Positions 1-64,000 of a stretch of DNA of 64,000 nucleotides are shown one piece after another. This DNA is from Stenotrophomonas maltophilia (GTDB lineage Bacteria > Pseudomonadota > Gammaproteobacteria > Xanthomonadales > Xanthomonadaceae), in the NCBI RefSeq assembly GCF_039555535.1, contig NZ_CP154630.1, positions 3,485,001 through 3,549,000 on the forward strand, written 5' to 3'. How positions within the stretch are numbered: the stretch's first letter is position 1; each line of letters starts with the position of its first letter. Below the pieces are notes generated by a model. That model worked only from the letters and a program-made list of their open reading frames with translations, was not told the DNA's origin and did not search any database. Both the position numbers and the translations under genes were made by a program.

Positions 1-1039
1 ACTTGGACAGGGCCCCCTGGGTCGCCAGGTTGTTGTCCAAGTTCTGCAGATAGAGGCGAGCGGCCGTTTGAACGAAGTTGCCTTCCGTGAACTGCAGGGC
101 ATACATGGCCGCGATCACAAACGCCACGGCCACGCCCATTCCGTCCGGGAGAAGGGAGCCAATCCCCACCAGGGCCAAGATCACCACCATCCACTTCATC
201 ATCTGAATGAAGCGCTCGGCGGTTCCGCCCAGCACGCCCCGGTGGGGATGCGAGGCCGCACTCAGGAAGGCCGCGAACAACAGCAGGCCAGGAATGGTCA
301 AGATCAGAAGAACGATGCCCGCCATTTTGGCAAAGCCCGCAGCGACCGCCATCATCCCCGCTCCCGTGTTCATCGGGTCAACCGCTGCTTGCCCCATGCT
401 GGCCGCGTCCACTTGGAGCGCGGACGACAACGCCGCCGAAGCGGTTGCAATCAGCACGGGCAGCACCATCAGGGCCAGGCCCTTGAAGGCTTCCTTCATC
501 CCTTCCGCTTGCTTCAACGCAACAAAGTAAGGAATCGCGGCCAGCAGCACCACGTAACTAAAAGCGCCAATGAGCGAGCCCAAGAAGTATTGAACCGCAC
601 CGATCAGCGGGAAGGCCAGATACATCAGCGAGGTTGCAGTGCTGTCGCCGCCCAGCGCCATGTCGTCCCCCAGCACGAAGCCTTCGGCACGACGTCCTTC
701 CTTGGTGATGATCATGCGGGCCTGGGTGTTGCGCAGATCCTCCGGAACCTTCGGCCACCACGGATGGAACTGGTCCAGATCCAGTTCTTCGGGCACAACC
801 AGTGCCATCTCTTTCTCGTCGAAAACAGCGCCCGCTTCGACCGCCATGTCTACGTCCTCCGGGGGAACGTCCAGCACGCGGCTCTTCACGCGGTCGCTCA
901 CGTCAAAGCGCCCGACCAAGTTTTCGTAGCGGTCATTGCCGTCCAGAATGATTTGCTCCAGCGTGCTCGACGCTTGATCGTCCTTCTTGAACAGCTTGCG
1001 GCCAATACCGACCGTCCAATCCATCAGCGATAGCAACAT
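1..1039 (-). CDS. Multi-pass membrane protein, truncated by the window edge
   Basis: An open frame begins at the ATG at 1037-1039 (protein starts MLLSLMDWTVG) and runs off the left edge without a stop, so the C-terminus is missing. The first ~135 residues are soluble and acidic. Hydrophobic stretches follow (around SLMYLAFPLIGAVQYFLG, VVLLAAIPYFVAL, GIVLLILTIPGLLLFAAFL and MVVILALVGIGSLL), giving at least five membrane segments. It sits 2 bp downstream of the next gene, so the two are translated together. I do not recognise the family. The topology and the envelope-protein neighbours suggest an inner-membrane component of a transfer apparatus, which is inference. Confidence 0.75.
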   Translation of the reverse strand, partial: MLLSLMDWTVGIGRKLFKKDDQASSTLEQIILDGNDRYENLVGRFDVSDRVKSRVLDVPPEDVDMAVEAGAVFDEKEMALVVPEELDLDQFHPWWPKVPEDLRNTQARMIITKEGRRAEGFVLGDDMALGGDSTATSLMYLAFPLIGAVQYFLGSLIGAFSYVVLLAAIPYFVALKQAEGMKEAFKGLALMVLPVLIATASAALSSALQVDAASMGQAAVDPMNTGAGMMAVAAGFAKMAGIVLLILTIPGLLLFAAFLSAASHPHRGVLGGTAERFIQMMKWMVVILALVGIGSLLPDGMGVAVAFVIAAMYALQFTEGNFVQTAARLYLQNLDNNLATQGALSK

Positions 1040-1041
1040 GC

Positions 1042-1536
1042 TCAGTGCCTCCCGTTGTTGTTGTTGTTGGTTTGAGATAGCGCCTGACACGCCACGATTT
1101 CCTGAGGCGTGATGGTGCCGCTCGTCCATTTCTTTTTGCACTCGTTCAACGACAACGAGGGCGCGAGTTGGATCGCCGCCGGCGAAGGGCGTGTTCCTTT
1201 CACTTTGTTGACGACCAATGCCCCAAAGCAAAGGGCCACGCACGCGGCGGAGGTGACAAGAAAGCCGGCTTTGGACACATGTTTTTCGCTGGCGTGCCGA
1301 ACCTGGCTGGCGCGCAGGGCGTCCATCCTCCAGGCATCAAAGTCCTCATCGTTTGCCACCGGCATTTTCCGGTCCGCCCGCAGGTAGTAATACGAGGTCA
1401 GGACGTTTTCCCTGCAATCGGAGAGCCCAAAGCTTTCTGGGTTACCAATGAAGAAGCGCCCATGCAGGTTGAGCCACTTCGATCCGAAGTGGAGCTTTCC
1501 GGGCTTTCGATACTGCGTAAACAACCACCCAAACAT
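1042..1536 (-). CDS. Small membrane protein with one central transmembrane segment
   Basis: The protein has about 164 residues. The first in-frame ATG (1548) overlaps a GGGAGGAAAA Shine-Dalgarno sequence that is correctly placed for the second ATG at 1536, so I use the second. A hydrophobic segment near residues 90-110 (GFLVTSAACVALCFGALVV) separates a cytoplasmic-looking N-terminus from a Ser/Lys-rich tail with one short Cys-containing motif and a terminal poly-Asn run. It lies 64 bp after the Ala/Pro-rich gene upstream and 2 bp before the membrane gene downstream. No family is recognised. Confidence 0.65.
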   Translation of the reverse strand: MFGWLFTQYRKPGKLHFGSKWLNLHGRFFIGNPESFGLSDCRENVLTSYYYLRADRKMPVANDEDFDAWRMDALRASQVRHASEKHVSKAGFLVTSAACVALCFGALVVNKVKGTRPSPAAIQLAPSLSLNECKKKWTSGTITPQEIVACQALSQTNNNNNGRH

Positions 1537-1600
1537 TTTTCCTCCCATCTTTCATGGATACACATTCTTTCTAGCAAGGCTTTCGATAAGCGCAAGCACT

Positions 1601-2701
1601 TCACCTGATCTTTTCTGCCCACGCGTCGATATCGCTGTTGGCTTGGTCCTGCCAATCGTTTTTCGGCTCGGGTTTAGCAACAGGCTTGGGGGCCGACTTG
1701 GGCTTTGCAGCCGGTTTCGAAACCGGCACCGGCTTTGACGCCGGGGCAGTTGCCGGGGTCTGGGCCTTAGGTGGCTCTGCCAGCACCGGGGCTTCCACAA
1801 CCGGGGCAGCGACCGCGGCCTTCTCTTCCACCGGGGCAGTCACGGGCTTGGGCTCCTCGACCTGGGGCGGCGCGGATACAACCGGAGCAACTGGCACGGT
1901 GACGGGGGCCGGGGCAGTCACTGCTGCAGCCGGTTTGTCTTGGAGCGGAACGGTTTCGCTGGAGCGGTGAGTGGTCCACCACGCCAACGCCCCACCCAGC
2001 ACAAGGACGGCCACGCCCGACCCAGCCAGAAGTTGCCAACCCTTCTTGTTGCTGTCCTTCGCAGCCGCCTCACCGGACGGCTTGGCGGGGCTGGCCTTGG
2101 GGGCTTCCGGTTTCACCGGGGCCCGGGTCACCGTCGCCTTGGGGGCCGCTACCGGGGCTTGAGCCGGCTTGCTCGGAGCAGAGGCCGGAACAGACGGGAC
2201 CACCCGCTCGACAGGTGCTGGAGCGGCAGGCGTTGCGTCCACGGCTTCACTGACGGCAGGCGCAGGAGCGCTGACCGGCTCTTTGATGACAGGCGCGGGG
2301 CCTGCTTCTGGTTCTGGTGTCGGCTCGGGAACCACCTCCTCAACAACCGGCTCGGGCTGGGCAGTCGCTTCTTGCTCGACCAACGCTTGGGCGCGCTCGG
2401 CCTCCAAGCGCGCGTTCTCGGCGGCTTCGGCTTCCCTGCGCGCCTTGGCCTCTTCCGCACGCCGGGCCAACGCTTCTTGCGCCTCTCGCCCCTTCTCAGC
2501 GGCGACCGAGGCCGCTTGCTTGGTTTTGTCTGCCAAGGCTTTGCCAAAACTTGCAGCCAGCCGGCCTGCGGTTTTCAAGTTTTCTTTTGTCGCATCGCTG
2601 ACGAGCTTCTCCGCGTCCGTGGGCGCGGTGGTCTTGGCTTGTGCTGCTTTGGCGAGCAGCTCGCGCTGCTTGCGTTGTTTGATGAGTTCTTCGGGTGTCA
2701 T
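1601..2701 (-). CDS. Ala/Pro-rich single-pass membrane protein (TonB-like architecture)
   Basis: A 366-residue protein. The N-terminal 110 residues are a charged Ala/Glu/Lys-rich coiled coil. A long Pro/Ala/Glu linker follows, then one membrane helix around residues 223-243 (LLAGSGVAVLVLGGALAWW), then a second Pro/Ala/Lys-rich linker and a short acidic tail (DWQDQANSDIDAWAEKIR). Low-complexity Pro/Ala/Lys linkers on both sides of a single helix are typical of proteins that span or reach across the periplasm, such as TonB or VirB10-like proteins, but no catalytic or conserved domain is visible. GGAGG precedes the ATG closely. Role in an envelope-spanning machine is inference. Confidence 0.75.
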   Translation of the reverse strand: MTPEELIKQRKQRELLAKAAQAKTTAPTDAEKLVSDATKENLKTAGRLAASFGKALADKTKQAASVAAEKGREAQEALARRAEEAKARREAEAAENARLEAERAQALVEQEATAQPEPVVEEVVPEPTPEPEAGPAPVIKEPVSAPAPAVSEAVDATPAAPAPVERVVPSVPASAPSKPAQAPVAAPKATVTRAPVKPEAPKASPAKPSGEAAAKDSNKKGWQLLAGSGVAVLVLGGALAWWTTHRSSETVPLQDKPAAAVTAPAPVTVPVAPVVSAPPQVEEPKPVTAPVEEKAAVAAPVVEAPVLAEPPKAQTPATAPASKPVPVSKPAAKPKSAPKPVAKPEPKNDWQDQANSDIDAWAEKIR

Positions 2702-2767
2702 GGTTCCTCCCAGGCGCTTGAAAAAGATTTGAGCCAGGGGGCTTTCGCCCCCCAGCTCTCGGTTGGC

Positions 2768-3379
2768 TTAGCGAACGTCGGGGATCGGCGAAACCGTGAT
2801 GGCGTAATCGCCCCGGCCGCACTGGTCATCGACCGTGGCGCTCTGAAGCGCGCCGCGCTTTGCCAGCTCAACGACCGGCACCTGGCACACGGCGGCATCG
2901 GCACCACTGAAGCCAACCGTCAGCTTTTCTTTGCTCGCCTTGAGCAACGCGGCCAGCTTGTCCAGCGTGGCGCCGGTCTTGGCACTCACCGGCTGCATGT
3001 CAGCGGCCGGGTAACGGATGACCAGCTTGTCCAGGGCCTCGGCCTGGCCGTCCTTGGCTTCAACGGTCTTGGTATGCACCTGAGCATCCAGCCCCGCAGC
3101 CTTGGCAGCGTCTGCCACTTCCTGGGCTTCCTGGACCTGCGCGCGATACGACGCAACACCGCCAACAACCGCGCCTGCAGCGCACGCCGTCAGGGCCTTG
3201 TCTTTCTTGCCGGTCAGCAGAGCGATGCCTGCACCGGCAGCGCAGCCAATCCCGCCCGCCTTGAACAGGCGCAGCTTGTCGGTCTTCTTCTGGGGTTCGG
3301 GCTGGGGGGTGTCCTGGGCAAACGAAAGCCCCGGAGCCAGCAACGCGGCGATGGTGAGAGTGAGGATGAAACGCTTCAT
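2768..3379 (-). CDS. Exported protein with a glycine-rich hydrophobic segment
   Basis: A 203-residue protein with a clear signal peptide (MKRFILTLTIAALLAPGLSFA, cleavage after A21 or nearby). A short Lys/Gln-rich stretch follows, then a glycine/alanine hydrophobic segment around residues 42-76 (AGGIGCAAGAGIALL and ACAAGAVVGGVASY) resembling a glycine-zipper pair. The C-terminal ~110 residues look like a compact periplasmic domain with an OmpA-like flavour (ADMQPVSAKTGATLDKLAALL). Two Cys residues near the end could form a disulphide. It starts the envelope operon that runs leftward to the window edge. Similarity to conjugation or secretion outer-membrane accessory proteins is inference. Confidence 0.75.
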   Translation of the reverse strand: MKRFILTLTIAALLAPGLSFAQDTPQPEPQKKTDKLRLFKAGGIGCAAGAGIALLTGKKDKALTACAAGAVVGGVASYRAQVQEAQEVADAAKAAGLDAQVHTKTVEAKDGQAEALDKLVIRYPAADMQPVSAKTGATLDKLAALLKASKEKLTVGFSGADAAVCQVPVVELAKRGALQSATVDDQCGRGDYAITVSPIPDVR

Positions 3380-3414
3380 GGGTATGCCTCCTTATGAGGT
3401 AGTTGGGAAAGGGG

Positions 3415-3846
3415 TTAGTAGGGCTTGGGAGGCAGGAACGCCGGATTGGTTACCGGCCCACGGCTTGCTGCTTTGGTGGCCGGTTGCTTGGAGAGGGTTT
3501 CGGCGTCGGGTTCTTGCTGCGCCAGGAACTGGGAAAACGCTTGAAGGGTTTTCACCACCAGCTCCTCGTTGGCCTGGAGCGCCGCGCTCTGCTCTGCTCG
3601 CAAGTCCGCCAGCGCGCTTTCTAGGGCAAGGGCATTCCGCGTTTCGGATTCGCGCACCACGGCCCGGATGTCGTCCAGGGCGTCGCGGGTGTCCAACCCC
3701 TGCACCACGCCCCGGTTCTTTTCCAAGACCGCCAGGCGCAAATACTTGTTCAAGGAAACGCCTTGCTCTTTCGCGCAATACCGCGCGCTCTCCAACTCAT
3801 CGGGAGCGATGCTGAAAGATTTGGTTGGAAGCGACGGACGACCCAC
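3415..3846 (-). CDS. Small DNA-binding-type protein (MobC/ribbon-helix-helix-like)
   Basis: A 143-residue protein read from a GTG start at 3846 with an AGGGGG ribosome site 4-5 bp upstream. The N-terminus (KSFSIAPDELESARYCAKEQ followed by GVSLNKYLRLAVLEKNRG) has the pattern of a beta strand followed by two helices with an LNKYLR motif. This is seen in plasmid mobilisation accessory proteins (MobC/TraJ type) and other ribbon-helix-helix proteins. A Glu/Ala/Leu-rich coiled coil follows, then a Pro-rich tail. An 18-bp inverted repeat (3866-3883) lies just upstream, a plausible binding site. Position beside a ~1 kb non-coding region supports a relaxosome or autoregulatory role, which is unproven. 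Confidence 0.65.
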   Translation of the reverse strand: MGRPSLPTKSFSIAPDELESARYCAKEQGVSLNKYLRLAVLEKNRGVVQGLDTRDALDDIRAVVRESETRNALALESALADLRAEQSAALQANEELVVKTLQAFSQFLAQQEPDAETLSKQPATKAASRGPVTNPAFLPPKPY

Positions 3847-3865
3847 TTAACCCCCTGCAAAGAAA

Positions 3866-3883
3866 AATCCATACCCATGGATT
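3866..3883. promoter_or_regulatory. Inverted repeat, possible operator
   Basis: Two perfect 7-bp arms (AATCCAT and ATGGATT) flank ACCC, 20 bp upstream of the GTG start of the small DNA-binding-type gene. A related ATGGGT/ACCCAT palindrome sits at 51977-51994 and a single ATACCCAT at 53842-53849, each in front of another leftward gene. Confidence 0.4.
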
Positions 3884-4020
3884 AGCAGGAGTTTTTGGAA
3901 GCGCAAGTGGGCTAAGCCGATTTTCTTCTGTTTTGCTGGGGTGCCGGCCATTTTTCAGCCGAACGGTTGGCCAAGTTGTTAGCCAAGGTTAAAAGCAAGG
4001 CGCAGCAAGGCTTGGACGGG

Positions 4021-4041
4021 TAGAAACGCTGCGCGTTTCTA
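4021..4041. repeat. Perfect 9-bp inverted repeat with 3-nt loop
   Basis: Arms TAGAAACGC (4021-4029) and GCGTTTCTA (4033-4041) enclose TGC. There is no T-run on either side, so a terminator is unlikely. Inverted repeats of this kind occur beside nic sites in plasmid transfer origins. Confidence 0.5.
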
Positions 4042-4407
4042 GCCAAGCTGGAACCCATCGGAGGTGCGACTTGTGTATGGCCTACTCCCTTCACCCTTCG
4101 GAAAACCTTGAACGGTGAATGGGCAGCCAACCTCTTCCCCCGCAGTCCTTCCCCAGTTTTCGCTCCACCGATCTTGCCCTTCCGCTTTTCCCCGGTAGAA
4201 GTTAAGTAAAGCCCCAATCCTCAACCCAACCGGAGCCCCCTATGCCCCTCACTCCCGCCACGCCCAGCCGCTCAAAAAAGTTTTCGCCAGCCCCCGCAGC
4301 CTCCCTCCACACCCAGCCAGCTCCCCACCTCCCCACCGACTCCGCACCCCTTGCCTTAGAAATCCGGGACCGCCGTTTTCCCCACTCCCGCGAGCTGTCC
4401 CTGTCCG

Positions 4408-4754
4408 TTTTAGTCAAGCGGAGGCCAGCATGGGATCGCGTGAGTGGTTGGGTTCAGTCACGCTGCCCGGGTGTTCCGAAAGCCCTGTCTCCATCCGTTT
4501 TAGTCAACTCTGCTTGGGGGTTCTGGAGGACGAGTGCTGGGGTTGTTGGTTTTGGTTCGAGTGCCTGGAAAGCGTTGACCCCATCTGTTTTAGTCAAGCG
4601 AGTGGCCCCGGTTGAAGTTCACTGCCCCCCGGTATTAGATCAGCGGTTGGGGGGGCCAGCGCTGGTCTGGAAATGTTTCGGGCAAGCGGGCTCTGGGTTT
4701 TGGATCGGCGGTCGCTGGGGAGGTTCGACAGGCTCGGCAAAGCGTTTTAGTCAA
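4408..4754 (+). repeat. Four direct copies of TTTTAGTCAA
   Basis: Exact copies lie at 4408-4417, 4498-4507, 4588-4597 and 4745-4754. The first three are spaced exactly 90 bp apart and share a preceding (C/T)CCATC(C/T)G-like context. The same box, in the sense direction of the downstream gene, occurs in the dispersed promoter repeats at 7.5, 8.8, 9.4, 13.15, 23.3 and 24.65 kb. This makes it a likely binding site for an element-encoded regulator. Confidence 0.6.
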
Positions 4755-4840
4755 ATCTTTTTCAGGCTCCTGCACCTCCCCACCGCCCTCGTTCTGCGAT
4801 CCAAGTGCTCGGCTTACGATGAACGGCTGGGGGGTGTTCC

Positions 4841-5890
4841 GTGCTTGAGCTGACCCCCTTCTTGGATGCCATTGCCCGAGCCGATGCCCCGCTGGAAGGC
4901 AAGGCCAACGGGTGGCAACGCAAGGCTGTTTTGGCCGAGTTCGGCAACGCCTGCGCCTTCTGCTCCGCTCCACTGGACCTGTCCTCTCCCAAGTCTTGGA
5001 CGGCTACGCCACTGGTCCCCGCGCAACTGGGAGGGCCAGCTTCCGTTGTCGAAAACTGGGTGCCTGCCTGCCGTCCCTGCGCTGCTGCCAAGGGCCTGCG
5101 CGATGTCGTGAGCTGGTCGGACTGGCAAGCGTCGGCGGACCCTGACCGGGTGGCCCTGCTGCTGGAACGTCGGCGCTCTGCATTGCTCTACGCGGAGAAC
5201 CATTTCACCCCGTTGAGCCGTCACTCGAAGCGTGAGCGGCTGCTAGCACACCTGTCCGCCCGTTTCGACAAGCCCCGCTTCAGGGTCTATGCCTGGTCGG
5301 GTGAGGTAGATGGGGAGCGCGTGTGCTTAGTGGGCTGGAGCACCCGGTCAGGCGATGCCCTGGCACTGAGCGAGGCCCTGCTGGCGTTACGACTGAGGGA
5401 CGGGGGCGAGGTGCTGGCAGAGGGCCAGTTGACCCTTCTGCGGGTTGCGGTGGACGCGTTCCTGCGGGCCGTGTGGGCGCTCATCGAGGCCCATGGGCTC
5501 GTCGTGGAGTTGGACGTGCCAGGCGGTGGCCCGCTCGATGTAAACGACTGGAGAGAATGTTGGCGCCACCGAGTCCAGGATCCTGTCAGCAACCACAAGC
5601 GCCTCCCGATGACCGGCGGTCCTGCCCTGCCTCATGCTTCCCGTGTGCTGTCTACGAACCCGGATTCGGTTCGCCGGTTGGCCCAGCTGCAGACTGCGAA
5701 ACGGGCGGACAGGTTGGAAGAAGCGGAGTTGCGGTATCGAGAAGCGATGGCCCGGAAGACCAAATACCTGGAGCGGGTGAAGCGCGGCCTGGAGGCCCCG
5801 ATGCCGCTGGACGAATACCGGGCGTGGGCGGATGAGGTGCGTCAGCTAGGCGTGGACTGGGCTCGGATGGTCACCGAGAGACTGGGCTGA
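4841..5890 (+). CDS. HNH endonuclease-like protein with a Cys4 zinc site
   Basis: A 349-residue protein from a GTG start (4841) preceded by a GGGGGG stretch. Near the N-terminus CAFC (residues ~38-41) and, 40 residues later, CRPC form a four-cysteine zinc site flanking LVPAQLGGPASVVENWVPAC, the arrangement of HNH nucleases (central region normally His/Asn containing, followed by N-W-V-x-A-C). The HNH His is replaced here (PAQLGG where many relatives have P-x-x-x-GG), so activity is uncertain. The rest is a helical domain of unknown role with a C-terminal coiled coil. A nine-codon open frame starting at 4819 overlaps the start. Four TTTTAGTCAA boxes lie upstream. Confidence 0.65.
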   Translation: MLELTPFLDAIARADAPLEGKANGWQRKAVLAEFGNACAFCSAPLDLSSPKSWTATPLVPAQLGGPASVVENWVPACRPCAAAKGLRDVVSWSDWQASADPDRVALLLERRRSALLYAENHFTPLSRHSKRERLLAHLSARFDKPRFRVYAWSGEVDGERVCLVGWSTRSGDALALSEALLALRLRDGGEVLAEGQLTLLRVAVDAFLRAVWALIEAHGLVVELDVPGGGPLDVNDWRECWRHRVQDPVSNHKRLPMTGGPALPHASRVLSTNPDSVRRLAQLQTAKRADRLEEAELRYREAMARKTKYLERVKRGLEAPMPLDEYRAWADEVRQLGVDWARMVTERLG

Positions 5891-5911
5891 CGCTCGGCGC
5901 GGAATGCGGGC

Positions 5912-6700
5912 CTATGCACCAATGACGTATTCGTTGCCCTTGATCTTCTGCAAGTAAGCCCATGTGCCAGCCAGCGCCAGGTTTGAAGGCGTTGTTTGCA
6001 AGCGGAAGGCGCGGTCACGGTAGGCATCGCCCGAGTCGCAGTAGGCGGTGATGAAGTCGTAGCCCTCCTTCCCATGGAAGCGGAACCGATCCCCTTCTAC
6101 ACACTTCAGCAAGGCCTCGGGGAAGCATTCCAGCACCTTGCGCCTCCCGAACTTGACGGTCAGCGTCGGCGGCCCATCGTCGTCAAACACCACCTCGTAT
6201 GAGCTTGCCTCGATTTTAAGGAGCTCGGACAGGTGATGGATGGTTCCATAGCCGTCGTTCTCCACCTCACCACACATGATCGCCATGCGAGCCACGGCTG
6301 GGAAATGCTCCCAGCGCCAGTTCTGAATCCTGTGGGGATAGGGGAACCAACGCTTCTCCAAGCACTCGGGCACTAGCGCGTGAAGTTTTTTAGCGTTGAA
6401 CCGTGGGCTCCTGGAAACGATGGATCCGGCCAGAGCGACCATGGCTCGAATCTCCTCCACGTCGAGCATCTCACCCTTCAAGCGCTCGTCTGGGATGCCA
6501 TGAGCCTTGAATGCTTCTTCTGTGGAGGGCCTGGCAACCTCCTGATAGCCGGTATACATGGCCGCGGGCTGGACCTTTCCATCCGCCCCCTTCTCCACGA
6601 TCACGCACATGATGTGGACGATCGGATCGTCCCGTGTGACACCGGTTGTGTCTGCTTCGACCAGCAGCACGGGAAAGTCGATGGGCTTGTTCCTTGCCAT
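5912..6700 (-). CDS. Degenerate DnaQ-like (DEDD fold) protein
   Basis: A 262-residue protein whose first 80 residues follow the layout of DnaQ-type 3'-5' exonucleases: hydrophobic strand plus VEADTTG where the family has DxETTG, then a second strand (DPIVHIMCVIVEKG), then HGIPDERLKG matching the usual HGI motif. Further on, SPRFNAKKLHALVPE matches the HNAxFDxxxL segment without the His and Asp. The two N-terminal acidic residues are swapped in type and the third is lost, so it may bind nucleic acid or act as a decoy rather than cut. It converges on the HNH gene. Promoter is presumably shared with the leftward cassette to its right. Confidence 0.55.
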   Translation of the reverse strand: MARNKPIDFPVLLVEADTTGVTRDDPIVHIMCVIVEKGADGKVQPAAMYTGYQEVARPSTEEAFKAHGIPDERLKGEMLDVEEIRAMVALAGSIVSRSPRFNAKKLHALVPECLEKRWFPYPHRIQNWRWEHFPAVARMAIMCGEVENDGYGTIHHLSELLKIEASSYEVVFDDDGPPTLTVKFGRRKVLECFPEALLKCVEGDRFRFHGKEGYDFITAYCDSGDAYRDRAFRLQTTPSNLALAGTWAYLQKIKGNEYVIGA

Positions 6701-6750
6701 GGCTAAAGCATCCTTGACGCATGAGGCGGAAGTCGGTGTAAGCCCGCATA

Positions 6751-7092
6751 TTACAGCTCGTAGGCCTCGGCCTCGCCATTGGCTTGTTGGTTAAACCATC
6801 TCGCATAGGGCGAGTTCTTCACCAGGTGCGGGTTCCAACCCTGATCCCCATCGGTCCACCACACCGGACCACGTTCGCCCAATCCCCTTTTCGCGCTGTC
6901 CACGGCGCGCCGGGCGGCGGCCAGTGCCTCCCTGTCTTCGTTGACCTTCGCAGACTTCACGGCACGCCGTGCGTCCATCAGCGCATGAACGAGGCGCTCC
7001 CTTTCTGGCTTGCTAAGACGCGGGTTGGTCGTGCGCCAGAGGCGGCCTCGAACAATGACATAACGGCCGTCTAGGGTGGTGAGGGGTTCCAT
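6751..7092 (-). CDS. Conserved hypothetical protein with GERGPVWWTDG motif
   Basis: A 113-residue charged protein from the ATG at 7092. It opens with LDGRYVIVRGRLWRTTNP, has a central Ala/Arg/Lys helix pair (ARRAVKSAKVNEDREALAAA) and ends with GERGPVWWTDG followed by NPHLVKNSPYARWF. From memory this arrangement is common among short proteins of unknown function in beta- and gammaproteobacteria, so it is a real gene, but no activity is known to me. A rho-independent terminator lies just upstream at 7142-7159, so it probably has its own weak promoter or reads through. Confidence 0.7.
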   Translation of the reverse strand: MEPLTTLDGRYVIVRGRLWRTTNPRLSKPERERLVHALMDARRAVKSAKVNEDREALAAARRAVDSAKRGLGERGPVWWTDGDQGWNPHLVKNSPYARWFNQQANGEAEAYEL

Positions 7093-7141
7093 GCGGGGGA
7101 GCGTATGGGGCGAGCGGTGACGGTGAAGCAGACAAGAGAAA

Positions 7142-7159
7142 GGCGGCCCCCTGGCCGCC
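7142..7159 (-). terminator. Rho-independent terminator
   Basis: GGCGGCC and GGCCGCC arms with a CCCT loop, followed on the minus strand by a T-rich stretch. It sits 24 bp after the stop of the gene ending at 7184. Confidence 0.7.
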
Positions 7160-7183
7160 TTTTGTCTCCCCCCCTGCCTCACC

Positions 7184-7465
7184 TCACCCAGCTTTTTGCT
7201 GCTCCTCACGCCAAGCGTTGAGCAAGGTTTTGAACGTCGGGTTGGCCTTAGTGACGATAAACTCTCGTCCGTCTCCCATGATCTTCCCGCCATTGTGGTA
7301 ACGCGCATCGTGGACAGCGGTCCAGCGCGAACCCCAACAGAAGCCCTCTTCCTTCTCGAAGCTGACGGGCTCAAGGGAGACTTCAGCATAGTTTTCGACC
7401 AGGCCAGGGTTCAGCCCCAAGCCGATCATGACGGATTCTTCAGCCGTGAAAGTATTGTTTTGCAT
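7184..7465 (-). CDS. Small hypothetical protein
   Basis: About 93 residues from the ATG at 7465, preceded by AAGGTGACC. The reported longer frame begins three codons earlier at a GTG, which I judge less likely because the Shine-Dalgarno sequence fits 7465. The protein is acidic with a central RYHNGGKIMGDGREFIV stretch and a basic C-terminal helix. No family is recognised. It is the first gene behind promoter repeat A, whose nine-codon leader frame (MPLTGKPKR) stops inside the ribosome binding region of this gene. Confidence 0.6.
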   Translation of the reverse strand: MQNNTFTAEESVMIGLGLNPGLVENYAEVSLEPVSFEKEEGFCWGSRWTAVHDARYHNGGKIMGDGREFIVTKANPTFKTLLNAWREEQQKAG

Positions 7466-7474
7466 GTTGGTCAC

Positions 7475-7790
7475 CTTTTTGGTTTTCCGGTCAGCGGCAT
7501 TGCTTCCCTATGAATCCAGGTTACGACAGCACATAAAAATGTAAACCTCAAAACAACACATTTATTTGACTGAAGTGTAGAACTGACGGGCAACCGCAGA
7601 AAACACAAAAACCCTGCAACGCCCCACATTTCCAGCCAAGCGCCGGGCCCGGCGGAAGCCGAGGCCCCACCTGCCTTTTCCCAAAACGCTTTTGCTCTAG
7701 CCGCTTTTGACGTTGCCTTTTCTCTCCAAGAGCTCAAAAGAACGCGGCCCGAGACCGCGCCTGAAAAGCTCCCTCCGGGGAAGTTAGGAC
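7475..7790 (-). repeat. Dispersed promoter/spacer repeat, copy A
   Basis: About 300 bp closely related to copies at 8735, 9295, 23320 and 24640. Read on the minus strand, it has an upstream hairpin-rich spacer (with GCTTCCGCCGGGCCCGG), an A/T-rich segment, then CGTCAGTTCTACACTTCAGTCA, and finally a promoter-like TTTACATTTTTATG region leading to the gene at 7465. This copy also carries the extended spacer with GAGCTCAAAAGAACGCGG (7731-7748), shared with copies D and E. Confidence 0.75.
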
Positions 7791-7905
7791 ATGGGCCGGG
7801 GCTTCCGCCCCAGCCACCGCTCTACCTTCCCACGAACACCAAGCCCGACCATCCACCAATGGGGCACCTGCCCCTTTTGCCCCCAGCATCGCCAGACTCC
7901 AGGCA

Positions 7906-7931
7906 TAAAAAAGGCGACGCTCAGGCCGCCC
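7906..7931 (-). terminator. Probable rho-independent terminator
   Basis: On the minus strand an imperfect GGCG...CGCC hairpin is followed by TTTTTT. It lies about 20 bp after the stop of the gene at 7950-8309. Confidence 0.55.
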
Positions 7932-7949
7932 TTCTTCATTTCCATCTGT

Positions 7950-8309
7950 TCACTGACACTGCTCCAGGCACCGGTCCACCAGTTGCCGCATCGCCTCGCC
8001 CAGCGAGATCCCCGCCGTTCGGGCATCCCGCACCAGGCCCTCGGCCACCTCTTCGGTCACCTTCGGGTCCGGCAGAATCGCGCCGTAACGCATCCCATCA
8101 GGCCCATGCTTGGCACGGACTCGGGGCTCGAACGGCTGGCGGATGTCAGCATGGGCGGCCACCAGGGCAGCTAGGGCACCGCTGGCCGTAAGCCCCCGTT
8201 GGCGAGCGAGAGCCCGGAATGCGGCGGCCTTGTTGGCGGCAATGCGAACCATGGGCAACCGGCGGGGCACCGGTTGCTTGGGTCGGATGGCGTAGGGGTT
8301 ACGAACCAC
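7950..8309 (-). CDS. Hypothetical protein, possible DNA-binding (helical, CopG-like context)
   Basis: A 119-residue protein from a GTG start at 8309 with GGAGATCGCTC in front. It begins with RNPYAIRPKQPVPRRL, has a helical middle (AAFRALARQRGLTASGALAAL), and ends in RDARTAGISLGEAMRQLVDRC. A related protein occurs at 23633-24001 (shared pattern: A-F-x-A-L-A-x-x-x-G-L, H-A-x-I-R-x-P-F and A-x-RQLV-C), and a decayed copy of the C-terminus lies at 9565-9660. It overlaps the upstream gene by 11 bp. The small helical layout suits a plasmid DNA-binding protein, but this is inference. Confidence 0.6.
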   Translation of the reverse strand: MVRNPYAIRPKQPVPRRLPMVRIAANKAAAFRALARQRGLTASGALAALVAAHADIRQPFEPRVRAKHGPDGMRYGAILPDPKVTEEVAEGLVRDARTAGISLGEAMRQLVDRCLEQCQ

Positions 8310-8517
8310 GAGCGATCTCCTGCAAAACGCTATTGCTCCTCTTTTCTAAATCTTCTTTGTGGAGCTTGAGAAGCTCTCGCATATCTAGGACATGCGCATC
8401 GCTTTCAATCAGAACGTTGCATGCATCGACGTAGATCAGCTCTTTCTTCGGTCCAGACAACCGGCGCGGGGCCGGTTGCTTGGGTTGGATGGCGTAGGGG
8501 TTAAGCAACTTCCTCAT
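8299..8517 (-). CDS. Small hypothetical protein sharing an N-terminal motif with its neighbour
   Basis: A 72-residue protein (ATG at 8517) whose start overlaps the upstream gene by 17 bp. Residues 6-20 (NPYAIQPKQPAPRRL) match the N-terminus of the downstream protein at 7950-8309, after which the two sequences differ completely. The remainder (KKELIYVDACNVLIES, then a Leu-rich charged helix) might form a small alpha/beta unit. The shared N-terminal motif in adjacent unlike proteins suggests a targeting or assembly tag, or a recombination junction. Confidence 0.55.
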   Translation of the reverse strand: MRKLLNPYAIQPKQPAPRRLSGPKKELIYVDACNVLIESDAHVLDMRELLKLHKEDLEKRSNSVLQEIARGS

Positions 8518-8722
8518 CCTCGCCCTCCTGTCCGTAGGCCCAGACAAAACGCGTTTCATCCACGATGCGCATGTTGCGCCAGCCCAGGTTTTGCTCCAGA
8601 TCTTCCATGCCCGCTTCGGCTTCGGCGAGCGTCGAGTATTCCGCGTTCTCGATGGGCTCCCAGTTGCTGCTCCAGGTGTTGGTGGAGTAGTCGGCTTCGA
8701 TGGTGAAAGTGTTGCTTTGCAT
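8501..8722 (-). CDS. Small acidic hypothetical protein
   Basis: A 73-residue acidic protein from the ATG at 8722, with AAGGTAAGC upstream. An in-frame ATG 12 codons earlier corresponds to the leader frame (MPLTEKAKKV) that is a separate mini-frame in copy A, so in this cassette leader and gene are fused in frame and the longer form is possible. Contains NWEPIENAEYSTLAEAEAGM and a Glu-rich tail. First gene behind promoter repeat B. No family is recognised. Confidence 0.55.
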   Translation of the reverse strand: MQSNTFTIEADYSTNTWSSNWEPIENAEYSTLAEAEAGMEDLEQNLGWRNMRIVDETRFVWAYGQEGEDEEVA

Positions 8723-8734
8723 GGCGCTTACCTT

Positions 8735-8990
8735 TTTGGCTTTTTCGGTCAGCGGCATTGCTTTCCTATAAATCCAGGTTAAGACAGGCCCGGAAAATGT
8801 AAACTCAAAAACAACACATTTATTTGACTAAAGTGTAGAACTGACGGGCAACCGCAGAAAATACAAAAACCCTGAAACGCCTCACACTTCCAGCCAAGCA
8901 CCGGCCCCGGCGGAAGCCGAGGCCCCACCTGCCTTTTCCCCAACACGCTTTTGCTCTAGCCGCTTTTGCCGTTGCTCTTTCCACCCGCCG
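8735..8990 (-). repeat. Dispersed promoter/spacer repeat, copy B
   Basis: About 250 bp, nearly identical to copy C and to the proximal half of copy A. It includes CGTCAGTTCTACACTTTAGTCA on the minus strand (about 8822-8845), TGTTGTTTTTGAGTTTACATTT next to it, and the GCTTCCGCCGGGGCCGG hairpin-type spacer near 8900-8920. Confidence 0.75.
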
Positions 8991-8997
8991 CCAGCCA

Positions 8998-9021
8998 TAA
9001 AAAAGGCGGCCCATGGCCGCC
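8998..9021 (-). terminator. Rho-independent terminator
   Basis: Arms GGCGGCC (9005-9011) and GGCCGCC (9015-9021) with a CAT loop, followed on the minus strand by TTTTTT. It terminates the single-gene cassette 9061-9285. Confidence 0.75.
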
Positions 9022-9060
9022 TGTCTTTCACTGCCACCCGAGGGATGGCGTAGGACCTGC

Positions 9061-9285
9061 TCAAAACTCTGCAGCGATTTCCTCGTGATCCAACGCTTCG
9101 GAAACCTCGGCCAGGGTGGCATACCCGCGGAGGGTGCCTTGATGCTTCCCGTCAGAGAGCTCCCACCGCGGCATGGCTTCGCAGTTGTTGGCAGCTTCCA
9201 TTTTGACGTGGCGCCCAGCTTCGGAGAGTTCCAGACCCAAACGGGCGGCGCGGTTTTCGAGGGTTCGGCGGCGAGCGGTTTTCAT
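9061..9285 (-). CDS. Small hypothetical protein
   Basis: A 74-residue protein starting at 9285 behind AAAGGATTCATC. The first 20 residues are basic (MKTARRRTLENRAARLG), the rest acidic with EALDHEEIAAEF at the end. It stands alone between promoter repeat C and a terminator, so it is a one-gene cassette. The repeat-encoded leader frame is destroyed here (ATA instead of ATG). Family unknown. Confidence 0.55.
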   Translation of the reverse strand: MKTARRRTLENRAARLGLELSEAGRHVKMEAANNCEAMPRWELSDGKHQGTLRGYATLAEVSEALDHEEIAAEF

Positions 9286-9294
9286 GATGAATCC

Positions 9295-9545
9295 TTTGTT
9301 TTTCAGGTTAGCGGTATTGCCTCCCTATGAACCCAGGTTACGACAGGGCCGAAAAATGTAAATCCGAAAACAACACATTTTTTTGACTAAAGTGTAGAAC
9401 TGACGGGCAACCACAGAAAACACAAAAAATCCTGAAATGCCTCACATTCATAGCCAAGCACCGGGCCCGGCGAAAGCCGAGGCCCACCCGCCTTTTCCCC
9501 ACGTCGCTTTTGCTCTAGCCGCCTTTGACGTTGCTTTTTCTCTTC
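9295..9545 (-). repeat. Dispersed promoter/spacer repeat, copy C
   Basis: About 250 bp, nearly identical to copy B (same CGTCAGTTCTACACTTTAGTCA block around 9385-9407 and same hairpin-type spacer around 9450-9500). The distal end matches the start of the extended spacer of copies A, D and E before diverging at TCTCTTCAAGATCTC. Confidence 0.75.
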
Positions 9546-9564
9546 AAGATCTCAAAATAACTCG

Positions 9565-9660
9565 GCGGCTCTGTTTAAGAGACCGGTCTACCAGCTGCCT
9601 CTTCGCCCTGCCCAGCGCGATCCCACCGGCTGTCTCCCTGGCCAGCCGGGTGCCGATCCC
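9565..9660 (-). pseudogene. Decayed C-terminal fragment of a 7950-8309-type gene
   Basis: On the minus strand this stretch reads RETAGGIALGRAKRQLVDRS, which aligns with RDARTAGISLGEAMRQLVDRC of the gene at 7950-8309. There is no matching start or N-terminal part, and the reading frame upstream is unrelated. It lies directly behind repeat C, as the intact gene lies behind repeat A, so a cassette has lost most of its last gene. Confidence 0.6.
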
Positions 9661-9859
9661 AGCAGCTCGACAGGAGCCAAAAGAAAACTCCGTCAGATGC
9701 CTGGTCGAATAGCAGGTGTGCTTAGGCGTCGCGCAACCAAATCCGGCGAACGTGTCCGTCGACGAACCCGTTGAAAGTTCCTCTCCTTGCGTGCTAACGC
9801 TAGGCACCATCAATGTTCGGCTAAGATTGAACGCATCACCCTTTTGAGATGGAGATTTG

Positions 9860-10180
9860 ATGGACAGCAAACAGGAAGCGAAGTTCGAACAGGTGCTTCT
9901 CGAAGCTGTGGACCAGGCCAAGGCATTCAACTATCACCCAAACCGTTTCGTAGCGATGATCCGCAGCAAGGGACCATTTCAAACGGTCAAGGACATCGTC
10001 GCGAGCGCTAAGCCCTCGGACGGCTTCAACGAGTTGCTACTGGCGGGCCGAATGGACCTGACCTGTGAGGCCATCATCGTGCAGACCGAATGGCGCACGT
10101 TCTTCGATGAAGATCTTCTGGCGATCGCAGAACGGCGGCTCACTGCGCATGGCTACGCTTGGACCCGATTCGCGGAATGA
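9860..10180 (+). CDS. Conserved hypothetical protein
   Basis: A 106-residue protein from the ATG at 9860, with GGAGATTTG directly upstream. It is helical, with FEQVLLEAVDQAKAFNYHPN and RFVAMIRSKG, then SDGFNELLLAGRMDLTCEAI and WRTFFDEDLLAIAERRL. This last pattern (L-x-x-G-R-x-D-L-x-x-E, then EDLLAIAERRL) recurs, from memory, in many short unannotated bacterial proteins. The activity is not known to me. It is the only rightward gene between 5.9 and 13.2 kb, with about 200 bp of its own leader. Confidence 0.7.
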   Translation: MDSKQEAKFEQVLLEAVDQAKAFNYHPNRFVAMIRSKGPFQTVKDIVASAKPSDGFNELLLAGRMDLTCEAIIVQTEWRTFFDEDLLAIAERRLTAHGYAWTRFAE

Positions 10181-10280
10181 TGGACCGAGTGCGCCTGCTT
10201 CGCATGGGGCTGGTTTGCCTAGTCCGAACATGGAAGCACCGGTCTATGCTCCGCTCAATCAACCGAGCATCTGCCCTGCC

Positions 10281-10787
10281 CTACCTTTTCAATCCCAACC
10301 ACGTGAGCACCACCGCCGAAACAACGGCAAGCAGGAGCCCGATGCCGGCCTTGCCCAAGTTGTCCGCCAGCCAAGAACCCAAGCGGCGGTAAAGGCTATC
10401 CTCCCCCGGCGGGGCCTGGATGTAGCGCGATGTGACGTCCTGCCCTTCTTCCGCCAGATCTTCGTTGCCCCAAGAGTAGCGCCCCAGGAACACCACTCCG
10501 CCACCTCGGTTGAGCTCATCTGTATTGCGGCGACTCGCCTCTGCCAGCGCCTCCAAAGTGGGCGCGGCGGCTTCGACAGTGGCTCGTATAGCGGTCCAAG
10601 TGATGTCCCGCGTTTGGACAACCGAGTTGTCCGGCAGGAGGACCGGTTTGCCCTGCTTGTATGGCCTAACAAAGCGCCGCTTTAGCTCAGCTGCCGTCAA
10701 ATCGGTGAACAAGGCCTTCTTCTTGTCGCTTCCTTTGAGCAACACGATGACGTGGTGGAAGCGTCCGGAGCTTTGGATTTCAGCCAT
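10281..10787 (-). CDS. Tail-anchored membrane protein in the ParA operon
   Basis: A 168-residue protein starting 3 bp after the stop of the preceding gene. The N-terminal 130 residues are soluble (FHHVIVLLKGSDKKKALFTD near the start, then GGGVVFLGRYSWGNEDLAEEG). The C-terminus carries one hydrophobic helix (AGIGLLLAVVSAVVLTWLG) ending in KR, typical of a tail anchor. No family is recognised. Tight coupling to a ParA-type ATPase and a basic-tailed protein suggests a partition or positioning role at the membrane; this is inference. Confidence 0.65.
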   Translation of the reverse strand: MAEIQSSGRFHHVIVLLKGSDKKKALFTDLTAAELKRRFVRPYKQGKPVLLPDNSVVQTRDITWTAIRATVEAAAPTLEALAEASRRNTDELNRGGGVVFLGRYSWGNEDLAEEGQDVTSRYIQAPPGEDSLYRRLGSWLADNLGKAGIGLLLAVVSAVVLTWLGLKR

Positions 10788-10790
10788 GGA

Positions 10791-11369
10791 CTAACGAGCC
10801 CTCCGGGCCTGGCCTACCAGTGCCTTCCGAACCTGTCTCCGCATCGGATCTAGGTCATCGGTTGCCGTGGTCACTACGAGGCGACGTTTGCTCTTTTTGA
10901 GCTCCTGGCAGGCCCAGGACGCCAGCGCGATGAGCGCAGTGGTGAGAATCGGCTGCTCTTCCCCGGTGACGTCCTGAATCTGCTCACGCAGCTTGGGCGG
11001 CACGGTGACCATCGTTCGCTCCACACGCGCCCCGTTCTCGTCGCGGTAGTCAAACATGGTGGAGTCGCGTCCCACCTCCAGATGAACCCTCTGGCCGTCC
11101 CGCAAGTAGGGCCGCTCTTCTTGGAAATCGAAGTAGGTCTTTCGTCCTGGCGCGTCCCCTGCAGCCACCATCAGCTCTGCCAGCTGCTCTTCGGAAAACT
11201 GGTCCAGATCAATGAGCGGCGCATACTCCCGCTGCGGCTTGGCATGAACCACTTTCGCAGCCATGGACAGATCTTTGCGGGCCGGAGCCTTCTTGGCCAC
11301 GGCGTTCTTGGTAGGGGTCTTCTTGGCAGCCATGAGGTCCGGCAGGGGCAGCATTGGGAGCTCCATCAT
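10791..11369 (-). CDS. Basic-tailed protein, candidate ParA partner
   Basis: A 192-residue protein whose ATG overlaps the parA stop (ATGA-type junction). Residues 14-42 are Lys/Ala/Pro-rich (AAKKTPTKNAVAKKAPARKD), similar to histone H1-like tails that bind DNA. The middle has RTYFDFQEERPYLRDG-like sequence, then TMVTVPPKLREQIQDVTGEE, which resembles a ribbon-helix-helix strand and helix (RTMVTVPPKLREQI). It ends in a basic helix. Position directly after parA is that of a centromere-binding ParB-type protein, but no ParB nuclease fold is visible. If it binds DNA it may use the RTMVTVPPKL segment. Confidence 0.6.
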   Translation of the reverse strand: MMELPMLPLPDLMAAKKTPTKNAVAKKAPARKDLSMAAKVVHAKPQREYAPLIDLDQFSEEQLAELMVAAGDAPGRKTYFDFQEERPYLRDGQRVHLEVGRDSTMFDYRDENGARVERTMVTVPPKLREQIQDVTGEEQPILTTALIALASWACQELKKSKRRLVVTTATDDLDPMRRQVRKALVGQARRAR

Positions 11370-11950
11370 GCATGCCCCCGGCCCGGGTTGGCCAATCTTT
11401 TTTGGATAGCCTGACCTACCCGCAATATATCTTCTCGGGCGTTAGCCACGCCCGCGCCGCGCATGGAAAAGACGGTCTCCCCCAGCTCATAGAAGCTTCC
11501 CAGCGCAGCGCGCTCGGGGATGACGATGGCCCCGGCCAGCTCCGGGTCTTCCAGCCGCCGGCGGTGTTCAGCCCGCTTGATGTTGACCCGGTTGGCCACC
11601 GGTAGGAAGGCCTTGCCCTGCTTCCGGAGGGTCTCGATGGTATGCAGGTAGACGACGTAACTCCCGCCGTCGAGCAGAGTGGGAACGATGTAGAGGTCGC
11701 CATCCGGAAGCTGATCTTTCACTGGGGCGCTGGGCGGCAGGTCTTGGATTTCCAAGTCGAACCCGGGGGAGGCCGAACGGCCCACGGTGAATGGGGTTTG
11801 GTCGGAAAGCGCGGCCCAGGCAACAGAACAGCAGTGCGGATCTCGGTCGTTCACCAAAACTCGGTGTTGGGAGGCGAAGAGCGCAGCAAGATTGAGCGAA
11901 AGCGTCGTTTTGCCAACGCCCCCTTTGAAACAACAGACGACGAGACGCAT
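11366..11950 (-). CDS. parA: ParA-family partition ATPase
   Basis: A 194-residue protein with the deviant Walker A motif KGGVGKTT at residues 9-16 immediately after the first strand (MRLVVCCF), as in ParA/MinD ATPases. Then LNLAALFASQHRVLVNDRDPH supplies the second strand and the D-x-D-P-x switch region. VANRV and NIKRAEHRRR are in the place of the third conserved block. At 194 residues it is the short (type Ib-like, no N-terminal HTH) form, which is usually autoregulated by its partner protein. It heads a three-gene operon with a basic-tailed protein and a tail-anchored protein. Likely role: segregation of this replicon. Confidence 0.85.
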   Translation of the reverse strand: MRLVVCCFKGGVGKTTLSLNLAALFASQHRVLVNDRDPHCCSVAWAALSDQTPFTVGRSASPGFDLEIQDLPPSAPVKDQLPDGDLYIVPTLLDGGSYVVYLHTIETLRKQGKAFLPVANRVNIKRAEHRRRLEDPELAGAIVIPERAALGSFYELGETVFSMRGAGVANAREDILRVGQAIQKRLANPGRGHA

Positions 11951-12146
11951 GATAGAGATCCCTTTATGGGTAGGTCATGCAACACACTAGGCTGCAAACC
12001 TAATCCCGCAAGGGCCTCTGCATCCAGAGGGTTTTCGCCGTGCAGACGTCCGGGATTCAGCGACTCAGGCCGCGGCGGGAGCCGTGGCCCTCCCCGCCCC
12101 TTCTCCCACGACGCCTTTCGGCGGCGAGTAGCCGCCGGCACGTGCT

Positions 12147-12617
12147 TCAAACCTCTTCAGCGACCGGTTGCTGAGTCTTGATGAACGCTGGGTGGTAGCG
12201 GTGAAGGTGGGTGTTCATCAAATCCGCGGTATGGCGTGCGAACCATGCCTGCATTGCCGGGCACAGAACGCCTCCACAGACCTCTGCGACGCTCCGACCT
12301 TCTGAGATCTGACGACGTTCTAGCTTCCCGGTGTGCCCCCGTCGCACCACGAACCGCTCCCCAATCCGGACCAGCGGGTTGGCCCCGGCGTCCATGAGCG
12401 CTTCGATCATCGCGGCATAGCGCGCCGCCAGGATCCGGTCCGACTGGATCGCCTTGGCATACATGACGGAGGCGACGGCCAACGCAGTGATGCCAGGATC
12501 GCCCGCCACGCCAGCGTCGAGGTCGGGCGTCCCCTTGAGCGAGTGCAGCCACCCATAGAACGCCAGCGGGTCGTTGGTTTGGATGGCCCTGATGAGGCTT
12601 TCGGTCCCGGCACTCAT
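12147..12617 (-). CDS. Hypothetical protein with an ankyrin-like segment
   Basis: A 156-residue protein whose ATG (12617) overlaps the previous stop (ATGA junction). The middle part reads PGITALAVASVMYAKAI, followed by MIEALMDAGANPLVRIGERF, which resembles one ankyrin repeat pair (G-x-T-A-L-x-x-A and L-L-x-x-G-A-N-P). No signal peptide. It ends a three-gene operon with a membrane protein and a short charged protein. A larger ankyrin protein occurs at 52066-53820. Confidence 0.6.
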   Translation of the reverse strand: MSAGTESLIRAIQTNDPLAFYGWLHSLKGTPDLDAGVAGDPGITALAVASVMYAKAIQSDRILAARYAAMIEALMDAGANPLVRIGERFVVRRGHTGKLERRQISEGRSVAEVCGGVLCPAMQAWFARHTADLMNTHLHRYHPAFIKTQQPVAEEV

Positions 12618-12859
12618 TGCCCACCTCCCAGAACCCCGATGAGCACCAAGGCCACCAACGCGTAGAACGGCACCAGCACGATGCTCCACCACGTCTTCGA
12701 AACCTCTTGCAGCACCCTTCCTTGGCGATGCTCCGCCGGCAGTTGATAGAAGCGCACCAGGGCGCGCCCGGCGGAGATGGGGTTGGCGACCAGGTCCCGG
12801 TAGAACACCGCGGTGCCCAGGAGACCGACAAACAGCAGGGCCATGTTCAAGAGGCTCAT
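12614..12859 (-). CDS. Small two-helix membrane protein
   Basis: An 81-residue protein from the ATG at 12859, overlapping the upstream stop (ATGA). Two hydrophobic segments: MSLLNMALLFVGLLGTAVFY at the N-terminus and WWSIVLVPFYALVALVLIGV near the C-terminus, with a charged loop (NPISAGRALVRFYQLPAEHR) between. No family is recognised. Translation is coupled on both sides. Confidence 0.6.
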   Translation of the reverse strand: MSLLNMALLFVGLLGTAVFYRDLVANPISAGRALVRFYQLPAEHRQGRVLQEVSKTWWSIVLVPFYALVALVLIGVLGGGQ

Positions 12860-13083
12860 GCGAAGCGCTCCTCTTCCTTCTTCCAACGCCGCTCATGGCG
12901 GGCGCGGGTGGCCAAGCGCTGGATCCTGCGGTGCTTGTCGGCCAGCTGATTGAGGCCATTGGTGCGGTCCAGGAACCGCGCGGCGGTGTGGAGTTGGAAA
13001 TGCGCCAGGTCAGTGCTGGCAGGCTCGACGGGATGAATCTTCATGTCTTCACTCTCTTTTTGTGGATAGGTCGGTTTACCCAT
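12856..13083 (-). CDS. Short charged hypothetical protein
   Basis: A 75-residue protein from the ATG at 13083, which has AGGAGCGG 7 bp upstream. An internal ATG at 13044 (MKIHPVEPAS) behind a weaker AGAGAG could give a 62-residue form. The C-terminal half is strongly basic (HRRIQRLATRARHERRWKKE). It heads the operon 13083 to 12147 and lies behind the TTTTAGTCA box of the 13.15 kb promoter. Family unknown. Confidence 0.5.
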   Translation of the reverse strand: MGKPTYPQKESEDMKIHPVEPASTDLAHFQLHTAARFLDRTNGLNQLADKHRRIQRLATRARHERRWKKEEERFA

Positions 13084-13138
13084 TAAACCGCTCCTACACA
13101 CGATCCAACCACATCGCCAACCGATGTCAACCCATTGA

Positions 13139-13170
13139 TTTGAAAGATTTTTGACTAAAATCAAGAACTG
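13139..13170 (-). promoter_or_regulatory. Promoter box shared with the dispersed repeats
   Basis: On the minus strand CGGCAGTTCTTGATTTTAGTCA matches the block CG(T/G)CAGTT(C/T)T...TTTAGTCA of repeats A-E. A TTGACA hexamer follows about 25 bp closer to the gene starting at 13083. The box lacks the flanking repeat spacer, so selection has kept the box itself. Confidence 0.5.
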
Positions 13171-13215
13171 CCGTCGGGGCTTGTCAAAACGCGGTTGTGT
13201 CGCATGCTGAAGTGC

Positions 13216-15129
13216 ATGACACCGCATGCCCGCCCTCGCCGCCGTTCTTCCGCTCCAGGCTTTGGCCTGGTCGAGTTGCTGCTCGCATTGGGGGTTGCCA
13301 CCGCAATGGGCGCCGCCGCGTTTTGGGTCTACCCCCGCGTCACCACTCGGGTCAACGTGGCGTCGGACGTCGAGAACGTTCGGGACCTGGCCAGCCGCGT
13401 TGATCGGTCCCATGGCGTCGTCGGTTCGTTCCGCGGCGTCAGCACGTTGAACGTCCTCGAAGAAGGGCTGGCCCCTGCCGACTTCCGCCAAGGCAGCGCA
13501 GCGACCATGAGCAACGCGTGGGGCGGCGCAGTGACCGTGTCCCCGGCCACGGTGCGCTTGGCGGGGGATGCCTTCTCCGTGGGGCTGTCCGGGCTTCCTG
13601 CGCGGGCCTGCGTGCCGTTCGTCTCCGCCCTTGCGGGCGACGCGAACGTGCGGGACGTGATCGTGGGCAACACCAGTGTTTTGTTGGGCAACGGCGGAAC
13701 CCTAGACATCCCCGGCTTGGGATTGGCGTGCGGGGCCGATGGGGCCGTGGTCGATGTCGTTTACTACTCAGGCCTTGTGGCCGGCTCGTCGGTGGCCGTG
13801 GTGCCCACGCTTCCCCTGCCCTCCACGCCCGCCGTCCCTGGCCCCTCAACGCCAACCCCGGCTGGACCCGTCACTGGTGCGCCCAGCGTGAGCGATGCGG
13901 TGCCGGGCGTTCCTGGGAGCGTGTCGTCAGGCCCTGGGGTTGATCCCTCCCCGCCGCTTCCTCCGCTTCCTGATGCACCCAGTGTTCTGGTGCCTCAGCC
14001 GCTCCCAACGCCGGTCCCCACCCCGGCTCCGCCGGCTTTGGTGCCGTGCCGGCAATCGGAAAGCTCGGCGGCTCGGGCGAGCTGTCCGGCGGGCACGTGG
14101 GGCACGGAAACGGTGCGGACACGCCAGGTCTGCGCCGCTGCTGACGTAGATCCAACCTCAGACGCTGCATGGGCTCGTCCGGAGGCGTGGGTTCAAGCCC
14201 AGACGGTGGTAACCGTGACGGCGAGGGATTGCCAGGCCTGCCCTGGAGCCGCCCAGGAGGAACGGGATCAATGGCTGCCCACTTCGCAAGCCTGCCCGTC
14301 AGGCCAAACCGGCACGCATACCTGGGAGCGGCAGCAGGTCAGATCGCGGGACGTGTTCACCCATTGCCCGTTCGGCACCGCCGCCCTGCCCGGCCCCACT
14401 TACGGCGGCTGGTCCAACTGGGTGGATACAGGGGCGCGTCGCAACGAGGTCAACACCTGCAAGCCCACGGCTGCTCGCTGCAGCGATGGCAGCTTGCAAG
14501 TGGTGGCGTGGCATTCGGGCGACTGGCAAGACTTGCCGCCGCTGGTTGGTTCCTGGGCGCTTCAGTATTGGTATTCCGATGCGGTGGTGCGACTGACGCC
14601 GGCGGAAAAAGCCAAGCTGGACTGGGCCATCAACAACGTGCCCATCCAACGGGTGGAGACGCCCGCACCGATGCCCGGCAACTGGCCCGCCAACGTGAGC
14701 GAGTCGGCTTTTTACGAAGAGCAATGCAACGCGCTTTCGGACGCGGGGAACATCCGTTACGCCTACTCTTACGACTTTGAGTGCGTCGCTAATATGGGAT
14801 GGCACTACTGCGACTACAACTGGACCAGCGGCGGCACGTCCTTGGCCGTATGCCGGCAAGCATGCGCGTCCGATTTGGTGGGCAAGAGCAACAATCCGTA
14901 TCGCTGGGAGTGGCCCGAGTCGTCGGTGGTGGCTTCGACGCCCTACACCACCTGCACGGGCCAGCCCGGATGCACGCCCAACGGCGGTTTTGGCACCCAG
15001 CAAGGCCTGCCGGCGTGCAACGAGCACAACGTGGGCGAGACCTTCGCGTTCAACTGGTATCGCCAGTTCTACAACCCCGTGCGGGTGGACTACCAGACGC
15101 TGACGCTGACATGCAGAGGGCCTAGCTGA
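13216..15129 (+). CDS. Type IV prepilin (PilS/PilV-like) fused to a Cys-rich C-terminal domain
   Basis: A 637-residue protein if started at 13216; GTG at 13195 and ATG at 13204 are in-frame alternatives. The leader MTPHARPRRRSSAPG is followed by FGLVELLLALGVATAMGAAA, a class-III-like prepilin signal with the cleavage glycine and Glu at +5. Residues ~80-160 fit the PilS N-terminal pilin fold (WGGAVTVSPATVRLAGDAFS, then LSGLPARACVPFVSAL). A Pro/Ser/Thr linker (~190-270) leads to a large C-terminal region with at least 14 cysteines and many Trp, as in adhesive tip proteins. It would be exported and added to a thin conjugative or adhesive type IV pilus. No other pilus gene is in the window. Confidence 0.75.
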   Translation: MTPHARPRRRSSAPGFGLVELLLALGVATAMGAAAFWVYPRVTTRVNVASDVENVRDLASRVDRSHGVVGSFRGVSTLNVLEEGLAPADFRQGSAATMSNAWGGAVTVSPATVRLAGDAFSVGLSGLPARACVPFVSALAGDANVRDVIVGNTSVLLGNGGTLDIPGLGLACGADGAVVDVVYYSGLVAGSSVAVVPTLPLPSTPAVPGPSTPTPAGPVTGAPSVSDAVPGVPGSVSSGPGVDPSPPLPPLPDAPSVLVPQPLPTPVPTPAPPALVPCRQSESSAARASCPAGTWGTETVRTRQVCAAADVDPTSDAAWARPEAWVQAQTVVTVTARDCQACPGAAQEERDQWLPTSQACPSGQTGTHTWERQQVRSRDVFTHCPFGTAALPGPTYGGWSNWVDTGARRNEVNTCKPTAARCSDGSLQVVAWHSGDWQDLPPLVGSWALQYWYSDAVVRLTPAEKAKLDWAINNVPIQRVETPAPMPGNWPANVSESAFYEEQCNALSDAGNIRYAYSYDFECVANMGWHYCDYNWTSGGTSLAVCRQACASDLVGKSNNPYRWEWPESSVVASTPYTTCTGQPGCTPNGGFGTQQGLPACNEHNVGETFAFNWYRQFYNPVRVDYQTLTLTCRGPS

Positions 15130-15160
15130 TGTGCCAGGGACCATCGTCCCCGCCCATAGG

Positions 15161-16369
15161 TCAGTCGCAGAGATCAAACCTCAACGGCTTGCCATCCCAC
15201 CGACCATACAGCTCGCCACTCCCCCAATAGCTGACCCGGCCTTCGCTTTCGCGCCGAATCGCTCTGAACACGCCGTTTCCCGGTGTCTGGTCGACCAAGC
15301 TCCCATCAAGCACCGGGAGAACATCTCCAACCAGGCCATCCGGCGGAGTTGCTTGAGAAGGGATTGGTAAAAGGAGAGCACCTGTCGGCGTTTCTCGAAG
15401 AACGATGCAGAAGCACGGGTAGCTGAAGCTCTTCCAGGAAAAGACCAGCGCAGGATGCGTGCCTCGGGCACGAATCTCGTCGAGCAGCGGGCCGAGCGAA
15501 GTCATTGCTAGCGCCCTGGCCTTCGCCTTCATGGCCTCTTGGCTTGCCTCCTCGCACCAAGATGCAACGTCCGATGAGTCGGCGAGGATCAGGTCCTTAT
15601 TTCGGCTAGCAAAGCGCTTGGCGACGTTTCTGTAGCGTGACGTAGTAACAAACAACCCGCCCGCCTTCTCCCGCAGGCTATGCGCCTCAAGGGCTGCCAC
15701 TGCATCAAGATCTATAGGACGATGCTTGGCGTAACGCTTCGCTTGCACCAGCGTGAGGGCATCACCCAAAGGGGATTGAATCCACATTCGGACATCCACG
15801 CCTTCATCGGCGCTGCCCGGTCCGATCTGAGTCCGCCAGCCTCTGGCCGTGAACACGCTGCTGATCAGCTCTTCGAAGGCACGGGGACTCAGCCGATACA
15901 GGTCATCTGGGCGCTTCGAAAAATACTCGTAGATATCGCCGGAAACATCCGCCGTATCGGCCTCGATCAGCCGACAGGTCCACCTCCAGCGAGCCCATTC
16001 GTCGAACCTCTTCTGAAGGTCAGACTCCTGGTCAATGAGGTAGTAGCCGGCGGTGACGTGGTCATCTAGCTCAATGAATACACCGATGGACTCCAATGCC
16101 GCGTAGAGCTCCTCGGCCTCGTCCATCCCTTCATTCAAGCAGCGCCCCACCATACCTTCGGACCAGAGGGTCAAAATGGAAGAACCCTCACCCGGCTCAG
16201 TGTCGTAGTGATCAAGTGGATCCTTGTGCCCAGAATCACCCCACAGGTCGTGGCGCTCTGCCCATGACTCGGTGATCGCCTTGGCTTGGGCAACCACATC
16301 CTCCAGCTCTTGATCCGGCTTGGCCCTTGACTTTCGAGCACCCTTGATACTTTTAGATGAAGTTGCCAC
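15161..16369 (-). CDS. Mrr-type restriction endonuclease
   Basis: Start is uncertain. The frame is open to an ATG at 16447, but this overlaps the divergent gene's start at 16446 and its first ~26 residues look non-protein-like, so I prefer the GTG at 16369 (~402 residues). The N-terminal half is helical. Then LSPRAFEELISSVFTARGW begins the Mrr catalytic domain, followed by SADEGVDVRMW and LTLVQAKRYAKHRPID, i.e. the E-x-GxD-x-QxK signature of the PF04471 restriction endonuclease fold. Such enzymes cut modified or foreign DNA. The C-terminal 120 residues are unassigned. Paired divergently with a membrane protein. Confidence 0.75.
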   Translation of the reverse strand: MATSSKSIKGARKSRAKPDQELEDVVAQAKAITESWAERHDLWGDSGHKDPLDHYDTEPGEGSSILTLWSEGMVGRCLNEGMDEAEELYAALESIGVFIELDDHVTAGYYLIDQESDLQKRFDEWARWRWTCRLIEADTADVSGDIYEYFSKRPDDLYRLSPRAFEELISSVFTARGWRTQIGPGSADEGVDVRMWIQSPLGDALTLVQAKRYAKHRPIDLDAVAALEAHSLREKAGGLFVTTSRYRNVAKRFASRNKDLILADSSDVASWCEEASQEAMKAKARALAMTSLGPLLDEIRARGTHPALVFSWKSFSYPCFCIVLRETPTGALLLPIPSQATPPDGLVGDVLPVLDGSLVDQTPGNGVFRAIRRESEGRVSYWGSGELYGRWDGKPLRFDLCD

Positions 16370-16445
16370 GACATATCTGCCGTCCGATAAAGTTGGAACG
16401 TATACTCCGCCCAACCGACATCTTTTTCCACATCCTCGGACGCAC

Positions 16446-17228
16446 ATGACAATCCTTTTCTTGATTGCGCTAGCCCTTGCGATCCCTACCAGCGGCCTAT
16501 CTCTACTGGTCTACGGTGCAGTATTTGTAGGGAAAGCCATCCTTAAAGCTAAAGTAAGGATGCAGGAGGCCAACAAGAACATCGCCTTTAAAGCGATTGA
16601 CAGCGAGGGCCCGAAGAACCTTCCCTCTTGGGTTAAAAACGAGGATCGGCGAGATGAGTTTGTCAGCGCGCTGCTGATGATGGCTCAGCGAAGAGGAGTT
16701 CCGGAGGCTTACTTGGGCGTGATGCTCAACACTCGGCAGTCTCTAGAAATCCTGTTGGGCTTCGCAGCAGAGATGGAGAAGAACGGCGCCTCTTTCGTGG
16801 AGCAGCAGTCCGGCAGCATCGATTTCGTCTGCCAGATGTGGGATCGCTTGGACGCAGCAAACAAAGCTAAGTTCGCAAACATTGATCTGACAGAAGAACA
16901 GTATCGCAGCCTCCACACGCCAATCGAACGCCGACTCCCCATCAACGCTCCGAGGCGCAACGATGCCCGCACTACCCAAATGATCGAATGGGCAATCGAG
17001 ACTCTTGGCAAAGAGCCAAGCGTAATCGGAACCGCCTACGACGAGATTTCCTACAGCGCAGTGGTCAGCTACGTTCATGAACGCAAATGCACGATCATTA
17101 CGCGAGTGGCAAAGCCCTACGGCGACTGGCTTGAGTTCCAAACGAACGTGCGTGGTCGGTCCTATCAAGTCACACTGGGAATGACACACGAAGGACACGG
17201 TTCGGTGCTCACCTCTCATCCCGCCTAA
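16446..17228 (+). CDS. Membrane-anchored hypothetical protein divergent from mrr
   Basis: A 260-residue protein from the ATG at 16446. The N-terminus is a hydrophobic anchor (MTILFLIALALAIPTSGLSL, continuing to VFVG) followed by a basic stretch (KAILKAKVRMQEANKN). The remaining ~210 residues are soluble, with FVSALLMMAQRRGVPEAYLG and a beta-rich end (CTIITRVAKPYGDWLEFQT). No family is recognised. Base composition is a little more AT-rich than neighbouring genes, which together with mrr suggests a separately acquired pair. Confidence 0.6.
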   Translation: MTILFLIALALAIPTSGLSLLVYGAVFVGKAILKAKVRMQEANKNIAFKAIDSEGPKNLPSWVKNEDRRDEFVSALLMMAQRRGVPEAYLGVMLNTRQSLEILLGFAAEMEKNGASFVEQQSGSIDFVCQMWDRLDAANKAKFANIDLTEEQYRSLHTPIERRLPINAPRRNDARTTQMIEWAIETLGKEPSVIGTAYDEISYSAVVSYVHERKCTIITRVAKPYGDWLEFQTNVRGRSYQVTLGMTHEGHGSVLTSHPA

Positions 17229-17252
17229 GATGTCAGTCCATGCGCTGGCTCA

Positions 17253-17750
17253 TCAGGCGTCCGGCAGGGCCGTCCTATCCCACGCCCGCATGACCCACCC
17301 AAACACCACGGCCAGCACGCCGATCAAGAACATGCCCCAGAGCCAAGCCAAGTAGAACGCTGCGGTAGCGATCTCCCCAAACTGGGGATGCTCCGCATAC
17401 TTGAACCCCAGAACGGCGGCCGCCACCACCGTCACCACGCCCAATCCGCCCCCGAGCAGCGCCCCTTTCAGGAAGCCGTGCTTCCGAAAATACGGCATCC
17501 GCCCCGTGCGGACGTGCCAGTCCCAGAGCCGCTGAGCCCGGATGTGGAGCGCCAGGCAAAATGCCAAAAACGCGAAGACGAGCGCACCGGGCACACAACA
17601 GACCACGCCGATGAAGAAGTCGCGCTTCATCACCTCCACGCCGGCCGCCAGCCCAACCAGGCCCAACGGACCCAAGATGACGCTCGGGAGGATCAGCGCG
17701 GATGGGCCCGGCGGCGCATACACAACTTGCTGCGGCGGATAGCGGTTCAT
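17253..17750 (-). CDS. Membrane protein with four predicted helices
   Basis: A 165-residue protein. After a short Pro/Tyr-rich N-terminus (MNRYPPQQVVYAPPGPSA) there are four hydrophobic segments: LILPSVILGPLGLVGLAAG, FIGVVCCVPGALVFAFLAF, GALLGGGLGVVTVVAAAVLG and FYLAWLWGMFLIGVLAVVFG. The loop between helices 2 and 3 is basic. No family is recognised. It ends the leftward group that begins with the exported gene at 19031. Confidence 0.65.
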   Translation of the reverse strand: MNRYPPQQVVYAPPGPSALILPSVILGPLGLVGLAAGVEVMKRDFFIGVVCCVPGALVFAFLAFCLALHIRAQRLWDWHVRTGRMPYFRKHGFLKGALLGGGLGVVTVVAAAVLGFKYAEHPQFGEIATAAFYLAWLWGMFLIGVLAVVFGWVMRAWDRTALPDA

Positions 17751-17824
17751 ATGGTCTTCCCCTGTTGGATGGCTGCACGCTTGATCGGGACCGGCGTGCA
17801 GTCAAGCGGCGGACTGCGGCCCGT

Positions 17825-18208
17825 TTAGCCCGCAGAAGTCCCTTCGTCGGTCACTTCGACCACTTGCCAACCTTCGCCTTGCGGGCGGAACAGGGCCCGC
17901 AGCTTCGGCTTGAGGGTGCTCGGTTCGGGCTTGGTGGGCTGGCCACCGATGGACCCCTGCGCTTTTACCGACCCGCCCACCATGCATTCTTGATCCCCAT
18001 TCGGCTTCTTCTCGCAGTCGAGATCCAAGCCGCCCGCGTCGGTCACTTCAAACCGCCAAGAGCGCTGGAGGGTTGCCTGCCTCCCCTGCTCGGTGAAAAA
18101 GCCTTCCACGACCTTCACCCCGTCCTCCTTCGTGGGGCCCTTGTCGCCAGAGCAGGCCGTCAGGGTCAAAAGTGCCGCTGCTGCGGCCACGATCAGTGCG
18201 TGCTTCAT
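17825..18208 (-). CDS. Lipoprotein
   Basis: A 127-residue protein with a lipoprotein signal: MKHALIVAAAAALLTLTACS has the lipobox L-T-A-C with Cys19. The mature part is small with two further Cys (DLDCEKKPNGDQECMVGG) that could pair, and a VEGFFTEQGRQATLQRSWRF-type segment seen in periplasmic lipoproteins. One base separates it from the stop of the preceding gene. Function unknown; an envelope role with the neighbouring exported protein is likely. Confidence 0.75.
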   Translation of the reverse strand: MKHALIVAAAAALLTLTACSGDKGPTKEDGVKVVEGFFTEQGRQATLQRSWRFEVTDAGGLDLDCEKKPNGDQECMVGGSVKAQGSIGGQPTKPEPSTLKPKLRALFRPQGEGWQVVEVTDEGTSAG

Positions 18209-18209
18209 G

Positions 18210-19031
18210 TCATGCGTCCTTGTCTTTGGAGGGGGTGATGCCGATGATCTGGTTCTTGTAGCCGATCTCGAGGCGGTCGATTTGGAGAACGATGTCGGGC
18301 AGGCCGTTGGGCTTCAACCTGCCCTCCACAACCTTGAAAAAGATTCGGTCTCCCGTGGCGTCGCGCCCCACCCGTCGCAGCTCGGCCGCGTCTTCGGGCT
18401 TCAATCGCAGCGCGGCATGGTAGCGCCCACCATGCTCGACCCCGACCACCGCACTGCCCTTGCCCAACGGCGAAGGGCCGATAACAGCCGTCGGAAGAAA
18501 GTCAGGCGAGCGGGGATACCAGTCGTGGTTCATGACCAGCACGTAGGCGTGGAGAATGTTGGTGCTGGGGTCGATCTCCACGTCGATGTAGGGCCGCAGG
18601 TAGAACGCGTCGGTGGAGGCGATCTGCCGCGCCTTGGCTTCAAACGCAGACGCCGGGTCGCCCTGCAGGCCTACGCGTTTGAACTGGTGCCCCCATGAGC
18701 CAATGCAGTGGGTTCGCATCGCCGGTGCCAGGGCAGCGCCGGCCTTGGCCTGGGCAAAGAGGTTGTCTTCGCACATGCCGAAACCGGCCGACGCGGTGGC
18801 CGCCAAGCCCCACCGGATCCGGGTGTAGCCGTCGAGCACTGGAGGGTCGCCGTCGTCCCAGTAAGTCCCCGCTGGTTCCAAATAGGGGCTCCTTGCCCGT
18901 TCACTGACTGTCCTGGGCGTCCCCGAGATCGCCTGCCCGATCTGCCGCAGCAGTCCTTTTGCCTCTTGGGCTTGGACCCCGGCCGACACCATCAACGCAA
19001 CAGCGAAAATGCCCCCTGTCCAATGCTTCAT
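18210..19031 (-). CDS. Exported hypothetical protein
   Basis: A 273-residue protein with a signal peptide (MKHWTGGIFAVALMVSAGVQ, cleavage near AQA). The mature domain has two Cys (FGMCEDNLFAQAKAG and RTHCIGSWGHQFKRVG) and a beta-rich second half (RPYIDVEIDPSTNILHAYVL). The ending DIVLQIDRLEIGYKNQIIG is well ordered. No family is recognised with confidence. It is the first gene of a leftward group with the lipoprotein and the four-helix membrane protein, suggesting a small envelope complex. Confidence 0.65.
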   Translation of the reverse strand: MKHWTGGIFAVALMVSAGVQAQEAKGLLRQIGQAISGTPRTVSERARSPYLEPAGTYWDDGDPPVLDGYTRIRWGLAATASAGFGMCEDNLFAQAKAGAALAPAMRTHCIGSWGHQFKRVGLQGDPASAFEAKARQIASTDAFYLRPYIDVEIDPSTNILHAYVLVMNHDWYPRSPDFLPTAVIGPSPLGKGSAVVGVEHGGRYHAALRLKPEDAAELRRVGRDATGDRIFFKVVEGRLKPNGLPDIVLQIDRLEIGYKNQIIGITPSKDKDA

Positions 19032-19141
19032 GCCCTGCTCCTTGCCGTGGTTGCCTGCAACTTACGTGCCACGTAGAGTCTACCCGGGGCGTAGATCATC
19101 CGTCATCCTGCCCGCATGCCTGCACTGCATCCGTTCAGCCC

Positions 19142-19534
19142 ATGACAGCAGCCCCGTCCGCTCCCCGGACGATCGTGGCGGCGCGCCTGCGCCAAGCCCG
19201 CGAGCTGAGGGGATTGAGCCAACGGGAGGTTGGAGTGCGTATGGAGTTGGACAAAGACACTGCATCCGCCCGCATCTCCCGCTACGAGTCGGGATCGATG
19301 TCGATCAGCCTGGAAGCCCTTTTCAAGCTGGCCGAAGCACTGGAAGTGCCACCGGCTTACTTGGTCGCAACGACGCCAAGCATGTCCGAAGCCATTCTCG
19401 CCCTGAGCATGGAGAGCGTCTCCCAGCAGTCCCGCTTGGCGGACATGTTGAACGCGCTCGTCAAGCTGCCGACTCAAGAGCGCGAAGCATTCGCCAAACT
19501 GCTTGAAGCCAAGACCAAAGACGGTTCCGCGTAG
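19142..19534 (+). CDS. XRE-family HTH regulator
   Basis: A 130-residue protein from the ATG at 19142. Residues ~12-70 form a Cro/CI-type helix-turn-helix: IVAARLRQARELRGLSQREV, then RISRYESGSMSISLEALFKL, then AEALEVPPAYLVA. The C-terminal 50 residues form a helical dimerisation part. It lies 211 bp upstream of, and in the same direction as, a large AAA ATPase with defence-type features. A role as its repressor is likely but inferred from position. Confidence 0.85.
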   Translation: MTAAPSAPRTIVAARLRQARELRGLSQREVGVRMELDKDTASARISRYESGSMSISLEALFKLAEALEVPPAYLVATTPSMSEAILALSMESVSQQSRLADMLNALVKLPTQEREAFAKLLEAKTKDGSA

Positions 19535-19673
19535 CGGGGCATGTCCAAGAGCACCTGTCGCCATCGCCATCCTTCCTTGGTATTGGCCTCGAATACCCCT
19601 TATCGGCCTGCATTACCAATCCTTAAGGCCCTCCTCCCTCGCACCTACGACCATCACCGACTTGCCTCCAAAT

Positions 19674-19687
19674 GTGACCCGCGTCAC
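19674..19687. promoter_or_regulatory. Palindrome, candidate XRE operator
   Basis: GTGAC and GTCAC arms flank CCGC in the 211-bp gap between the XRE gene and the AAA ATPase gene, 59 bp before the ATPase start. Size and location suit an operator of the adjacent regulator. Confidence 0.35.
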
Positions 19688-19745
19688 TATTGCGGAAGGG
19701 GAACGGAGCCTTCCTGGCTCTGGCCATTCACAGGGGAAGTGACCG

Positions 19746-22352
19746 ATGGCGAACAAGAATGGGGCCGCTGCACCTACGACTCTGGAAGAGTGGTTGAATG
19801 GCCGCCCAAGCTGGCTGCGCATGGCCGCTTCCACGGTGATCCAGCACCGCCGCATGCCGAACGAAGAGGAGATGGAGGCGCTGGCGGATCACTGCCTGGC
19901 CGAGGCAGCCAAGAAGCTGGATGCTCCCCACCCGGCGTTGGCACCGGGAACCATCTTGGGGACACCCACCGCCGCTGAGCTTCGCATCGACTCGGTCTCC
20001 TCCATCCGCGGCGTCAATGCCCTTGGCGAGGACGCGGCATTGGACCTCAGCCAAGGCCAGATGACCGTGGTCTACGGACCCAACGGGGCCGGCAAATCGG
20101 GCTACGCCCGTTTAATGAAGCACGTTTGCGGCGCGCGGGCCAAGGGATCCATCCACGGCAACGTGTTCAAGCAGAACCCCGATGCTGCCTCTGCCCTGAT
20201 CAAAGTCACGGCGACCCGATCCGACGGCACGACATCGTCTGCTGATCTCACTTGGCAAGCATCCGACGGCCCCCACGCGACATTGAAAGCGGTGCCGGTC
20301 TTCGACTCAGCCACAGCGCTGGAGTTCGGAGACAGCGCCACCACCGCCACCCATCTTCCCCGAGCTATGCGGTTCGTCGGGATGCTCATCCACATCTCAG
20401 ACGATCTCGCCACCCAGTTGAAGGCCCGCGCCGCCAAGCTCACCAGCAAACTGCCCATCATCCCGGAAGACCACGCGCAGAGCAGCGCTGCAACGGTCCT
20501 CCGGAAGTTGACGGCGAAACTGACCGAAGAGGAGATCAACCAGCGTTGCGCTTTCCCCGCGGCACTGAACGATGAGCGTTTGGCGCTGGAGACCGCACTG
20601 GCCCAGGCGAACCCTGAAGTGGCCCACGCCAAGGCCGTCGGAGAGCTAGAACGCTTGTCGCAGATGGCCACAAGCATCTCGGCATTGAAGGAGAGCTTGA
20701 ACGACGAGAAGGCCCGAGCCCTCTTGGATGCCCGCAGCAATGCAGAGGTCAAGCGCCAGGCCGCCACCGCCTATGCCACGGCATTCCTCAACGGGTTGCC
20801 GCTCAAGGGCATCGGAGACGCCGTGTGGCGAACCCTTTGGGACGCTGCAAAGGCGTATTCGACAGGTCTTGCCTACCGTGACCACCCTTTCCCCCATGTT
20901 GGGGACGAATCCCGTTGTGTCCTCTGCCAGCAACCGTTGGGAGACGACGGCAAGGCCCGCTTGGCCAGCTTCGAGAGCTATCTCAACGACACCCTGCAGA
21001 CAGAAGCCAAGAGCGCGGAAGACGCTCTGACGGCGCTGAAGAAGGCATTGCCCAGTCCTCTCACCGATGTCGCCTGGCAGGCCCAGTGCGCTGCTATTGG
21101 CTTGGAAGCCCCTCAAGCCACTGAGCTGCTTGAGGCCATCCATGCGAGGTTGAAAGCCATGGCCGGGGCCACGACGGCTTCGGCGGTGGAGTGGTCGGTG
21201 TGGACCAACGCCTACGATCAGAAGGTCAAAACAACCACCGCTGATCGCGACGCGCTGGCGGGCTTGCTGGACCCGACGGGGCGGAAGGAGAAGGAAACCC
21301 GCCTAGCAGAGCTGAAAGCACAACAGTGGCTGTCGGAGCAGCGCGATGCGGTATGGGCGGACGTGATCCGCCTCAAACGCGTGGGAACGGTGGAAGCCGC
21401 TGTCCGGTCCACCTCAACCAGCCAGTTGACGACCAAAAGCAATGACATCGGCGAATCGGAGTTGGCCAAGGGCTACTGCGACCGCTTCAATGCCGAGTTG
21501 CGGGCGCTGGGGGGCCATTCGCTTCCTGTCCGCATGTCGTATCGCTCCCAAGGCAAAGGCGCGTTCACCTTCTACGTGGAGCTGAAGGACGCGCAAGGCG
21601 CCCAGAAGAATCGGGAGATCCTGAGCGAGGGTGAGCAACGCATCGTGGCATTGGCGGCCTTCCTGGCCGATGCGACAGGCCTTGAACGGGGCATGCCCGT
21701 GATCTTCGACGACCCCATCTCCTCCCTGGATCAACGCTTTGAGGAGGCGGTCGCCAAACGCTTGGTGGATCTGGCCGAGCATCGCCAGGTGATCGTGTTC
21801 ACGCATCGGCTGTCTTTGATGGTCCTGCTGCAGAGTGCCGCCAAGCAGCGGGCCAACCTCGATCAGTCTACGGTCAAGGTCGCGGTTGAATCGATCGCCC
21901 GCGATGGAAGCAGGACCGGCATGCCGGCGCAGATCAATACGTTCTCTCTGAAGCCACAATCCGGCTTGAACCAAATGATCAGCAGCATCGGACAGCTTAA
22001 GAAGCTTGATCCGCCGCTAAAAGAACTTACCCTGAAGGCCGCCTGCAGCAACTTCCGAATCTTGGTTGAGCGCTCCGTAGAGGACGAACTTTGTTCGGGC
22101 ATCATCAACCGCTATCAGCGCGAGATCAACACGCGCAACAAGCTACAGCGGCTCAGCGCAATCACTCCGACAGACTGCGCACTGATCGACGGCATGATGA
22201 CCAAGTATTCTGCGTTTGAGCACTCTCAATCCATTGATACACCAACGTGGCTTCCAGAGCCGGACGAGCTCCTTAAGGACGTGCAAGACATGCTCGAATG
22301 GTGCAAGAAGTTCAGTAAGCGAGCGGAAGCGGCGGCGAAACCCAAGGCGTAG
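19746..22352 (+). CDS. AAA_13-family (PrrC/RloC-like) ATPase with zinc-hook-type CxxC
   Basis: An 868-residue SMC-like ATPase. Walker A GPNGAGKSG is at ~111-119. A long coiled-coil arm contains CVLC at 391-394, in the place of the zinc hook of Rad50 and RloC. The ABC signature LSEGEQ is at ~626-631, Walker B VIFDDPISSLDQ at ~652-663 and the H-loop FTH at ~685-687. The C-terminal ~130 residues contain NFRILVERSVEDEL and, about 50 residues on, EHSQS. This layout is that of PF13166 proteins, which include the anticodon nucleases PrrC and RloC. An Arg-x3-Glu plus distant His is present, but the spacing differs from PrrC. Start ATG has GGGAAGTGACCG upstream. Confidence 0.7.
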   Translation: MANKNGAAAPTTLEEWLNGRPSWLRMAASTVIQHRRMPNEEEMEALADHCLAEAAKKLDAPHPALAPGTILGTPTAAELRIDSVSSIRGVNALGEDAALDLSQGQMTVVYGPNGAGKSGYARLMKHVCGARAKGSIHGNVFKQNPDAASALIKVTATRSDGTTSSADLTWQASDGPHATLKAVPVFDSATALEFGDSATTATHLPRAMRFVGMLIHISDDLATQLKARAAKLTSKLPIIPEDHAQSSAATVLRKLTAKLTEEEINQRCAFPAALNDERLALETALAQANPEVAHAKAVGELERLSQMATSISALKESLNDEKARALLDARSNAEVKRQAATAYATAFLNGLPLKGIGDAVWRTLWDAAKAYSTGLAYRDHPFPHVGDESRCVLCQQPLGDDGKARLASFESYLNDTLQTEAKSAEDALTALKKALPSPLTDVAWQAQCAAIGLEAPQATELLEAIHARLKAMAGATTASAVEWSVWTNAYDQKVKTTTADRDALAGLLDPTGRKEKETRLAELKAQQWLSEQRDAVWADVIRLKRVGTVEAAVRSTSTSQLTTKSNDIGESELAKGYCDRFNAELRALGGHSLPVRMSYRSQGKGAFTFYVELKDAQGAQKNREILSEGEQRIVALAAFLADATGLERGMPVIFDDPISSLDQRFEEAVAKRLVDLAEHRQVIVFTHRLSLMVLLQSAAKQRANLDQSTVKVAVESIARDGSRTGMPAQINTFSLKPQSGLNQMISSIGQLKKLDPPLKELTLKAACSNFRILVERSVEDELCSGIINRYQREINTRNKLQRLSAITPTDCALIDGMMTKYSAFEHSQSIDTPTWLPEPDELLKDVQDMLEWCKKFSKRAEAAAKPKA

Positions 22353-22385
22353 GCCGGGCCACCCTTTACTGCGGGCTCACGGTCA

Positions 22386-22694
22386 TCAGAAGCGCCGCTT
22401 GGCAACGACTCCCCCGGCGACTGGCAGCGCTTGATGCAACTCGTGCGCGCGAAGAAACGCGTGCAGCCACTCTTCCGCGTCTTTGGCGCCGGTCAGTTCC
22501 CGAACCACCACGCCTGCGACGCAATCCCCAGGGACGGCAAACAGGTCGTCGTTCAGATCGCTGCTGGACAGAGGGGTATGGAAATCGGCCCCCTCTTGGA
22601 ACGCCTGAAGCAGGTGCTGCCGGGCAAGAGGATCCCGGCGTGCCGCCCATGCGAGGCGAACGAGCTCCGACGATGGCCAGGGTGCGGGGGTCAT
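22386..22694 (-). CDS. Small hypothetical protein
   Basis: A 102-residue protein whose ATG (22694) overlaps the upstream stop (TGATG). Mostly helical, Arg/Leu-rich (LVRLAWAARRDPLARQHLLQ), with a Cys in PGDCVAGVVVRELTG and C-terminal HAFLRAHELHQALP. It is the last gene of the four-gene cassette behind promoter repeat D. No family is recognised. Confidence 0.55.
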   Translation of the reverse strand: MTPAPWPSSELVRLAWAARRDPLARQHLLQAFQEGADFHTPLSSSDLNDDLFAVPGDCVAGVVVRELTGAKDAEEWLHAFLRAHELHQALPVAGGVVAKRRF

Positions 22695-22879
22695 CAGAAC
22701 TCGTAACCGTCTGGCACGCCCGAGGGGATGCCCTGCATGGGGCCCGAGTAGCCCACCTGCTGAACCAGGTTCTGGGCGGTTTGCGACATGCGATCCAGGC
22801 GTTCCGGGACTTGGTCCAGGGCGAACAGAACCATGCCAAAAAGGGCGATGTTGAGCAGTTTGTTGAAAAGTTTTCGCAC
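22694..22879 (-). CDS. Small membrane-associated protein
   Basis: A 61-residue protein starting at 22879 with a hydrophobic N-terminus (KLLNIALFGMVLFALDQ) followed by an amphipathic helix. It could be an uncleaved anchor. It lies between another small membrane protein (36 bp upstream) and a soluble protein (overlapping downstream). Function unknown. Confidence 0.55.
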   Translation of the reverse strand: MRKLFNKLLNIALFGMVLFALDQVPERLDRMSQTAQNLVQQVGYSGPMQGIPSGVPDGYEF

Positions 22880-22915
22880 GAGCGAGGTCCTCCGTGGTTG
22901 TCAGGGGTTCGGGTT

Positions 22916-23161
22916 TCAAAAAAGCTGGTGGTGTTGGGCGATGCCGAACAGGCAAAGCGCCCAAGTGGCCGCAATCGCTGCAGGAGCCAGGCAGAGCGAC
23001 ACGCCGATGGCAATGTCCGACAGCTTGGCCTTGGGGTCGGTCACCATCTCCCATCCCAGCTTGGCCGCTCCCATGCCCGACATGGCGTCGAACAGGAATC
23101 GCAGGAGGGCTCCAGGGGTGGAGGACCGGGCGGGCGCTTGGGTTTGGCTGCGGGTATTCAT
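22916..23161 (-). CDS. Small membrane protein
   Basis: An 81-residue protein whose ATG (23161) overlaps the stop of the tiny peptide upstream (TGATG). The first 30 residues are polar and Gln/Ser/Pro-rich, then there is an amphipathic stretch, and the C-terminus has a hydrophobic helix (DIAIGVSLCLAPAAIAATWA continuing to LCLFG). Small holin-like or assembly-factor-like size, but no family is recognised. Confidence 0.55.
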   Translation of the reverse strand: MNTRSQTQAPARSSTPGALLRFLFDAMSGMGAAKLGWEMVTDPKAKLSDIAIGVSLCLAPAAIAATWALCLFGIAQHHQLF

Positions 23162-23241
23162 CAGAGCGCATCCAGTCGATCAGCAATGGCCAATCCGGCG
23201 ACCAATCCAGCCAAGAGGCAAAAAGCAAAGAACGTCAACAT
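23161..23241 (-). CDS. 26-residue hydrophobic peptide
   Basis: The ATG at 23241 has AAGGAAAC 4 bp upstream. The peptide is one hydrophobic helix (MLTFFAFCLLAGLVAGLAIA) ending in DRLDAL. Its stop overlaps the next start, which argues for real translation. It is the first gene of the cassette behind repeat D, in the place held by soluble small proteins in cassettes A-C. Confidence 0.5.
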   Translation of the reverse strand: MLTFFAFCLLAGLVAGLAIADRLDAL

Positions 23242-23319
23242 GGGGTTTCCTTTGGTTAAAGAGCATCGGCGCTCTTCTCTGATCTCAAAGTAAAAGAAAA
23301 CCAACTTTTCGCAATAGAT

Positions 23320-23600
23320 TGACCCTACATTTTTATGACTAAAACACAAAACTGACGGAAAAAAGCAGAAAACACAAAAACCCTAAAACACCTCACATTT
23401 CCAGCCCAGCGTCGGGCCCGGCGGAAGCCGAGGCCCCACCCGCCCTTCCCCCAATGCGCTTTTGCTTCATGCCACTTTTGACGTTGCCTTTTTCTCTTCA
23501 AGAGCTCAAAAGAACGCGGCCTGGGCCGCGCCTGAAAAGCCCCCTCCGGGGAGGTTAGGACGTGGGCCAGGGCTTCCCCCAGCCTCCGCGTGGCTGTCCT
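23320..23600 (-). repeat. Dispersed promoter/spacer repeat, copy D
   Basis: On the minus strand it contains CGTCAGTTTTGTGTTTTAGT (about 23337-23356) followed by CATAAAAATGTAGGGTCAAT, the GCTTCCGCCGGGCCCGACG spacer (about 23408-23430) and the extended hairpin segment with GAGCTCAAAAGAACGCGG (about 23500-23518) shared with copies A and E. The A/T block differs from A-C and resembles copy E. Confidence 0.7.
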
Positions 23601-23632
23601 TGGCCCCATGCCCGCAAAAGGCGTCCGAGGGA

Positions 23633-24001
23633 TCAGGCGTTGGCTTGGATGCATAGCCAGACCAGCTGGCGGACGGCCTCGGTCAGACGAATCCCAGCCC
23701 GGTTAGCGTCAATCTGCAGGGCCGTCACGGCATGGAGTCCCAGCTGCACACTGGGGAGCGCGGCCCTGTAGCGCTCTCGCCCCTTCGACCCCTCCCCGGT
23801 CCACGGCGTCGGGCGTCGAGGGGAAAACGGTTCTCGAATCTGGGCGTGTTGCTCGATGAGTTGAGCCAGTGCAGCGCGCATGCTCAGGCCTTGCGCGGCG
23901 GCCAGGGCTTGAAACGCGGCTTTGCTGGGCGCGTCAATCCACGTCTCGTGGATGGTTTCGACCAAGCGTTCTGGGGGGCGGAGAATGTAGCGTTTGGTCA
24001 T
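23633..24001 (-). CDS. Hypothetical protein related to the 7950-8309 product
   Basis: A 122-residue protein from the ATG at 24001, overlapping the upstream stop (ATGA). It shares with the 7950-8309 product the pattern AFQALAAAQGL, HAQIREPF and a C-terminal RAGIRLTEAVRQLVWLCIQ, so the two are diverged paralogues at the ends of two different cassettes. Mostly helical; a DNA-binding role is possible. Confidence 0.6.
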   Translation of the reverse strand: MTKRYILRPPERLVETIHETWIDAPSKAAFQALAAAQGLSMRAALAQLIEQHAQIREPFSPRRPTPWTGEGSKGRERYRAALPSVQLGLHAVTALQIDANRAGIRLTEAVRQLVWLCIQANA

Positions 24002-24219
24002 GCAGGGCTCCCGTGCGGCTTGGCCATCCATCCTTGGGCGGCCGCTTCTTCAGCGGTCAGCAACGCGGAAGTGCCCAGGAAGCGTGTGAGCTGGTAATGG
24101 CCGATGGTGTGCGGATACCGCTGGAGGTGGGCGTGCATGGCTTTGTCGAAGTAGCACGTGGACCCCGAGCGGCGTTGATAGGCGAAATAGCGGCGGCGAC
24201 GCGTTGCTAGGGGCTTCAT
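23998..24219 (-). CDS. Small basic hypothetical protein
   Basis: A 73-residue protein from the ATG at 24219, with ATGA overlaps on both sides. The N-terminus is very basic (KPLATRRRRYFAYQRRSGS), followed by several His and Tyr residues (HAHLQRYPHTIGHYQL). No family is recognised. Middle gene of the cassette behind repeat E. Confidence 0.5.
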   Translation of the reverse strand: MKPLATRRRRYFAYQRRSGSTCYFDKAMHAHLQRYPHTIGHYQLTRFLGTSALLTAEEAAAQGWMAKPHGSPA

Positions 24220-24512
24220 GCCGAACCCCCGCAATCGTCGCAACGCTGCATCTCTGCAGGATACGTTGAGAAGGGGTAGGCCCCTTTCTGCCCCACTTCC
24301 CCGCAGCACCCACACCGCATGAGTCCCCGGACGGTTTGGCAAATCGCGGCCTCCGGGCCTTGCCAAACCACGCCGACAACAACGGCTTCCCAAGAGCTGC
24401 CGCTCCGGGCCACCACGGTGAGCCTGTCGCCGTTCCGAACATTCGGGGCGAGCACCCGGGCGCCCCACTCGCCCGTCTTGAGTTGGATGGGGCTGGCGTG
24501 ATGGTGGGCCAT
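24216..24512 (-). CDS. Small protein with a zinc-ribbon-like end
   Basis: A 98-residue protein from the ATG at 24512. The N-terminal part resembles a plasmid-borne module (GEWGARVLAPNVRNGDRLTV, then WEAVVVGVVWQGPEAAICQT). The C-terminus carries CGCC and, about 20 residues later, CDDC, a four-cysteine zinc ribbon. Such proteins often act as adaptors for nucleic acid or other proteins. First gene of the cassette behind repeat E. Confidence 0.6.
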   Translation of the reverse strand: MAHHHASPIQLKTGEWGARVLAPNVRNGDRLTVVARSGSSWEAVVVGVVWQGPEAAICQTVRGLMRCGCCGEVGQKGAYPFSTYPAEMQRCDDCGGSA

Positions 24513-24639
24513 TAGAAGAACCCCCGACAACCAAGGGAAACAAAGCCTGACCGGCCAATAGCGCAAGCAATCATTAGAAAACCTTTGAAGAGGGAGCACT
24601 CCCTCGCTACCCGCTCAAACTAAGCCGCCCCCAAAAAAT

Positions 24640-24930
24640 CGCAATACTTTCACCCTACGTTTTATCGACTAAATATCAAAACCGCCGTAAGGGCCGCAGA
24701 TCGCTGGAAAACTTGAACCGCAGCACATTCCCAGCCAACCGCCGGGCCCGGCGGAAGCCGAGGCCCCTCCCGCCTCTTCTCCACGTCGCTTTTTGCTTTT
24801 GCTCTAGCCGCTTTTGCCGTTGCTTTTTCTCTTCAAGAGCTCAAAAGAACGCGGCCTGGGCCGCGCCTGAAAAAGCCCACTCCGGGGGAGAGGACGTGGG
24901 CCGGGGCTCCCGCCCCAGCCCCCGCTCTTC
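24640..24930 (-). repeat. Dispersed promoter/spacer repeat, copy E
   Basis: On the minus strand CGGCGGTTTTGATATTTAGT (about 24667-24686) is followed by CGATAAAACGTAGGGTGAAA, closely resembling copy D. The GCTTCCGCCGGGCCCGGCGG spacer (about 24740-24760) and the extended hairpin block with GAGCTCAAAAGAACGCGG (about 24837-24855) are present. Confidence 0.7.
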
Positions 24931-24953
24931 CTTCCCTTGGTTTCAACGCCCAC

Positions 24954-24981
24954 AAAAAAAGCCCCGGTTTCCCGGGGCTCT
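24954..24981 (-). terminator. Rho-independent terminator of the H-NS gene
   Basis: GAGCCCCGGG and CCGGGGC arms around AAA on the minus strand, followed by TTTTTTT. It lies 23 bp after the stop at 25004. Confidence 0.85.
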
Positions 24982-25003
24982 GTCTGCAACACTGAAAAGC
25001 CGG

Positions 25004-25390
25004 TCAGGCTTTATACGGATGCGCCGGCCATTCCTGGTCCGGGTGCTTCTTTTTCCACGCCTTGCCTTCAGAGGTTTCCGCCCACGCAAGGAATGCCTTC
25101 GGTTGACGTCCAGTGCCAGCCCACGTGGTTCCATCCGGGATCTGGAACTTCGGGGCGCGACTGATGCCGGCGCTTGCGGAAGCCGACTTGCGTGGCTCAA
25201 GCAGCGCCTTCAGATCGTTCTTCTGCTTCGTGGTGTAATGCTGCCCGAACTGCTGCAAGGTCTCGTAGACTCCTGCAAAGCTGGCCCCGGCTTCGGCCGC
25301 AAGCGCATCGCCTTCGGCCTTTTCCATTTCGGCCAGCAAAGCCTCGGCCTCGGCCTTTTTCTTTCGGATTTGTTCAAGCGTCAGTGCCAT
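25004..25390 (-). CDS. hns: H-NS family nucleoid-structuring protein
   Basis: A 128-residue protein. Residues 1-65 form the oligomerisation coiled coil (LEQIRKKKAEAEALLAEMEK). Residues 70-88 are a flexible linker. The C-terminal DNA-binding domain has the signature TWAGTGRQP (89-97), matching the conserved TW-G-GR-P AT-hook-like loop, followed by FLAWAETSEGKAWKKKH. Plasmid-borne H-NS proteins silence AT-rich transferred genes and reduce the fitness cost of the element. Monocistronic with its own terminator. Confidence 0.9.
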   Translation of the reverse strand: MALTLEQIRKKKAEAEALLAEMEKAEGDALAAEAGASFAGVYETLQQFGQHYTTKQKNDLKALLEPRKSASASAGISRAPKFQIPDGTTWAGTGRQPKAFLAWAETSEGKAWKKKHPDQEWPAHPYKA

Positions 25391-25738
25391 GGCTTTCCCT
25401 TGGGGTTGGTCAAACCTTGATCCTGCCGTTTCGTAGAACCACTGTAAACCCTCAACGACTCAAACCCGGCTTGCACCGTTTTCGGACCCCAGATGGAGCG
25501 GCGTCATCCCTGCATGGTTGAGGCTCTCTCGCCAAGTGCTGCCCCGCCATGAGGGGGACCACCAAACTCAGGTGAGGGGCAGGCCCCATCGGGGCAACGT
25601 CGCTGAGGAACAACCCGCGAACACCGGCGATGCTTGCCCCTCTCAATCGCTGCGGCTTTCTTTCACCGGATTCACGCGTCTCAGAGCCCGCGTGGCGCCG
25701 TTTATACTGCACATCTACTTAAGCCCTAAGGGGGCGAC
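25391..25738. other. Intergenic region with a decayed ankyrin fragment
   Basis: About 350 bp between H-NS and the HEPN-like gene. Apart from the ankyrin remnant at 25440-25545 I see no gene. It must also hold the divergent promoters of both flanking genes; TTATACTG near 25698 resembles a -10 element for the rightward gene. Confidence 0.4.
25440..25545 (-). pseudogene. Remnant of an ankyrin repeat gene
   Basis: On the minus strand one frame reads ESLNHAGMTPLHLGSENGAS, then RV and a stop. GMTPLHLGSENG is the core of an ankyrin repeat (G-x-TPLH-x-A-x-x-x-G). There is no start, and the upstream part of the repeat lies in another frame. A leftover of a larger ankyrin protein. Confidence 0.5.
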
Positions 25739-26716
25739 ATGGAACGGTCGAGAAAAGATGAGCTGAACGAGTGGAAGTGGCCCACTCGCCCAACCAACGA
25801 AGAAGAGTTCGACGCCATGATGACGTCTCTCGACAGTCGCTTTTCGGCGATGGGCATCGAACCCCGCCATCGAGGAATGAGAGCCTCCCAGCAAATATCC
25901 TGGACCTTGAAGCTGGATGGCACTCCAATCCTCGGCGGACCACCGGACAGGGGTCCCCCCTTCGGTCCGCGCGACCTACTTGCCAAGGTCCATGACTGGT
26001 ATTCGGATCACTACGGCGACGCGATGAAGATCGACTTCTCACCGGGAAGCTTCCTGGTTGTCGTCAACGGCAACCTCTGGAAGGTTCGTCTTCCGATGAT
26101 CATGGGCGAAGGGACGCTCGTGATTGATCGCGACCTATCCATAGCCCAGAAGGGCGGTGTTGGCAGGGGTCCGGCAATCCACAACGTGTTGTGCTCGGTG
26201 GAGGGACTGACACAACCGATGGCCAACAAGTTATCGGACCCGGAGCTTGCGTTTTTCTTCCACGCATTTGTGCATGGTTGGCAAGCAATCATGACTCTGG
26301 ATTCACTCGGCGGGCATGCACTGTTCTCTGAAGCAAAAGCAGATTTCAGGCACAGCGTCGATGCCATCGCCAGCCGACGCGAGTATGGAAAAGCGCGCTG
26401 GGAGGCGGCTCAATGCGCTGAGAAGTTGCTGAAAGGCCTTCTTGCCCGCGAGGGACACTCGTATCCAAAGGATGCCGGAAAGGGGCATGACCACGTCCAC
26501 CTTGGCAAGCTGCTGGAGGAAAAGCTCAGCATTCGTATCAGCGAAGAGATTCTAACGGCATTGAAGACGTCACCGGCCGTTCGATACGGGGAAGAGGCCA
26601 GCACATTAGAGCAAGCGATGGCGTCCCATAGCGCTCTGCTGGCATTGCTAAGGACGCTTGGGCCACACCACTTCGTCGAGACCAGCGATAGCGATTCAAC
26701 CAATGGAATCGGCTAG
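25739..26716 (+). CDS. Hypothetical protein with a HEPN-like C-terminal domain
   Basis: A 325-residue protein, ATG at 25739 preceded by AAGGGGGCGAC. The N-terminal 200 residues are an unrecognised alpha/beta domain. Residues ~210-310 (FRHSVDAIASRREYGKARWE, then AAQCAEKLLKGLLAREGHSY) follow the HEPN pattern of helices with W-x-x-A-x-x-x-AE-x-x-x-K and a later H-x-x-x-L (HVHLGKLLEEKL). The RNase motif R-x4-6-H is not clearly kept, so it may bind rather than cut RNA. No signal peptide. Confidence 0.55.
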   Translation: MERSRKDELNEWKWPTRPTNEEEFDAMMTSLDSRFSAMGIEPRHRGMRASQQISWTLKLDGTPILGGPPDRGPPFGPRDLLAKVHDWYSDHYGDAMKIDFSPGSFLVVVNGNLWKVRLPMIMGEGTLVIDRDLSIAQKGGVGRGPAIHNVLCSVEGLTQPMANKLSDPELAFFFHAFVHGWQAIMTLDSLGGHALFSEAKADFRHSVDAIASRREYGKARWEAAQCAEKLLKGLLAREGHSYPKDAGKGHDHVHLGKLLEEKLSIRISEEILTALKTSPAVRYGEEASTLEQAMASHSALLALLRTLGPHHFVETSDSDSTNGIG

Positions 26717-26865
26717 CACCGTCTGCTCTACGCTTGCAGGCTGCGTCTCAGTCCGCCGGGATAACGGCAGACACGGCATGAAGGACGTAGCGAGATAGCG
26801 CCCCAAGCGCTTGAACGGCCCGTCTTGGAGCGTGGACTACTGCATTCGGCCAGCAAAGGAATGGC

Positions 26866-27804
26866 ATGGACAACGGCAACGACAAACAACGGATCGCCGA
26901 ATGGCGCGCAAAGCGACGCCGGCAGCGCATCGAGCAGGAACTGGAGCGAAATCGCACGCGGCAGTTCGGCGGGCATTTCTTTCTCGAGGACGATGAAGGG
27001 GAAGGCATCGATCCTGCTGACGCCGCTGCGGACGCAGAGGAGCTGGCCTTAGCCCAGCAAAAGTTGGTGCGCGCACAGGCCCCGCCTCGCCTGACGAGCA
27101 GCGAGCTCAGGCTGGCGTTGTGGTCATGGGATTTGGACGCGCTGCGCCAGTTGTGGAGTGAGCGGGAGCAAAAGCTGACCTACCTGGAGGACGCCGCTCG
27201 GTTGCTTGCACACATTCGTCACCGATCCGGGATTGACCCCGTCCTTCGTGCCCCGGCGCAGATGATGAAGAACGACGCGGTCGAAGCACTCAGGGGGACG
27301 CTGGAAGAGTCCGGCCGCCTGATTCCGAGCTCTGCACCCGCCTCACTCGCTCCGCCAGACGTCGAGGTGGATGGCAAGCGCGTCGAGCAGGTGCTGCGAG
27401 TCATCCGGGATGGGCAGGCCGAGTTCAGGAAGCGATTGATCGAGCATTACGGGGCCGTGTGCATGGTCACAGGCACGGCGCACGCGGCCGTGATCGATGC
27501 TGCGCACATCACGCCCTACAACGGCACGTCCACCAATGCGCTCAGCAACGGGCTGCTGCTTCGGAAGGACATCCACGCCCTGTTCGATGCTGGTTTGCTT
27601 GTGGTGTCTCCGAGCCTGGTCATCTCCGTCTCCAGCACCCTTTCTGATGCCTGCTACCGCGATCTGCATGGGCGGCCGCTGAGACTTCTAGCCCCGTCCA
27701 AGATCTCTACGAACGCTCTGCGGTCCCGGATGCTTGGCAAGGCAGCGGACGAGATCAGCCTTTCAGGCGTTACCCTCGGGAACAAAAATGAATCTCGCAT
27801 CTGA
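26866..27804 (+). CDS. HNH_2-type endonuclease
   Basis: A 312-residue protein, ATG at 26866 with AAAGGAATGGC upstream. The N-terminal half is a charged coiled coil. The C-terminal domain is the HNH_2 nuclease found in restriction-like enzymes: GQAEFRKRLIEHYGAVCMVT, then IDAAHITPYNGTSTNALSNG (D-AAHI-x-PY motif with catalytic His), then LLLRKDIHALFDAGLLVVS (LRxDIHxLFD motif). All key positions are present. Acts on DNA in the cytoplasm; the target is unknown. Confidence 0.85.
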   Translation: MDNGNDKQRIAEWRAKRRRQRIEQELERNRTRQFGGHFFLEDDEGEGIDPADAAADAEELALAQQKLVRAQAPPRLTSSELRLALWSWDLDALRQLWSEREQKLTYLEDAARLLAHIRHRSGIDPVLRAPAQMMKNDAVEALRGTLEESGRLIPSSAPASLAPPDVEVDGKRVEQVLRVIRDGQAEFRKRLIEHYGAVCMVTGTAHAAVIDAAHITPYNGTSTNALSNGLLLRKDIHALFDAGLLVVSPSLVISVSSTLSDACYRDLHGRPLRLLAPSKISTNALRSRMLGKAADEISLSGVTLGNKNESRI

Positions 27805-27860
27805 TCCGCTGGAAGCCGTTCGCTGGGCGAATCATGAGGGGGCAACTTACCAAGGAGTGC

Positions 27861-28613
27861 TCACTCCTCACCCTCCCACGGATCATCCTCAAGCTCCGAC
27901 CAACGACCATCCCCTCCCGCCTCAAGGCGCTTGCGTTCAGCTGCACGCTCTGCTTCTTCCTGCTTCAGCCAAGCACGGGCGGCCTCGCCGCCCTCAATCA
28001 GTGCCATCAAACGGCGGTTTTGCCGTTCGTATTCACCCTGCTTAAGCAATCCGGCGGCATAGTCCTGCTCGAGTGATTCAAGCTCTGAACCGAACTCCAA
28101 TGCACTTCTTACTTGATCCGCCTCTTCAGCCTCTCGCCGCGTCGTGTGCTTGAGTAGAGAGAGCATCGGATCTCCTAAATCTTCACCAGGGGCACAAGCT
28201 GCCACCTGATCCAAATCGACACCAGCAATTCGGTTAATTTGACCAAGTTCAATGAGCTTTTCCTCAAGCAACAGAACTGATCGGTGGTGGTTCCGTGATA
28301 TCTCCAGCAATCCCTTGCCGCCAGAGTATGCCCTGGCAACGATCACCTCCTCCGCCTCTGTCCACGGACTATCATCTCGAGTGCCCATCCCCGTCACCTG
28401 CTTTACCCCGGTCGATCTTCGGGATTCTAATCGATAGGGCTGCACTAGAAGCCAAGCGCTGCCCCACCTCTTTCCTGCGGGGTCAAAACCTCCGAAGCTG
28501 GACAGGTCATCAGGGTGATTCCACCACACCTTATAGACCGACCGCGGGGGTGTCGGCAGGATCCGGCACTCACTAAGCGCCTGTCGGCCACCGTGCACCA
28601 TTGGGCAGCGCAT
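27861..28613 (-). CDS. Hypothetical protein with a Myb/SANT-like HTH
   Basis: A 250-residue frame from the ATG at 28613; the downstream ATG at 28388 (MGTRDDSPWTEAEE) would give 175 residues. The earlier stretch (SVYKVWWNHPDDLSSFGGFD) looks like real protein, favouring a start above 28388. SPWTEAEEVIVARAYSGGKG, then LLEISRNHHRSVLLLEEKLI, is the W-x-x-x-E/D helix-turn-helix often used by bacterial proteins to bind DNA. The rest is a Glu/Arg-rich coiled coil. Converges with the HNH_2 gene. Confidence 0.55.
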   Translation of the reverse strand: MRCPMVHGGRQALSECRILPTPPRSVYKVWWNHPDDLSSFGGFDPAGKRWGSAWLLVQPYRLESRRSTGVKQVTGMGTRDDSPWTEAEEVIVARAYSGGKGLLEISRNHHRSVLLLEEKLIELGQINRIAGVDLDQVAACAPGEDLGDPMLSLLKHTTRREAEEADQVRSALEFGSELESLEQDYAAGLLKQGEYERQNRRLMALIEGGEAARAWLKQEEAERAAERKRLEAGGDGRWSELEDDPWEGEE

Positions 28614-28640
28614 TCCCTACAGAGCCAGTATGCTGCACGC

Positions 28641-29474
28641 ATGGCCCTCTACAAAATCGCAGATCATCTCGAAAAGGCGAAGGCCTTCCTCACCCAAGGC
28701 GAGGAGTCCTCGCTGATTTATGCCGCACTTGAGCTTCGATTCTGCCTGGAATCCGTGGCTTATCAAAATCTGGCCGCCTACGGCGACGACATTTCAGCCG
28801 AGTTGGCTAGAGAGTGGCGACCCGATCAAATCATCAAAATGCTGGCCGCGTTCGATCCAAACTCTGATCAAACGGCCAGCTTCTCTATCTCGGTGACGCC
28901 GCTGCCCGAAGACCTCGATTTCGCCTCAAGTGACTTAAGAGCTGCCTTCAACGACAGCGATTTCCTGCCGATAGGCGAGGCCAAACGCATTCCTTGGAGC
29001 AAGTTTCGTAGCTACTACAACTCGTTGGGCAGCTTTCTCCATTTGCGCAAGGATCTGACGAACGCACGGCCGAAGATCGAAAGGCTACGCGCTCTCATCG
29101 CGGAGCTGGAAGAGGTTGCGAGCTCGACGCTGATCGCTGCCGGCAAGCATCTCGCGACGGGCAAATGCGTCGACTGCGGCCATGTGCTGATTCTCGGTCC
29201 GGCTGAGCAAGCGGGCGACAAGCCCGTTTTCTGCCCGAACACCAAGTGCAACTCAAGCTATTTGGCCATCAGGGGGGACCCGGAGCGGCGGGTGCAGAAG
29301 GTCGAAGCCCTGGGGCTGCGCTGCGAATGCGAGGCCATCGTTCCTATCTTGCCAGAGAGGCTTCTCAAGCCTGCGGTTTGCCCAGCTTGTGGGTCGACCG
29401 TTTGCGCAGTCATTGCTGCAAAGGCAAGGGTGCTAGGGGTGCCGCCCACTCGCGAGGGAGACCTGAGCGGCTAG
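28641..29474 (+). CDS. Zinc-ribbon protein with a helical N-terminal domain
   Basis: A 277-residue protein, ATG at 28641, only 27 bp from the divergent gene's start. The N-terminal 150 residues are helical (LYKIADHLEKAKAFLTQGEE, then SSLIYAALELRFCLESVAYQ), which resembles a HEPN-type bundle without the catalytic motif. The C-terminal 110 residues carry two zinc ribbons: CVDCGHV...CPNTKC and CECEA...CPACGS. No family is recognised. Its stop overlaps the usher gene's stop by 4 bp. Confidence 0.6.
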   Translation: MALYKIADHLEKAKAFLTQGEESSLIYAALELRFCLESVAYQNLAAYGDDISAELAREWRPDQIIKMLAAFDPNSDQTASFSISVTPLPEDLDFASSDLRAAFNDSDFLPIGEAKRIPWSKFRSYYNSLGSFLHLRKDLTNARPKIERLRALIAELEEVASSTLIAAGKHLATGKCVDCGHVLILGPAEQAGDKPVFCPNTKCNSSYLAIRGDPERRVQKVEALGLRCECEAIVPILPERLLKPAVCPACGSTVCAVIAAKARVLGVPPTREGDLSG

Positions 29475-31672
29475 TTGCACCTTAACTTCGCCACTTCGTC
29501 CACGCCCGGCAGTGGCGACGGCAACACGGCTTTGCACACGCCCGACACCTCGACGGCCATCCCCGGCTCAGGGTGTTCTAGGTAAAGGGCTCCGTCGTAG
29601 CCGACCATGGCTTGTTCGTTCGGCGTGGACGCGACGGTGCCCGGCGCGATGCTGGCCCCTGTCAGGGTGAAGGCCCGGGCGTTCTGGGTCAGCACCGGGA
29701 AGGTCACCCGCACGCCGCCTTGGCGGGGGGCCACGGATTGCTTTTCGGTCTCCCCAATCTCCACACCCACGGGCAGGTCTTTATCTTTGAGACTGAAGGT
29801 GGTGTGCAGCAGGGAGGGCACGTTGGTGACCAGCACGCGCCCCTGCCGGTTGGTGATGCCCACCGGCGCCCCGTTGACCCGCACCGGCAAGCCCGCCTGG
29901 CCCGGCACATCCACCACGGCGAAGCTGGCGTAGGCGGGTCGCCCGAAGGCCACGCCGCGGTGGTCCAGGAACACGGAGCCGGAGAAGTTGGCCGCCACGG
30001 AGGTTTGCCCGTCGTAGCGGTCCACCATGATCCGGGCGTCGCCGTAACGGGTCATGGCATCCGCCGTGGCCCGGGTGCTGCGCAGGTCGCCGTCGGTGTG
30101 CTCAGCAGCCAAGCGAAGACCGCCCTCGGTGCGGTAGGTGGCCCGGGTGGTCAGGGAGTCTTGGCCCGGTGCCTGGCGGGCGCGCACGCCCACGCTGGCC
30201 TTGCTGCCGAAGCGATACGTGTAACTGGCGGATACTTGAAGATCGTCGCCTTGGAGATCTCGGAGCACGTTGGCGGAGACCTGGCCCGCGGTGCCCAGGT
30301 TCGCGCTCACGCCCAGGGAAGCGAAGGCCAGGCTGGAGCGCCCCGTGTCGATGGCGCTGTAAGTGCCGCGCACGGTGAAGCGGCGATCCGGGCGGTAGGA
30401 AATGCTGGCTTGGGTGCGCGACGCGATGGACAGCGCCGTCTCGCTCTGCAGTCGCCAGAACCCGTCGTTTTCCTCGTGTTCCAATCGCACGCCAAACGTG
30501 GGCCCTTTGTAGCCGTAGGCAACAGCCCAGCGCGTCCCGCCGTCGCTTGAGCGACCCACCTCGCCGTCGAGCACGCCCCAGGTGCCTGGGGCCCAGGTGG
30601 AACCCACGGTGACGTTGCCCTTGCCGTTCTCGTCCACCTGGCCACCGGCTCGGATGGTCCAGCGATCGTTGACGCCCCTGGCCCAGGAAGCGCTGACGCC
30701 GGCCGTGCCGTAGCGGCTTTCGTCTTCGCGGACCTGGCCAGCGGCGATTTCCCACGCGGAGAGGCCCCGACGCAGCAGGGTCGGGGCGACGTAGAGCCGT
30801 GCAGTGGAAACGGCGGTTTCCCGGCCGTAGGCGTCGCGCACGACCACGGCCGTTTGGCTGGCTCCTAGGGCCACGTTTCGACTGTCCACGGTGAAGGGCC
30901 CGGCCTTGACGTCCTGGCGCGTGATTTCGGCTTGGTTGGACAGGACCTTGACCTGCCCCGGATCCAACGCGATGCCCCCCAAGGTCGGGACGGGCCACGT
31001 CGGCGTGAGCGGATCCAGGGCTGCCGGGTCCTTCGTGAGGCGAATCCCCCCCAGCGCCACGGGGCCGATGCGGGGGGTGGCGTAGACATCGCCGGCTTGC
31101 CAGGTCCGTTGGCGCTGAAGGTCGTCTTTCTGCCAGGCCGTCATGCCGCGGCGCATGCCGAACCCGTTGGGGGATTGGTTGAGCTGCCCGGTGGTGGAGA
31201 CCACGCCCCAACGCCCTCCGGTGCGCGCGTCCAGCGCCAACGACGTGGCTTGTCGGCCGCCTGCAATCTGGGTGGCGATGTTGTAGTTGACCAGCACGCC
31301 CCCGATGGCCGGCGAGACCTGGGAAACCGGGGTGCCTCGTCGGGTGAGCTGCTGGGCTGGCTTGCGGTCGGCGGGGATGGTGAGCCGGACCGTGGCGTTC
31401 TCGGGGTTGTAAGCCACCGAGACGCCCAAGGCTTGGTCAGTCAGGTCCTGCCCCTCTTCGCCCGGGCGAAGGGTCACGCCGAGCTGCTGCCACGTCGTGG
31501 CTTCCGCGACCCAAGCCCCGTTCTGCTGCCAGAGCAACACGGGGTCTTTGGCGGGCTGGCCGTTGGCCAGGATAGCCGCTGCAAGCACGGGTTCCACCCC
31601 GTCTGGGATGGCCGCGTGCGCGGTGCCGATGGACAGGGCCAGCGCGAGGCCCAGGACGCTTCCCCGCCGCAT
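29471..31672 (-). CDS. Fimbrial outer-membrane usher
   Basis: A 733-residue protein with a signal peptide (MRRGSVLGLALALSIGTAHA). It follows the usher plan: N-terminal periplasmic domain, a long beta-barrel region with repeated aromatic/basic strands (GYKGPTFGVRLEHEENDGFW), a middle plug-type segment, and a C-terminal domain with two beta-sandwich modules (VNGAPVGITNRQGRVLVTNV, then VSGVCKAVLPSPLPGVDEVA). It is shorter than the 800-850 residues of FimD/PapC but in range for sigma/archaic-type ushers. It forms the secretion pore and polymerises the pilin delivered by the chaperone. Start is 9 bp after the chaperone stop. Confidence 0.85.
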   Translation of the reverse strand: MRRGSVLGLALALSIGTAHAAIPDGVEPVLAAAILANGQPAKDPVLLWQQNGAWVAEATTWQQLGVTLRPGEEGQDLTDQALGVSVAYNPENATVRLTIPADRKPAQQLTRRGTPVSQVSPAIGGVLVNYNIATQIAGGRQATSLALDARTGGRWGVVSTTGQLNQSPNGFGMRRGMTAWQKDDLQRQRTWQAGDVYATPRIGPVALGGIRLTKDPAALDPLTPTWPVPTLGGIALDPGQVKVLSNQAEITRQDVKAGPFTVDSRNVALGASQTAVVVRDAYGRETAVSTARLYVAPTLLRRGLSAWEIAAGQVREDESRYGTAGVSASWARGVNDRWTIRAGGQVDENGKGNVTVGSTWAPGTWGVLDGEVGRSSDGGTRWAVAYGYKGPTFGVRLEHEENDGFWRLQSETALSIASRTQASISYRPDRRFTVRGTYSAIDTGRSSLAFASLGVSANLGTAGQVSANVLRDLQGDDLQVSASYTYRFGSKASVGVRARQAPGQDSLTTRATYRTEGGLRLAAEHTDGDLRSTRATADAMTRYGDARIMVDRYDGQTSVAANFSGSVFLDHRGVAFGRPAYASFAVVDVPGQAGLPVRVNGAPVGITNRQGRVLVTNVPSLLHTTFSLKDKDLPVGVEIGETEKQSVAPRQGGVRVTFPVLTQNARAFTLTGASIAPGTVASTPNEQAMVGYDGALYLEHPEPGMAVEVSGVCKAVLPSPLPGVDEVAKLRCN

Positions 31673-31681
31673 GCGTTGCCC

Positions 31682-32338
31682 TTAGTCTGCGGGGACGGTA
31701 GCGGGGGACCCGTTGGCCGTGATTGAGAGCGTGGACGCTTTCAAGCCGGGCTTGAGCTCAACCAGCTTGCTCTGACCAGGGAGCACCCACCCCAGCGCCC
31801 CTTCGCGCCACGCCGGCATGCCTTGAGGACCGACGGCGGTCACGCGTGCGGCGGTGGGCCCGAAGTTGGTCAGCAGGAGACCTTTGGCGGTGAAGCGCGC
31901 CCTGAGCACGGGAGGACCGGCCTTGGCGTCTTCAAACCCCACCGGCAGGTTCTGGTGGATCAACAACTGCACCTGGCCCGCCGTGGACGGCTGGGGCAAC
32001 TGGCGCAGCAGCACGCGGTAGTAGCCGGGCGTGCCGACGCCTTGGGTGCGGACCAACCGCACGGCCCGGCGGGACCCAGGCGGGATTTCGACAATCGACG
32101 GTGCCGCGAGCACCGCGGTGGCGGGGCTGGTCACGTCCTGCCCGCTGGCGTCTTGGGACCAGTCCAGCACCGTCACTTGGAAGCGCTCGGGGGTTTTCCC
32201 ATGGTTTTCCAAGGTCAACGCGCCCGATTTTTCCCCAGCCGGCGCCACGATGCTCGTGGGAAACAACGACACATTTCCCGCCCACGCAGGCACGGCGAAC
32301 AATGAGCACAACGAAACGGCCAACAAACGCTTCAACAT
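31682..32338 (-). CDS. Periplasmic pilus chaperone (PapD-like)
   Basis: A 218-residue protein from the ATG at 32338 behind GGAGGAGTG; a GTG one codon earlier is possible. The signal peptide is MLKRLLAVSLCSLFAVPAWA. Two Ig-like domains: N-terminal with SLFPTSIVAPAGEKSGALTL and the conserved PGSRRAVRLVR, then TPGYYRVLLRQLP, a good match to the chaperone motif around the pilin-binding strand. The C-terminal domain ends in LGWVLPGQSKLVELKPG. It donates a strand to pilin subunits in the periplasm. Confidence 0.85.
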   Translation of the reverse strand: MLKRLLAVSLCSLFAVPAWAGNVSLFPTSIVAPAGEKSGALTLENHGKTPERFQVTVLDWSQDASGQDVTSPATAVLAAPSIVEIPPGSRRAVRLVRTQGVGTPGYYRVLLRQLPQPSTAGQVQLLIHQNLPVGFEDAKAGPPVLRARFTAKGLLLTNFGPTAARVTAVGPQGMPAWREGALGWVLPGQSKLVELKPGLKASTLSITANGSPATVPAD

Positions 32339-32403
32339 CACTCCTCCAAACCGATCACCTCCTTTGATCCAACCAAAACATTCAAAGTTGTCAACCCACC
32401 CCC

Positions 32404-32436
32404 AAAAGAAAACCCCCGGGGATTTCCGGGGGCTTT
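32404..32436 (-). terminator. Terminator/attenuator between pilin and chaperone genes
   Basis: On the minus strand CCCCCGG and CCGGGGG arms around AAATCC are followed by TTTTCTTTT. It lies between the pilin stop and the chaperone start, a common device for making more pilin than chaperone and usher. Confidence 0.8.
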
Positions 32437-32454
32437 AAGGGAAACGGTTGAGGA

Positions 32455-32952
32455 TCAATAAGTCAGGGTTACGGCGATGGTGTCGGAAAAGGTTCCGCCG
32501 GGCACCTTGTTCAGATCATAGAAGGTATAACCGATGCCGATCATCTGCTGCTCACCGGTTCCCACGCCCTCCCAAGCATCGGCCCCACTGCCCCATATCT
32601 GGCTGGCACCAGGATCCTTAAAGAGGCCGTAAGCGACGAAGTTTCCAGCACCATCCGACACGGCACGGTGATTGGGACGAGCAATCGCGGCGCCGTAGTT
32701 CAATCCATCGCCGGGCACGATGCTAAAGGCCGTGCCCTGGTTACAACGCACCAGCAACGCGCCGTTGGAATAACCCTGCGTGCCAACCGCCAAGCCGTTG
32801 TATTCACCACCGCCCAGCTGGGTCACGAGCAGGCTGCACTCGTTGTTCACGGTCGCAGAAATCATCAGGTCTTCGGTGACGTCAGCGGCGGACGCCGAAG
32901 TGGCAGAAAACGCGGCCATCAAGGCCAGAGAAAAAGAAAGGGTCTTGCGCAT
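32455..32952 (-). CDS. SCPU-domain pilin subunit
   Basis: A 165-residue protein from the ATG at 32952 behind CGAGGAGG. Signal peptide MRKTLSFSLALMAAFSATSA with cleavage near ASA-A. The mature part has the spore-coat-U (SCPU) pattern: MISATVNNECSLLVTQLGGG near the N-terminus with the first Cys, LLVRCNQGTAFSIVPGDGLN with the second Cys, YGLFKDP in the middle, and the C-terminal strand GTFSDTIAVTLTY. This is the pilin of archaic (sigma-class) chaperone-usher pili, which are adhesion and biofilm fibres. It is the only pilin gene here. Confidence 0.85.
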   Translation of the reverse strand: MRKTLSFSLALMAAFSATSASAADVTEDLMISATVNNECSLLVTQLGGGEYNGLAVGTQGYSNGALLVRCNQGTAFSIVPGDGLNYGAAIARPNHRAVSDGAGNFVAYGLFKDPGASQIWGSGADAWEGVGTGEQQMIGIGYTFYDLNKVPGGTFSDTIAVTLTY

Positions 32953-33222
32953 GAAAAATCCTCCTCGGATATTGGGGAAAGGGAAAAGGGCCCGGCTTGG
33001 GCTTGCTTCACCAATACTCGATAAATCCATTTCCGCAAGAGGATCGGGCAGCAAGATTTGAAGGTGCCAACCCAAGCGCTTGCACCGAAGACACGAGTAA
33101 GCTAAAAAGCAATCGCCGGTCGCTGAAGCGTCGGTGTTGTGCCCGCATAGCCAATAGGCGCCGGGTGCCCGAGGTCCACCCAATGGGGGCGCGGGAATCT
33201 TTTTTCGATTCCGGAGCCACCC

Positions 33223-33579
33223 ATGACCGCCAAACGCCGCAAATCGCTTCGTATCTCCGCCTTCCACGCCCAGCACGGCCGCTGCTTCTACTGCGGTCTG
33301 CCGATGTGGCTCGCTGCTCCTTCAGAGCTCGGGCTGAAGCCTGGCAAGGCGCGCCCCTTCCAATGCACCGCCGAGCACTTGGTCGCCCAGCAGGACGGGG
33401 GCCGAGATGTATCCGGGAACGTGGTGGCCGCGCATGCTCGATGCAACCAGTGCAGGCACAAGCGAAGCGGGCCAGCTCCTTCCCCCGATGCTTTCCGGGC
33501 GCTCGTGATGACGCGCGTCAACGCGGGGAAGTGGTGGCCCCAAAACCAGAAGTTCTGGCAACATCAGTCGACCCAGTAG
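33223..33579 (+). CDS. Small HNH endonuclease
   Basis: A 118-residue protein, ATG at 33223 preceded by GGAGCCACCC. The N-terminus has CFYCGLPMW, then CTAEHLVAQQDGGRDVSGNV (catalytic His followed by the Asn of HNH), and CNQCRHKRSG completes the four-cysteine zinc site. Compact HNH proteins like this occur in phages, homing and defence contexts. Followed 34 bp later by a PD-(D/E)XK-like protein on the same strand. Confidence 0.8.
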   Translation: MTAKRRKSLRISAFHAQHGRCFYCGLPMWLAAPSELGLKPGKARPFQCTAEHLVAQQDGGRDVSGNVVAAHARCNQCRHKRSGPAPSPDAFRALVMTRVNAGKWWPQNQKFWQHQSTQ

Positions 33580-33613
33580 GGGCGATGCCTTGCCCCACTG
33601 CAAGGAGGCTTTG

Positions 33614-34591
33614 ATGTTGATTCGGGGGGCAGAACCCGTCAGTTGCTTTGGGCTAGCCGGCTGCGATGAGAACGCGGGCACCTATGCCCTGGGATGGTGC
33701 CTGGAGCAGTCCGCAGCGCTTCGTGCGGAGCTCTTCGGTGCCATGGGGCTTGATCCGTTGGCACAGGTGGCGCTTTCCAGCCAAGACTTCGGCATGAAGG
33801 ATCGCGGGTTCACTGATTTGGAGGTTCTTTCAGGCACGGCCTTTCATCTGGTGTTTGAAGCCAAGCGACACTGGCAGGTGGCCACGCATGCGCAGCTTGC
33901 CCGCTATGTCCATCGCTTGGCCGACTCGAATGTGCAGCACAAGCGGCTCATCTCGGTCAGTGCGGCTCGGAAGGATTGGGCCGTTCGGCACCTTCCCGCG
34001 GACGTCAAGGGCATCCCCGTCGATCACCTCTCCTGGTCTGAAATCCGTGCCATGGCGAAGCGGGCTCATGCTGCGACCAGAAACCAAATCGAACGCTTGT
34101 GGCTGGACCAGCTCGCCTTGCACCTATCGGAATACGGAATGACCTCCAACGCGTTTGACTCGCTCGCCTATGTGGTTTCGCTAAGCCGAGACTTGATGCC
34201 CAGCTCTCAAGAGCTGACCTGGATCGATGTCGTCACCAAGCAGGGCAAGTATTTCCATCCCATCGGTGGCAATGGCTGGCCCACTGTCCCGCCGGCCTAC
34301 ATCGGCTTCCGCTACCTATCGCAGTTCCGAAGTGTCCACTTCATCGAGCGCGTAGACACGGTTGACCGGCTTCAGGACGTAGACCCGCATTGGCCGGAGA
34401 CCCATTCTCCGCACTTCGTTTACACCCTTGGTCCCGCGATGCGTCCAGCGACGGTGTTGCCACTGGGGAACATCTACTACACCGCCCGGCACCGGGTCGC
34501 GTTGGATCTGCTTCTTAGCGGCAAAGCAGCCACATATGAGGAGGCGGTTGCGCTCACCAAGGACCGCCAAGCCCAGCGAGGCGAGGCCTGA
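33614..34591 (+). CDS. PD-(D/E)XK nuclease-like protein
   Basis: A 325-residue protein, ATG at 33614 with a strong AAGGAGG 6 bp upstream. Residues 65-84 (GFTDLEVLSGTAFHLVFEAK) place Asp68, Glu82 and Lys84 in the pattern D...ExK of the PD-(D/E)XK fold. The next helix (HAQLARYVHRLADSNVQHKR) and a Ser/Ala-rich strand (LISVSAARKDW) agree with this fold. The remaining 200 residues are unassigned. Probably a DNA-acting enzyme expressed with the upstream HNH protein; no cognate methylase is adjacent. Confidence 0.6.
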   Translation: MLIRGAEPVSCFGLAGCDENAGTYALGWCLEQSAALRAELFGAMGLDPLAQVALSSQDFGMKDRGFTDLEVLSGTAFHLVFEAKRHWQVATHAQLARYVHRLADSNVQHKRLISVSAARKDWAVRHLPADVKGIPVDHLSWSEIRAMAKRAHAATRNQIERLWLDQLALHLSEYGMTSNAFDSLAYVVSLSRDLMPSSQELTWIDVVTKQGKYFHPIGGNGWPTVPPAYIGFRYLSQFRSVHFIERVDTVDRLQDVDPHWPETHSPHFVYTLGPAMRPATVLPLGNIYYTARHRVALDLLLSGKAATYEEAVALTKDRQAQRGEA

Positions 34592-34720
34592 CACCAGGCA
34601 AAAAAATAGGCCGGGGATGAGCCAGCAGAAGGATTCCGAGGAACAAGGGACGGGCAGAAGTATGCCCAGCCTCATTCGCAGTGGTAGAGACCCTTGGCCG
34701 AAATCCCGTCTGCCTCGATG

Positions 34721-35049
34721 TCAGGCGTGCGTGGGAAGCTTGACCAGTCCCATCCAGTCCGACTGCGCCGTGGAAGCGCTCGCCATCAGGGGCCCGTGCC
34801 CTGGGATGACCTTGAGCTGGTCCACGCCGGCCTGGTCTTGGGGGAAGAACGGGCCATCGTGCCCACGTCCAGCTCGCTGACGTATTTCAGCAGCGATGGG
34901 CCGCCTTCCTCGGGATACTCCTCGTCCTCGTTGTCGAGAAACCCAGGCACCCAAATGGCGGTCACCACGATCGACTCCGAGCACTTCCAACAGGTGGGTT
35001 CGCCCTGCAGCAGGGCGTAGCTGGTGGCCGTGATATTGAGATCGGTTAT
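34721..35049 (-). pseudogene. Decayed Cys-rich hypothetical gene (lost start, internal deletion)
   Basis: The N-terminal part reads ITDLNITATSYALLQGEPTC, then WKCSESIVVTAIWVPGFLDN, in one frame. The C-terminal part (DGPFFPQDQAGVDQLKVIPG) lies in another frame, and the junction is near 34852-34862 at ACGATGGCCCG. From memory, relatives have a second Cys pair (N-H-C-x-x-C-G-x-x-Q-G-D) between these parts, which is absent, so a segment was deleted. The expected ATG overlapping the upstream stop is ATA here (35049-35047), with the stop being TAA. One G-to-A change explains both. Confidence 0.65.
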
Positions 35050-35504
35050 GGGGACTCGTCCACGTATGCACCGCGATCCCAGGAGCGGTAGCGCCAGGGC
35101 AACACTTCCTCCAAGAAGGTGACACGGGGGCTGGGGAGGTTCTTCAGCCCGCCGATGGCGGATTGAATGCCCTTGGCATTGGACTCTGGGACAAAGAGCC
35201 AGGGCCTGGCACTCCAATCCAGCGGCACACCGCTGTCCCGAGCCAAGGCTGCCCTGACCCCAGGCCAATGCTCGTCCCACGCCCGCAAACGGGCCAGCAG
35301 CGACGGCGCGCGTGCGGCGTAGGTGATTTCGCAGAGATAGGCCGCCTGCTCCTTGAAGCTGACCGCCACGGCATCGCAATACCAGTGCGGGCCGCTGGTG
35401 TCCGGGTTCGCGCCTTCGTTGAGTTGGATGCAGCACTGGCTGTTGACGAACAGCGCCCGGTCGGCGCGCAGGTAATCCAGCACCACGCCTTCAAAATGGT
35501 CCAT
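35046..35504 (-). CDS. Conserved hypothetical protein
   Basis: A 152-residue protein. MDHFEGVVLDYLRADRALFV is followed by NSQCCIQLNEGANPDTSGPH and WYCDAVAVSFKEQAAYLCEI, and ends in VTFLEEVLPWRYRSWDRG. The Cys-rich N-terminus and the aromatic end are distinctive, but I can assign no function. It starts 2 bp after the upstream gene and belongs to the SRAP operon. A decayed gene follows. Confidence 0.65.
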   Translation of the reverse strand: MDHFEGVVLDYLRADRALFVNSQCCIQLNEGANPDTSGPHWYCDAVAVSFKEQAAYLCEITYAARAPSLLARLRAWDEHWPGVRAALARDSGVPLDWSARPWLFVPESNAKGIQSAIGGLKNLPSPRVTFLEEVLPWRYRSWDRGAYVDESP

Positions 35505-35506
35505 GG

Positions 35507-35887
35507 TTAGCCCTGCCCCATCGCGGCTCGTAGCTCTTCCAGGCGCTCGGCGATCTTGGCGCCGGAAAGCTTGCCGCCCCCAGCGCCGCGGACATCCTTG
35601 ACCATGGCCAGCGAAACGACCGAGGCGCGCAGGAGGTCGTTCTTGTTGCGATCCAGAGCCTGCCAGTCGTCTGGCAACGCAGTGAGCGCAGCCGTGGCCT
35701 CTTTGCCGGAGAGGTATTGGACGCAGTTCAACGGCGACCAGGCCAGGCCGATCTCATTGACCAGCAAGCTGCGCAACTCGCGCTCGCCGCTCTTGCCTTC
35801 GGCCAGGTTCAGCACCGCGTGCGCGGCGACGATGGCCTTCTGCTGGGGGGACAACTTCGCGCTGGGCCAGTTTGTGGTGCGGGCCAT
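35507..35887 (-). CDS. Hypothetical protein in the SRAP operon
   Basis: A 126-residue helical protein whose ATG (35887) overlaps the SRAP stop (TGATG). It contains LSPQQKAIVAAHAVLNLAEG and a Gly-rich stretch (DVRGAGGGKLSGAKIAERLE). No family is recognised. Tight coupling to an SRAP gene suggests a joint role, which is inferred. Confidence 0.6.
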   Translation of the reverse strand: MARTTNWPSAKLSPQQKAIVAAHAVLNLAEGKSGERELRSLLVNEIGLAWSPLNCVQYLSGKEATAALTALPDDWQALDRNKNDLLRASVVSLAMVKDVRGAGGGKLSGAKIAERLEELRAAMGQG

Positions 35888-36834
35888 CAGGCTGCTTTCC
35901 GATGCTCGTAATAGGGGTGCTGCTTGTCGTCCATCAACTCGAACAGCTCTTCTTTCGAGCGCCCCTCTGGTGTCAACCAGGCCTGCACGTGCTCGGGCTT
36001 GAGGTTGATGATGGTCCGATCATGGCCAGCTTCTGCCACCTCTGGTTCGGGCTCGTCCGTCACGGCGGCGAAGCTCCAAAGGTCCGGCAGTTCGCCCTTG
36101 GGGTCGGTCCAGTGGGAGACCAGGCACGCGATGAGCAAGTTCTCCCCCGTGCGCGGGGTGAACTGGAGATCTTGGCTTCCGCCCTGCCCATCGTCCACGT
36201 TCTCGTAGAACGTGCGGGCCACCATCAAGCCGTGCGTGTGCCCGAACTGGCCGCGCCAGAACCGGGTCAAGTTGTCCCTGCGGGCGTTGTAGGTGCCCGA
36301 CACCTGCCCCGTCTTCGTTTTGTCGATGCTGGGGTCCATGCCCGCCGGGCGACAGTGGTAGCGCATCGGCCGCACGATGGGCCGGCCGTCCTCGATGGTC
36401 AGCACCGGGCAATACCAGTCCGGGAATATGCGGTTGTCCCGCTCGGGTTCCAGCGTGGTGCGCTTGCCGTCGGCGATCCAGCGTTTCAGCTGCTTGATCT
36501 TGCGCCCGGCGATGCCGACCTCTTTTTCTGCGGTCTTCGTCGCCTTGGTGGCCATCTTCCGCTCGGCGTCGGCCAGGCGCTTGGCCTGCTTGAACAGCTC
36601 TTGCTCGCTGCTGCTCACCAGATCGGTGTTGTAGGCCTGGAAGAGGTCGTGGAGCTGCTGCTCTTCCGGCGATTTCGGCTTGTCGAAGGAGCGATCCATG
36701 CCCTTGGGGATCTTCAACTTGAGATCGCCTTGGCGCTGGAGGTAGAGCTTTACGAATGCCTTGATATCGATGTCAGCGCCAAAGCGCTCCACGAACAAGT
36801 GGTAGTCGGCCCACACTTCCGCGCTGTAGCACAT
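35887..36834 (-). CDS. SRAP-family protein (YedK/HMCES-like)
   Basis: A 315-residue protein beginning MCYSAE: after Met removal the catalytic Cys2 becomes N-terminal, as in SRAP proteins that form a DNA-protein crosslink with abasic sites in single-stranded DNA. Later blocks match: MRYHCRPAGM, RFWRGQFGHTHGLMVARTFY-EN, NLLIACLVSHWTDPKGELPD and the His block AEAGHDRTIINLKPEHVQAW. It is about 90 residues longer than YedK owing to a charged helical segment (~50-125). Such proteins are often on phages and plasmids and linked to SOS. UmuDC is nearby. Confidence 0.85.
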   Translation of the reverse strand: MCYSAEVWADYHLFVERFGADIDIKAFVKLYLQRQGDLKLKIPKGMDRSFDKPKSPEEQQLHDLFQAYNTDLVSSSEQELFKQAKRLADAERKMATKATKTAEKEVGIAGRKIKQLKRWIADGKRTTLEPERDNRIFPDWYCPVLTIEDGRPIVRPMRYHCRPAGMDPSIDKTKTGQVSGTYNARRDNLTRFWRGQFGHTHGLMVARTFYENVDDGQGGSQDLQFTPRTGENLLIACLVSHWTDPKGELPDLWSFAAVTDEPEPEVAEAGHDRTIINLKPEHVQAWLTPEGRSKEELFELMDDKQHPYYEHRKAA

Positions 36835-36850
36835 GCTTGCCTCCGCTTGG

Positions 36851-37081
36851 TCAGGTCACGTCTTCGTCGTCCGCCTCTTGGGGCAAGCCTACTCCTGCCA
36901 GCATTTCGCGGATGCGCTGGGCCACGTGAGAGGCATGGGGGCCGGCTTCGTCTTCAAGAACGTCGGCTTCGCCAGCGAAGGCCATGATGAACTCCCCCCG
37001 GCTCGGGGTATTGCTCTTTCATGGCGGGGAGCGAGGCTTGGAGCGCGTGCAGGCGGTTGTCGAGCGTGGTCAGGTCAAGCA
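36851..37081 (-). pseudogene. Frameshifted small conserved gene upstream of SRAP
   Basis: Frame 1 from the ATG at 37081 reads MLDLTTLDNRLHALQASLPA, then MKEQYPEPG. In a second frame it continues EFIMAFAGEADVLEDEAGPH, then HVAQRIREMLAGVG, to a stop at 36851. The break is in the six-base C run at 36994-36999. With five bases the frame would be continuous (76 residues), and both halves fit one small helical protein that I believe is common next to such genes. Either decay, a sequencing error, or a switchable tract. Confidence 0.65.
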
Positions 37082-37210
37082 TGGGCTGGGGCCGGTAGCA
37101 GGGTGACCGTGCACCCTACCCCGGGTCCGTGTCAGGGCGTGAGACGGCAGGGGCTTGAAAACGATTTTCCCCTCGCTTGCCCCTCATTCCTCCAGGAACG
37201 CCAACGCCCT

Positions 37211-37537
37211 CTAGTAAACGCTGGCCTCGACGTGGTTGAGGACGTGGTGAAGGCGTTGACGGGACCGAAAGGCCTTGTCGGACCGCGCCGCCCCACGGTC
37301 GGCAGCCACTTGCTCTTTTGTATACGTCCAGGTTTGAAGCACGCCCACCGGCAAACGCTTGAACAGCACGTCGGTGGTGGTGTGCTTCACCGCGGCTTCC
37401 GATTCCAGTTGTTTGAACAGCCGCTCCCGGCGCTCCCGGGCGTCTTGTTCCCACCGGGCAAACGCTGCCCTGCCCTCGGGGGTGTTCGGTTCCAACGCCT
37501 CGGTCAGCGGCGCATTCAACAACGCGGCCAAATCCAT
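37211..37537 (-). CDS. Hypothetical helical protein
   Basis: A 108-residue soluble protein whose ATG (37537) overlaps the upstream stop (TGATG). Mostly charged helix (FARWEQDARERRERLFKQLE), then LFKRLPVGVLQTWTYTKEQV. It ends the three-gene leftward group of exported genes. No family is recognised. No signal peptide. Confidence 0.55.
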   Translation of the reverse strand: MDLAALLNAPLTEALEPNTPEGRAAFARWEQDARERRERLFKQLESEAAVKHTTTDVLFKRLPVGVLQTWTYTKEQVAADRGAARSDKAFRSRQRLHHVLNHVEASVY

Positions 37538-37827
37538 CAATCGTGCTCCACCACCACGGTCCAAGCAAAGCTGGACTGCGGCAACCCGGTCTTCGGGTCG
37601 GTGCCCATGACCACCTGCGGCAAGGTCGTGACGACCTTCCAACCCTTCTCATAGAGCTGCGGAACAGTCATGGAGCCTGCCTTGCACTGGAACACCGTGC
37701 TGTTGGACAGCGGCTCGGGCTTGTTGACCTGGGTGGCGGAAGAACACACCTCGCCCTGCTTGGCGAGGGCGGAGGTAGTGGAGAGGGCCAGCAATGCAGC
37801 GGCCAGGCAAATCTTTTTCATGCTCAT
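37537..37827 (-). CDS. Exported small protein
   Basis: A 96-residue protein with a signal peptide (MKKICLAAALLALSTTSALA); the start may be the second Met. The mature part has two Cys (EVCSSATQVNKPEPLSNSTV, then FQCKAGSMTVPQLYEKGWKV) that could pair, giving a small periplasmic domain. RBS GGAAAGGAC. Family unknown; coupled to both neighbours. Confidence 0.65.
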   Translation of the reverse strand: MSMKKICLAAALLALSTTSALAKQGEVCSSATQVNKPEPLSNSTVFQCKAGSMTVPQLYEKGWKVVTTLPQVVMGTDPKTGLPQSSFAWTVVVEHD

Positions 37828-37840
37828 GTCCTTTCCTTGG

Positions 37841-38476
37841 TTAGAACGGGTTTTCTACATCGTCTACGGCCGAAATCAGCAGCATGTTGAGTGCCGATGG
37901 CTCCTTGCCTTCTCGTCTTCCGAAACAGCTGTCGTTGGCAAGCGTGGTGGCTCCAGTGAGGATCACCTTCTTGCCATTGGTTTGCTTCCAGGAGCGGGTC
38001 AGCATCCCGCTGCGGACCTGCTCGGATGCACCGGCGGAAGTGGGGCAACTCTCGACCCGGCGCTCGTCCGACTCTTTAGGCGGACCAAACTTCTCGGAAA
38101 TCTGGGCGACCACAGTCGTCATGAGCAAGCTGTCGTTGCGCCACCGCAGCGTGATCAACGCCAGCTTGCCTCCCTCGAACGTCAGGGAGGATTCCATCGG
38201 CTCGCTGCGCCACGGGGTCAGGACCGTTGCGCTGAACTTTTCCGTCCCCGCAGGCGTGCTTGAATAGGCATCCTCTGGTGCGTCGAGCATCGGCGAAGCC
38301 AGATGCACCCCTTTGCTTGGGAGCGCGAGGACCTGGGCCTTGGTCAGCCCGATTTGAAGGGCGCCGATTCCGGTTGGGCCCTGGGCCCAGGCCAATGCTG
38401 GTGCCCACAAGGCGGCCGTGATGCTGACGGCCGCGGCGGCGTTGCTCCAACGCAAGCCGATCTTTCTGAAACGCAT
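37841..38476 (-). CDS. Exported hypothetical protein
   Basis: A 211-residue protein with a signal peptide (N-terminal basic residues, then AAAVSITAALWAPALAWA). The mature domain begins with GIGALQIGLTKAQVLAL, the small beta/alpha start often seen in periplasmic proteins that bind a peptide or ligand. Two Cys (VESCPTSAG and NDSCFGRREG) could form a disulphide. It heads the leftward three-gene group and lies 97 bp from the divergent HEPN-like gene. Confidence 0.6.
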   Translation of the reverse strand: MRFRKIGLRWSNAAAAVSITAALWAPALAWAQGPTGIGALQIGLTKAQVLALPSKGVHLASPMLDAPEDAYSSTPAGTEKFSATVLTPWRSEPMESSLTFEGGKLALITLRWRNDSLLMTTVVAQISEKFGPPKESDERRVESCPTSAGASEQVRSGMLTRSWKQTNGKKVILTGATTLANDSCFGRREGKEPSALNMLLISAVDDVENPF

Positions 38477-38573
38477 TCAACCTTCCCCTGTAGGTTGCCT
38501 TCGTGGCGACCCTTGGACCTTAGCAGCGCCGCGTCTCGATGTGGATCCCCCAGTGCTCAGATACGATGCCGGC

Positions 38574-39059
38574 ATGCCCGTTCGACCAGACTATGCCTAC
38601 GAACTCCTCAAGGCCGTCAGCAAGCTGGAGTTCCAGCTTCGACGGCACGGAGACTTCTTCCGGAAAGATCGGGATAAGAACCCAACTCCCGACGTGGCCT
38701 GGCGCGTGGTGGAAGCGCGCGTTCGCCAGCAGGGCGATGCCTTTGCCGAGGATGTCCCTGGCTGGGCACGCCAGCGCCTTCTAAGCCAGCGCGACGTGCG
38801 GCCCATGAAGCAGAGGATCGTGGACGACGGCGGCCGCCTGGTGGCCCGCTTCATGCCCTGCCCACTGGATGCGGAATCGAACGCCGTTGCGTTGGTGGAA
38901 GCCATGCGCCAGGTTCGCAACAACCTCTTCCATGGCGGCAAGGAAGATTCCGAAGAGGATCTCTATGCCGAGGACGACGACTGGGAGTATGCGGCAACCC
39001 AAGTCGCGCTCGCCCTTCAACGGGCCCTGGCTACAGGCTTGCTCAACGCCCGCGCGTGA
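38574..39059 (+). CDS. HEPN-domain protein with an RNase-type motif
   Basis: A 161-residue protein from the ATG at 38574. Helix-rich (AYELLKAVSKLEFQLRRHGD) with ALVEAMRQVRNNLFHGGKED near residue 120. RNNLFH fits the R-x4-H motif that is the catalytic signature of HEPN ribonucleases, and HGG after it is typical of this subgroup. HEPN RNases serve as toxins or defence effectors. No antitoxin-like (MNT) gene is directly adjacent, which is unusual for a classical pair. Confidence 0.7.
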   Translation: MPVRPDYAYELLKAVSKLEFQLRRHGDFFRKDRDKNPTPDVAWRVVEARVRQQGDAFAEDVPGWARQRLLSQRDVRPMKQRIVDDGGRLVARFMPCPLDAESNAVALVEAMRQVRNNLFHGGKEDSEEDLYAEDDDWEYAATQVALALQRALATGLLNARA

Positions 39060-39229
39060 AACCGCTTTGCAGTGCTCCCTCCGCCGTTCCACGGCTGGAG
39101 GGAGCTCGCAACGACGGGCCCCGGAGCCCGTTCAGGGAAATACTAATAGCGGGGCTTCGAGCGCGGTCGTAGCCTGATCCCCCGGTGGCTGTCTCACCGG
39201 GTGATCCAGACTCCCCGGAGACTCGCGCC

Positions 39230-39682
39230 ATGTTCGATCCCGCCCCTCCTACGCTTCTCGGTGCCGCTGACCTGCACGCCGAGCCGATGCCGCTCCCTCA
39301 CCTGGGCTTCCGCGTGACGTGCGGCTTCCCCAGTCCTGCAGAGGACTACATGGGCGAAGTGCTGGACATCAACCAGCGCGTGATCAGCAACCCGGTGGTG
39401 ACCTTCTTTGCGACGGCGGAGGGTGATTCGATGGAAGGTCTCGGCATCGAGGCCGGCGACACGCTCGTCATCGACAAGTCGCTGGAACCCAAGCACCTGG
39501 ACATCGTGATGGTGAACTGGGATGGCGGCTTCATGGTCAAGCAGCTGCGCCGCCGCGGCGGGCGCCTGGAGCTTCATTCCGGCGACCCGGCTACCAATCC
39601 GCCGATCCTGGTGGGCGATGACCAGGAGCTGGACGTTTGGGGCGTGGTGACCTGGAGCTTCCGTAAGCAGTTGAGGCGTTAG
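39230..39682 (+). CDS. umuD: UmuD-type SOS regulator of translesion polymerase
   Basis: A 150-residue protein from the ATG at 39230. It has the Cys31-Gly32 self-cleavage site (RVTCGFPSPAEDY), the catalytic Ser67 in GDSMEG and Lys104 in FMVKQL, as in UmuD and LexA-like S24 peptidases. The cleaved form activates UmuC. A good LexA box is not seen; ATACTAAT at ~39140 could be a half site of a Xanthomonas-type box. A minus-strand gene separates it from umuC. Confidence 0.9.
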   Translation: MFDPAPPTLLGAADLHAEPMPLPHLGFRVTCGFPSPAEDYMGEVLDINQRVISNPVVTFFATAEGDSMEGLGIEAGDTLVIDKSLEPKHLDIVMVNWDGGFMVKQLRRRGGRLELHSGDPATNPPILVGDDQELDVWGVVTWSFRKQLRR

Positions 39683-39966
39683 AAGACATCCGGGGGCGCA
39701 TCAGCACTCTCCTCATAAAGGTTCGCAAGCTGTGCCATGAGTCTCTTGTTCTGAAGTTCATCTCGGAGAGGTTGCAGCTTGCCGAGAACGTATTTCCACT
39801 CCTGCTCACCCATCATTGAATCGCCCAGTTTCGCAAGCGCCCATTCTAAGCTTCCGGGCTTCAGATTGACCCACGGTGACGACTTCTTAGATTTGACGAT
39901 AAAGGGTTGCAACTCGCCCTTCACCGTTGCGACTGAATCAATGTTCGCCCGACTCTCATCCATCAC
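39679..39966 (-). CDS. Antisense hypothetical gene between umuD and umuC
   Basis: A 95-residue protein on the minus strand that overlaps the umuD stop by 4 bp and starts 14 bp from the umuC start. It is soluble and charged (ELQPFIVKSKKSSPWVNLKP, then GSLEWALAKLGDSMMGEQEW). No family is recognised. Its position breaks the usual umuDC operon, which means umuC needs its own promoter in the overlapping region or a read-through transcript with antisense pairing. Confidence 0.55.
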   Translation of the reverse strand: MMDESRANIDSVATVKGELQPFIVKSKKSSPWVNLKPGSLEWALAKLGDSMMGEQEWKYVLGKLQPLRDELQNKRLMAQLANLYEESADAPPDVF

Positions 39967-39979
39967 TCCTCACCTCCAT

Positions 39980-41242
39980 ATGCTCGGCCTTGTTGACGGA
40001 AACAACTTCTACGCCTCTTGCGAACGGGTTTTCAATCCGTCGCTGCGCGGGCGCCCGGTCGTCGTGTTGTCCAACAACGACGGCTGCGCCATCGCGCGGT
40101 CGCAGGAAGCCAAGGACCTGGGCGTGGGCATGGGCCAGCCCATCCACGAAGTCCCGCCAGAGGTGCGCCGGCAGCTGAAAGTGTTGTCGGCCAACTTCGG
40201 GCTATACGGCGACTTGAGCGGGCGCGTGGTGTCGATCCTGCGGGACCTGTTCCCCCAAGTGGAGGTCTACTCCATCGACGAGAGTTTCGTGTCCTTCGAT
40301 GGCATCCCGGAAGCCGAGCACGAGCGCGTCGCTGCTGAGGCACGGGCACGGATTCTGAAGTGGACGGGCATTCCCTGCTGCGTCGGCATCGGCCCAACGA
40401 AAACGTTGGCCAAGTTGGGCAACAAGGCCGCCAAGAAGACACCGCACGGGGTCATGATCGCCCTGCCCGGTTCCTCATTGCTGGAGCGGTTCGAGGTCGA
40501 GGATGTGTGGGGCGTGGGCCATCGCACCCGCGCCAAGCTCGACGTGGAAGGCATCCTCACGGCCGCTGATCTGGCGCGTGCTGATCCAGAAACGGTGCGG
40601 GCGCGCTACGGCGTGACCCTGGCCCGCACCCAGCGCGAGCTTCAGGGCATCGCGTGCTCGGGGTTGGAAGAGGTCGAGCCGGACCGGCAGCAGATCGTTG
40701 TGTCACGGTCGTTCGGGAAAGAGGTCGTGGCGCTGGAAGACCTGCAGCAAGCGGTGGCCACCTTCGCGCAGCGGGCCTGCGAAAAGCTGCGCGCTCGCAC
40801 GCTCCAGGCCGGCGGGGTCTGGGTGTTTCTCCATACCAACCCGTTCAAACCGGGCGCCCCGCAATACCACCCCAGCAAAGCATTCAACTTCGTGGCGCCC
40901 ACCGTGGACACACGCGAGGTGCTAATGGTCGTTCAAGGGCTGACCAAAGCGATGTGGCGCCAGGGCCACCGCTACAAGAAAGCCGGCATCGGCTTGCTGG
41001 ACCTGACGGCGGGCGATGTCCACCAGGGTGATTTGTTCGCCCAGGTGGATCCGCGTTCGAAGGCCCTCATGGAGGTGATGGATCGGGCCAATGCCAAGTT
41101 TGGCCGCGGGTCGATGGCGTTTGCCTCGTCGGCCAAGCGGGTGCGCGGTGGAGAGCAGCGCAAGCAGGTCTGGGCCATGAACCAGGCGGCGTTGTCACCG
41201 GCCTACACGACTCGGTGGGATCAACTTGTCAGGGTGAGATAG
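39980..41242 (+). CDS. umuC: UmuC-type Y-family translesion DNA polymerase
   Basis: A 420-residue protein from the ATG at 39980 (MLGLVDGNNFYASCERVFNP). The palm carboxylates are present: Asp in LVDGNNFYASCE and the pair in YSIDESF (~residue 100). The thumb/finger regions include IPCCVGIGPTKTLAKLGNKA and VWGVGHRTRAKLD (HhH). The C-terminal little-finger domain is followed by the DLFAQVD region, similar to the clamp-binding end. It copies damaged DNA with UmuD'. All catalytic residues are kept. Confidence 0.92.
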   Translation: MLGLVDGNNFYASCERVFNPSLRGRPVVVLSNNDGCAIARSQEAKDLGVGMGQPIHEVPPEVRRQLKVLSANFGLYGDLSGRVVSILRDLFPQVEVYSIDESFVSFDGIPEAEHERVAAEARARILKWTGIPCCVGIGPTKTLAKLGNKAAKKTPHGVMIALPGSSLLERFEVEDVWGVGHRTRAKLDVEGILTAADLARADPETVRARYGVTLARTQRELQGIACSGLEEVEPDRQQIVVSRSFGKEVVALEDLQQAVATFAQRACEKLRARTLQAGGVWVFLHTNPFKPGAPQYHPSKAFNFVAPTVDTREVLMVVQGLTKAMWRQGHRYKKAGIGLLDLTAGDVHQGDLFAQVDPRSKALMEVMDRANAKFGRGSMAFASSAKRVRGGEQRKQVWAMNQAALSPAYTTRWDQLVRVR

Positions 41243-41257
41243 CGCACGTTAGTGCGC
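41242..41257. terminator. Hairpin shared by umuC and OLD gene ends
   Basis: GCGCAC and GTGCGC arms around GTTA sit exactly over the two converging stop codons. A weak bidirectional terminator, as no T-run follows. Confidence 0.45.
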
Positions 41258-43000
41258 CAGCCAATCCACAAGCTCTCGCACACCTGCAGCATCTGCACAA
41301 ACCGCATCTACCCCGTCGTTCTCAAGCATCACTTGGAATGTCAGCCAGGCATGCTCCTTCTTTTCGGTCAGCCCGACATGAGGCTCGATTGCTCCTCGGC
41401 TCCATAGCCAAATCGATTTATCCCGAAGCTTTTGAACAAGTGCCTGGATGTGAGGTGCCGCTTCCGCACGCTCGGCCAGCAGCTCAAAAGCTTTCGAAGC
41501 TGAGCCTTGGGGACCCTTCTGAGGTAGGCCGCCGCTATCCAGCGCGATCAGACCGTCATCCGCCATTGCTCTCAATGTCACCTTGCAGGCAGCGAGGTCA
41601 ACATCGTCTGCGTCAAGGAAACCATGCTTGGATGCCTGCCGAAATGCATAGTCCAGGTCCACAATCGCGCACGCGGGGAGTCCAAGAGCCTCCAGGATTT
41701 CCATAGATTTCTGAGTGTCTGAGACCCCGCTCATTGCAATGATTGCGAGCGAAGACTGCGCCATCGTCTTTCCAGAGACCGCGTTGAAGAGGCTGGGTAG
41801 CAACCGCAACTCAGTCTTTCCCTCAGTCAGGATCACCCTGTCAGCGAACAGCATCTGGGAAGAGTTCGTCAGACTGAAGATCTGATGGAGCTGATGCGTA
41901 GGCTCGGCAACCAGTTGCACGACAACCGATTCAAGCCTCGGCCGTGCCTGTGTTCCTTGAGGATGCTTCTTGGTCATCAACAAAGCATTTTTCGCATCTC
42001 GCGCGAGAATCATTTGAGCAGAATGGGTTGAAAAAACAACCTGATAGCCTGCTACTGAAAGGGCCCGCAATGCTTCGCGAACCTGCTCAACAGCAAAGGG
42101 ATGCATGAACAGCTCGGGCTCATCAATCAGCAGAAGCGTCACGCCACCCGCCACGGCGACACCTCGCTTGAGGTCAGCAAGATGACGCACCATTGCCATT
42201 TGGATGGCGCGCTGCGCGCCATGTCCATAGGAACCGAACGCCCTACCTTTTCCGTCTCCCTCATAGACTTTGACGGTTCCAGCTTTGATGAGATCGTTCA
42301 ACACGGGGACAGGGAAATCCAGTTTTATGCTCACTCCAGGGAAGAGGTCTGAAATCTTCTGATTGATGGAGGCATCAATCCGCCCCAGCTCCTCAAATCG
42401 CTCAGCCCCCTCTGCGGACAGCATTCCTACGATTGCTGAAAGATGCGGCGATAGATCGGCCTCATGTTGCTCCTGGATAGCGGCGAGCATGTTGGCTAGC
42501 AGCTTGCCTATCGTCGTGGTTGTCTTTGCCTTACTGGCGTCTTCTTCGGCATTCTCCATTGCCCCGATGCGTATCGGCTCAGGGAACAACGCTGAAATGG
42601 CTTGATCAATGCCGGTTGGGTTTGGATCCCATTCGTTGCTGTCTGGATTGAGAACGGTGAGCGACACCTCTCCGCCTGGCACTTGTTGCTCTCTCCGAAC
42701 AATCAATACTCCATCGCGCACGTGCGGCTCAATCCTCCTCCTATGCTTGGGATCCAGCGTCGCAAGATCCTCTTCAGCGATGCCGTAGAGGCGCCCCACC
42801 ACTTCAATGGGAAGAAGAGGGTCATGGAAATCCTCCTCCCCCAACTTTGCCTTTCTGACCAGCCATTGCAACGCGGTCAGGCAGTTGCTTTTACCGCAGT
42901 TGTTCAACCCAACCAGCGGCGTGAACTCAGTCAACTGCAACTGCGTAGAGACGCACGACCGAAAGTTGCGAATATCCAACTCTGAAATATAGACAGCCAT
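41249..43000 (-). CDS. OLD-family ATPase/TOPRIM nuclease
   Basis: A 583-residue protein. The N-terminal ABC-type ATPase has Walker A GLNNCGKSN (~31-39), a signature region near GSYGHGAQRAIQ, Walker B LLLIDEPELF and the H-loop STHSAQM. The C-terminal TOPRIM nuclease has ILTEGKTELRLLP (catalytic Glu) and IVDLDYAF (D-x-D). This is the class of P2 Old and the GajA subunit of Gabija, which nick or cut phage DNA. It lies 26 bp after the type III res gene on the same strand. No UvrD-like GajB partner follows, so this is not Gabija. Confidence 0.88.
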   Translation of the reverse strand: MAVYISELDIRNFRSCVSTQLQLTEFTPLVGLNNCGKSNCLTALQWLVRKAKLGEEDFHDPLLPIEVVGRLYGIAEEDLATLDPKHRRRIEPHVRDGVLIVRREQQVPGGEVSLTVLNPDSNEWDPNPTGIDQAISALFPEPIRIGAMENAEEDASKAKTTTTIGKLLANMLAAIQEQHEADLSPHLSAIVGMLSAEGAERFEELGRIDASINQKISDLFPGVSIKLDFPVPVLNDLIKAGTVKVYEGDGKGRAFGSYGHGAQRAIQMAMVRHLADLKRGVAVAGGVTLLLIDEPELFMHPFAVEQVREALRALSVAGYQVVFSTHSAQMILARDAKNALLMTKKHPQGTQARPRLESVVVQLVAEPTHQLHQIFSLTNSSQMLFADRVILTEGKTELRLLPSLFNAVSGKTMAQSSLAIIAMSGVSDTQKSMEILEALGLPACAIVDLDYAFRQASKHGFLDADDVDLAACKVTLRAMADDGLIALDSGGLPQKGPQGSASKAFELLAERAEAAPHIQALVQKLRDKSIWLWSRGAIEPHVGLTEKKEHAWLTFQVMLENDGVDAVCADAAGVRELVDWLAH

Positions 43001-43026
43001 TCCCTTGCCCCCCTGTTATGAAGTCA

Positions 43027-45669
43027 CTACCCGATGGCTGCCCTCAGTTGCTCGGTCACGCTATTGCCCTTCTCGTCCTTCAGCTGGGCCATGAGGTAGA
43101 TCCCCCTGCCCTTGCTCTTGGTGGCCCAGAGCTCCCCGATCATGCGCTTCTCCTTCTCGGAGTCGGCCGTGTAGCGGTCGCCGCCCTTGTATTCAACGAC
43201 CAACAGACGCCCATCCTTTAGCCGAGCGACAAAGTCCGGGTAGGTCCGCTGCTTGGACGTCGGCATCCAGAACTGGCTCTTGTCCACCAAGTTGCGGACC
43301 CAGAACTCCACCTCGTCCAGCTGATCGATGGCCTGGGCGCAGAGGAACTCCTCGCCCACTTTGCCCCCGGCGGTCTTCCATTGAAGATCGCCCACGAAGG
43401 GGTAGTAGTGCTTGCGGAAGCGATACGTGCCGCCTTGGTAGTAAGAATGCGCTGGATACTGGGTCATGTCCGCCGGATAGGTGAACATGGCATCGGGCTC
43501 GTCGCTGACCACGATCTCTGCGTCGGCACCAAACAGGGCCTGCTGGAAGCCATCCTTGAGTGCTTCTGCCTTGGCGATCTGGAGCTGTTCGCCGAGCTTC
43601 CGTCGGAGCACGAACTGGCCATTGAGCAGTTGCGATAGCGAGAAGCCCCGATCTTCGGACAGCCCGCTGATGGACCGGCGCAACCACTCCCGCAGCACGG
43701 GCTGCTTGACCGCAGGATCGCGGATCTTCTGGTCCAGCCAGCCGACCAAGTCCGCTTGAGTGCGGTCCTTGGCGAAGCCAGGCAAGTAGGTATTTACGTC
43801 GTCGTCGATCGGCGTGTAGCTGACCTTCTCGTCCACCAAATCGACTTCAAAGGTTTTGCTGTCCGCGTTGAACTTGAGGCTGGTCAGGTCCGGGGGATAG
43901 GCCAGCAAGTCCCAGGTGAAGCCCGGCGGCGTGGCGCCGCTCTCCACGAACTCCAGCTCGTCCTGCTCCATGACCCCGAGCCGGGGCACGCTGAACACCG
44001 CGCCGTTCTGGCTAGGGGCTTTGACGGCCTTGGCGGCGATCTGGTGCCGCTGGATTGTAGCCGCCGCTTCCTCGCGCTCCTTGGTTGGCACAGCCTTGGT
44101 GATCGCTTCCACGGTGGACTCGTCCACCTCGCCCGTGATCTCCACCGAGCCGCCCTTGCCTTCCTCGTTCGGAGTGAATACAACGCTGGCCTGGTCCCGA
44201 GCAGCGATGCCGGTAAGATCAGGCTGTTTGCTCACAGCAATGGTGGCCCTGGGCGTCACGGGCACCGGATTGACCTTGCCGCCTTGCAAGTCCAAGCCGG
44301 GCCCAGGTGTGGGATCCGGCAGCACCGCCCCCACGGCCTCCAGAGGGTTGAACCCGATGTCGATGAGCGACTTGGTGAGCTCTGCGGCAGCCAGATTGAA
44401 CGCCGCAGTGGTGACGTGCGCGTAGGCCCTGTTCATGGCCTCCTGCTTGCGGCGGGTGGCATACGGCATGCGCAGCACGCGCCCCAGCAGCTGCTGGATG
44501 TCCTTGTCGCTCTTGACCTGGGCCACCGAGCAGAAGACGTAGGCAAAGGAGCAATCCCACCCTTCCTTGAGCGCTTGCTTGGTGATGATGACCTCGATGG
44601 GGCAGTCCTTGGCGAACAGGTCCACCCCGTCGATCTCCCGCTGATCGCCCGTGGCGATGGCAATCGCCTTCTCGGGCACCTTCTCGTTGTCGATGAGGTG
44701 CTTCTTGACCTCCTCGACCGTGGCGGTGCCTTTGGCGTTCTCGGCTTGGATGAGCAGGATCGGCCGGATGTAGTCCGGCTCGCCCAGCGCGGTCTTGCCC
44801 AGTTCGTTGCGGCGGGCCACGGCGCTACCCACGGCGACTTCCCACTGCCCGACGTGCTCCTTGAGCACGACTGGGAACTTGATCATGTCCGCGCCCTTGA
44901 GCTCAAAGGCACTGACGCTGACCAGCACGTTGCTCTTACTGGCTTCCGGCGTGGCCGTGAGCTCCACCACGACCTTGGCACCCAGGCGCTCGTAAACCTG
45001 GTAGGACAAGGGCGTGTTGGCATTGTGGGCTTCGTCGGTGATGACCAACGGACCGTGAAGTTTCAGCAGATTGGCAAAGGACGCGATGGCCTTTCCCGCC
45101 TTGTTCTGCTCCAAGTAGGGCAAATCGGACACGCTGCCGGCGAAATGGGGCTCTAGGTCCTCGTGGTGCTCATAGACCTTGCGCCCCTCCTGGTTCTCCA
45201 CGCGCAGGGCCGCCATGGTCGAAATGACCACGCACACCTTGGTTCCCAGATCAGCGGGGCGGAGGTGAGTGAAGTCCTCCACATCGAACACGGCGACCTT
45301 GCCCCCAAATGCCTCGTCCAGCTCCTGACGGTAAGGATGGCGGGGGTTCTTGAAGGCCTCCAGCGTCTGGGTCTTGATCTGGGTGGTGGGGACCATCCAC
45401 ATGACCAGCGGGAACTCGCGCTCGAGGTAGGCGTCGCCCGCCGCCTGGATGATGTGCGCGCCCATGACCGTTTTACCGCCGCCCGTCGGAATGCGTAGGC
45501 ACACGTAGGGCGAGGCCTCCAGATGAGGCATGGGTTTGTATTGGGTGACCAGACCGGCATCCACGTTCTTCTCAAACGCGGATGCGGGGCCGGTCAGCCG
45601 GGCGTCGTCGAGGAACTGGGCCAGGCTGGACAAGGCCCGTTGCTGATACACCTTGAGGGAAAGAGCCAT
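43027..45669 (-). CDS. res: Type III restriction enzyme, Res subunit
   Basis: An 880-residue protein from the ATG at 45669, 2 bp after the mod stop. Superfamily 2 helicase motifs: I (PTGGGKT, ~61-67), II (ITDEAHNAN), III (ELTATPEAS), then GWDC and QQLLGRVLRMP for motif VI. The C-terminal PD-(D/E)XK nuclease has YPDFVARLKDGRLLVVEYKG with the D...ExK residues. It cuts DNA after translocation when two unmethylated sites meet. It acts with Mod. Length matches the EcoP15I class (~970) within normal variation. Confidence 0.9.
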   Translation of the reverse strand: MALSLKVYQQRALSSLAQFLDDARLTGPASAFEKNVDAGLVTQYKPMPHLEASPYVCLRIPTGGGKTVMGAHIIQAAGDAYLEREFPLVMWMVPTTQIKTQTLEAFKNPRHPYRQELDEAFGGKVAVFDVEDFTHLRPADLGTKVCVVISTMAALRVENQEGRKVYEHHEDLEPHFAGSVSDLPYLEQNKAGKAIASFANLLKLHGPLVITDEAHNANTPLSYQVYERLGAKVVVELTATPEASKSNVLVSVSAFELKGADMIKFPVVLKEHVGQWEVAVGSAVARRNELGKTALGEPDYIRPILLIQAENAKGTATVEEVKKHLIDNEKVPEKAIAIATGDQREIDGVDLFAKDCPIEVIITKQALKEGWDCSFAYVFCSVAQVKSDKDIQQLLGRVLRMPYATRRKQEAMNRAYAHVTTAAFNLAAAELTKSLIDIGFNPLEAVGAVLPDPTPGPGLDLQGGKVNPVPVTPRATIAVSKQPDLTGIAARDQASVVFTPNEEGKGGSVEITGEVDESTVEAITKAVPTKEREEAAATIQRHQIAAKAVKAPSQNGAVFSVPRLGVMEQDELEFVESGATPPGFTWDLLAYPPDLTSLKFNADSKTFEVDLVDEKVSYTPIDDDVNTYLPGFAKDRTQADLVGWLDQKIRDPAVKQPVLREWLRRSISGLSEDRGFSLSQLLNGQFVLRRKLGEQLQIAKAEALKDGFQQALFGADAEIVVSDEPDAMFTYPADMTQYPAHSYYQGGTYRFRKHYYPFVGDLQWKTAGGKVGEEFLCAQAIDQLDEVEFWVRNLVDKSQFWMPTSKQRTYPDFVARLKDGRLLVVEYKGGDRYTADSEKEKRMIGELWATKSKGRGIYLMAQLKDEKGNSVTEQLRAAIG

Positions 45670-45671
45670 GC

Positions 45672-47189
45672 TTAGCGTGCCTTGATGTCGTAGGGGGTCT
45701 GTTTGAAGGTGATCTGGAGCTCCTCCAACCGCTCCTTCGGCAAGTCGCAAGACTCCCCGTAGATCACCTTGGGCCCGTCAAAGGGCTGCAGGCCTTTCAA
45801 CACCCGCTTGGTCAGCACGTTGCCGCCGGTCTTGCTCTCATCGCCCAAAATGCCGTTGAACAGAAGGTAATAGCCAATCCCATGGTGCTCGCCTAGGAAC
45901 GGCTGCTTGGGAGCACGGGTGGAGCGTGCCGTCCCGGTTTCGGCGAACCAGACATGCGCGGCCAAGTGTTCGAACTTGATGCCCTCGCGGATGTGGCCCG
46001 CATCATCGAACACGGGCACACCGAGCTTGTAGAAGCGGAAACCACCGCCGCCTTTCCAATCCACCGCCTCGGAAATCCCTCCTGCTTCACCGTCCACTAC
46101 TTGCTTCAACCGTGGCTGGCAATGCGTGCGGGCATGCTCGCCCATTTCAACACCAATCCACCGCCGCCCCATCTTCTGCGCAACTGCTGCAGTAGTCCCA
46201 GAACCAAGGTAGCTATCAAGAACCAGATCTCCAGGTTTAGTGGCTATCTCCAGAACACGCTTGAGCAACTTCTCGGGCTTGGGCGTTGCGAATACACCTT
46301 CCCCAAAAAGCAAAACACTCTCTTTCTTTGCATCCTGGGTGTGACCCACTTCCTCCCATGACCAGAAGGTTTGAGGAACACGTCCCTGTTTGACTTCCGA
46401 CAGGAACCGCTTCAGAGCAGGCACATTGTTACCGTCCTTCCCCCACCAGATGCGGTTGTCCTTATCCAAGTCATCCATCTTGGCCTTCGAGATAGCCCAG
46501 TAGCGACCTTTGGGAGGCCCCGAAATCTCGCGACCGCCTGGTGTTGTCAATCCGTATTGCCCGAGACTATAGGGGTTACGAGCAGTCAAGTTGTCAGGTC
46601 GCCAAGCGCCTCTCGGATCGTTGTCCGGATTCTTGTAGATTTTGTCTTGGCTATCACTTCGCTCGACTAAGTTTGGAACCCACTTAGTTGCTTGCTTCCC
46701 GTAGACCAACATGTGGTCATGATCAACAGAAAAATGCCTTGCAGAGCTTTTTGGGGCGTAGTTCTTCCGCCAGATCAGGTTGGCGATGAAGTTCTTTCGT
46801 CCGAAAACTTCATCCGCAATCACCTTAAGGTAATGGGCTTCATTGTCATCCAGGGTGATCCAAAGGGATCCATCCTCTGAGAGCAGTTCACGAAGCAGCT
46901 CGAGCCGCGGATACATCATCGACAGCCACTGAGAGTGCTCGATGTTATCGTCGTATTGTTCGAAGGCGCTCTTGGTGTTGTAGGGCGGATCGATAAAGAT
47001 GCACCTCACCTGCCCTGCGTAGTAAGGCAGCAGGGCCTTCAAAGCATCCAAATTGTCGCCTTCGATCAGCATGTTCGGAGAGTCGACCTCCCCATAGGAC
47101 AAGCTGGCCACCGGCTCCAAGAGCCGGTAGGGCGTCAGGGCGGAGCGGGTCAGGTCCTCATCACGGTCGGACCAGTTGAGCAGTGGCAT
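45672..47189 (-). CDS. mod: Type III restriction system, Mod DNA methyltransferase
   Basis: A 505-residue protein from the ATG at 47189, 9 bp after GAGGGG (an ATG three codons upstream is possible). The adenine-N6 methylase motif DPPYNTKS (motif IV) precedes DSYLGSGTT (motif I), the beta-class order of Mod subunits. Target recognition is in the middle part (WRKNYAPKSSARHFSVDHDH onward). The recognition domain has lower GC than res (AT-rich stretch 46.2-47.0 kb), a usual sign of domain exchange. Forms the methylase and specificity part with Res. Confidence 0.9.
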   Translation of the reverse strand: MPLLNWSDRDEDLTRSALTPYRLLEPVASLSYGEVDSPNMLIEGDNLDALKALLPYYAGQVRCIFIDPPYNTKSAFEQYDDNIEHSQWLSMMYPRLELLRELLSEDGSLWITLDDNEAHYLKVIADEVFGRKNFIANLIWRKNYAPKSSARHFSVDHDHMLVYGKQATKWVPNLVERSDSQDKIYKNPDNDPRGAWRPDNLTARNPYSLGQYGLTTPGGREISGPPKGRYWAISKAKMDDLDKDNRIWWGKDGNNVPALKRFLSEVKQGRVPQTFWSWEEVGHTQDAKKESVLLFGEGVFATPKPEKLLKRVLEIATKPGDLVLDSYLGSGTTAAVAQKMGRRWIGVEMGEHARTHCQPRLKQVVDGEAGGISEAVDWKGGGGFRFYKLGVPVFDDAGHIREGIKFEHLAAHVWFAETGTARSTRAPKQPFLGEHHGIGYYLLFNGILGDESKTGGNVLTKRVLKGLQPFDGPKVIYGESCDLPKERLEELQITFKQTPYDIKAR

Positions 47190-47323
47190 CGAATACATCC
47201 CCTCGAACAGGCTCCAAGTATCGTTCACCGGGTGCGTTTCGGCCAATACTGGGGAATCAAGCCACTTGCAAGCCATTGATAAAAATGACGTTTTGGAGAT
47301 AAGCGAAAGAACAGGTAGAGGCT

Positions 47324-47926
47324 CTACCGTTGCCGCGCTCCCTTGCGCCACTCCCATGGCGTCGTGAACTCGCCGGCCCAAACGCCGGCACGCCCGGCTT
47401 GCGCCACTTCCTCTGCAGCCACGTAGTCCGTCGAATACTGGCGGTAGGCCAGTGCCCAGCCATTTAGCACCAACCAAGCCTGGACGTCTTCCGTGCCGGC
47501 AAAACAACGCGCCAACGTGCGCTGATAGCGGTCCGTGCCAGTGGGGTTACACGAAACAGTGCGGGAACCCAGCCAATCGCTCAACGCGAAGGCAGCCTTT
47601 TGGCCACATGGCCACTCCTCGCCTGCCGGACCACACTTCTGCTTGGATTCCGGGGCATCCACTCCGGCCAATCGTATACGCACACCGTGGATCTCGATTG
47701 TGTCTCCATCGATGACAGAGCTTCGCCCTACAATCAGACTGGGCGCTTGGCCGCCGGGCTTAGGCGAACGAACTTCTTCATGCACTTGAGCAATCTGGTC
47801 ATTGCCCTTCCACCAGACTGACGCCTTCTTCAAGCCGGTGAGGGCAGCAGCCAGAAGAACCGCAGTGCCGATAACCTGAATGAATCGCTTTCCATTGGAG
47901 TGGATCGTGACCTTCTGGCTCATCAT
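47324..47926 (-). CDS. Membrane-anchored thermonuclease (SNase-like)
   Basis: A 200-residue protein with an N-terminal membrane anchor (FIQVIGTAVLLAAALTGL, residues ~15-32) and an SNase domain from ~residue 65: SSVIDGDTIEIHGVRIRLAG, then VDAPESKQKCGPAGEEWPCG, DRYQRTLARCF and AWLVLNGWALAYRQYS. The catalytic Asp, Arg and Glu positions (DGDT, R in VRIRLAG, E in APES, R in YQRTL) are present. It lies between a tail-anchored protein (adjacent) and mod, 134 bp downstream. Confidence 0.85.
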   Translation of the reverse strand: MMSQKVTIHSNGKRFIQVIGTAVLLAAALTGLKKASVWWKGNDQIAQVHEEVRSPKPGGQAPSLIVGRSSVIDGDTIEIHGVRIRLAGVDAPESKQKCGPAGEEWPCGQKAAFALSDWLGSRTVSCNPTGTDRYQRTLARCFAGTEDVQAWLVLNGWALAYRQYSTDYVAAEEVAQAGRAGVWAGEFTTPWEWRKGARQR

Positions 47927-48310
47927 TCAACGGGAAAATAAAACAAAGAAGATGATTGCGATGACCACCATGCCAACCAACATCAGCTTGTTGCTTCCCT
48001 TGGTGACCGTAACCTTTGTCTCTCCGCTGGCGGTTCTGTGGGTGCTCGTGAGGGTGAAGTCCTCCTTCCCCTTCCCCAACTCCCGTGCCGTGTCAATGTC
48101 CCTTGCAATGCCCACGTTTGCAGCTGCATGACGACGGCGCATGTCTTCATCGCTGCTCTCACGCTCAATGAGCGTCTCAAGAGCCTTTCCTGCGTATTTC
48201 TGCCGCTGCTCGGGCGTCATCTGGCTGACCAGCTCACGTGTCAAGCTGGAGCCTCCTCCCGTCCCGTCAAGTTGAATACCGTTGTCGCGCTTAGACAGTT
48301 CATTACTCAT
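47927..48310 (-). CDS. Tail-anchored membrane protein
   Basis: A 127-residue protein whose stop immediately precedes the thermonuclease ATG. The N-terminus is polar with a charged helix (LTRELVSQMTPEQRQKYAGK). The middle is Arg/Asp-rich (IERESSDEDMRRRHAAANVG). The C-terminus is a single hydrophobic helix (LMLVGMVVIAIIFFVLFSR) with the typical tail-anchor ending. It starts 3 bp after the upstream gene. No family is recognised. Confidence 0.65.
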   Translation of the reverse strand: MSNELSKRDNGIQLDGTGGGSSLTRELVSQMTPEQRQKYAGKALETLIERESSDEDMRRRHAAANVGIARDIDTARELGKGKEDFTLTSTHRTASGETKVTVTKGSNKLMLVGMVVIAIIFFVLFSR

Positions 48311-48313
48311 AGA

Positions 48314-49027
48314 TCACCCCAGCCATCTCTTTAGTTTTGCCCATGCCGAGACCTTCGGCTTGACGATTTGAACTCGGATCGTCCCCTGCGGGAGCTCAAT
48401 AGTGTGCTCAACCGATGTGTGGTGATCCCCCAACTGTCCCAGCAGCTCCTCGATTCGTTGAAACTCGCTCTTCAGGTAGGAAAGCCGACCAATCGACTCG
48501 TCCTTGATCGCTGCAGACAGCATCTTCTCCGCCGCTTCCGTGTCGCCATCCGCCAGCCAAGACAAACGCTGTTTCATATCCTCGGAAAGGTTCGCCGTCT
48601 CTCCATGCTTGACCACCTCCTCAATCACAGGAAGGAGAGCATCGATCCATTGCTCTGGGGAAGTCCCCACATACCGGCTCATTTTCCTAAAACTTGCCTG
48701 CCGCAACTTCTTGACCAGCTCAAACCTAACGTCGTATGGCAGTAAGGGCGGCAACAGGTTCAAAAGCCGCTCTGCCACCTCGCCACTCATTCGAACACTG
48801 CCGCTCTTCCATTTGGGATACGTCTTGCGAGCATAGTTCCCAGCAGACGCGCCGAACTCCTCCGCGTAGAACTCAAACAGATCATCAAGTTCATCGCGGT
48901 CCAGCGACAAGAAGAGGCGCTCCACATCTCGGTCGATACCACCGAAGGTCGAGCTCAGCTTTTGCCGCTTCGAAACAACGTAGCCCGCATAACTCCGTCG
49001 CCGATACTTGGATCTATATCGTCCCAC
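48314..49027 (-). CDS. Hypothetical protein heading the thermonuclease operon
   Basis: A 237-residue protein from a GTG start at 49027, 6 bp after GGGAGGACGC (reading from 49129 is also open but lacks a site). The N-terminus is basic (GRYRSKYRRRSYAGYVVSKR), then acidic helices (RDVERLFLSLDRDELDDLFE) and YARKTYPKWKSGSVRMSGEV, RFELVKKLRQASFRKMSRYV. The end is hydrophobic and basic (RVQIVKPKVSAWAKLKRWLG). No family is recognised. Its tight linkage to a tail-anchored protein and a membrane nuclease suggests one system. Confidence 0.65.
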   Translation of the reverse strand: MGRYRSKYRRRSYAGYVVSKRQKLSSTFGGIDRDVERLFLSLDRDELDDLFEFYAEEFGASAGNYARKTYPKWKSGSVRMSGEVAERLLNLLPPLLPYDVRFELVKKLRQASFRKMSRYVGTSPEQWIDALLPVIEEVVKHGETANLSEDMKQRLSWLADGDTEAAEKMLSAAIKDESIGRLSYLKSEFQRIEELLGQLGDHHTSVEHTIELPQGTIRVQIVKPKVSAWAKLKRWLG

Positions 49028-49382
49028 GCGTCCTCCCTCCCCTGCTTCGCTGCAAGCACGCCTTGCCGCCATTTCCGATGCTACCTGACATTGGCGAAAA
49101 CAGTCTCCCGCCCCAAGGCAACTTACCATTCAACGGGCATGCGCTGCCCCGTCGGCTTTGTTGCCCTGAGGATTGCCCCCCTAGGTTTGCTGAGCGCTCC
49201 TCTCGTCATTGCATGCTGATGTTCCCCGGACCGGCGGACGCGGCCAGGCGACCGCAAATACGTCAGAACTAAGACCCGGTAGCGCCCCCAGAGACATCTT
49301 CCGGCCTAAAGTGCCTCAAGTAACTGATTATAAAAACATTTACGACGAATCGATGGCTCGGACACGGGGATCGCTCGTCCGC
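49028..49382. other. Intergenic promoter region
   Basis: About 355 bp without a gene. It should hold the leftward promoter of the thermonuclease operon. AT-rich DNA with TTATAATC on the minus strand near 49325-49332 might be a -10 element. No repeat of the dispersed family occurs here. Confidence 0.35.
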
Positions 49383-49865
49383 TTACTTTGCGTCGAAGCC
49401 GGTCACGCGGCAGAAGCGGTAGACCGCCGAACTGCTCACCCCAAGCTCCCGCGCCAACTGAGCCCTGCTGACCGTCATCAAGCGGCCCCGAACCTGTTCC
49501 AGGCTCAGCCCCCGCAAGGTGCGGTGCTCCGGCCCTTTCAGGACACGCCCCAATCGAAGCGCTTGGCGGTCCAGGCCGATGGTGGCCGGCGACACGCCCA
49601 AGCGCTGGGCCACCTCGGCCGAGGTTAGCCCGGCTTGGACCAGCCGCTCCACCTGCTGGCGGCGCTCGATGAGCTCGCGGGTTTGGCGAGCCCGGAACGC
49701 CTGCCGCCCAGAACCGGCCAGGCCATGCCGCCGGACAAAGCGGTTCACGGCTTGGTGGGTAACGCCCAGGCGTTGGGCCAAGGCGCGCTGAGTCACCCCT
49801 TCGTCCAGCGAAGATTGAACCTGGGCCGGGGATCGTCCGCCGAGGAAGCCTTTGCGTGGGATCAT
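49383..49865 (-). CDS. Protein with repeated helix-turn-helix units
   Basis: A 160-residue protein whose ATG (49865) overlaps the upstream stop (ATGA). Three HTH-like segments: QRALAQRLGVTHQAVNRFVR, SAEVAQRLGVSPATIGLDRQ and RAQLARELGVSSSAVYRFCR. Each has the A-x-x-L/R-GVS-x-x-x-V/I pattern of resolvase/sigma-type HTH. No catalytic domain. It shares unit style (LSLEQVRGRLMT) with the larger neighbour, so both likely came from the same ancestor. Probable multi-site DNA binder. Confidence 0.65.
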   Translation of the reverse strand: MIPRKGFLGGRSPAQVQSSLDEGVTQRALAQRLGVTHQAVNRFVRRHGLAGSGRQAFRARQTRELIERRQQVERLVQAGLTSAEVAQRLGVSPATIGLDRQALRLGRVLKGPEHRTLRGLSLEQVRGRLMTVSRAQLARELGVSSSAVYRFCRVTGFDAK

Positions 49866-50977
49866 GATGGAGTGGCCTGACGACGTCGCCCATCGCGCGG
49901 CGCTTTGAGACCTGCTCTTTTCATGTAAACAGATATAGACGACGCGCTGACCCCAAGATGCAGAGCCACAGCGTTGGCCGTCTGGAATCGGGCGAGCAGG
50001 ATCTCGACCTCTGCTCGACTCAAGCCCGAGAGGGTCATTTTCTCCGCCGGTTTACGCATGCCCGGAAGCTTCAGCGGTTTGCGGTCGATCGATGGTGTAG
50101 TGGCCTGGCGGCATCGCCCGTCCCGTGGCGCTTTGAGGCCGGCTCTCTTCATGTAAGAGGACACATGCGCCCCACTGGTTCCGAGATGCAAAGCCACTGC
50201 CTTGATGGTCTGGAATCGAGCAAGAAGGGCCTCTATCTCTGCTCGACTCAAGCCCAAGAGGGTCATTTTCTCTGCCGGCAGACGCACACGCGGCAGCTTC
50301 AGCGCTTGGCGGTCGGCCGTTATGCATGCGTATGGCACAGCCAACTGTTGCGCCATTTCAGACACCGATAGGCCGGCCTCGCTCAACCGGCGCACCTCTT
50401 TGCGCCGAGCCAGAACAACCGCCTTCTTTCCGTTTTGCGGCATGTCCAGTTCGTATTTCTTGCAAAACAGGCTAACCGCTTGCTGCGTGACGCCGATCCG
50501 AGCCGCCACACGGGTGCGGGTGCCCAGTTCGTGGAGCAGGCTCAGCACCTCCTCGACCGAGTGCCCTGCAATGCTCCTCGGTTGTCGTTGGCAGACCGGC
50601 AACCGCAGTCCAAGGGCTTTGGCATCGCTCTGCAAGGTGTAGACAGCCATCCCTAGGAACCTTGCGATGTTCTGTCGTTCCATGCCGGCTTGAATGCAGG
50701 CGCGGACCGCATAGCGGCGTTGGCTCACATAAGCCCGGTAGCGCTCCGAGGGCATGGCATCCGCAGGATCCACACGCTGGGCGCGCTCGATTTGCTCCGG
50801 TTCGCCGTGTGCGTTGCGGTGCGCGGCCAGGGCGTCGTCCACGTCCTTGCTGAAAGGCGTGTTGCGTTGGGCTGCGTCGTAGAGGGCCTGGATGTCCGCG
50901 GGCATGGGCAGGAGTTCGATGCCGTCCGGCCCGGGAAGAACGCCTGGGGCAAACAAGGTGGAAGGCTCGCGTGTCAT
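49862..50977 (-). CDS. Multi-HTH protein with a tandem internal duplication
   Basis: A 371-residue protein, ATG overlapping the upstream stop (ATGA). After an N-terminal ~75-residue acidic part, helix-turn-helix units appear: QNIARFLGMAVYTLQSDAKA, RTRVAARIGVTQQAVSLFCK, SVSEMAQQLAVPYACITADR, and two near-identical units (AEKMTLLGLSRAEIEALLAR, FQTIKAVALHLGTSGAHVSS). The last two are products of a 228-bp duplication. Each repeat ends YMKRAGLKAPRDGR. No catalytic domain is visible. It may bind an array of sites, such as the element's own iterons. Confidence 0.65.
   Translation of the reverse strand: MTREPSTLFAPGVLPGPDGIELLPMPADIQALYDAAQRNTPFSKDVDDALAAHRNAHGEPEQIERAQRVDPADAMPSERYRAYVSQRRYAVRACIQAGMERQNIARFLGMAVYTLQSDAKALGLRLPVCQRQPRSIAGHSVEEVLSLLHELGTRTRVAARIGVTQQAVSLFCKKYELDMPQNGKKAVVLARRKEVRRLSEAGLSVSEMAQQLAVPYACITADRQALKLPRVRLPAEKMTLLGLSRAEIEALLARFQTIKAVALHLGTSGAHVSSYMKRAGLKAPRDGRCRQATTPSIDRKPLKLPGMRKPAEKMTLSGLSRAEVEILLARFQTANAVALHLGVSASSISVYMKRAGLKAPRDGRRRQATPS
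49872..50327 (-). repeat. 228-bp tandem duplication within the multi-HTH gene
   Basis: Bases from 49872 and from 50100 align at a period of exactly 228 bp (76 codons), both starting GTGGCCTG and carrying GCTCGACTCAAGCCC and GAGGGTCATTTTCTC. The copies differ at scattered positions, so the duplication is not very recent, and frame is kept. Confidence 0.75.
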
Positions 50978-51264
50978 CGCGCCCCACCCCGCTTAGCTGC
51001 CCAGAGGATCGAGCAGGCAAGAACCAGAAACACCACGACAGGCCAGCCTGACACTGTCCCGATGGCCGCCATGAACGCCGTGACCACCATCCCTACCCCA
51101 AACAGTCCGCCATGGATCACGAAGCGGCCGTGCGTGCGAGCGTCTCGCTCACCGCCTCTCACCCGTTGCCAAGCTGCCTTGGCGTCGGCAAAGCGCTTGA
51201 ACGTCCAGAACGGAATCAAGACCATGAGGCCAAGCAAGGTCAGCAGAAGGATCGCGCTCACCAT
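50974..51264 (-). CDS. Small membrane protein
   Basis: A 96-residue protein with two or three hydrophobic segments: VSAILLLTLLGLMVLIPFWT at the N-terminus, GGLFGVGMVVTAFMAAIGTV and WPVVVFLVLACSILWAAKR. Basic loop in between. It overlaps the next gene by 4 bp (ATGA) and the previous one by 7 bp, so it is co-translated. No family is recognised. Confidence 0.6.
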   Translation of the reverse strand: MVSAILLLTLLGLMVLIPFWTFKRFADAKAAWQRVRGGERDARTHGRFVIHGGLFGVGMVVTAFMAAIGTVSGWPVVVFLVLACSILWAAKRGGAR

Positions 51265-51485
51265 GGGCGGCCTCCCGCTTCATTCCTCAGCGGGCGCGCT
51301 TGGAAGGTGAGAGGTTGGCCCCACTGGCTGGGCTTGAGATTCCATGCCATTGGCAGGTGGTGCGGCTGTTGAGGTTTCGCAGGGGAGCAGTCCATGCCAT
51401 CCAGGATCAAATGCCCGCATTGCTTGAAGTCTTCGACGGTCAATGAGCCAGCGGGGCGCTTGCGGAAAAATGCGGACCATTTCAT
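51258..51485 (-). CDS. Small hypothetical protein
   Basis: A 75-residue protein whose ATG (51485) overlaps the upstream stop (TGATG). Basic N-terminus (MKWSAFFRKRPAGSLTVEDF), a pair of Cys (KQCGHLILDGMDCSPAK), Pro/Gln/His-rich middle, no signal peptide. Family unknown. Support comes mainly from the overlap chain. Confidence 0.45.
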   Translation of the reverse strand: MKWSAFFRKRPAGSLTVEDFKQCGHLILDGMDCSPAKPQQPHHLPMAWNLKPSQWGQPLTFQARPLRNEAGGRPW

Positions 51486-51958
51486 CAGCGCTGCCCCTCA
51501 ATCGGGACCACACGAAGCTTGCTGCCGCGGCCTGTCAAGAACACCTTGTCCCCGGCGCGGATCGGCAGGTCATCGGCCTGAACAATGGCAATGACTTTTC
51601 CGGTCTCAAGATCGCGGACATACACTTCCACCCCGCGGCGCTTGCTCACCCCGTTTTGGATGGCCGTGCCGGCGACGCCCCCAATCACCCCGCCCGCCAC
51701 CCTAGCGGCACTGCGGTAGTCGCCCTTAACCTCGCGAGCGGCCCCATAACCCACGGCGACGCCGATGGCGGAACCGGCGTTGAGGCGCTTGTCGGATTTG
51801 ATGTCCACGCTGCGAACCATGAGCACCTCGCCCAGGCGGGCGTTCTGAACGGACAGGGTTTCGCTGCTGCCGTATCGACGGGCGGAACTGTTGTCAGCAG
51901 CGGAGGCCGTCAAGGGGAGCAGGCCGACAAGGGCCAGAGAAAGAACCAAAACGCGCAT
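51485..51958 (-). CDS. Exported glycine-zipper protein (SlyB/Rcp-like)
   Basis: A 157-residue protein from the ATG at 51958 behind AAGGAGGCC. Signal peptide MRVLVLSLALVGLLPLTASA. A glycine-zipper 2TM-type stretch (AGSAIGVAVGYGAAREVKGD, then RVAGGVIGGVAGTAIQNGVS) is followed by a small beta domain (VEVYVRDLETGKVIAIVQAD). This is the layout of outer-membrane SlyB-like lipoproteins, but no lipobox Cys is present, so it would be a soluble or membrane-inserted periplasmic form. An inverted repeat lies upstream at 51977. Confidence 0.75.
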   Translation of the reverse strand: MRVLVLSLALVGLLPLTASAADNSSARRYGSSETLSVQNARLGEVLMVRSVDIKSDKRLNAGSAIGVAVGYGAAREVKGDYRSAARVAGGVIGGVAGTAIQNGVSKRRGVEVYVRDLETGKVIAIVQADDLPIRAGDKVFLTGRGSKLRVVPIEGQR

Positions 51959-51976
51959 GAGGCCTCCTTTTTTTGA

Positions 51977-51994
51977 ATGGGTTGCACTACCCAT
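51977..51994. promoter_or_regulatory. Inverted repeat in promoter
   Basis: ATGGGT and ACCCAT arms flank TGCACT, about 20 bp upstream of the ATG of the glycine-zipper gene. Similar to the palindrome at 3866 and the ATACCCAT at 53842. Confidence 0.4.
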
Positions 51995-52065
51995 AACAAA
52001 AGGTTTGGTTTGCGCAAGGGGATCTGGAAAAGAAAAGGCGGCCTTCGACGCCCTTTCCCTTGGCC

Positions 52066-53820
52066 TTAGAAGCGCGCTCGCAAGCGAGGGACCTCCTGGG
52101 TTTGGCCATCCTGCCCATGGGCCTTCATGGCCGCACCGACCTGGCGTTGGGCGTCGGCCCCAAACCCGCCTTCCGGTGGCTTCCAAGCGTTGGCAGCGGG
52201 AAGAAGCTCGTCCAAGAGCTTGGATCGGTTGTGGGCTCGCAGCTCGTTCTCAGCGTTGTTCAAGAACGCCTTGGTCTCTCGGTTGCTCGCAAAATCGATG
52301 GGCTTCATACGAGGCTCGTTTCGAAAGCCGTTGACATGGTTGTCAAAGCCTTGCTCGCCGACGAGCTTACACCCCTTGTCCCAGTCCGCCCCTGCGAACA
52401 CCAGTTCTCGGCAGAGTTCCGTTTTCCCCTGCTTCGCCGCTTCATGGAGGACGCTGTAGCCGGCATAGTTGTTGTAGGCCCAGCCCTCGTCTCCGTCGAT
52501 GTTGAACGTTCGGTTCCGACTGACCAGTTCTTCGTTGGGATCCACCTGCTCCAGCAGACGTTTGGCGTCGCCGGCCTCAACGAGGGCCACAATGTTGAGC
52601 ACGCGGTCTTGCTCCTCCTTCGTCTCCTCCGCCTTTTCCGCGGCCTGCTCTTCCGCTTCGGCATCCCAATACCGATCCTCCTGGTAGTAATCCCGGGTCG
52701 CATAAGGGGTTTCCCCCCTGTCGTTCTCTACGTGGTGCTGGGGAACGCCTCGCCCCACCCCATCGACCAACTCTTTCATGGCGCGCTCGTCCGCGGTGTG
52801 AGCAGGAATGTTTCCCTCCATGTCTTTTGCGTCAACCTGGGCGCCGGCCAACACCAACGCCTGCACCATCTCCCCCGTTTTGACGTAGTGAAGCGGGGTT
52901 CGGCCCAGCGCATCGGTGTCCCTCACACTGCCGCCCTGCCCCAACGCAGCGACAAGCTCGCTGGGCGTTTCGGCCAGGAAAATCGGGTCGGTCGCCGCAT
53001 CGACGCGCTCACGCGGCGAAAAATAGTCTCGGTGGTTCCGAGCGTTTTCTCGATAAAGCACCGGATCATGTTTGAGCGCTGGCTCGCCACTGGAGTTCAG
53101 CAGGGAGGGATCGGCCTTGGCATCCAGCAAGCGCAGCACAACGCCTAGATCGCTGGCCAGGTGGAGCGGGGTGTCTCCCCCGTCCGCCCGCAGATTCACG
53201 TCGGCGCCGGCATCGACAAGCATGTGGATATCGCCTTCAAGCCCTCGCTTCGCAGCGACATGCAGAGCGGATTGCCCTTGGCTCAGGGCATTGACATCCG
53301 CTCCGGCCTTCGCCAACAACGCCAAACCTTCCGCAGTAGGTTTTTCGGACCAAGCGGGTTCCCTTTGGTAGGTGCTCAACAGGTGATCAAAAGGCGAACG
53401 CCCTTGTTTGTCCAACGCGTGAACATCCGCCCCAGCCGAGATGAGCAGCTCCATCTGCCACGGTTCCTGACATTTATGCAAGGCGGAATCGCCGCGCGAG
53501 TCGCGATACCCTTTCACATCGGCGCCGTCTTCGATGGCCTGCCTCACCTCGTCCTCGAAGCGACCCTTCGTCTTCAGACCAGCAAAGGCCAAAGTGCTCC
53601 CCAACCGATCCGTTGCCTCATCGTTGAAGGGCACACTTTGAGGGCCCTCAACGGGCGAAAGGGTTGCCGGCTCCGCTGAAGCCACTGGCCGCTGGCTTGA
53701 ATCGTCCAAGCGCTCCCGGACCGGGGGTTCAGGCGGCTCAGAAGGAGCCACGCCTGGAAGTTCCGTGTCCTTTTGACGGATGAAGGGTCGAAGTAGATTT
53801 GAAAAGACGTTGCCAGCCAT
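52066..53820 (-). CDS. Large ankyrin-repeat protein
   Basis: A 584-residue protein from the ATG at 53820 behind GCGGAGGAACC. No signal peptide; Pro/Glu-rich first 80 residues. Ankyrin units include SRGDSALHKCQEPWQMELLI, SAGADVHALDKQGRSPFDHL, KAGADVNALSQGQSALHVAA, VDAGADVNLRADGGDTPLHL and DTDALGRTPLHYVKTGEMVQ, plus a C-terminal NYAGYSVLHEAAKQGKTELC. A central Lys/Glu-rich coiled coil (~400-430) and a C-terminal region without repeats complete it. Such proteins bind other proteins and in T4SS-carrying bacteria may be secreted effectors. An ATACCCAT box lies 25 bp upstream. Confidence 0.85.
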   Translation of the reverse strand: MAGNVFSNLLRPFIRQKDTELPGVAPSEPPEPPVRERLDDSSQRPVASAEPATLSPVEGPQSVPFNDEATDRLGSTLAFAGLKTKGRFEDEVRQAIEDGADVKGYRDSRGDSALHKCQEPWQMELLISAGADVHALDKQGRSPFDHLLSTYQREPAWSEKPTAEGLALLAKAGADVNALSQGQSALHVAAKRGLEGDIHMLVDAGADVNLRADGGDTPLHLASDLGVVLRLLDAKADPSLLNSSGEPALKHDPVLYRENARNHRDYFSPRERVDAATDPIFLAETPSELVAALGQGGSVRDTDALGRTPLHYVKTGEMVQALVLAGAQVDAKDMEGNIPAHTADERAMKELVDGVGRGVPQHHVENDRGETPYATRDYYQEDRYWDAEAEEQAAEKAEETKEEQDRVLNIVALVEAGDAKRLLEQVDPNEELVSRNRTFNIDGDEGWAYNNYAGYSVLHEAAKQGKTELCRELVFAGADWDKGCKLVGEQGFDNHVNGFRNEPRMKPIDFASNRETKAFLNNAENELRAHNRSKLLDELLPAANAWKPPEGGFGADAQRQVGAAMKAHGQDGQTQEVPRLRARF

Positions 53821-53895
53821 GGTTCCTCCGCTTGATGAGTGATACCCATGTCTTAACAAAGAAAGGGGGACGCGCAAGGGGCTGCAAAGAGAAAA

Positions 53896-53915
53896 GGGGT
53901 GGCTTTCGCCACCCC
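53896..53915 (-). terminator. Rho-independent terminator
   Basis: GGGGTGGC and GCCACCCC arms around TTTC (minus strand GAAA), followed on the minus strand by TTTTCTCTTT. It ends transcription of the leftward ardC region before the ankyrin gene. Confidence 0.75.
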
Positions 53916-54180
53916 TCTCGATCCAGCGCAAGAAGCTCAAGAAAAAACATGGCGCCTAGTTAGTGATTTCTCAGGTCGGTTAACTAAGCATTCTTTCCAC
54001 CCCGGCGACAGCAACCACCGGAAACCACCAAAACAGCAAGGATAACCACCCCACCACCCCCTAACTGCTCACCCGTCAAAAGTTATTAGTTAGAAGCAGG
54101 GGAATCGGACCACAGCCGGGACTTCCCCCGACACATTCATTTCTAACTCGAAACCTTAAAAGGTCAACCCCCCACCTGCG
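53916..54180. other. AT-rich intergenic stretch
   Basis: No gene is seen. It contains several TTAGTTA/TAACTAA words (about 53957, 53981, 54060, 54085, 54143) in both orientations, unlike surrounding DNA. They might be binding sites, though they are short enough to occur by chance. Confidence 0.35.
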
Positions 54181-55194
54181 TTAAGCAACCTGGCGTTCCT
54201 TGCGTCGCGATGGGGACCTTCGACCGGCTTCCGTCTTTCGCCCCTGCTCCATGTCCTTCTCCTTCTTGACCTGGGGCAGCGGCTCGCGTTCAAACGCCGG
54301 GATGTCCAAAAAGGTCATGACCTTCTCCGCTTGGCTGGCTGCGCGGAACAGGGTCCTGGGGTCGTCGGCCAGAGCTTTCATCCAGGACTGCAGGTAGGCA
54401 GCGTGTTGCTCTTCGTGCTCCTTGCCCAGGGCAATCCCCAGTCGCTCGGAAATGAACAAACTTGAGAGCTCGGCTACCAGCTCCTCTTTGGCGTAGTCCT
54501 GGCTGCCGAACCGACCGGTCTGGTCGCGGTCGAGCCGGTGCTTCGCCCCAGTCCAATGTGCCAGTTCGTGGAGCACGGTTGACGCATAACTAATCGGATC
54601 TTGAAAGCTGCCGGCTTTCGGAACGTGGATGCTGTCGGTAGCAACGGAGTAGAAGGCCCTGTTCCCGCCATCGTGATGAAGTTTTGGCTGGTGCTTGTCC
54701 AACAACTCTCGCAGACGCAGGTTGCGGATCGACTCGGGCATGATGAAGGGCTGCGGGGGCTCGGGCATGCCATCCATTTGGCTGGCATTGAACACCGTGG
54801 CGACGAACACCGATGGCCCTTGGTATCCGTTCTTCTCTTTGCCCTCGGTCAACGGCTCAGCCCCGTCTTTGGCCTTGCCCGTCTTGCTGAAGTCCCAGTA
54901 AGCGATCTGCTGGCCCTTTTCGCCGCGCTTGACTTGGGCCCCAATGCTTTCTGCCTGCCGATAGGTCAGCCAGCGGTCGTCTCGGTAGCCGCGGGTGAGT
55001 TGGGCACGGCGCAAGATGAGTGTGTTGCTGCCGCGATAAGCCTTGCCCGTGGTCGGGTTCCAGGGCCCGTTGATCGCGCCGTTCTGCGGGGCATCGGGAT
55101 CGTTCCATGGGCGGCGCCAGGGGATGGTGCCCTGCTTCATCAAGTCGAGCATGCGCCGGGTTTCGGTTTGGATGAGATCGGAATACTTGGACAT
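54181..55194 (-). CDS. ardC: ArdC-type antirestriction protein / zincin
   Basis: A 337-residue protein. Residues ~1-130 form the ssDNA-binding ArdC N-terminal domain (PWNDPDAPQNGAINGPWNPT, then GKAYRGSNTLILRRAQLTRG and RWLTYRQAESIGAQVKRGEK). Residues ~170-300 form the zinc metallopeptidase-like domain with HELAHWTG (zinc ligands His209 and His213) and EELVAELSSLF with the third ligand Glu. ArdC proteins protect incoming single-stranded plasmid DNA from host restriction during conjugation. The C-terminus has an Arg/Lys-rich tail. It is an early-transfer gene by position. Confidence 0.92.
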   Translation of the reverse strand: MSKYSDLIQTETRRMLDLMKQGTIPWRRPWNDPDAPQNGAINGPWNPTTGKAYRGSNTLILRRAQLTRGYRDDRWLTYRQAESIGAQVKRGEKGQQIAYWDFSKTGKAKDGAEPLTEGKEKNGYQGPSVFVATVFNASQMDGMPEPPQPFIMPESIRNLRLRELLDKHQPKLHHDGGNRAFYSVATDSIHVPKAGSFQDPISYASTVLHELAHWTGAKHRLDRDQTGRFGSQDYAKEELVAELSSLFISERLGIALGKEHEEQHAAYLQSWMKALADDPRTLFRAASQAEKVMTFLDIPAFEREPLPQVKKEKDMEQGRKTEAGRRSPSRRKERQVA

Positions 55195-55262
55195 GGGGTG
55201 GTTGCCTCAAATCTTTTTCAACCTCCTGCGCCTCCAAGCGGGTGGTTGTGGGTGGGGTCGGG

Positions 55263-55508
55263 TCAGAACTCGATATGAAGGGTCAGACTCTTGCGGTGAT
55301 ACAACGCTCGCCGCACCAGCTCGGCGATTTCGTCCTCGCTGCGCAATCCCTGGTCGCCGTCTTTTCCCAGACGGACATGGAGACCAAACCCGCTCTGCAC
55401 GAGCAAGTATTGCGGGTCCGCTTCCGGCGTCTCTGGGCCCTCCAGATCGGCAGCGGTGATAGCTTCTTCGTGGAAAGCGTCTTCGGGGATGTGGTCGGGC
55501 GACGGCAT
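55263..55508 (-). CDS. Small acidic hypothetical protein
   Basis: An 81-residue acidic protein from the ATG at 55508. It has a DHIPEDAFHEEAITAADLEG stretch, then YLLVQSGFGLHVRLGKDGDQ and SEDEIAELVRRALYHRKSLT. Acidic composition and a position between ardC and the replication helicase suit an accessory or DNA-mimic role, but this is a guess. Confidence 0.55.
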   Translation of the reverse strand: MPSPDHIPEDAFHEEAITAADLEGPETPEADPQYLLVQSGFGLHVRLGKDGDQGLRSEDEIAELVRRALYHRKSLTLHIEF

Positions 55509-55599
55509 GGGGGCTCCGTTTTGGTTTGGATACCCCTTTGCAATAGCGCAACGTCGCCGGTTGTAAAGGCCTGCCCCGGAAATGCCCGGCGTTGCTGGG

Positions 55600-57474
55600 T
55601 TAGCCGGCCTTCTTCTTTGCCGCCTCGGCCTTGCGCTGCTCCCGTGCTTGTCGCTCCCGGCGATCCTGCCTCTCCCATGCGGCGGCGTTCTTGGCCTGGC
55701 GCTCCCGTTCGGCGCGGCGTTCGGCCTGGACCTGCTCGTAGGGCGTATTGGTGAAGCCAAAGACGTCTCGGATGGCATCGGGCATGTCGGCGAAGTCCTG
55801 CTCGTCTTGCCGTTCGGCGGCGACGGCCAGTGCTACGTTCTGGGCGTCGTTGGCCGCCTTGGCCTGCTCAGATTCGGCATGACGGGCTTCTGGGGTCAGG
55901 GCCTCCAGCCGCTTGAGCTCCAGCTCTTGTGCGCGTTCGGCGTCGGTCTGCTCGCCCTTCCAGCTGCAGAGGTAACAGTCCAACTGCTCGCCCTCCACGC
56001 GCCGATTCGACGGCCGCCCACGCAGGTGCCCGGCGGTCTTCAGACCACGGGTGAACTGGCGCTGCGAGAGGATTTCATCCGGTTCAAAGCCCTTCTTCTC
56101 GCACCAGGCCACATAGCGGGCATGGATGGCCTTGACGCTTTGCCATTGCTCACTGCCAGCGGCGGCACCGAACAGCACCCGGTCGGCATGGGCCCAGGCG
56201 GCGATAGAATCAGCGCCGTGGATGACGGCCTGCTTGTAGGCCTGCGCGGCTTCCGGGAGTTCGTGGTCGGCCATGAACCGGCCTCGGGCCACGACTCGGC
56301 GGGCGCCTTCCAGCATCCAGTCGAGGAACAACTGGCCTTCTTCTGCAAGCAGCTTCTTGCTGAAGTCAGGAATGCGGTCACTCTCCGGAATCACGTTCGC
56401 CCACTCCACGATAGAGAGGCGGCGGGCCACGCCGCCGGACTTGTCGCGGAAGAACGGCGCGGAGTTGGAGCTGATGATCCACTTGGCCTTGGACTGGTAG
56501 TTCAGAACCGAGAGGTGCTTGCGATTGATCGCGATGCCATTGCCGCTGACCAGGGTCTTGAACGTGCCCTCCTTCCATTTTTCGCACTCCACCTCGTCCA
56601 CCAAGATGAGCTGGCTTCCAAGGATTCCCTCCAGCGCGAACGTGTCGCTCAACGTGCCCAGGTCCAGGCGGGCCACTTTGTTGTGGACGCCTTCCACGCA
56701 TTCGGCGAGCGTGGACTTGCCGCTGCCGGCAGCGCCATGCCACCACGCCGCAATCTGATAAGACCCGGGCAACAAGGTCATGCCGCATTGCTCCTGCACC
56801 AAGGCGCGCACGCCTTCGTCCGGCAACGCATGGGCCAGGAACTTGCCCAGAAGGCTATCGGCCGGCACGGAGCTGGGGATGTAGCGCTGGCCGGGCGTGG
56901 CACCCGTGGCGATGTTCAGGGCGTGGGTCATGCCATAGCGCGGCCGGGGTTCCAACGCCTGGATGCTGTCGGCGGTGATTTCCAGGTAAGCGTCAGCGCA
57001 GGGGACCACCGCCCGCTTGGGTTCCAACTGCGGCAACGCGCTTTGCTGGCCTAGGCGGGTGCGGGCGTAGGCCCAGCAACTCGAAGCGAGCTTGTCGCTG
57101 GCCTTTGCGGGGATGTTGGCATCGAGCCAGTCGGACGCCAGGCCGTCGCCGAGGCCGCGGTGAACCAGCGCCCAGTGATTTGCACTCCAACGGTAGACCA
57201 GCGTCGATTGCGTCGCGGATTCGTCGCGGACGCTGGCCCAGAGGTGGCCGTCGAGCCCCAACTGGAGGTGGCGAGCGAACAAGAAGTCCAGGCTTTCCGG
57301 GCGCAGCTCGCCTTTGTTGAGCTTGGCTTGCTTGTGGCGATCCAAGGCCCGTTGTTCAACCTTGAGATTGCTGGCGTAATCCCGCCGGTTTTTCTCCCAG
57401 TGCTTTTCGATGAGAAAAGCAACCTCAGGGGGGTTGACGACCGACGGATCTTGAGGGAGATTGTTCGTAGACAT
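55600..57474 (-). CDS. P4-type (SF3) replication helicase
   Basis: A 624-residue protein. The N-terminal ~200 residues are a D5-like domain. The helicase core has Walker A GAAGSGKST (~247-255), Walker B LILVDEVE (~286), motif C KWIISSNSAP with the sensor Asn and the arginine finger region ARRLSIVEW. This is the C-terminal half of P4-alpha/phage-primase proteins used by plasmids and P4-like elements to open the origin. The C-terminus is a long Glu/Arg/Ala-rich coiled coil (~520-620). No Toprim primase domain is present, so it would need the host primase. The iteron region 57781-58119 lies upstream. Confidence 0.85.
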   Translation of the reverse strand: MSTNNLPQDPSVVNPPEVAFLIEKHWEKNRRDYASNLKVEQRALDRHKQAKLNKGELRPESLDFLFARHLQLGLDGHLWASVRDESATQSTLVYRWSANHWALVHRGLGDGLASDWLDANIPAKASDKLASSCWAYARTRLGQQSALPQLEPKRAVVPCADAYLEITADSIQALEPRPRYGMTHALNIATGATPGQRYIPSSVPADSLLGKFLAHALPDEGVRALVQEQCGMTLLPGSYQIAAWWHGAAGSGKSTLAECVEGVHNKVARLDLGTLSDTFALEGILGSQLILVDEVECEKWKEGTFKTLVSGNGIAINRKHLSVLNYQSKAKWIISSNSAPFFRDKSGGVARRLSIVEWANVIPESDRIPDFSKKLLAEEGQLFLDWMLEGARRVVARGRFMADHELPEAAQAYKQAVIHGADSIAAWAHADRVLFGAAAGSEQWQSVKAIHARYVAWCEKKGFEPDEILSQRQFTRGLKTAGHLRGRPSNRRVEGEQLDCYLCSWKGEQTDAERAQELELKRLEALTPEARHAESEQAKAANDAQNVALAVAAERQDEQDFADMPDAIRDVFGFTNTPYEQVQAERRAERERQAKNAAAWERQDRRERQAREQRKAEAAKKKAG

Positions 57475-57495
57475 TGTAGTTCGGCTCCAACGACT

Positions 57496-57515
57496 CCCCG
57501 CCCGGCAAGGCGGGG
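57496..57515. promoter_or_regulatory. Hairpin between the RHH gene and the helicase gene
   Basis: CCCCGCC and GGCGGGG arms around CGGCAA lie in the 57-bp gap between the two genes. No T-run follows on the minus strand, so it may control translation or mRNA stability rather than terminate. Confidence 0.45.
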
Positions 57516-57531
57516 TTTCGCGTTTGTGGGG

Positions 57532-57693
57532 TTAGGCGACGTGCGGCAACGCGTTGTCGAGGATCCGGCGCAGCTTCTCGCTGGGAGAAATCCCCGACCG
57601 CTTGGCTTCGGCTTTCAGCCGCTCAATCAACGCCCTTTCCATGCGGGCATTGAAAGGGTCTTTGCGTGGGGTTTGGTTCTGCTGCGTGCTCAT
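57532..57693 (-). CDS. Ribbon-helix-helix (Arc-type) regulator
   Basis: A 53-residue protein from the ATG at 57693 with GGAGAACCC upstream. KDPFNARMERALIERLKAEA, then KRSGISPSEKLRRILDNALP is a ribbon-helix-helix fold: a short strand, helix and S-P-S-E-x-L-R-R helix. Small proteins of this type act as copy-number or addiction repressors. It lies at the end of the iteron region and upstream of the helicase, so autoregulation of replication is likely, inferred from position. Confidence 0.75.
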   Translation of the reverse strand: MSTQQNQTPRKDPFNARMERALIERLKAEAKRSGISPSEKLRRILDNALPHVA

Positions 57694-57780
57694 GGGTTCT
57701 CCGTGTTGCATCCGTAATACATTCAAGAAAGCAGGTTTCTTGAAACCGTCAAGCCCCTTCCCCAGAAATATTTTTTAGCT

Positions 57781-58119
57781 GCTGGTTAACTTTTCTGCTG
57801 GTTTTCTGTTTTTTCTTAAACCAGCAGACAAACCAGCAACTAAAAACCTTCCAAGTGATTGTTTAATCTCGTTTTTGTTCAAAAAATAAGCTAACTGCTG
57901 GTTTGCTGGTTAAAAAAACAGGTTTACGCTACGCGCCAACGTCTCATTTGGTCGAGAGATTTTCACTTATTCTTAACATTTTACAGTTGCAGAGAAAAAG
58001 TGAAAAAGTTAACCAGCAAACCGGCAGGAGCCTTCAAAGCCTTACGTGACAAGGGTTTTGCTGCTGGTTTGGCTGCTGGTTAACGGTTTTAGCGTTAACC
58101 AGCAGGAGCGTTAACCAGC
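57781..58119. other. Candidate replication origin with 11 GCTGGTT/AACCAGC iterons
   Basis: GCTGGTT occurs on the plus strand at 57781, 57797, 57897, 57905, 58063 and 58075, and its complement AACCAGC at 57819, 57831, 58011, 58097 and 58113. Most have the flanks CTGCTGGTTAA. At 58073-58105 a perfect 13-bp inverted repeat (arms CTGCTGGTTAACG and CGTTAACCAGCAG) encloses GTTTTAG. The interval 57730-58020 is strongly AT-rich, suitable for strand opening. It is directly upstream of an RHH protein and a P4-type helicase, as iteron origins usually are. Confidence 0.8.
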
Positions 58120-58305
58120 AGTCTTTCCTAACAAACCGATACGGCTGGATTATTTTTCGTATGGAATGGCTTTCAGGAAAGCGGAGTAACAAGCACTTGT
58201 TACCCGGTTTCTGCGGGTTGAAGAGCAAAAGCAAAAGCGGCTTGGAGCAAGAGCCGGCGGCTGCTCGCCGCCGAGTCTTGGAGAGGGGAAAGGCGGGCCT
58301 CCGGC

Positions 58306-59031
58306 CTACTCGTAGTTGAAGGAGTGGGACCAGAACCCGCATCGCCTAGGGTCGGCCAACTCGTCCCCTTCTGCCTGCCCCTCTCCTTCCGTCTGCTTTT
58401 TTCCTCGGACCAGCTCGTTTCCCACCGTCACTTTGACTTCCCTAAGCGGCAGGGAATGAAAGGTCTGGTTCATGTGAATCTGCAAAGCCGTCATCGCTGC
58501 GCACAAGGGATCAATGTCTCCCGCGCGAACCCGGATTTCATTGCTTGAAATGAGGTTGAGGCGACTCCGGATCGCGGCCAGGGCCAGTGAGCCGGCACCA
58601 CAACAACAGTCATAGACGTTACCCACGCTGGCACTGGGGTGCCGCCAGGTGAGGTTGGTGGCAAGGGCTTGAACCAGGTCCAAAAGATCGCCTGGCGTGA
58701 AAGACTGCCCCAGCCCTTCCCCGCCCTTCCTGGCCAGCAGCTCGGCATGGACCTGTCCAAGAATGTCCTCAAACGGCCTGCTTGCAGCGACTGCGTCGAA
58801 GTAAGCGGTGATGGCCGCCCCCACCTCGGGCACTGCGACGGCTCTTTCTTGCAAGGGGATAAATGCAAGCACTTTGGGGTCGATGTGAGCCACCAGCTTC
58901 ACGTGGTAAATCCCGAGTGACATCAGCGCGTGCTGAACAAACGTTTCGACTGCAACCCGCGGATTCCACGGCTTGCCATCGGTGGAAGGAATGGCGCGGA
59001 TGGCCTTCACCAGGTTGGCGACCTCATTCAT
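58306..59031 (-). CDS. Class I methyltransferase-like protein without a visible catalytic motif (second paralogue)
   Basis: A 241-residue protein. It has FTPGDLLDLVQALATNLTWR and VYDCCCGAGSLALAAIRSRL (motif I, D-x-x-x-G-A-G-S-L), then GDIDPLCAAMTALQIHMNQT, as in HsdM/N6-adenine methylases. The motif IV (N/D)PP(Y/F) expected after this is absent; the protein instead continues with a Glu/Gly-rich tail. So it may bind AdoMet without methylating DNA. Start (59031) overlaps the previous gene by 8 bp. Confidence 0.6.
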   Translation of the reverse strand: MNEVANLVKAIRAIPSTDGKPWNPRVAVETFVQHALMSLGIYHVKLVAHIDPKVLAFIPLQERAVAVPEVGAAITAYFDAVAASRPFEDILGQVHAELLARKGGEGLGQSFTPGDLLDLVQALATNLTWRHPSASVGNVYDCCCGAGSLALAAIRSRLNLISSNEIRVRAGDIDPLCAAMTALQIHMNQTFHSLPLREVKVTVGNELVRGKKQTEGEGQAEGDELADPRRCGFWSHSFNYE

Positions 59032-59812
59032 CGTTGGCCGCCCCCATGTCAGCGCCCGTCATCCGGTTGGCCTTCTCGAGCCGGATCTCCTCATCCATGG
59101 CGATGAACCGATCTCGCGAGAGAGACCAAAACACCACCCGCGTTTCCAGGTATTGAGTGATGATGTCTTTGCACTCGACCACCACGCGCCCGATGGGCAT
59201 CCGCCAGATCAACTGGTTTGACAGCAACTGAAGTGCGGTCATCGCAGCACACAACAGATCGCGGTCGTTCGCTTTCACGGTAAGCCCCCGAAGGGCCTTC
59301 GAATCCTTCCCGGCCAGTTCGTGAAGCTTCACAAGCAACAGCGTGCCGGCTCCGCAGGTGGGGTCACCCATGGGCCACTCGTCTTTTTGAGGCGCTTGAG
59401 CAAAGGCGTTCAAAGCCATCGCCAAGCCCCAGGGGGTGAAATGTTGAGCGTCGTTCTTTTTCCCTGACCACACCAACTCATTAAACAGCCGGCCCAGGAT
59501 GCATTCGAACGGCTCGAAGGTTTCCACTGCGCCGCCGTAGGCCTGGCCCGCTTCGAGGCACCAATCCTCGGACCCATCCACATCGGTCCCAAGCAGCGTC
59601 AAGTCACACCAGGCGACCAAGGGCCCATATCCCAAGGTGAACAACTCCTCGGCCTGCTTGAGAACGCAAACCTTCAGCGCAAGCGCGGTGAACTTGCGCA
59701 TCTTTTCCCGGGGCGAATCCCCGGGGATGGTTTGGACGGCCTTCAGCAACCGCTGGTAAGCCGCATCGCGGGGTGAGGTCGGCTTTGCCTTCTTCGAAGT
59801 GGGCTTACTCAT
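59024..59812 (-). CDS. Class I methyltransferase-like protein without a visible catalytic motif (first paralogue)
   Basis: A 262-residue protein from the ATG at 59812. HFTPWGLAMALNAFAQAPQK, then PMGDPTCGAGTLLLVKLHEL (motif I) and NDRDLLCAAMTALQLLSNQL align with the same blocks of its downstream neighbour. Again there is no (N/D)PP(Y/F) motif. Instead the strand is followed by MPIGRVVVECKDIITQYLET. The pair most likely arose by duplication and diverged. The start overlaps the Dam stop by 8 bp, and a 29-bp repeat marks both junctions. Confidence 0.6.
   Translation of the reverse strand: MSKPTSKKAKPTSPRDAAYQRLLKAVQTIPGDSPREKMRKFTALALKVCVLKQAEELFTLGYGPLVAWCDLTLLGTDVDGSEDWCLEAGQAYGGAVETFEPFECILGRLFNELVWSGKKNDAQHFTPWGLAMALNAFAQAPQKDEWPMGDPTCGAGTLLLVKLHELAGKDSKALRGLTVKANDRDLLCAAMTALQLLSNQLIWRMPIGRVVVECKDIITQYLETRVVFWSLSRDRFIAMDEEIRLEKANRMTGADMGAANDE
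59029..59057. repeat. Junction repeat, copy 1
   Basis: CATCGTTGGCCGCCCCCATG and the following TCAGCGCCC (28 of 29 bases equal to 59810-59838). It covers the end of one methylase-type gene and the start of the next. Confidence 0.75.
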
Positions 59813-60458
59813 CGTTGGCCGCCCCCACGTCAGCGCCCAACACCCGGCCCACGCGGGCCATGTCAAAGTAGCTTCCGCGAATCAGGCCAGACTCCACTCC
59901 CCGCTTGAGCCTGCGCGCGGCTTCAGCACCGTAGCCGATGAACACCGATCCCGCCGGGCAACTCGTGCCCAGGGTCCCATCCGGGCGGCAGAACGACAGA
60001 CGCCCCTTCGTGAACACCACCGCTGAAACGCTGGGGTGGTTGAGCACCGACTCCTGCATCCAGCTCGTTTCCATCCGCGCCAGCACAAGGGCAATCCCGT
60101 TGCCATGCTCTGCGGCCTTCTCCATCCAGCGGTGCTGCGAGGTCGAGCTGTTCTTGTGCCCACCGTAAGGCGGATTCATCCACACGAATGCCGATTTCGG
60201 CCAGGGCGTCTTGAGCCCGTCGTCGCTGGGCTTCAGCATCCGGGTGGCCGTGCGCCAGGGCATGCCCTGCTCCGGGGTGCAGGGATCCAGGTCAAACGGA
60301 CCCAGGCCGTGGACGATCTTCGGCGGGGTGAGCCAAGTCTCGGTCGTAATGCCTTCCGGTGCCCGGTCGTAACCCACGTTGTGGGCGACGGCGAGCGAAA
60401 GCTTGGTCTGCTTGGGCTTCTTCGGCTTGGTGGTGAGGGGGCGAGCAACAGCGTTCAT
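59805..60458 (-). CDS. Dam-type DNA N6-adenine methyltransferase
   Basis: A 217-residue protein from the ATG at 60458 with GGAGATTTCCC upstream. TTETWLTPPKIVHGLGPFDL, then DPCTPEQGM and FVWMNPPYGG (catalytic NPPY, motif IV) match the phage N6-adenine-methyltransferase family (PF05869). VFTKGRLSFCRPDG and AGSVFIGYG follow as in the family. It methylates adenine in its target, protecting the element or regulating replication. Leads an overlap chain of three methylase-type genes upstream of the origin. Confidence 0.88.
   Translation of the reverse strand: MNAVARPLTTKPKKPKQTKLSLAVAHNVGYDRAPEGITTETWLTPPKIVHGLGPFDLDPCTPEQGMPWRTATRMLKPSDDGLKTPWPKSAFVWMNPPYGGHKNSSTSQHRWMEKAAEHGNGIALVLARMETSWMQESVLNHPSVSAVVFTKGRLSFCRPDGTLGTSCPAGSVFIGYGAEAARRLKRGVESGLIRGSYFDMARVGRVLGADVGAANDE
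59810..59838. repeat. Junction repeat, copy 2
   Basis: Same 29 bp as at 59029-59057 with one mismatch (CACG for CATG). It encodes the GAANDE-type C-terminus of the upstream gene and overlaps the next start, pointing to duplication of a gene together with its overlap. Confidence 0.75.
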
Positions 60459-60580
60459 GGGAAATCTCCAGGGTTGAGGGGTTTTTGGGCAAAGCTCCGC
60501 CAGCACGGCTGGTCGGCCGCGTTTCGCGAAAAGGGTTGAGGGGGTTGGGCCTAGGCCCGGGTTACCGCTGCGCTGCTGGC

Positions 60581-60829
60581 TTAGCCGTTGGCGGCGTCGG
60601 CCACGTCCAGGAAGCTGTCCAGCGTTGCCAGCTGCAGGGTGAGCACCCGGGCGGGGTGGAGGCCGCGCATGTCGCGGTTGGGCACGATGACCGACGTGCT
60701 GGTGTCAGCGGCGAGCTGGGTCAGGGCCTGAGGCAAGGCGTCGGCCAGGGCGTCGATGAGGACCTGCGGTGTCAGGGTGGAGAAGTGGGTCGAGAGCGAG
60801 GGGTCGAGCGAGAGGATGAGCGGCTGCAT
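60581..60829 (-). CDS. Small hypothetical protein
   Basis: An 82-residue helical protein (ATG 60829) with PQVLIDALADALPQALTQLA, then IVPNRDMRGLHPARVLTLQL. It is not basic enough to be an obvious DNA binder. No family is recognised. It lies between the Dam-type gene and the terminator of the right-hand operon. Confidence 0.55.
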   Translation of the reverse strand: MQPLILSLDPSLSTHFSTLTPQVLIDALADALPQALTQLAADTSTSVIVPNRDMRGLHPARVLTLQLATLDSFLDVADAANG

Positions 60830-60925
60830 GGCGGTGTCTGTGTCGATTGGTGTGGCGCCAGCCTATCGATCAGGACATGGGAATCGGGCCCAAAAGGGGC
60901 GCTTGCCCCTTTCCCGTGCGGACAC

Positions 60926-60954
60926 AAAAAAGCCCCAAGGGCGACCTGGGGCTT
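60926..60954 (-). terminator. Rho-independent terminator
   Basis: GCCCCA and TGGGGC arms around AGGGCGACC, followed on the minus strand by TTTTTT. It ends the right-hand operon (62782 to 61054). Immediately to the right is a GCGGCGGAAGCCGCGGCC hairpin like the spacer of the dispersed repeats. Confidence 0.75.
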
Positions 60955-61053
60955 GAGCGGGTGAACAAGGCTGCGGCGGAAGCCGCGGCCTCCCTGCCTT
61001 TTCTTCCAAGACCGAGCCGGCGGGTAGCCGGCGAGAAATGCTCCAGCCTCCGG

Positions 61054-61983
61054 TCAGAACGGGCACGGCTTGCGAGCCTGACCTGTGGCAGCCGGCAGGG
61101 TCAAATCGAACAACGCCTCGCGAACCTCGGACTGAAGCATCTGCACGTCGCGCTCCTCTCCCCTCCACATGTCCAGCATTGCCGCCTGGACGGCTTGGGC
61201 GGTTGGGCTTTCCTCTTGAGCAACCGCCTCACGGGCTTTTCGGATGTCTTGCTCCACCCGGGTTAGGAGCTGGGCCAGCTCGCCCTGGGCGCTTTCCAGC
61301 AGCTCCTTGTAGCGTCCCGCGCAATCCTTTTTCAGCGCCTCGTCCGCCCAGGGCAGCGTGAACGCTTCGGGCAGCGTGGCTTCCTTTTGCATGAACATCA
61401 CCACGCCCCGCTCGTCCTGCTGGAGCGCCCCACGCGCGCCACGCAGCAGCGCTGCAAGTGCAACCCTCTCCTCTTCACTGAGGTGGGAAAGGTCCAGCGT
61501 TGACACCTTGCCGTCCACCAGCCCCAGGCGGATCTGGGTTTTTTTGACCACTTGGAACGTCGCCGCTGGCCTTTTGACGGTTGCCCCAAGCAAGTCCTCA
61601 TCGCGCCGAGACTCACGCCAGCGGCGAACCTTGGGGGCGCCCCTCACCCCTTCTGCCCATTCCAGAAGTCGGGGCAGGCCAATGGCCGCATGCTTGCCAT
61701 CGTCTGCAAGCAACGGACCTGTTTCGCTGTCCATCGTTGCGAGAACCCGGAAAACCTTTTGGTTGATTCCCAGAAGTCCAGCGGCCTGCGCCGATGTCCA
61801 CGGCGGGCTCAACTCCACCTTCGTTTTCGCCTTGGCCGCTTTCGCCTCTTGGTCAATGTCGTTCTTCAGACGCTTCCAGGAGACGCCCTCGCCGGCCAGG
61901 AACGCCGGGTGCTTTTGGCCCCAGGTTTTTCTGTAGCGTTTTAACAGCTGTGTTTCCGCTTCCTGCTTGGAATCAAGGGACAT
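61054..61983 (-). CDS. Hypothetical protein with HTH-type segment and coiled coil
   Basis: A 309-residue protein from the ATG at 61983. WTSAQAAGLLGINQKVFRVL reads as a MerR/AlpA-like helix-turn-helix near residues 62-80, then a charged domain (RRWRESRRDEDLLGATVKRP). The C-terminal 120 residues are an alpha-helical coiled coil (RYKELLESAQGELAQLLTRV). It may bind DNA as a terminase-small-subunit- or excisionase-like protein. Same direction as the next two genes. Confidence 0.6.
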   Translation of the reverse strand: MSLDSKQEAETQLLKRYRKTWGQKHPAFLAGEGVSWKRLKNDIDQEAKAAKAKTKVELSPPWTSAQAAGLLGINQKVFRVLATMDSETGPLLADDGKHAAIGLPRLLEWAEGVRGAPKVRRWRESRRDEDLLGATVKRPAATFQVVKKTQIRLGLVDGKVSTLDLSHLSEEERVALAALLRGARGALQQDERGVVMFMQKEATLPEAFTLPWADEALKKDCAGRYKELLESAQGELAQLLTRVEQDIRKAREAVAQEESPTAQAVQAAMLDMWRGEERDVQMLQSEVREALFDLTLPAATGQARKPCPF

Positions 61984-62020
61984 GGGTTTGCCGCACGGGT
62001 GGAATGACGATGGTAGCCGG

Positions 62021-62782
62021 TCAGAACCGGAACGGTGTGCGAGTGATTGGGTCCGCCGCGGGCGGCAGGCCGTCGTCCAAGCCTTGCGCACGGGCTTGGT
62101 TCCGGACCGCCCTCCACGCCGCCTGGAACGCGGATTGTGCCGCCTCCATTGCGTCATCGAATGGCTCGCGCGCCGCGACGCTGGTCCAAGGCTCCAGCAG
62201 CGCCTCGGCCAGGGGGGCCTCCCAGAGTTCGCCCTCGGCCAGGGCGCGATCCAGGGTGTCCTCGTCCACGGTGAGCACGTGCCCGGCAATGAGCCCTCCC
62301 ACCACCGCCCATGGGTGGGGAATGGCCCAACCTTCATGGGACGTGATCAACGCAGCAAAGCGCCCGGCGTTCTTGCGCAGCTTTTCCAATGCCACCTTGG
62401 CCTCGTGGATCTGCCGCTCCAGCTCCAGCTCTCGCTGCTGTTGGCTCAAGCGCTCCAGCTCAGCGGTCAGCCGACGCTCTTTCGCTGACCTGCCCTGACG
62501 CCCATCCTTCCAAGCCACCAGTTCGTCGTAGTCGTATTTCACACGCTGGTTGGGGCCATTGACGGCGCTGCCGGTGGCCTTCTGAAAGCGGGGCCCGGTG
62601 GGCGGGGTGCGTCGCCTCCACTCGCCCAGCGTGTCGGCATGGATGCCCAAGAACCACGCGGCGGCCTTGGCGGACACCAACCCGCCTCCAGCGCTCTTCG
62701 CCCGGGCCAACTCTGCGTTCCAAGAGGCTTCCGCTTTGGCTTGGAACGCCTCTTCTGTGCGAACGGGCTCAATCCTCGTCAT
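62021..62782 (-). CDS. HTH/coiled-coil protein, possible excisionase or terminase small subunit-like
   Basis: A 253-residue protein from the ATG at 62782, overlapping the integrase stop by 14 bp. GLVSAKAAAWFLGIHADTLG, then EWRRRTPPTGPRF reads as a winged HTH (helix, turn, helix, W-R-R wing) found in excisionases and small terminase subunits. A long coiled coil (AELERLSQQQRELELERQIH) follows and then a domain ending in a hydrophobic/Pro tail. Coupling to an integrase favours an excision or integration accessory role. Confidence 0.65.
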   Translation of the reverse strand: MTRIEPVRTEEAFQAKAEASWNAELARAKSAGGGLVSAKAAAWFLGIHADTLGEWRRRTPPTGPRFQKATGSAVNGPNQRVKYDYDELVAWKDGRQGRSAKERRLTAELERLSQQQRELELERQIHEAKVALEKLRKNAGRFAALITSHEGWAIPHPWAVVGGLIAGHVLTVDEDTLDRALAEGELWEAPLAEALLEPWTSVAAREPFDDAMEAAQSAFQAAWRAVRNQARAQGLDDGLPPAADPITRTPFRF

Positions 62783-63992
62783 CGAGCGCCACCTTCTGGT
62801 TGCGTGCTGCAAAAATCGTCACTGGCGGGTCGTTGACCTCATCCAGCCGCGGCTTGTCCGTGCCCTTCCAGCGGTTCCAGACCCGGGGACTGCTCGCCAT
62901 CATGTGCTCTTCCACCACGGCAAACGCTTGACGCAGGACCGACCACTCCTGCTCGGTGTAGATCGCGTCGGTGGCCGCGGAATCCTTGTCCTTGATCCGG
63001 TGGTGAAGCATCTGCGACACGACCCGGGCCTTGGTGCCGTGAATCCGTTCGGCATAGCGCCCCAAAGTGCGACGCAAGTCGTGGGGGGTCAGGCCGATGT
63101 CCACCTCCTCGCGCAGATCGATCAGCCCAGCGTCGCGACGCACGTTGGCGATGATGGATTTGCTGTCGGAGTAATGACCCGTTTTGCTGCGCCCGGACCT
63201 TGCCGGAAAGACGAACCGGGTTCGATCCAACGCGTGCTCAGCGTCAGCCACCGCCGCCTCCAAGGCGTCGATCAGTCGCCGTTGTCCACCCCGTTTGCTC
63301 GCGGCGCTCAGCGCGGCCTTGGCGGCCTCCAATCCCTGCTTGGCCCCCGTATCGTCCACGCGCTCGCTGAAGCGCCGCCGCAGGACGCGCTCGGCAAAGT
63401 AGGTGACGGGCAAGAACCGCTGCTCTTTGTTCTTGGTCTCGAAAAGGTAGACCTGGCTGCCCGCCCGCTTGGTGGTCGGGTTGATGTCCTCAGGACCCGC
63501 CAGCCAGACCCAGGACACCATTTCCTGCGACAACTCTCCGGCGGTGCAGCGGTCATACCACCGCAACGGAGCCGCCTCGCTGCGCCGTGTCCCCCAAAGC
63601 AAAGTCAGCAGCAGGTAGTCCGCCCCGGCCGCGTTGCGCCCGCCTTGTTCGTCCCGCCGTGCTGCAATGGCTTTGAGGACCTTGGGCAGGGTTTTGTCGT
63701 TCAGGGGATTGCGAACCTCGGCCCGGCTGTAATGGTTTCGCAGCTCGTGTGCTTCTCGGAGCATGTCCCGGGTATGGATGACCACCAGCGGGTTGTAGAA
63801 CTGGCGTTGGGGCCGGCCAAAGCGATGATCGCGGGCTCTTTCCTCTTCGATGAGGAAGTCGACCGCTCGCCTGGCATCTGAAAACGTGTGTTCCGTTGAA
63901 CTCAACCCTGCAGCTCGCACACGCTGGATGTATTTGCCGGTGATGCCCAACGCTTCCAGCTGGGACACGGTGAGCTTCGCCCAATCCGCCAC
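62769..63992 (-). CDS. int: Tyrosine recombinase (integrase), N-terminus possibly beyond the edge
   Basis: At least 407 residues from a GTG at 63992. The open frame reaches the window edge, so the true start could be further right. The catalytic domain has LLWGTRRSEAAPLRW (first Arg), a Lys-containing beta hairpin region, GLTPHDLRRTLGRYAERIHG (His-x-x-Arg), HHRIKDKD and DAIYTEQ (nucleophilic Tyr). All five expected catalytic positions appear kept. An insertion of ~60 residues between the first Arg and HxxR (around AALSAASKRGGQRRLIDALE) makes it longer than lambda-type integrases. Integrates or resolves the element. Confidence 0.85.
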   Translation of the reverse strand: MADWAKLTVSQLEALGITGKYIQRVRAAGLSSTEHTFSDARRAVDFLIEEERARDHRFGRPQRQFYNPLVVIHTRDMLREAHELRNHYSRAEVRNPLNDKTLPKVLKAIAARRDEQGGRNAAGADYLLLTLLWGTRRSEAAPLRWYDRCTAGELSQEMVSWVWLAGPEDINPTTKRAGSQVYLFETKNKEQRFLPVTYFAERVLRRRFSERVDDTGAKQGLEAAKAALSAASKRGGQRRLIDALEAAVADAEHALDRTRFVFPARSGRSKTGHYSDSKSIIANVRRDAGLIDLREEVDIGLTPHDLRRTLGRYAERIHGTKARVVSQMLHHRIKDKDSAATDAIYTEQEWSVLRQAFAVVEEHMMASSPRVWNRWKGTDKPRLDEVNDPPVTIFAARNQKVALDDED

Positions 63993-64000
63993 CTCCGCCA

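Follow-up and report, generated by a model that had tools for sequence, protein, structure and literature searches.

The six minus-strand genes between positions 41249 and 49027 of the window (the whole 64,000-nucleotide stretch of Stenotrophomonas maltophilia DNA analysed here, from a 4.83-Mb genome on a single contig) would, in the reading that we prefer and to which we give about an even chance, form two separate cassettes. One would be a type III mod-res restriction operon that ends in a nuclease gene of the phage P2 Old type, with Old as an optional second line. The other, inserted upstream, would be a module of a 237-residue protein (U237), a small protein whose C terminus is predicted to be anchored in the membrane (TA) and a nuclease that would likely cut phage DNA at the inner membrane and be restrained by U237 and TA.

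The six reading frames and their spacing are exactly as the first-pass annotation had described them, with gaps of 3, 0, 134, 2 and 26 bp from U237 to Old when the start of Mod is taken as the ATG that reproduces the 134-bp gap. In this order they encode U237 (48314–49027; 237 aa, GTG start), TA (47927–48310; 127 aa), a staphylococcal-nuclease-type protein (SNase; 47324–47926; 200 aa), Mod (45672–47189; 505 aa), Res (43027–45669; 880 aa) and Old (41249–43000; 583 aa). The G+C content of Old, U237 and TA is 0.546–0.549, compared with 0.628 for Res and 0.612 for the window. A promoter scan of the region found no promoter, and a terminator scan returned 6 sites versus 6.9 in shuffled sequences; a weak terminator-like stem-loop at the SNase stop (47314–47328, minus strand) is among those 6 and thus belongs to a set that shows no excess over shuffles.

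Mod and Res apparently make up an intact type III restriction-modification pair. Mod, the adenine methyltransferase subunit, matches the N6_N4_Mtase family (PF01555) and the PADLOC model MTase_III (637 bits) and contains DPPY and GSGT motifs, and Res, the restriction subunit composed of a helicase and a PD...E-x-K endonuclease, matches ResIII (PF04851) and PADLOC REase_III (594 bits) and contains GGGKT, DEAH and PD...EYK motifs. Type III enzymes are Mod-Res complexes that recognise an asymmetric site and need two sites for cleavage. The pair in the window resembles them in its Mod and Res families, gene order, 2-bp spacing and motifs of methyltransferase, helicase and nuclease, but differs in the Old gene behind res, a position at which relatives have either Old or the Shedu protein SduA.

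An OLD gene so close to res had earlier been taken as a sign of either a third subunit or a backup to restriction. Among the 297 genomes of the family, a Res of at least 42% identity is present in 21 and an Old of the P2-type subfamily (above 650 bits) in 7; the two co-occur in three genomes and are adjacent in all three, two of which represent the same site (hypergeometric p = 0.009, with kinship ignored). We read 20 of the 21 Res loci, omitting L172 because no Res ORF was obtained from it (L185 likewise gave none); the ORF caller used for both the Res and the Old loci is greedy and yields spurious ORFs. The next gene after res is Old in three of these 20 loci (the window, L041 and L042) and SduA in another three (L167, 615 bits; L168, 596 bits; and L169, 92% identical to L168), and Old would therefore be an optional accessory rather than a core subunit. 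Behind res, L170 carries a 493-aa protein without a family and L166 a 108-aa ORF, and the remaining loci among the 20 read have no convincing partner at this position. An Abi_C-domain gene is located behind SduA in L168 and, in L176, at a distance of about 0.9 kb from res on its downstream side.

Old itself matches AAA_15 and the OLD-like TOPRIM domain (PF20469), scores 772 bits with the PADLOC Old model and contains the motifs GLNNCGKS, DEPE, STHS, TEGKTE and DLD. We examined its neighbourhoods in the best 80 of 184 relatives from a scan of genome contigs. Within this sample Old directly adjoins restriction-modification genes in at least 10 of 80 loci, type III in six and type I in four, and this is a lower bound because the profiles were seeded from few genes and the contigs were often short. 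The order mod-res-Old is found in L053, L054, L059 and L100, such that the earlier expectation of an OLD gene recurring directly after res was borne out in both the Old and the Res loci, whereas the idea of a fixed third subunit does not agree with the counts from either sample. In L094 Old directly follows mod and a res-type gene lies two ORFs further on, and L119 has Old-mod-res. In the four type I loci (L079, L081, L085 and L098) Old precedes hsdR, including placement between hsdS and hsdR, with HsdS confirmed by Pfam for L079 only because HsdM ORFs were picked up as well by the iterated HsdS model. The members of three pairs of loci (L039/L087, L040/L056 and L042/L059) each apparently represent one place. 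L053 is titled Opitutae, yet its Old is that of the same-genus genome G277, and the contig is probably misbinned.

In the tree of Old sequences the closest named relatives of the window Old are Lysobacteraceae, mod-res is present in 5 of the 10 rows of the xanthomonad clade, and type III-linked rows occur in four places, those of L100 and L119 being on long branches. We use only the shape of this tree because the group test, which left out 67 unlabelled rows and counted one change per group, covers labelled rows only. One locus of Stenotrophomonas sepilia (L055) is 97.5% identical to L054 across Old and the gene downstream of it, yet all that remains ahead of its Old is a broken end of res, which suggests that mod-res was lost and Old left standing, with loss versus gain judged from the res remnant alone.

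It is possible, although we rate this somewhat below an even chance, that Old and SduA are found behind res merely because defence genes gather at the same places and that Old works alone, unlinked to restriction. Consistent with this explanation, the profiles found no directly adjacent restriction-modification gene in 70 of the 80 Old loci (the best 80 of 184), Old persists in L055 with only the res fragment, 17 of the 20 Res loci read have no Old, and the G+C content of Old (0.546) is lower than that of Res. Against it, in each of the 10 adjacent cases Old and the neighbouring restriction-modification genes are on the same strand and separated by −21 to 38 bp, even where Old is placed between hsdS and hsdR, the type III link appears at four separate places in the tree, and several restriction types are involved.

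A role of Old as backup to restriction, which would make it an optional second line, is plausible by analogy. Restriction exposes DNA ends that RecBCD degrades, and an Old gene next to res could therefore act against phages that interfere with this step. Inhibition of RecBCD or of restriction by a phage would set off Old in the same manner as P2 Old kills recBC-minus cells, as described in PMC10568477, and the price would be the cell. Phage lambda is described as escaping P2 Old by loss of its red functions, including gam (PMC12407980).

The proteins of the upstream triplet are less easily classified. Neither U237 nor TA has a match at E 0.001 in Pfam, PADLOC, NCBIfam or PHROGs. The predicted structure of U237 (pLDDT 82) is mostly helical with a C-terminal strand pair, its N-terminal tail is basic, and fold comparison of the model gave no match. 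In TA, an alignment with fused and separate relatives reveals a T-A/G-S-G motif, and a C-terminal hydrophobic stretch (mean hydropathy 2.66, residues 108–126) is predicted to be a membrane anchor. SNase matches PF00565 (55.5 bits), has a hydrophobic stretch near its N terminus (mean 1.74, residues 15–33) that is likewise a predicted membrane anchor, and has DGDT, RLAGVDAPE and DRYQR stretches in common with the SNases of two other U237 loci, L193 and L205. Indications of the membrane side on which the nuclease resides are contradictory: the flanking charges of 35 N-terminal anchors lean towards a cytoplasmic nuclease, whereas the L205 SNase, read by eye, looks secreted and has its anchor at the C terminus.

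On sequence grounds, U237, TA and a nuclease constitute a conserved module that is named by none of the libraries searched. A protein search returned 62 U237 homologues, five of them with an ncbi source tag, and in seven of the 62, those of at least 331 aa, a TA-type protein is fused to the C terminus of U237. The DNA was read for the window and seven further distinct loci. These are L134, a phage-like sequence found in two samples (L133 and L134, 100% identical over 6554 bp), in which a tape measure gene follows the module at a distance of 130 bp; L186, on a Vibrio harveyi plasmid; L192, L193 and L194, from a search around a Verrucomicrobiota genome (U237 in 3 of 387 genomes); L204, on a Thioalkalivibrio plasmid; and L205, from a search around a Bacteroidota genome (U237 in 1 of 153). 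A further match, in G1133 from a search around a Planctomycetota genome (1 of 154; 21 bits), was dropped after its locus, L206, had been read.

In seven of the eight distinct loci a TA protein is either fused to U237 or encoded beside or near it, the exception being L204. The fusions and this neighbourhood suggest a joint action of U237 and TA. Five of the eight loci include a nuclease, which is an SNase in three (the window, L193 and L205) and a protein with the PD-(D/E)XK fold in two (L134 and L192), and no nuclease was found beside U237 in the other three, L186, L204 and L194, the contig of the last ending 570 bp past TA. Remote homology was detected for U237 (L193, E 1e-15; L194, E 5e-10; L205, E 1e-6), for TA (L205, E 2e-12 by HHalign) and for the SNases (L193, E 8e-11; L205, E 9e-16). 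The gene orders among these loci are U237-TA-nuclease, SNase-U237-TA and TA-86aa-U237, and the only part of any U237 or TA protein that matches a model is an N-terminal WYL domain by which the L194 U237 is extended. The third protein of L134 was assigned to the PD-(D/E)XK superfamily by its fold, and in its family of 31 sequences D101, E110 and Q123 are invariant but E-V-D/E stands where E-x-K is expected, so that the usual lysine is missing from its place. Mod, Res and Old have no match at E 0.001 in any of the other U237 loci (none of eight, at seven distinct places). Same-size contigs were also seen for U237 and a PD-(D/E)XK-fold protein (2104, 4812 and 8006, with about 0.4 expected) and for U237 and Old (10515 and 2857); both observations are hints only.

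By analogy, the likeliest role of the triplet would be a split membrane nuclease defence similar to SNIPE. U237 and TA might together serve as a sensor or scaffold bound to the membrane and hold the anchored nuclease in check, with TA as the membrane partner and U237 as the sensor or binder. Entry of phage DNA would then release the nuclease and the DNA would be cut, such that the logic of SNIPE would be spread over three proteins. Alternatively, the triplet might serve an envelope function rather than defence, for example in taking up or scavenging DNA or in controlling extracellular DNA. SNase proteins are common (at least 5000 plasmid records), the L205 SNase looks extracytoplasmic, and U237 and TA are modelled by no defence library, all of which would fit such a function. 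Nevertheless, we consider it unlikely, because the triplet is rare and patchy (of 398 genomes searched in the phylum only the window's own had U237, and two sets of 4 and 8 further same-genus genomes, 12 in all, gave none), because the module appears as cargo beside restriction-modification genes, on plasmids and in a phage-like contig, and because U237-TA remains constant while the nuclease type changes.

Comparison with same-genus genomes indicates that the triplet is an insertion next to mod-res. At the same site, the HTH genes of G071 (L166) are followed after about 145 bp by mod-res, with neither triplet nor Old, and those of G277 (L041) after about 140 bp by mod-res-Old, without the triplet. 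In the window, 2.2 kb (49410–47247) replace these roughly 145 bp. The left edge of the insertion is marked by two minus-strand HTH-repeat genes (49383–49865 and 49862–50977) that lie outside both cassettes and that L166, L041 and L053 have in common with the window as far as 49410, and the right edge by the mod leader (47190–47292, minus strand), as defined by flank alignments with the same three loci, which lack the triplet. Because about 100 bp upstream of mod are common to the window and all three, mod probably keeps its own upstream signals. Identity between G071 and the window stops in the last codons of res and restarts at 35887, and therefore the segment carrying Old and umuDC is a second difference from the window.

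The first three genes had been suggested to be a separate nuclease module, and this is supported. The description of the region as one composite cluster is not supported, given the absence of the triplet from the site in G071 and G277 and the lack of Mod, Res and Old matches at the other U237 loci read. A three-subunit type III enzyme or a single six-gene operon, which the common direction and short gaps might suggest, is thus largely refuted and very improbable, since G071 has mod-res without triplet or Old, G277 has Old without the triplet, and Mod, Res and Old are missing where U237 is found elsewhere.

A broader form of the two-cassette reading, which we advance tentatively as falling a little short of even, is that the combination of U237, TA and a nuclease represents a new system against phages. 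U237, as a sensor of unrecognised fold, and its tail-anchored partner would make up a platform in the membrane that takes different anchored nucleases (SNase or PD-(D/E)XK) in bacteria and phages, and these would cut entering DNA. Restriction operons of type I and type III would recurrently use P2-Old-type nucleases as exchangeable second-line effectors against phages that block RecBCD or restriction. Natural mod-res loci that differ in their third gene would allow a direct test of whether backup nucleases sense anti-restriction or anti-RecBCD proteins.

Several known systems resemble parts of this region. Gabija had been excluded for Old, and the comparison agrees: GajA is also an OLD nuclease, but the similarity is weak (PADLOC GajA 90 versus Old 772 bits), no GajB-type (UvrD-like) helicase gene is found beside the window Old, and the neighbours of Old are instead ResIII and IMS (UmuC-type) genes. 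The nearest named relative is phage P2 Old, with 37% identity from end to end over 587 columns and with its ATPase and TOPRIM motifs shared. PMC6755086 describes Class 1 OLD genes as single and isolated, and PMC10568477 describes P2 Old and Class 1 genes as isolated, but the window Old, 26 bp behind res, departs from this published criterion. This view of Class 1 OLD genes is affected by restriction operons that recurrently carry Old or, at the same position, a Shedu nuclease. In BREX loci, OLD/TOPRIM and Shedu nucleases have been proposed as backup effectors (PMC12839542), and here too an OLD or Shedu nuclease is located beside a modification-based system, although the systems concerned are type III and type I restriction-modification and the nuclease is a P2-type Old with fused ATPase and TOPRIM.

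For the triplet, the precedent for the presumed action is SNIPE, in which a cytoplasmic nuclease fixed to the inner membrane is restrained until phage DNA crosses and cuts that DNA during injection, as described in PMC13190303. The membrane-anchored nuclease is common to both, by prediction in our case, and a like action is proposed by analogy. SNIPE, however, is one protein with DUF4041 and GIY-YIG domains (PMC13190303), whereas here there are three genes with an SNase or PD-(D/E)XK-fold nuclease; a Pfam scan gave no DUF4041 resemblance for U237 or TA and showed only the SNase domain in the triplet, and neither U237 nor TA is represented in any library searched. Should the triplet be a defence system, the cutting of DNA at entry shown for SNIPE would have arisen once more, out of different components and with nucleases that can be exchanged, and a testable role would follow for U237 and TA.

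One protein cluster supplies the gene next to Old in 6/80 loci, these being the best 80 of 184 relatives of the window's Old (L074, L090, L103, L105, L130 and L131). The single member scanned, that of L130, combines an nSTAND3 with an Mrr domain and is matched by the PADLOC model PDC-S73; the cluster is a further recurrent partner of Old. In xanthomonad-type loci (L039, L054, L055, L057, L058 and L087, with L039 and L087 apparently one place fetched twice), Old is followed, mostly in overlap or near-contact, by a protein of ~250-290 aa without known family, for which no Pfam or PADLOC match was found among the members scanned; this protein is missing from the window. In L100 (Lewinellaceae), two more genes extend mod-res-Old: after 1 bp comes one of uracil-DNA-glycosylase-like type, and 13 bp on one of GmrSD type.

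Between the window and G277, a same-genus genome with mod-res-Old, Res is 97% identical but Mod (45672-47189, minus strand) only 58%, as if, judging from the sequences, the target-recognition part of Mod had been exchanged. For two protein records, P0149 and P0009, one a homologue of U237 (the 237-aa product of the first triplet gene) and the other of Old, the longest contig is reported as 10515 bp in each case, and the two possibly share a contig.

An ArdC-type anti-restriction gene with ArdcN and zincin domains (54181-55194, minus strand) lies ~5 kb away from the cassettes. The segment carrying it is collinear in G071, a same-genus genome with mod-res at the same site, and thus a single mobile-looking region holds both restriction-modification genes and an anti-restriction gene. 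On the other side, Old converges with a umuDC-like pair of Peptidase_S24 and IMS genes (39185-41242, plus strand), their stop codons ~6 bp apart; no region matching this pair is present in G071.

The window's genome also holds a distant second OLD gene (L045, G000:C1:4267949-4269448), which scores 294 bits against the Old model and has no Mod or Res match within 20 kb. In another xanthomonad, G059, a distant OLD protein (locus L051) is flanked by hsdS-like and hsdR-like genes, so that the type I link extends beyond the P2 Old subfamily.
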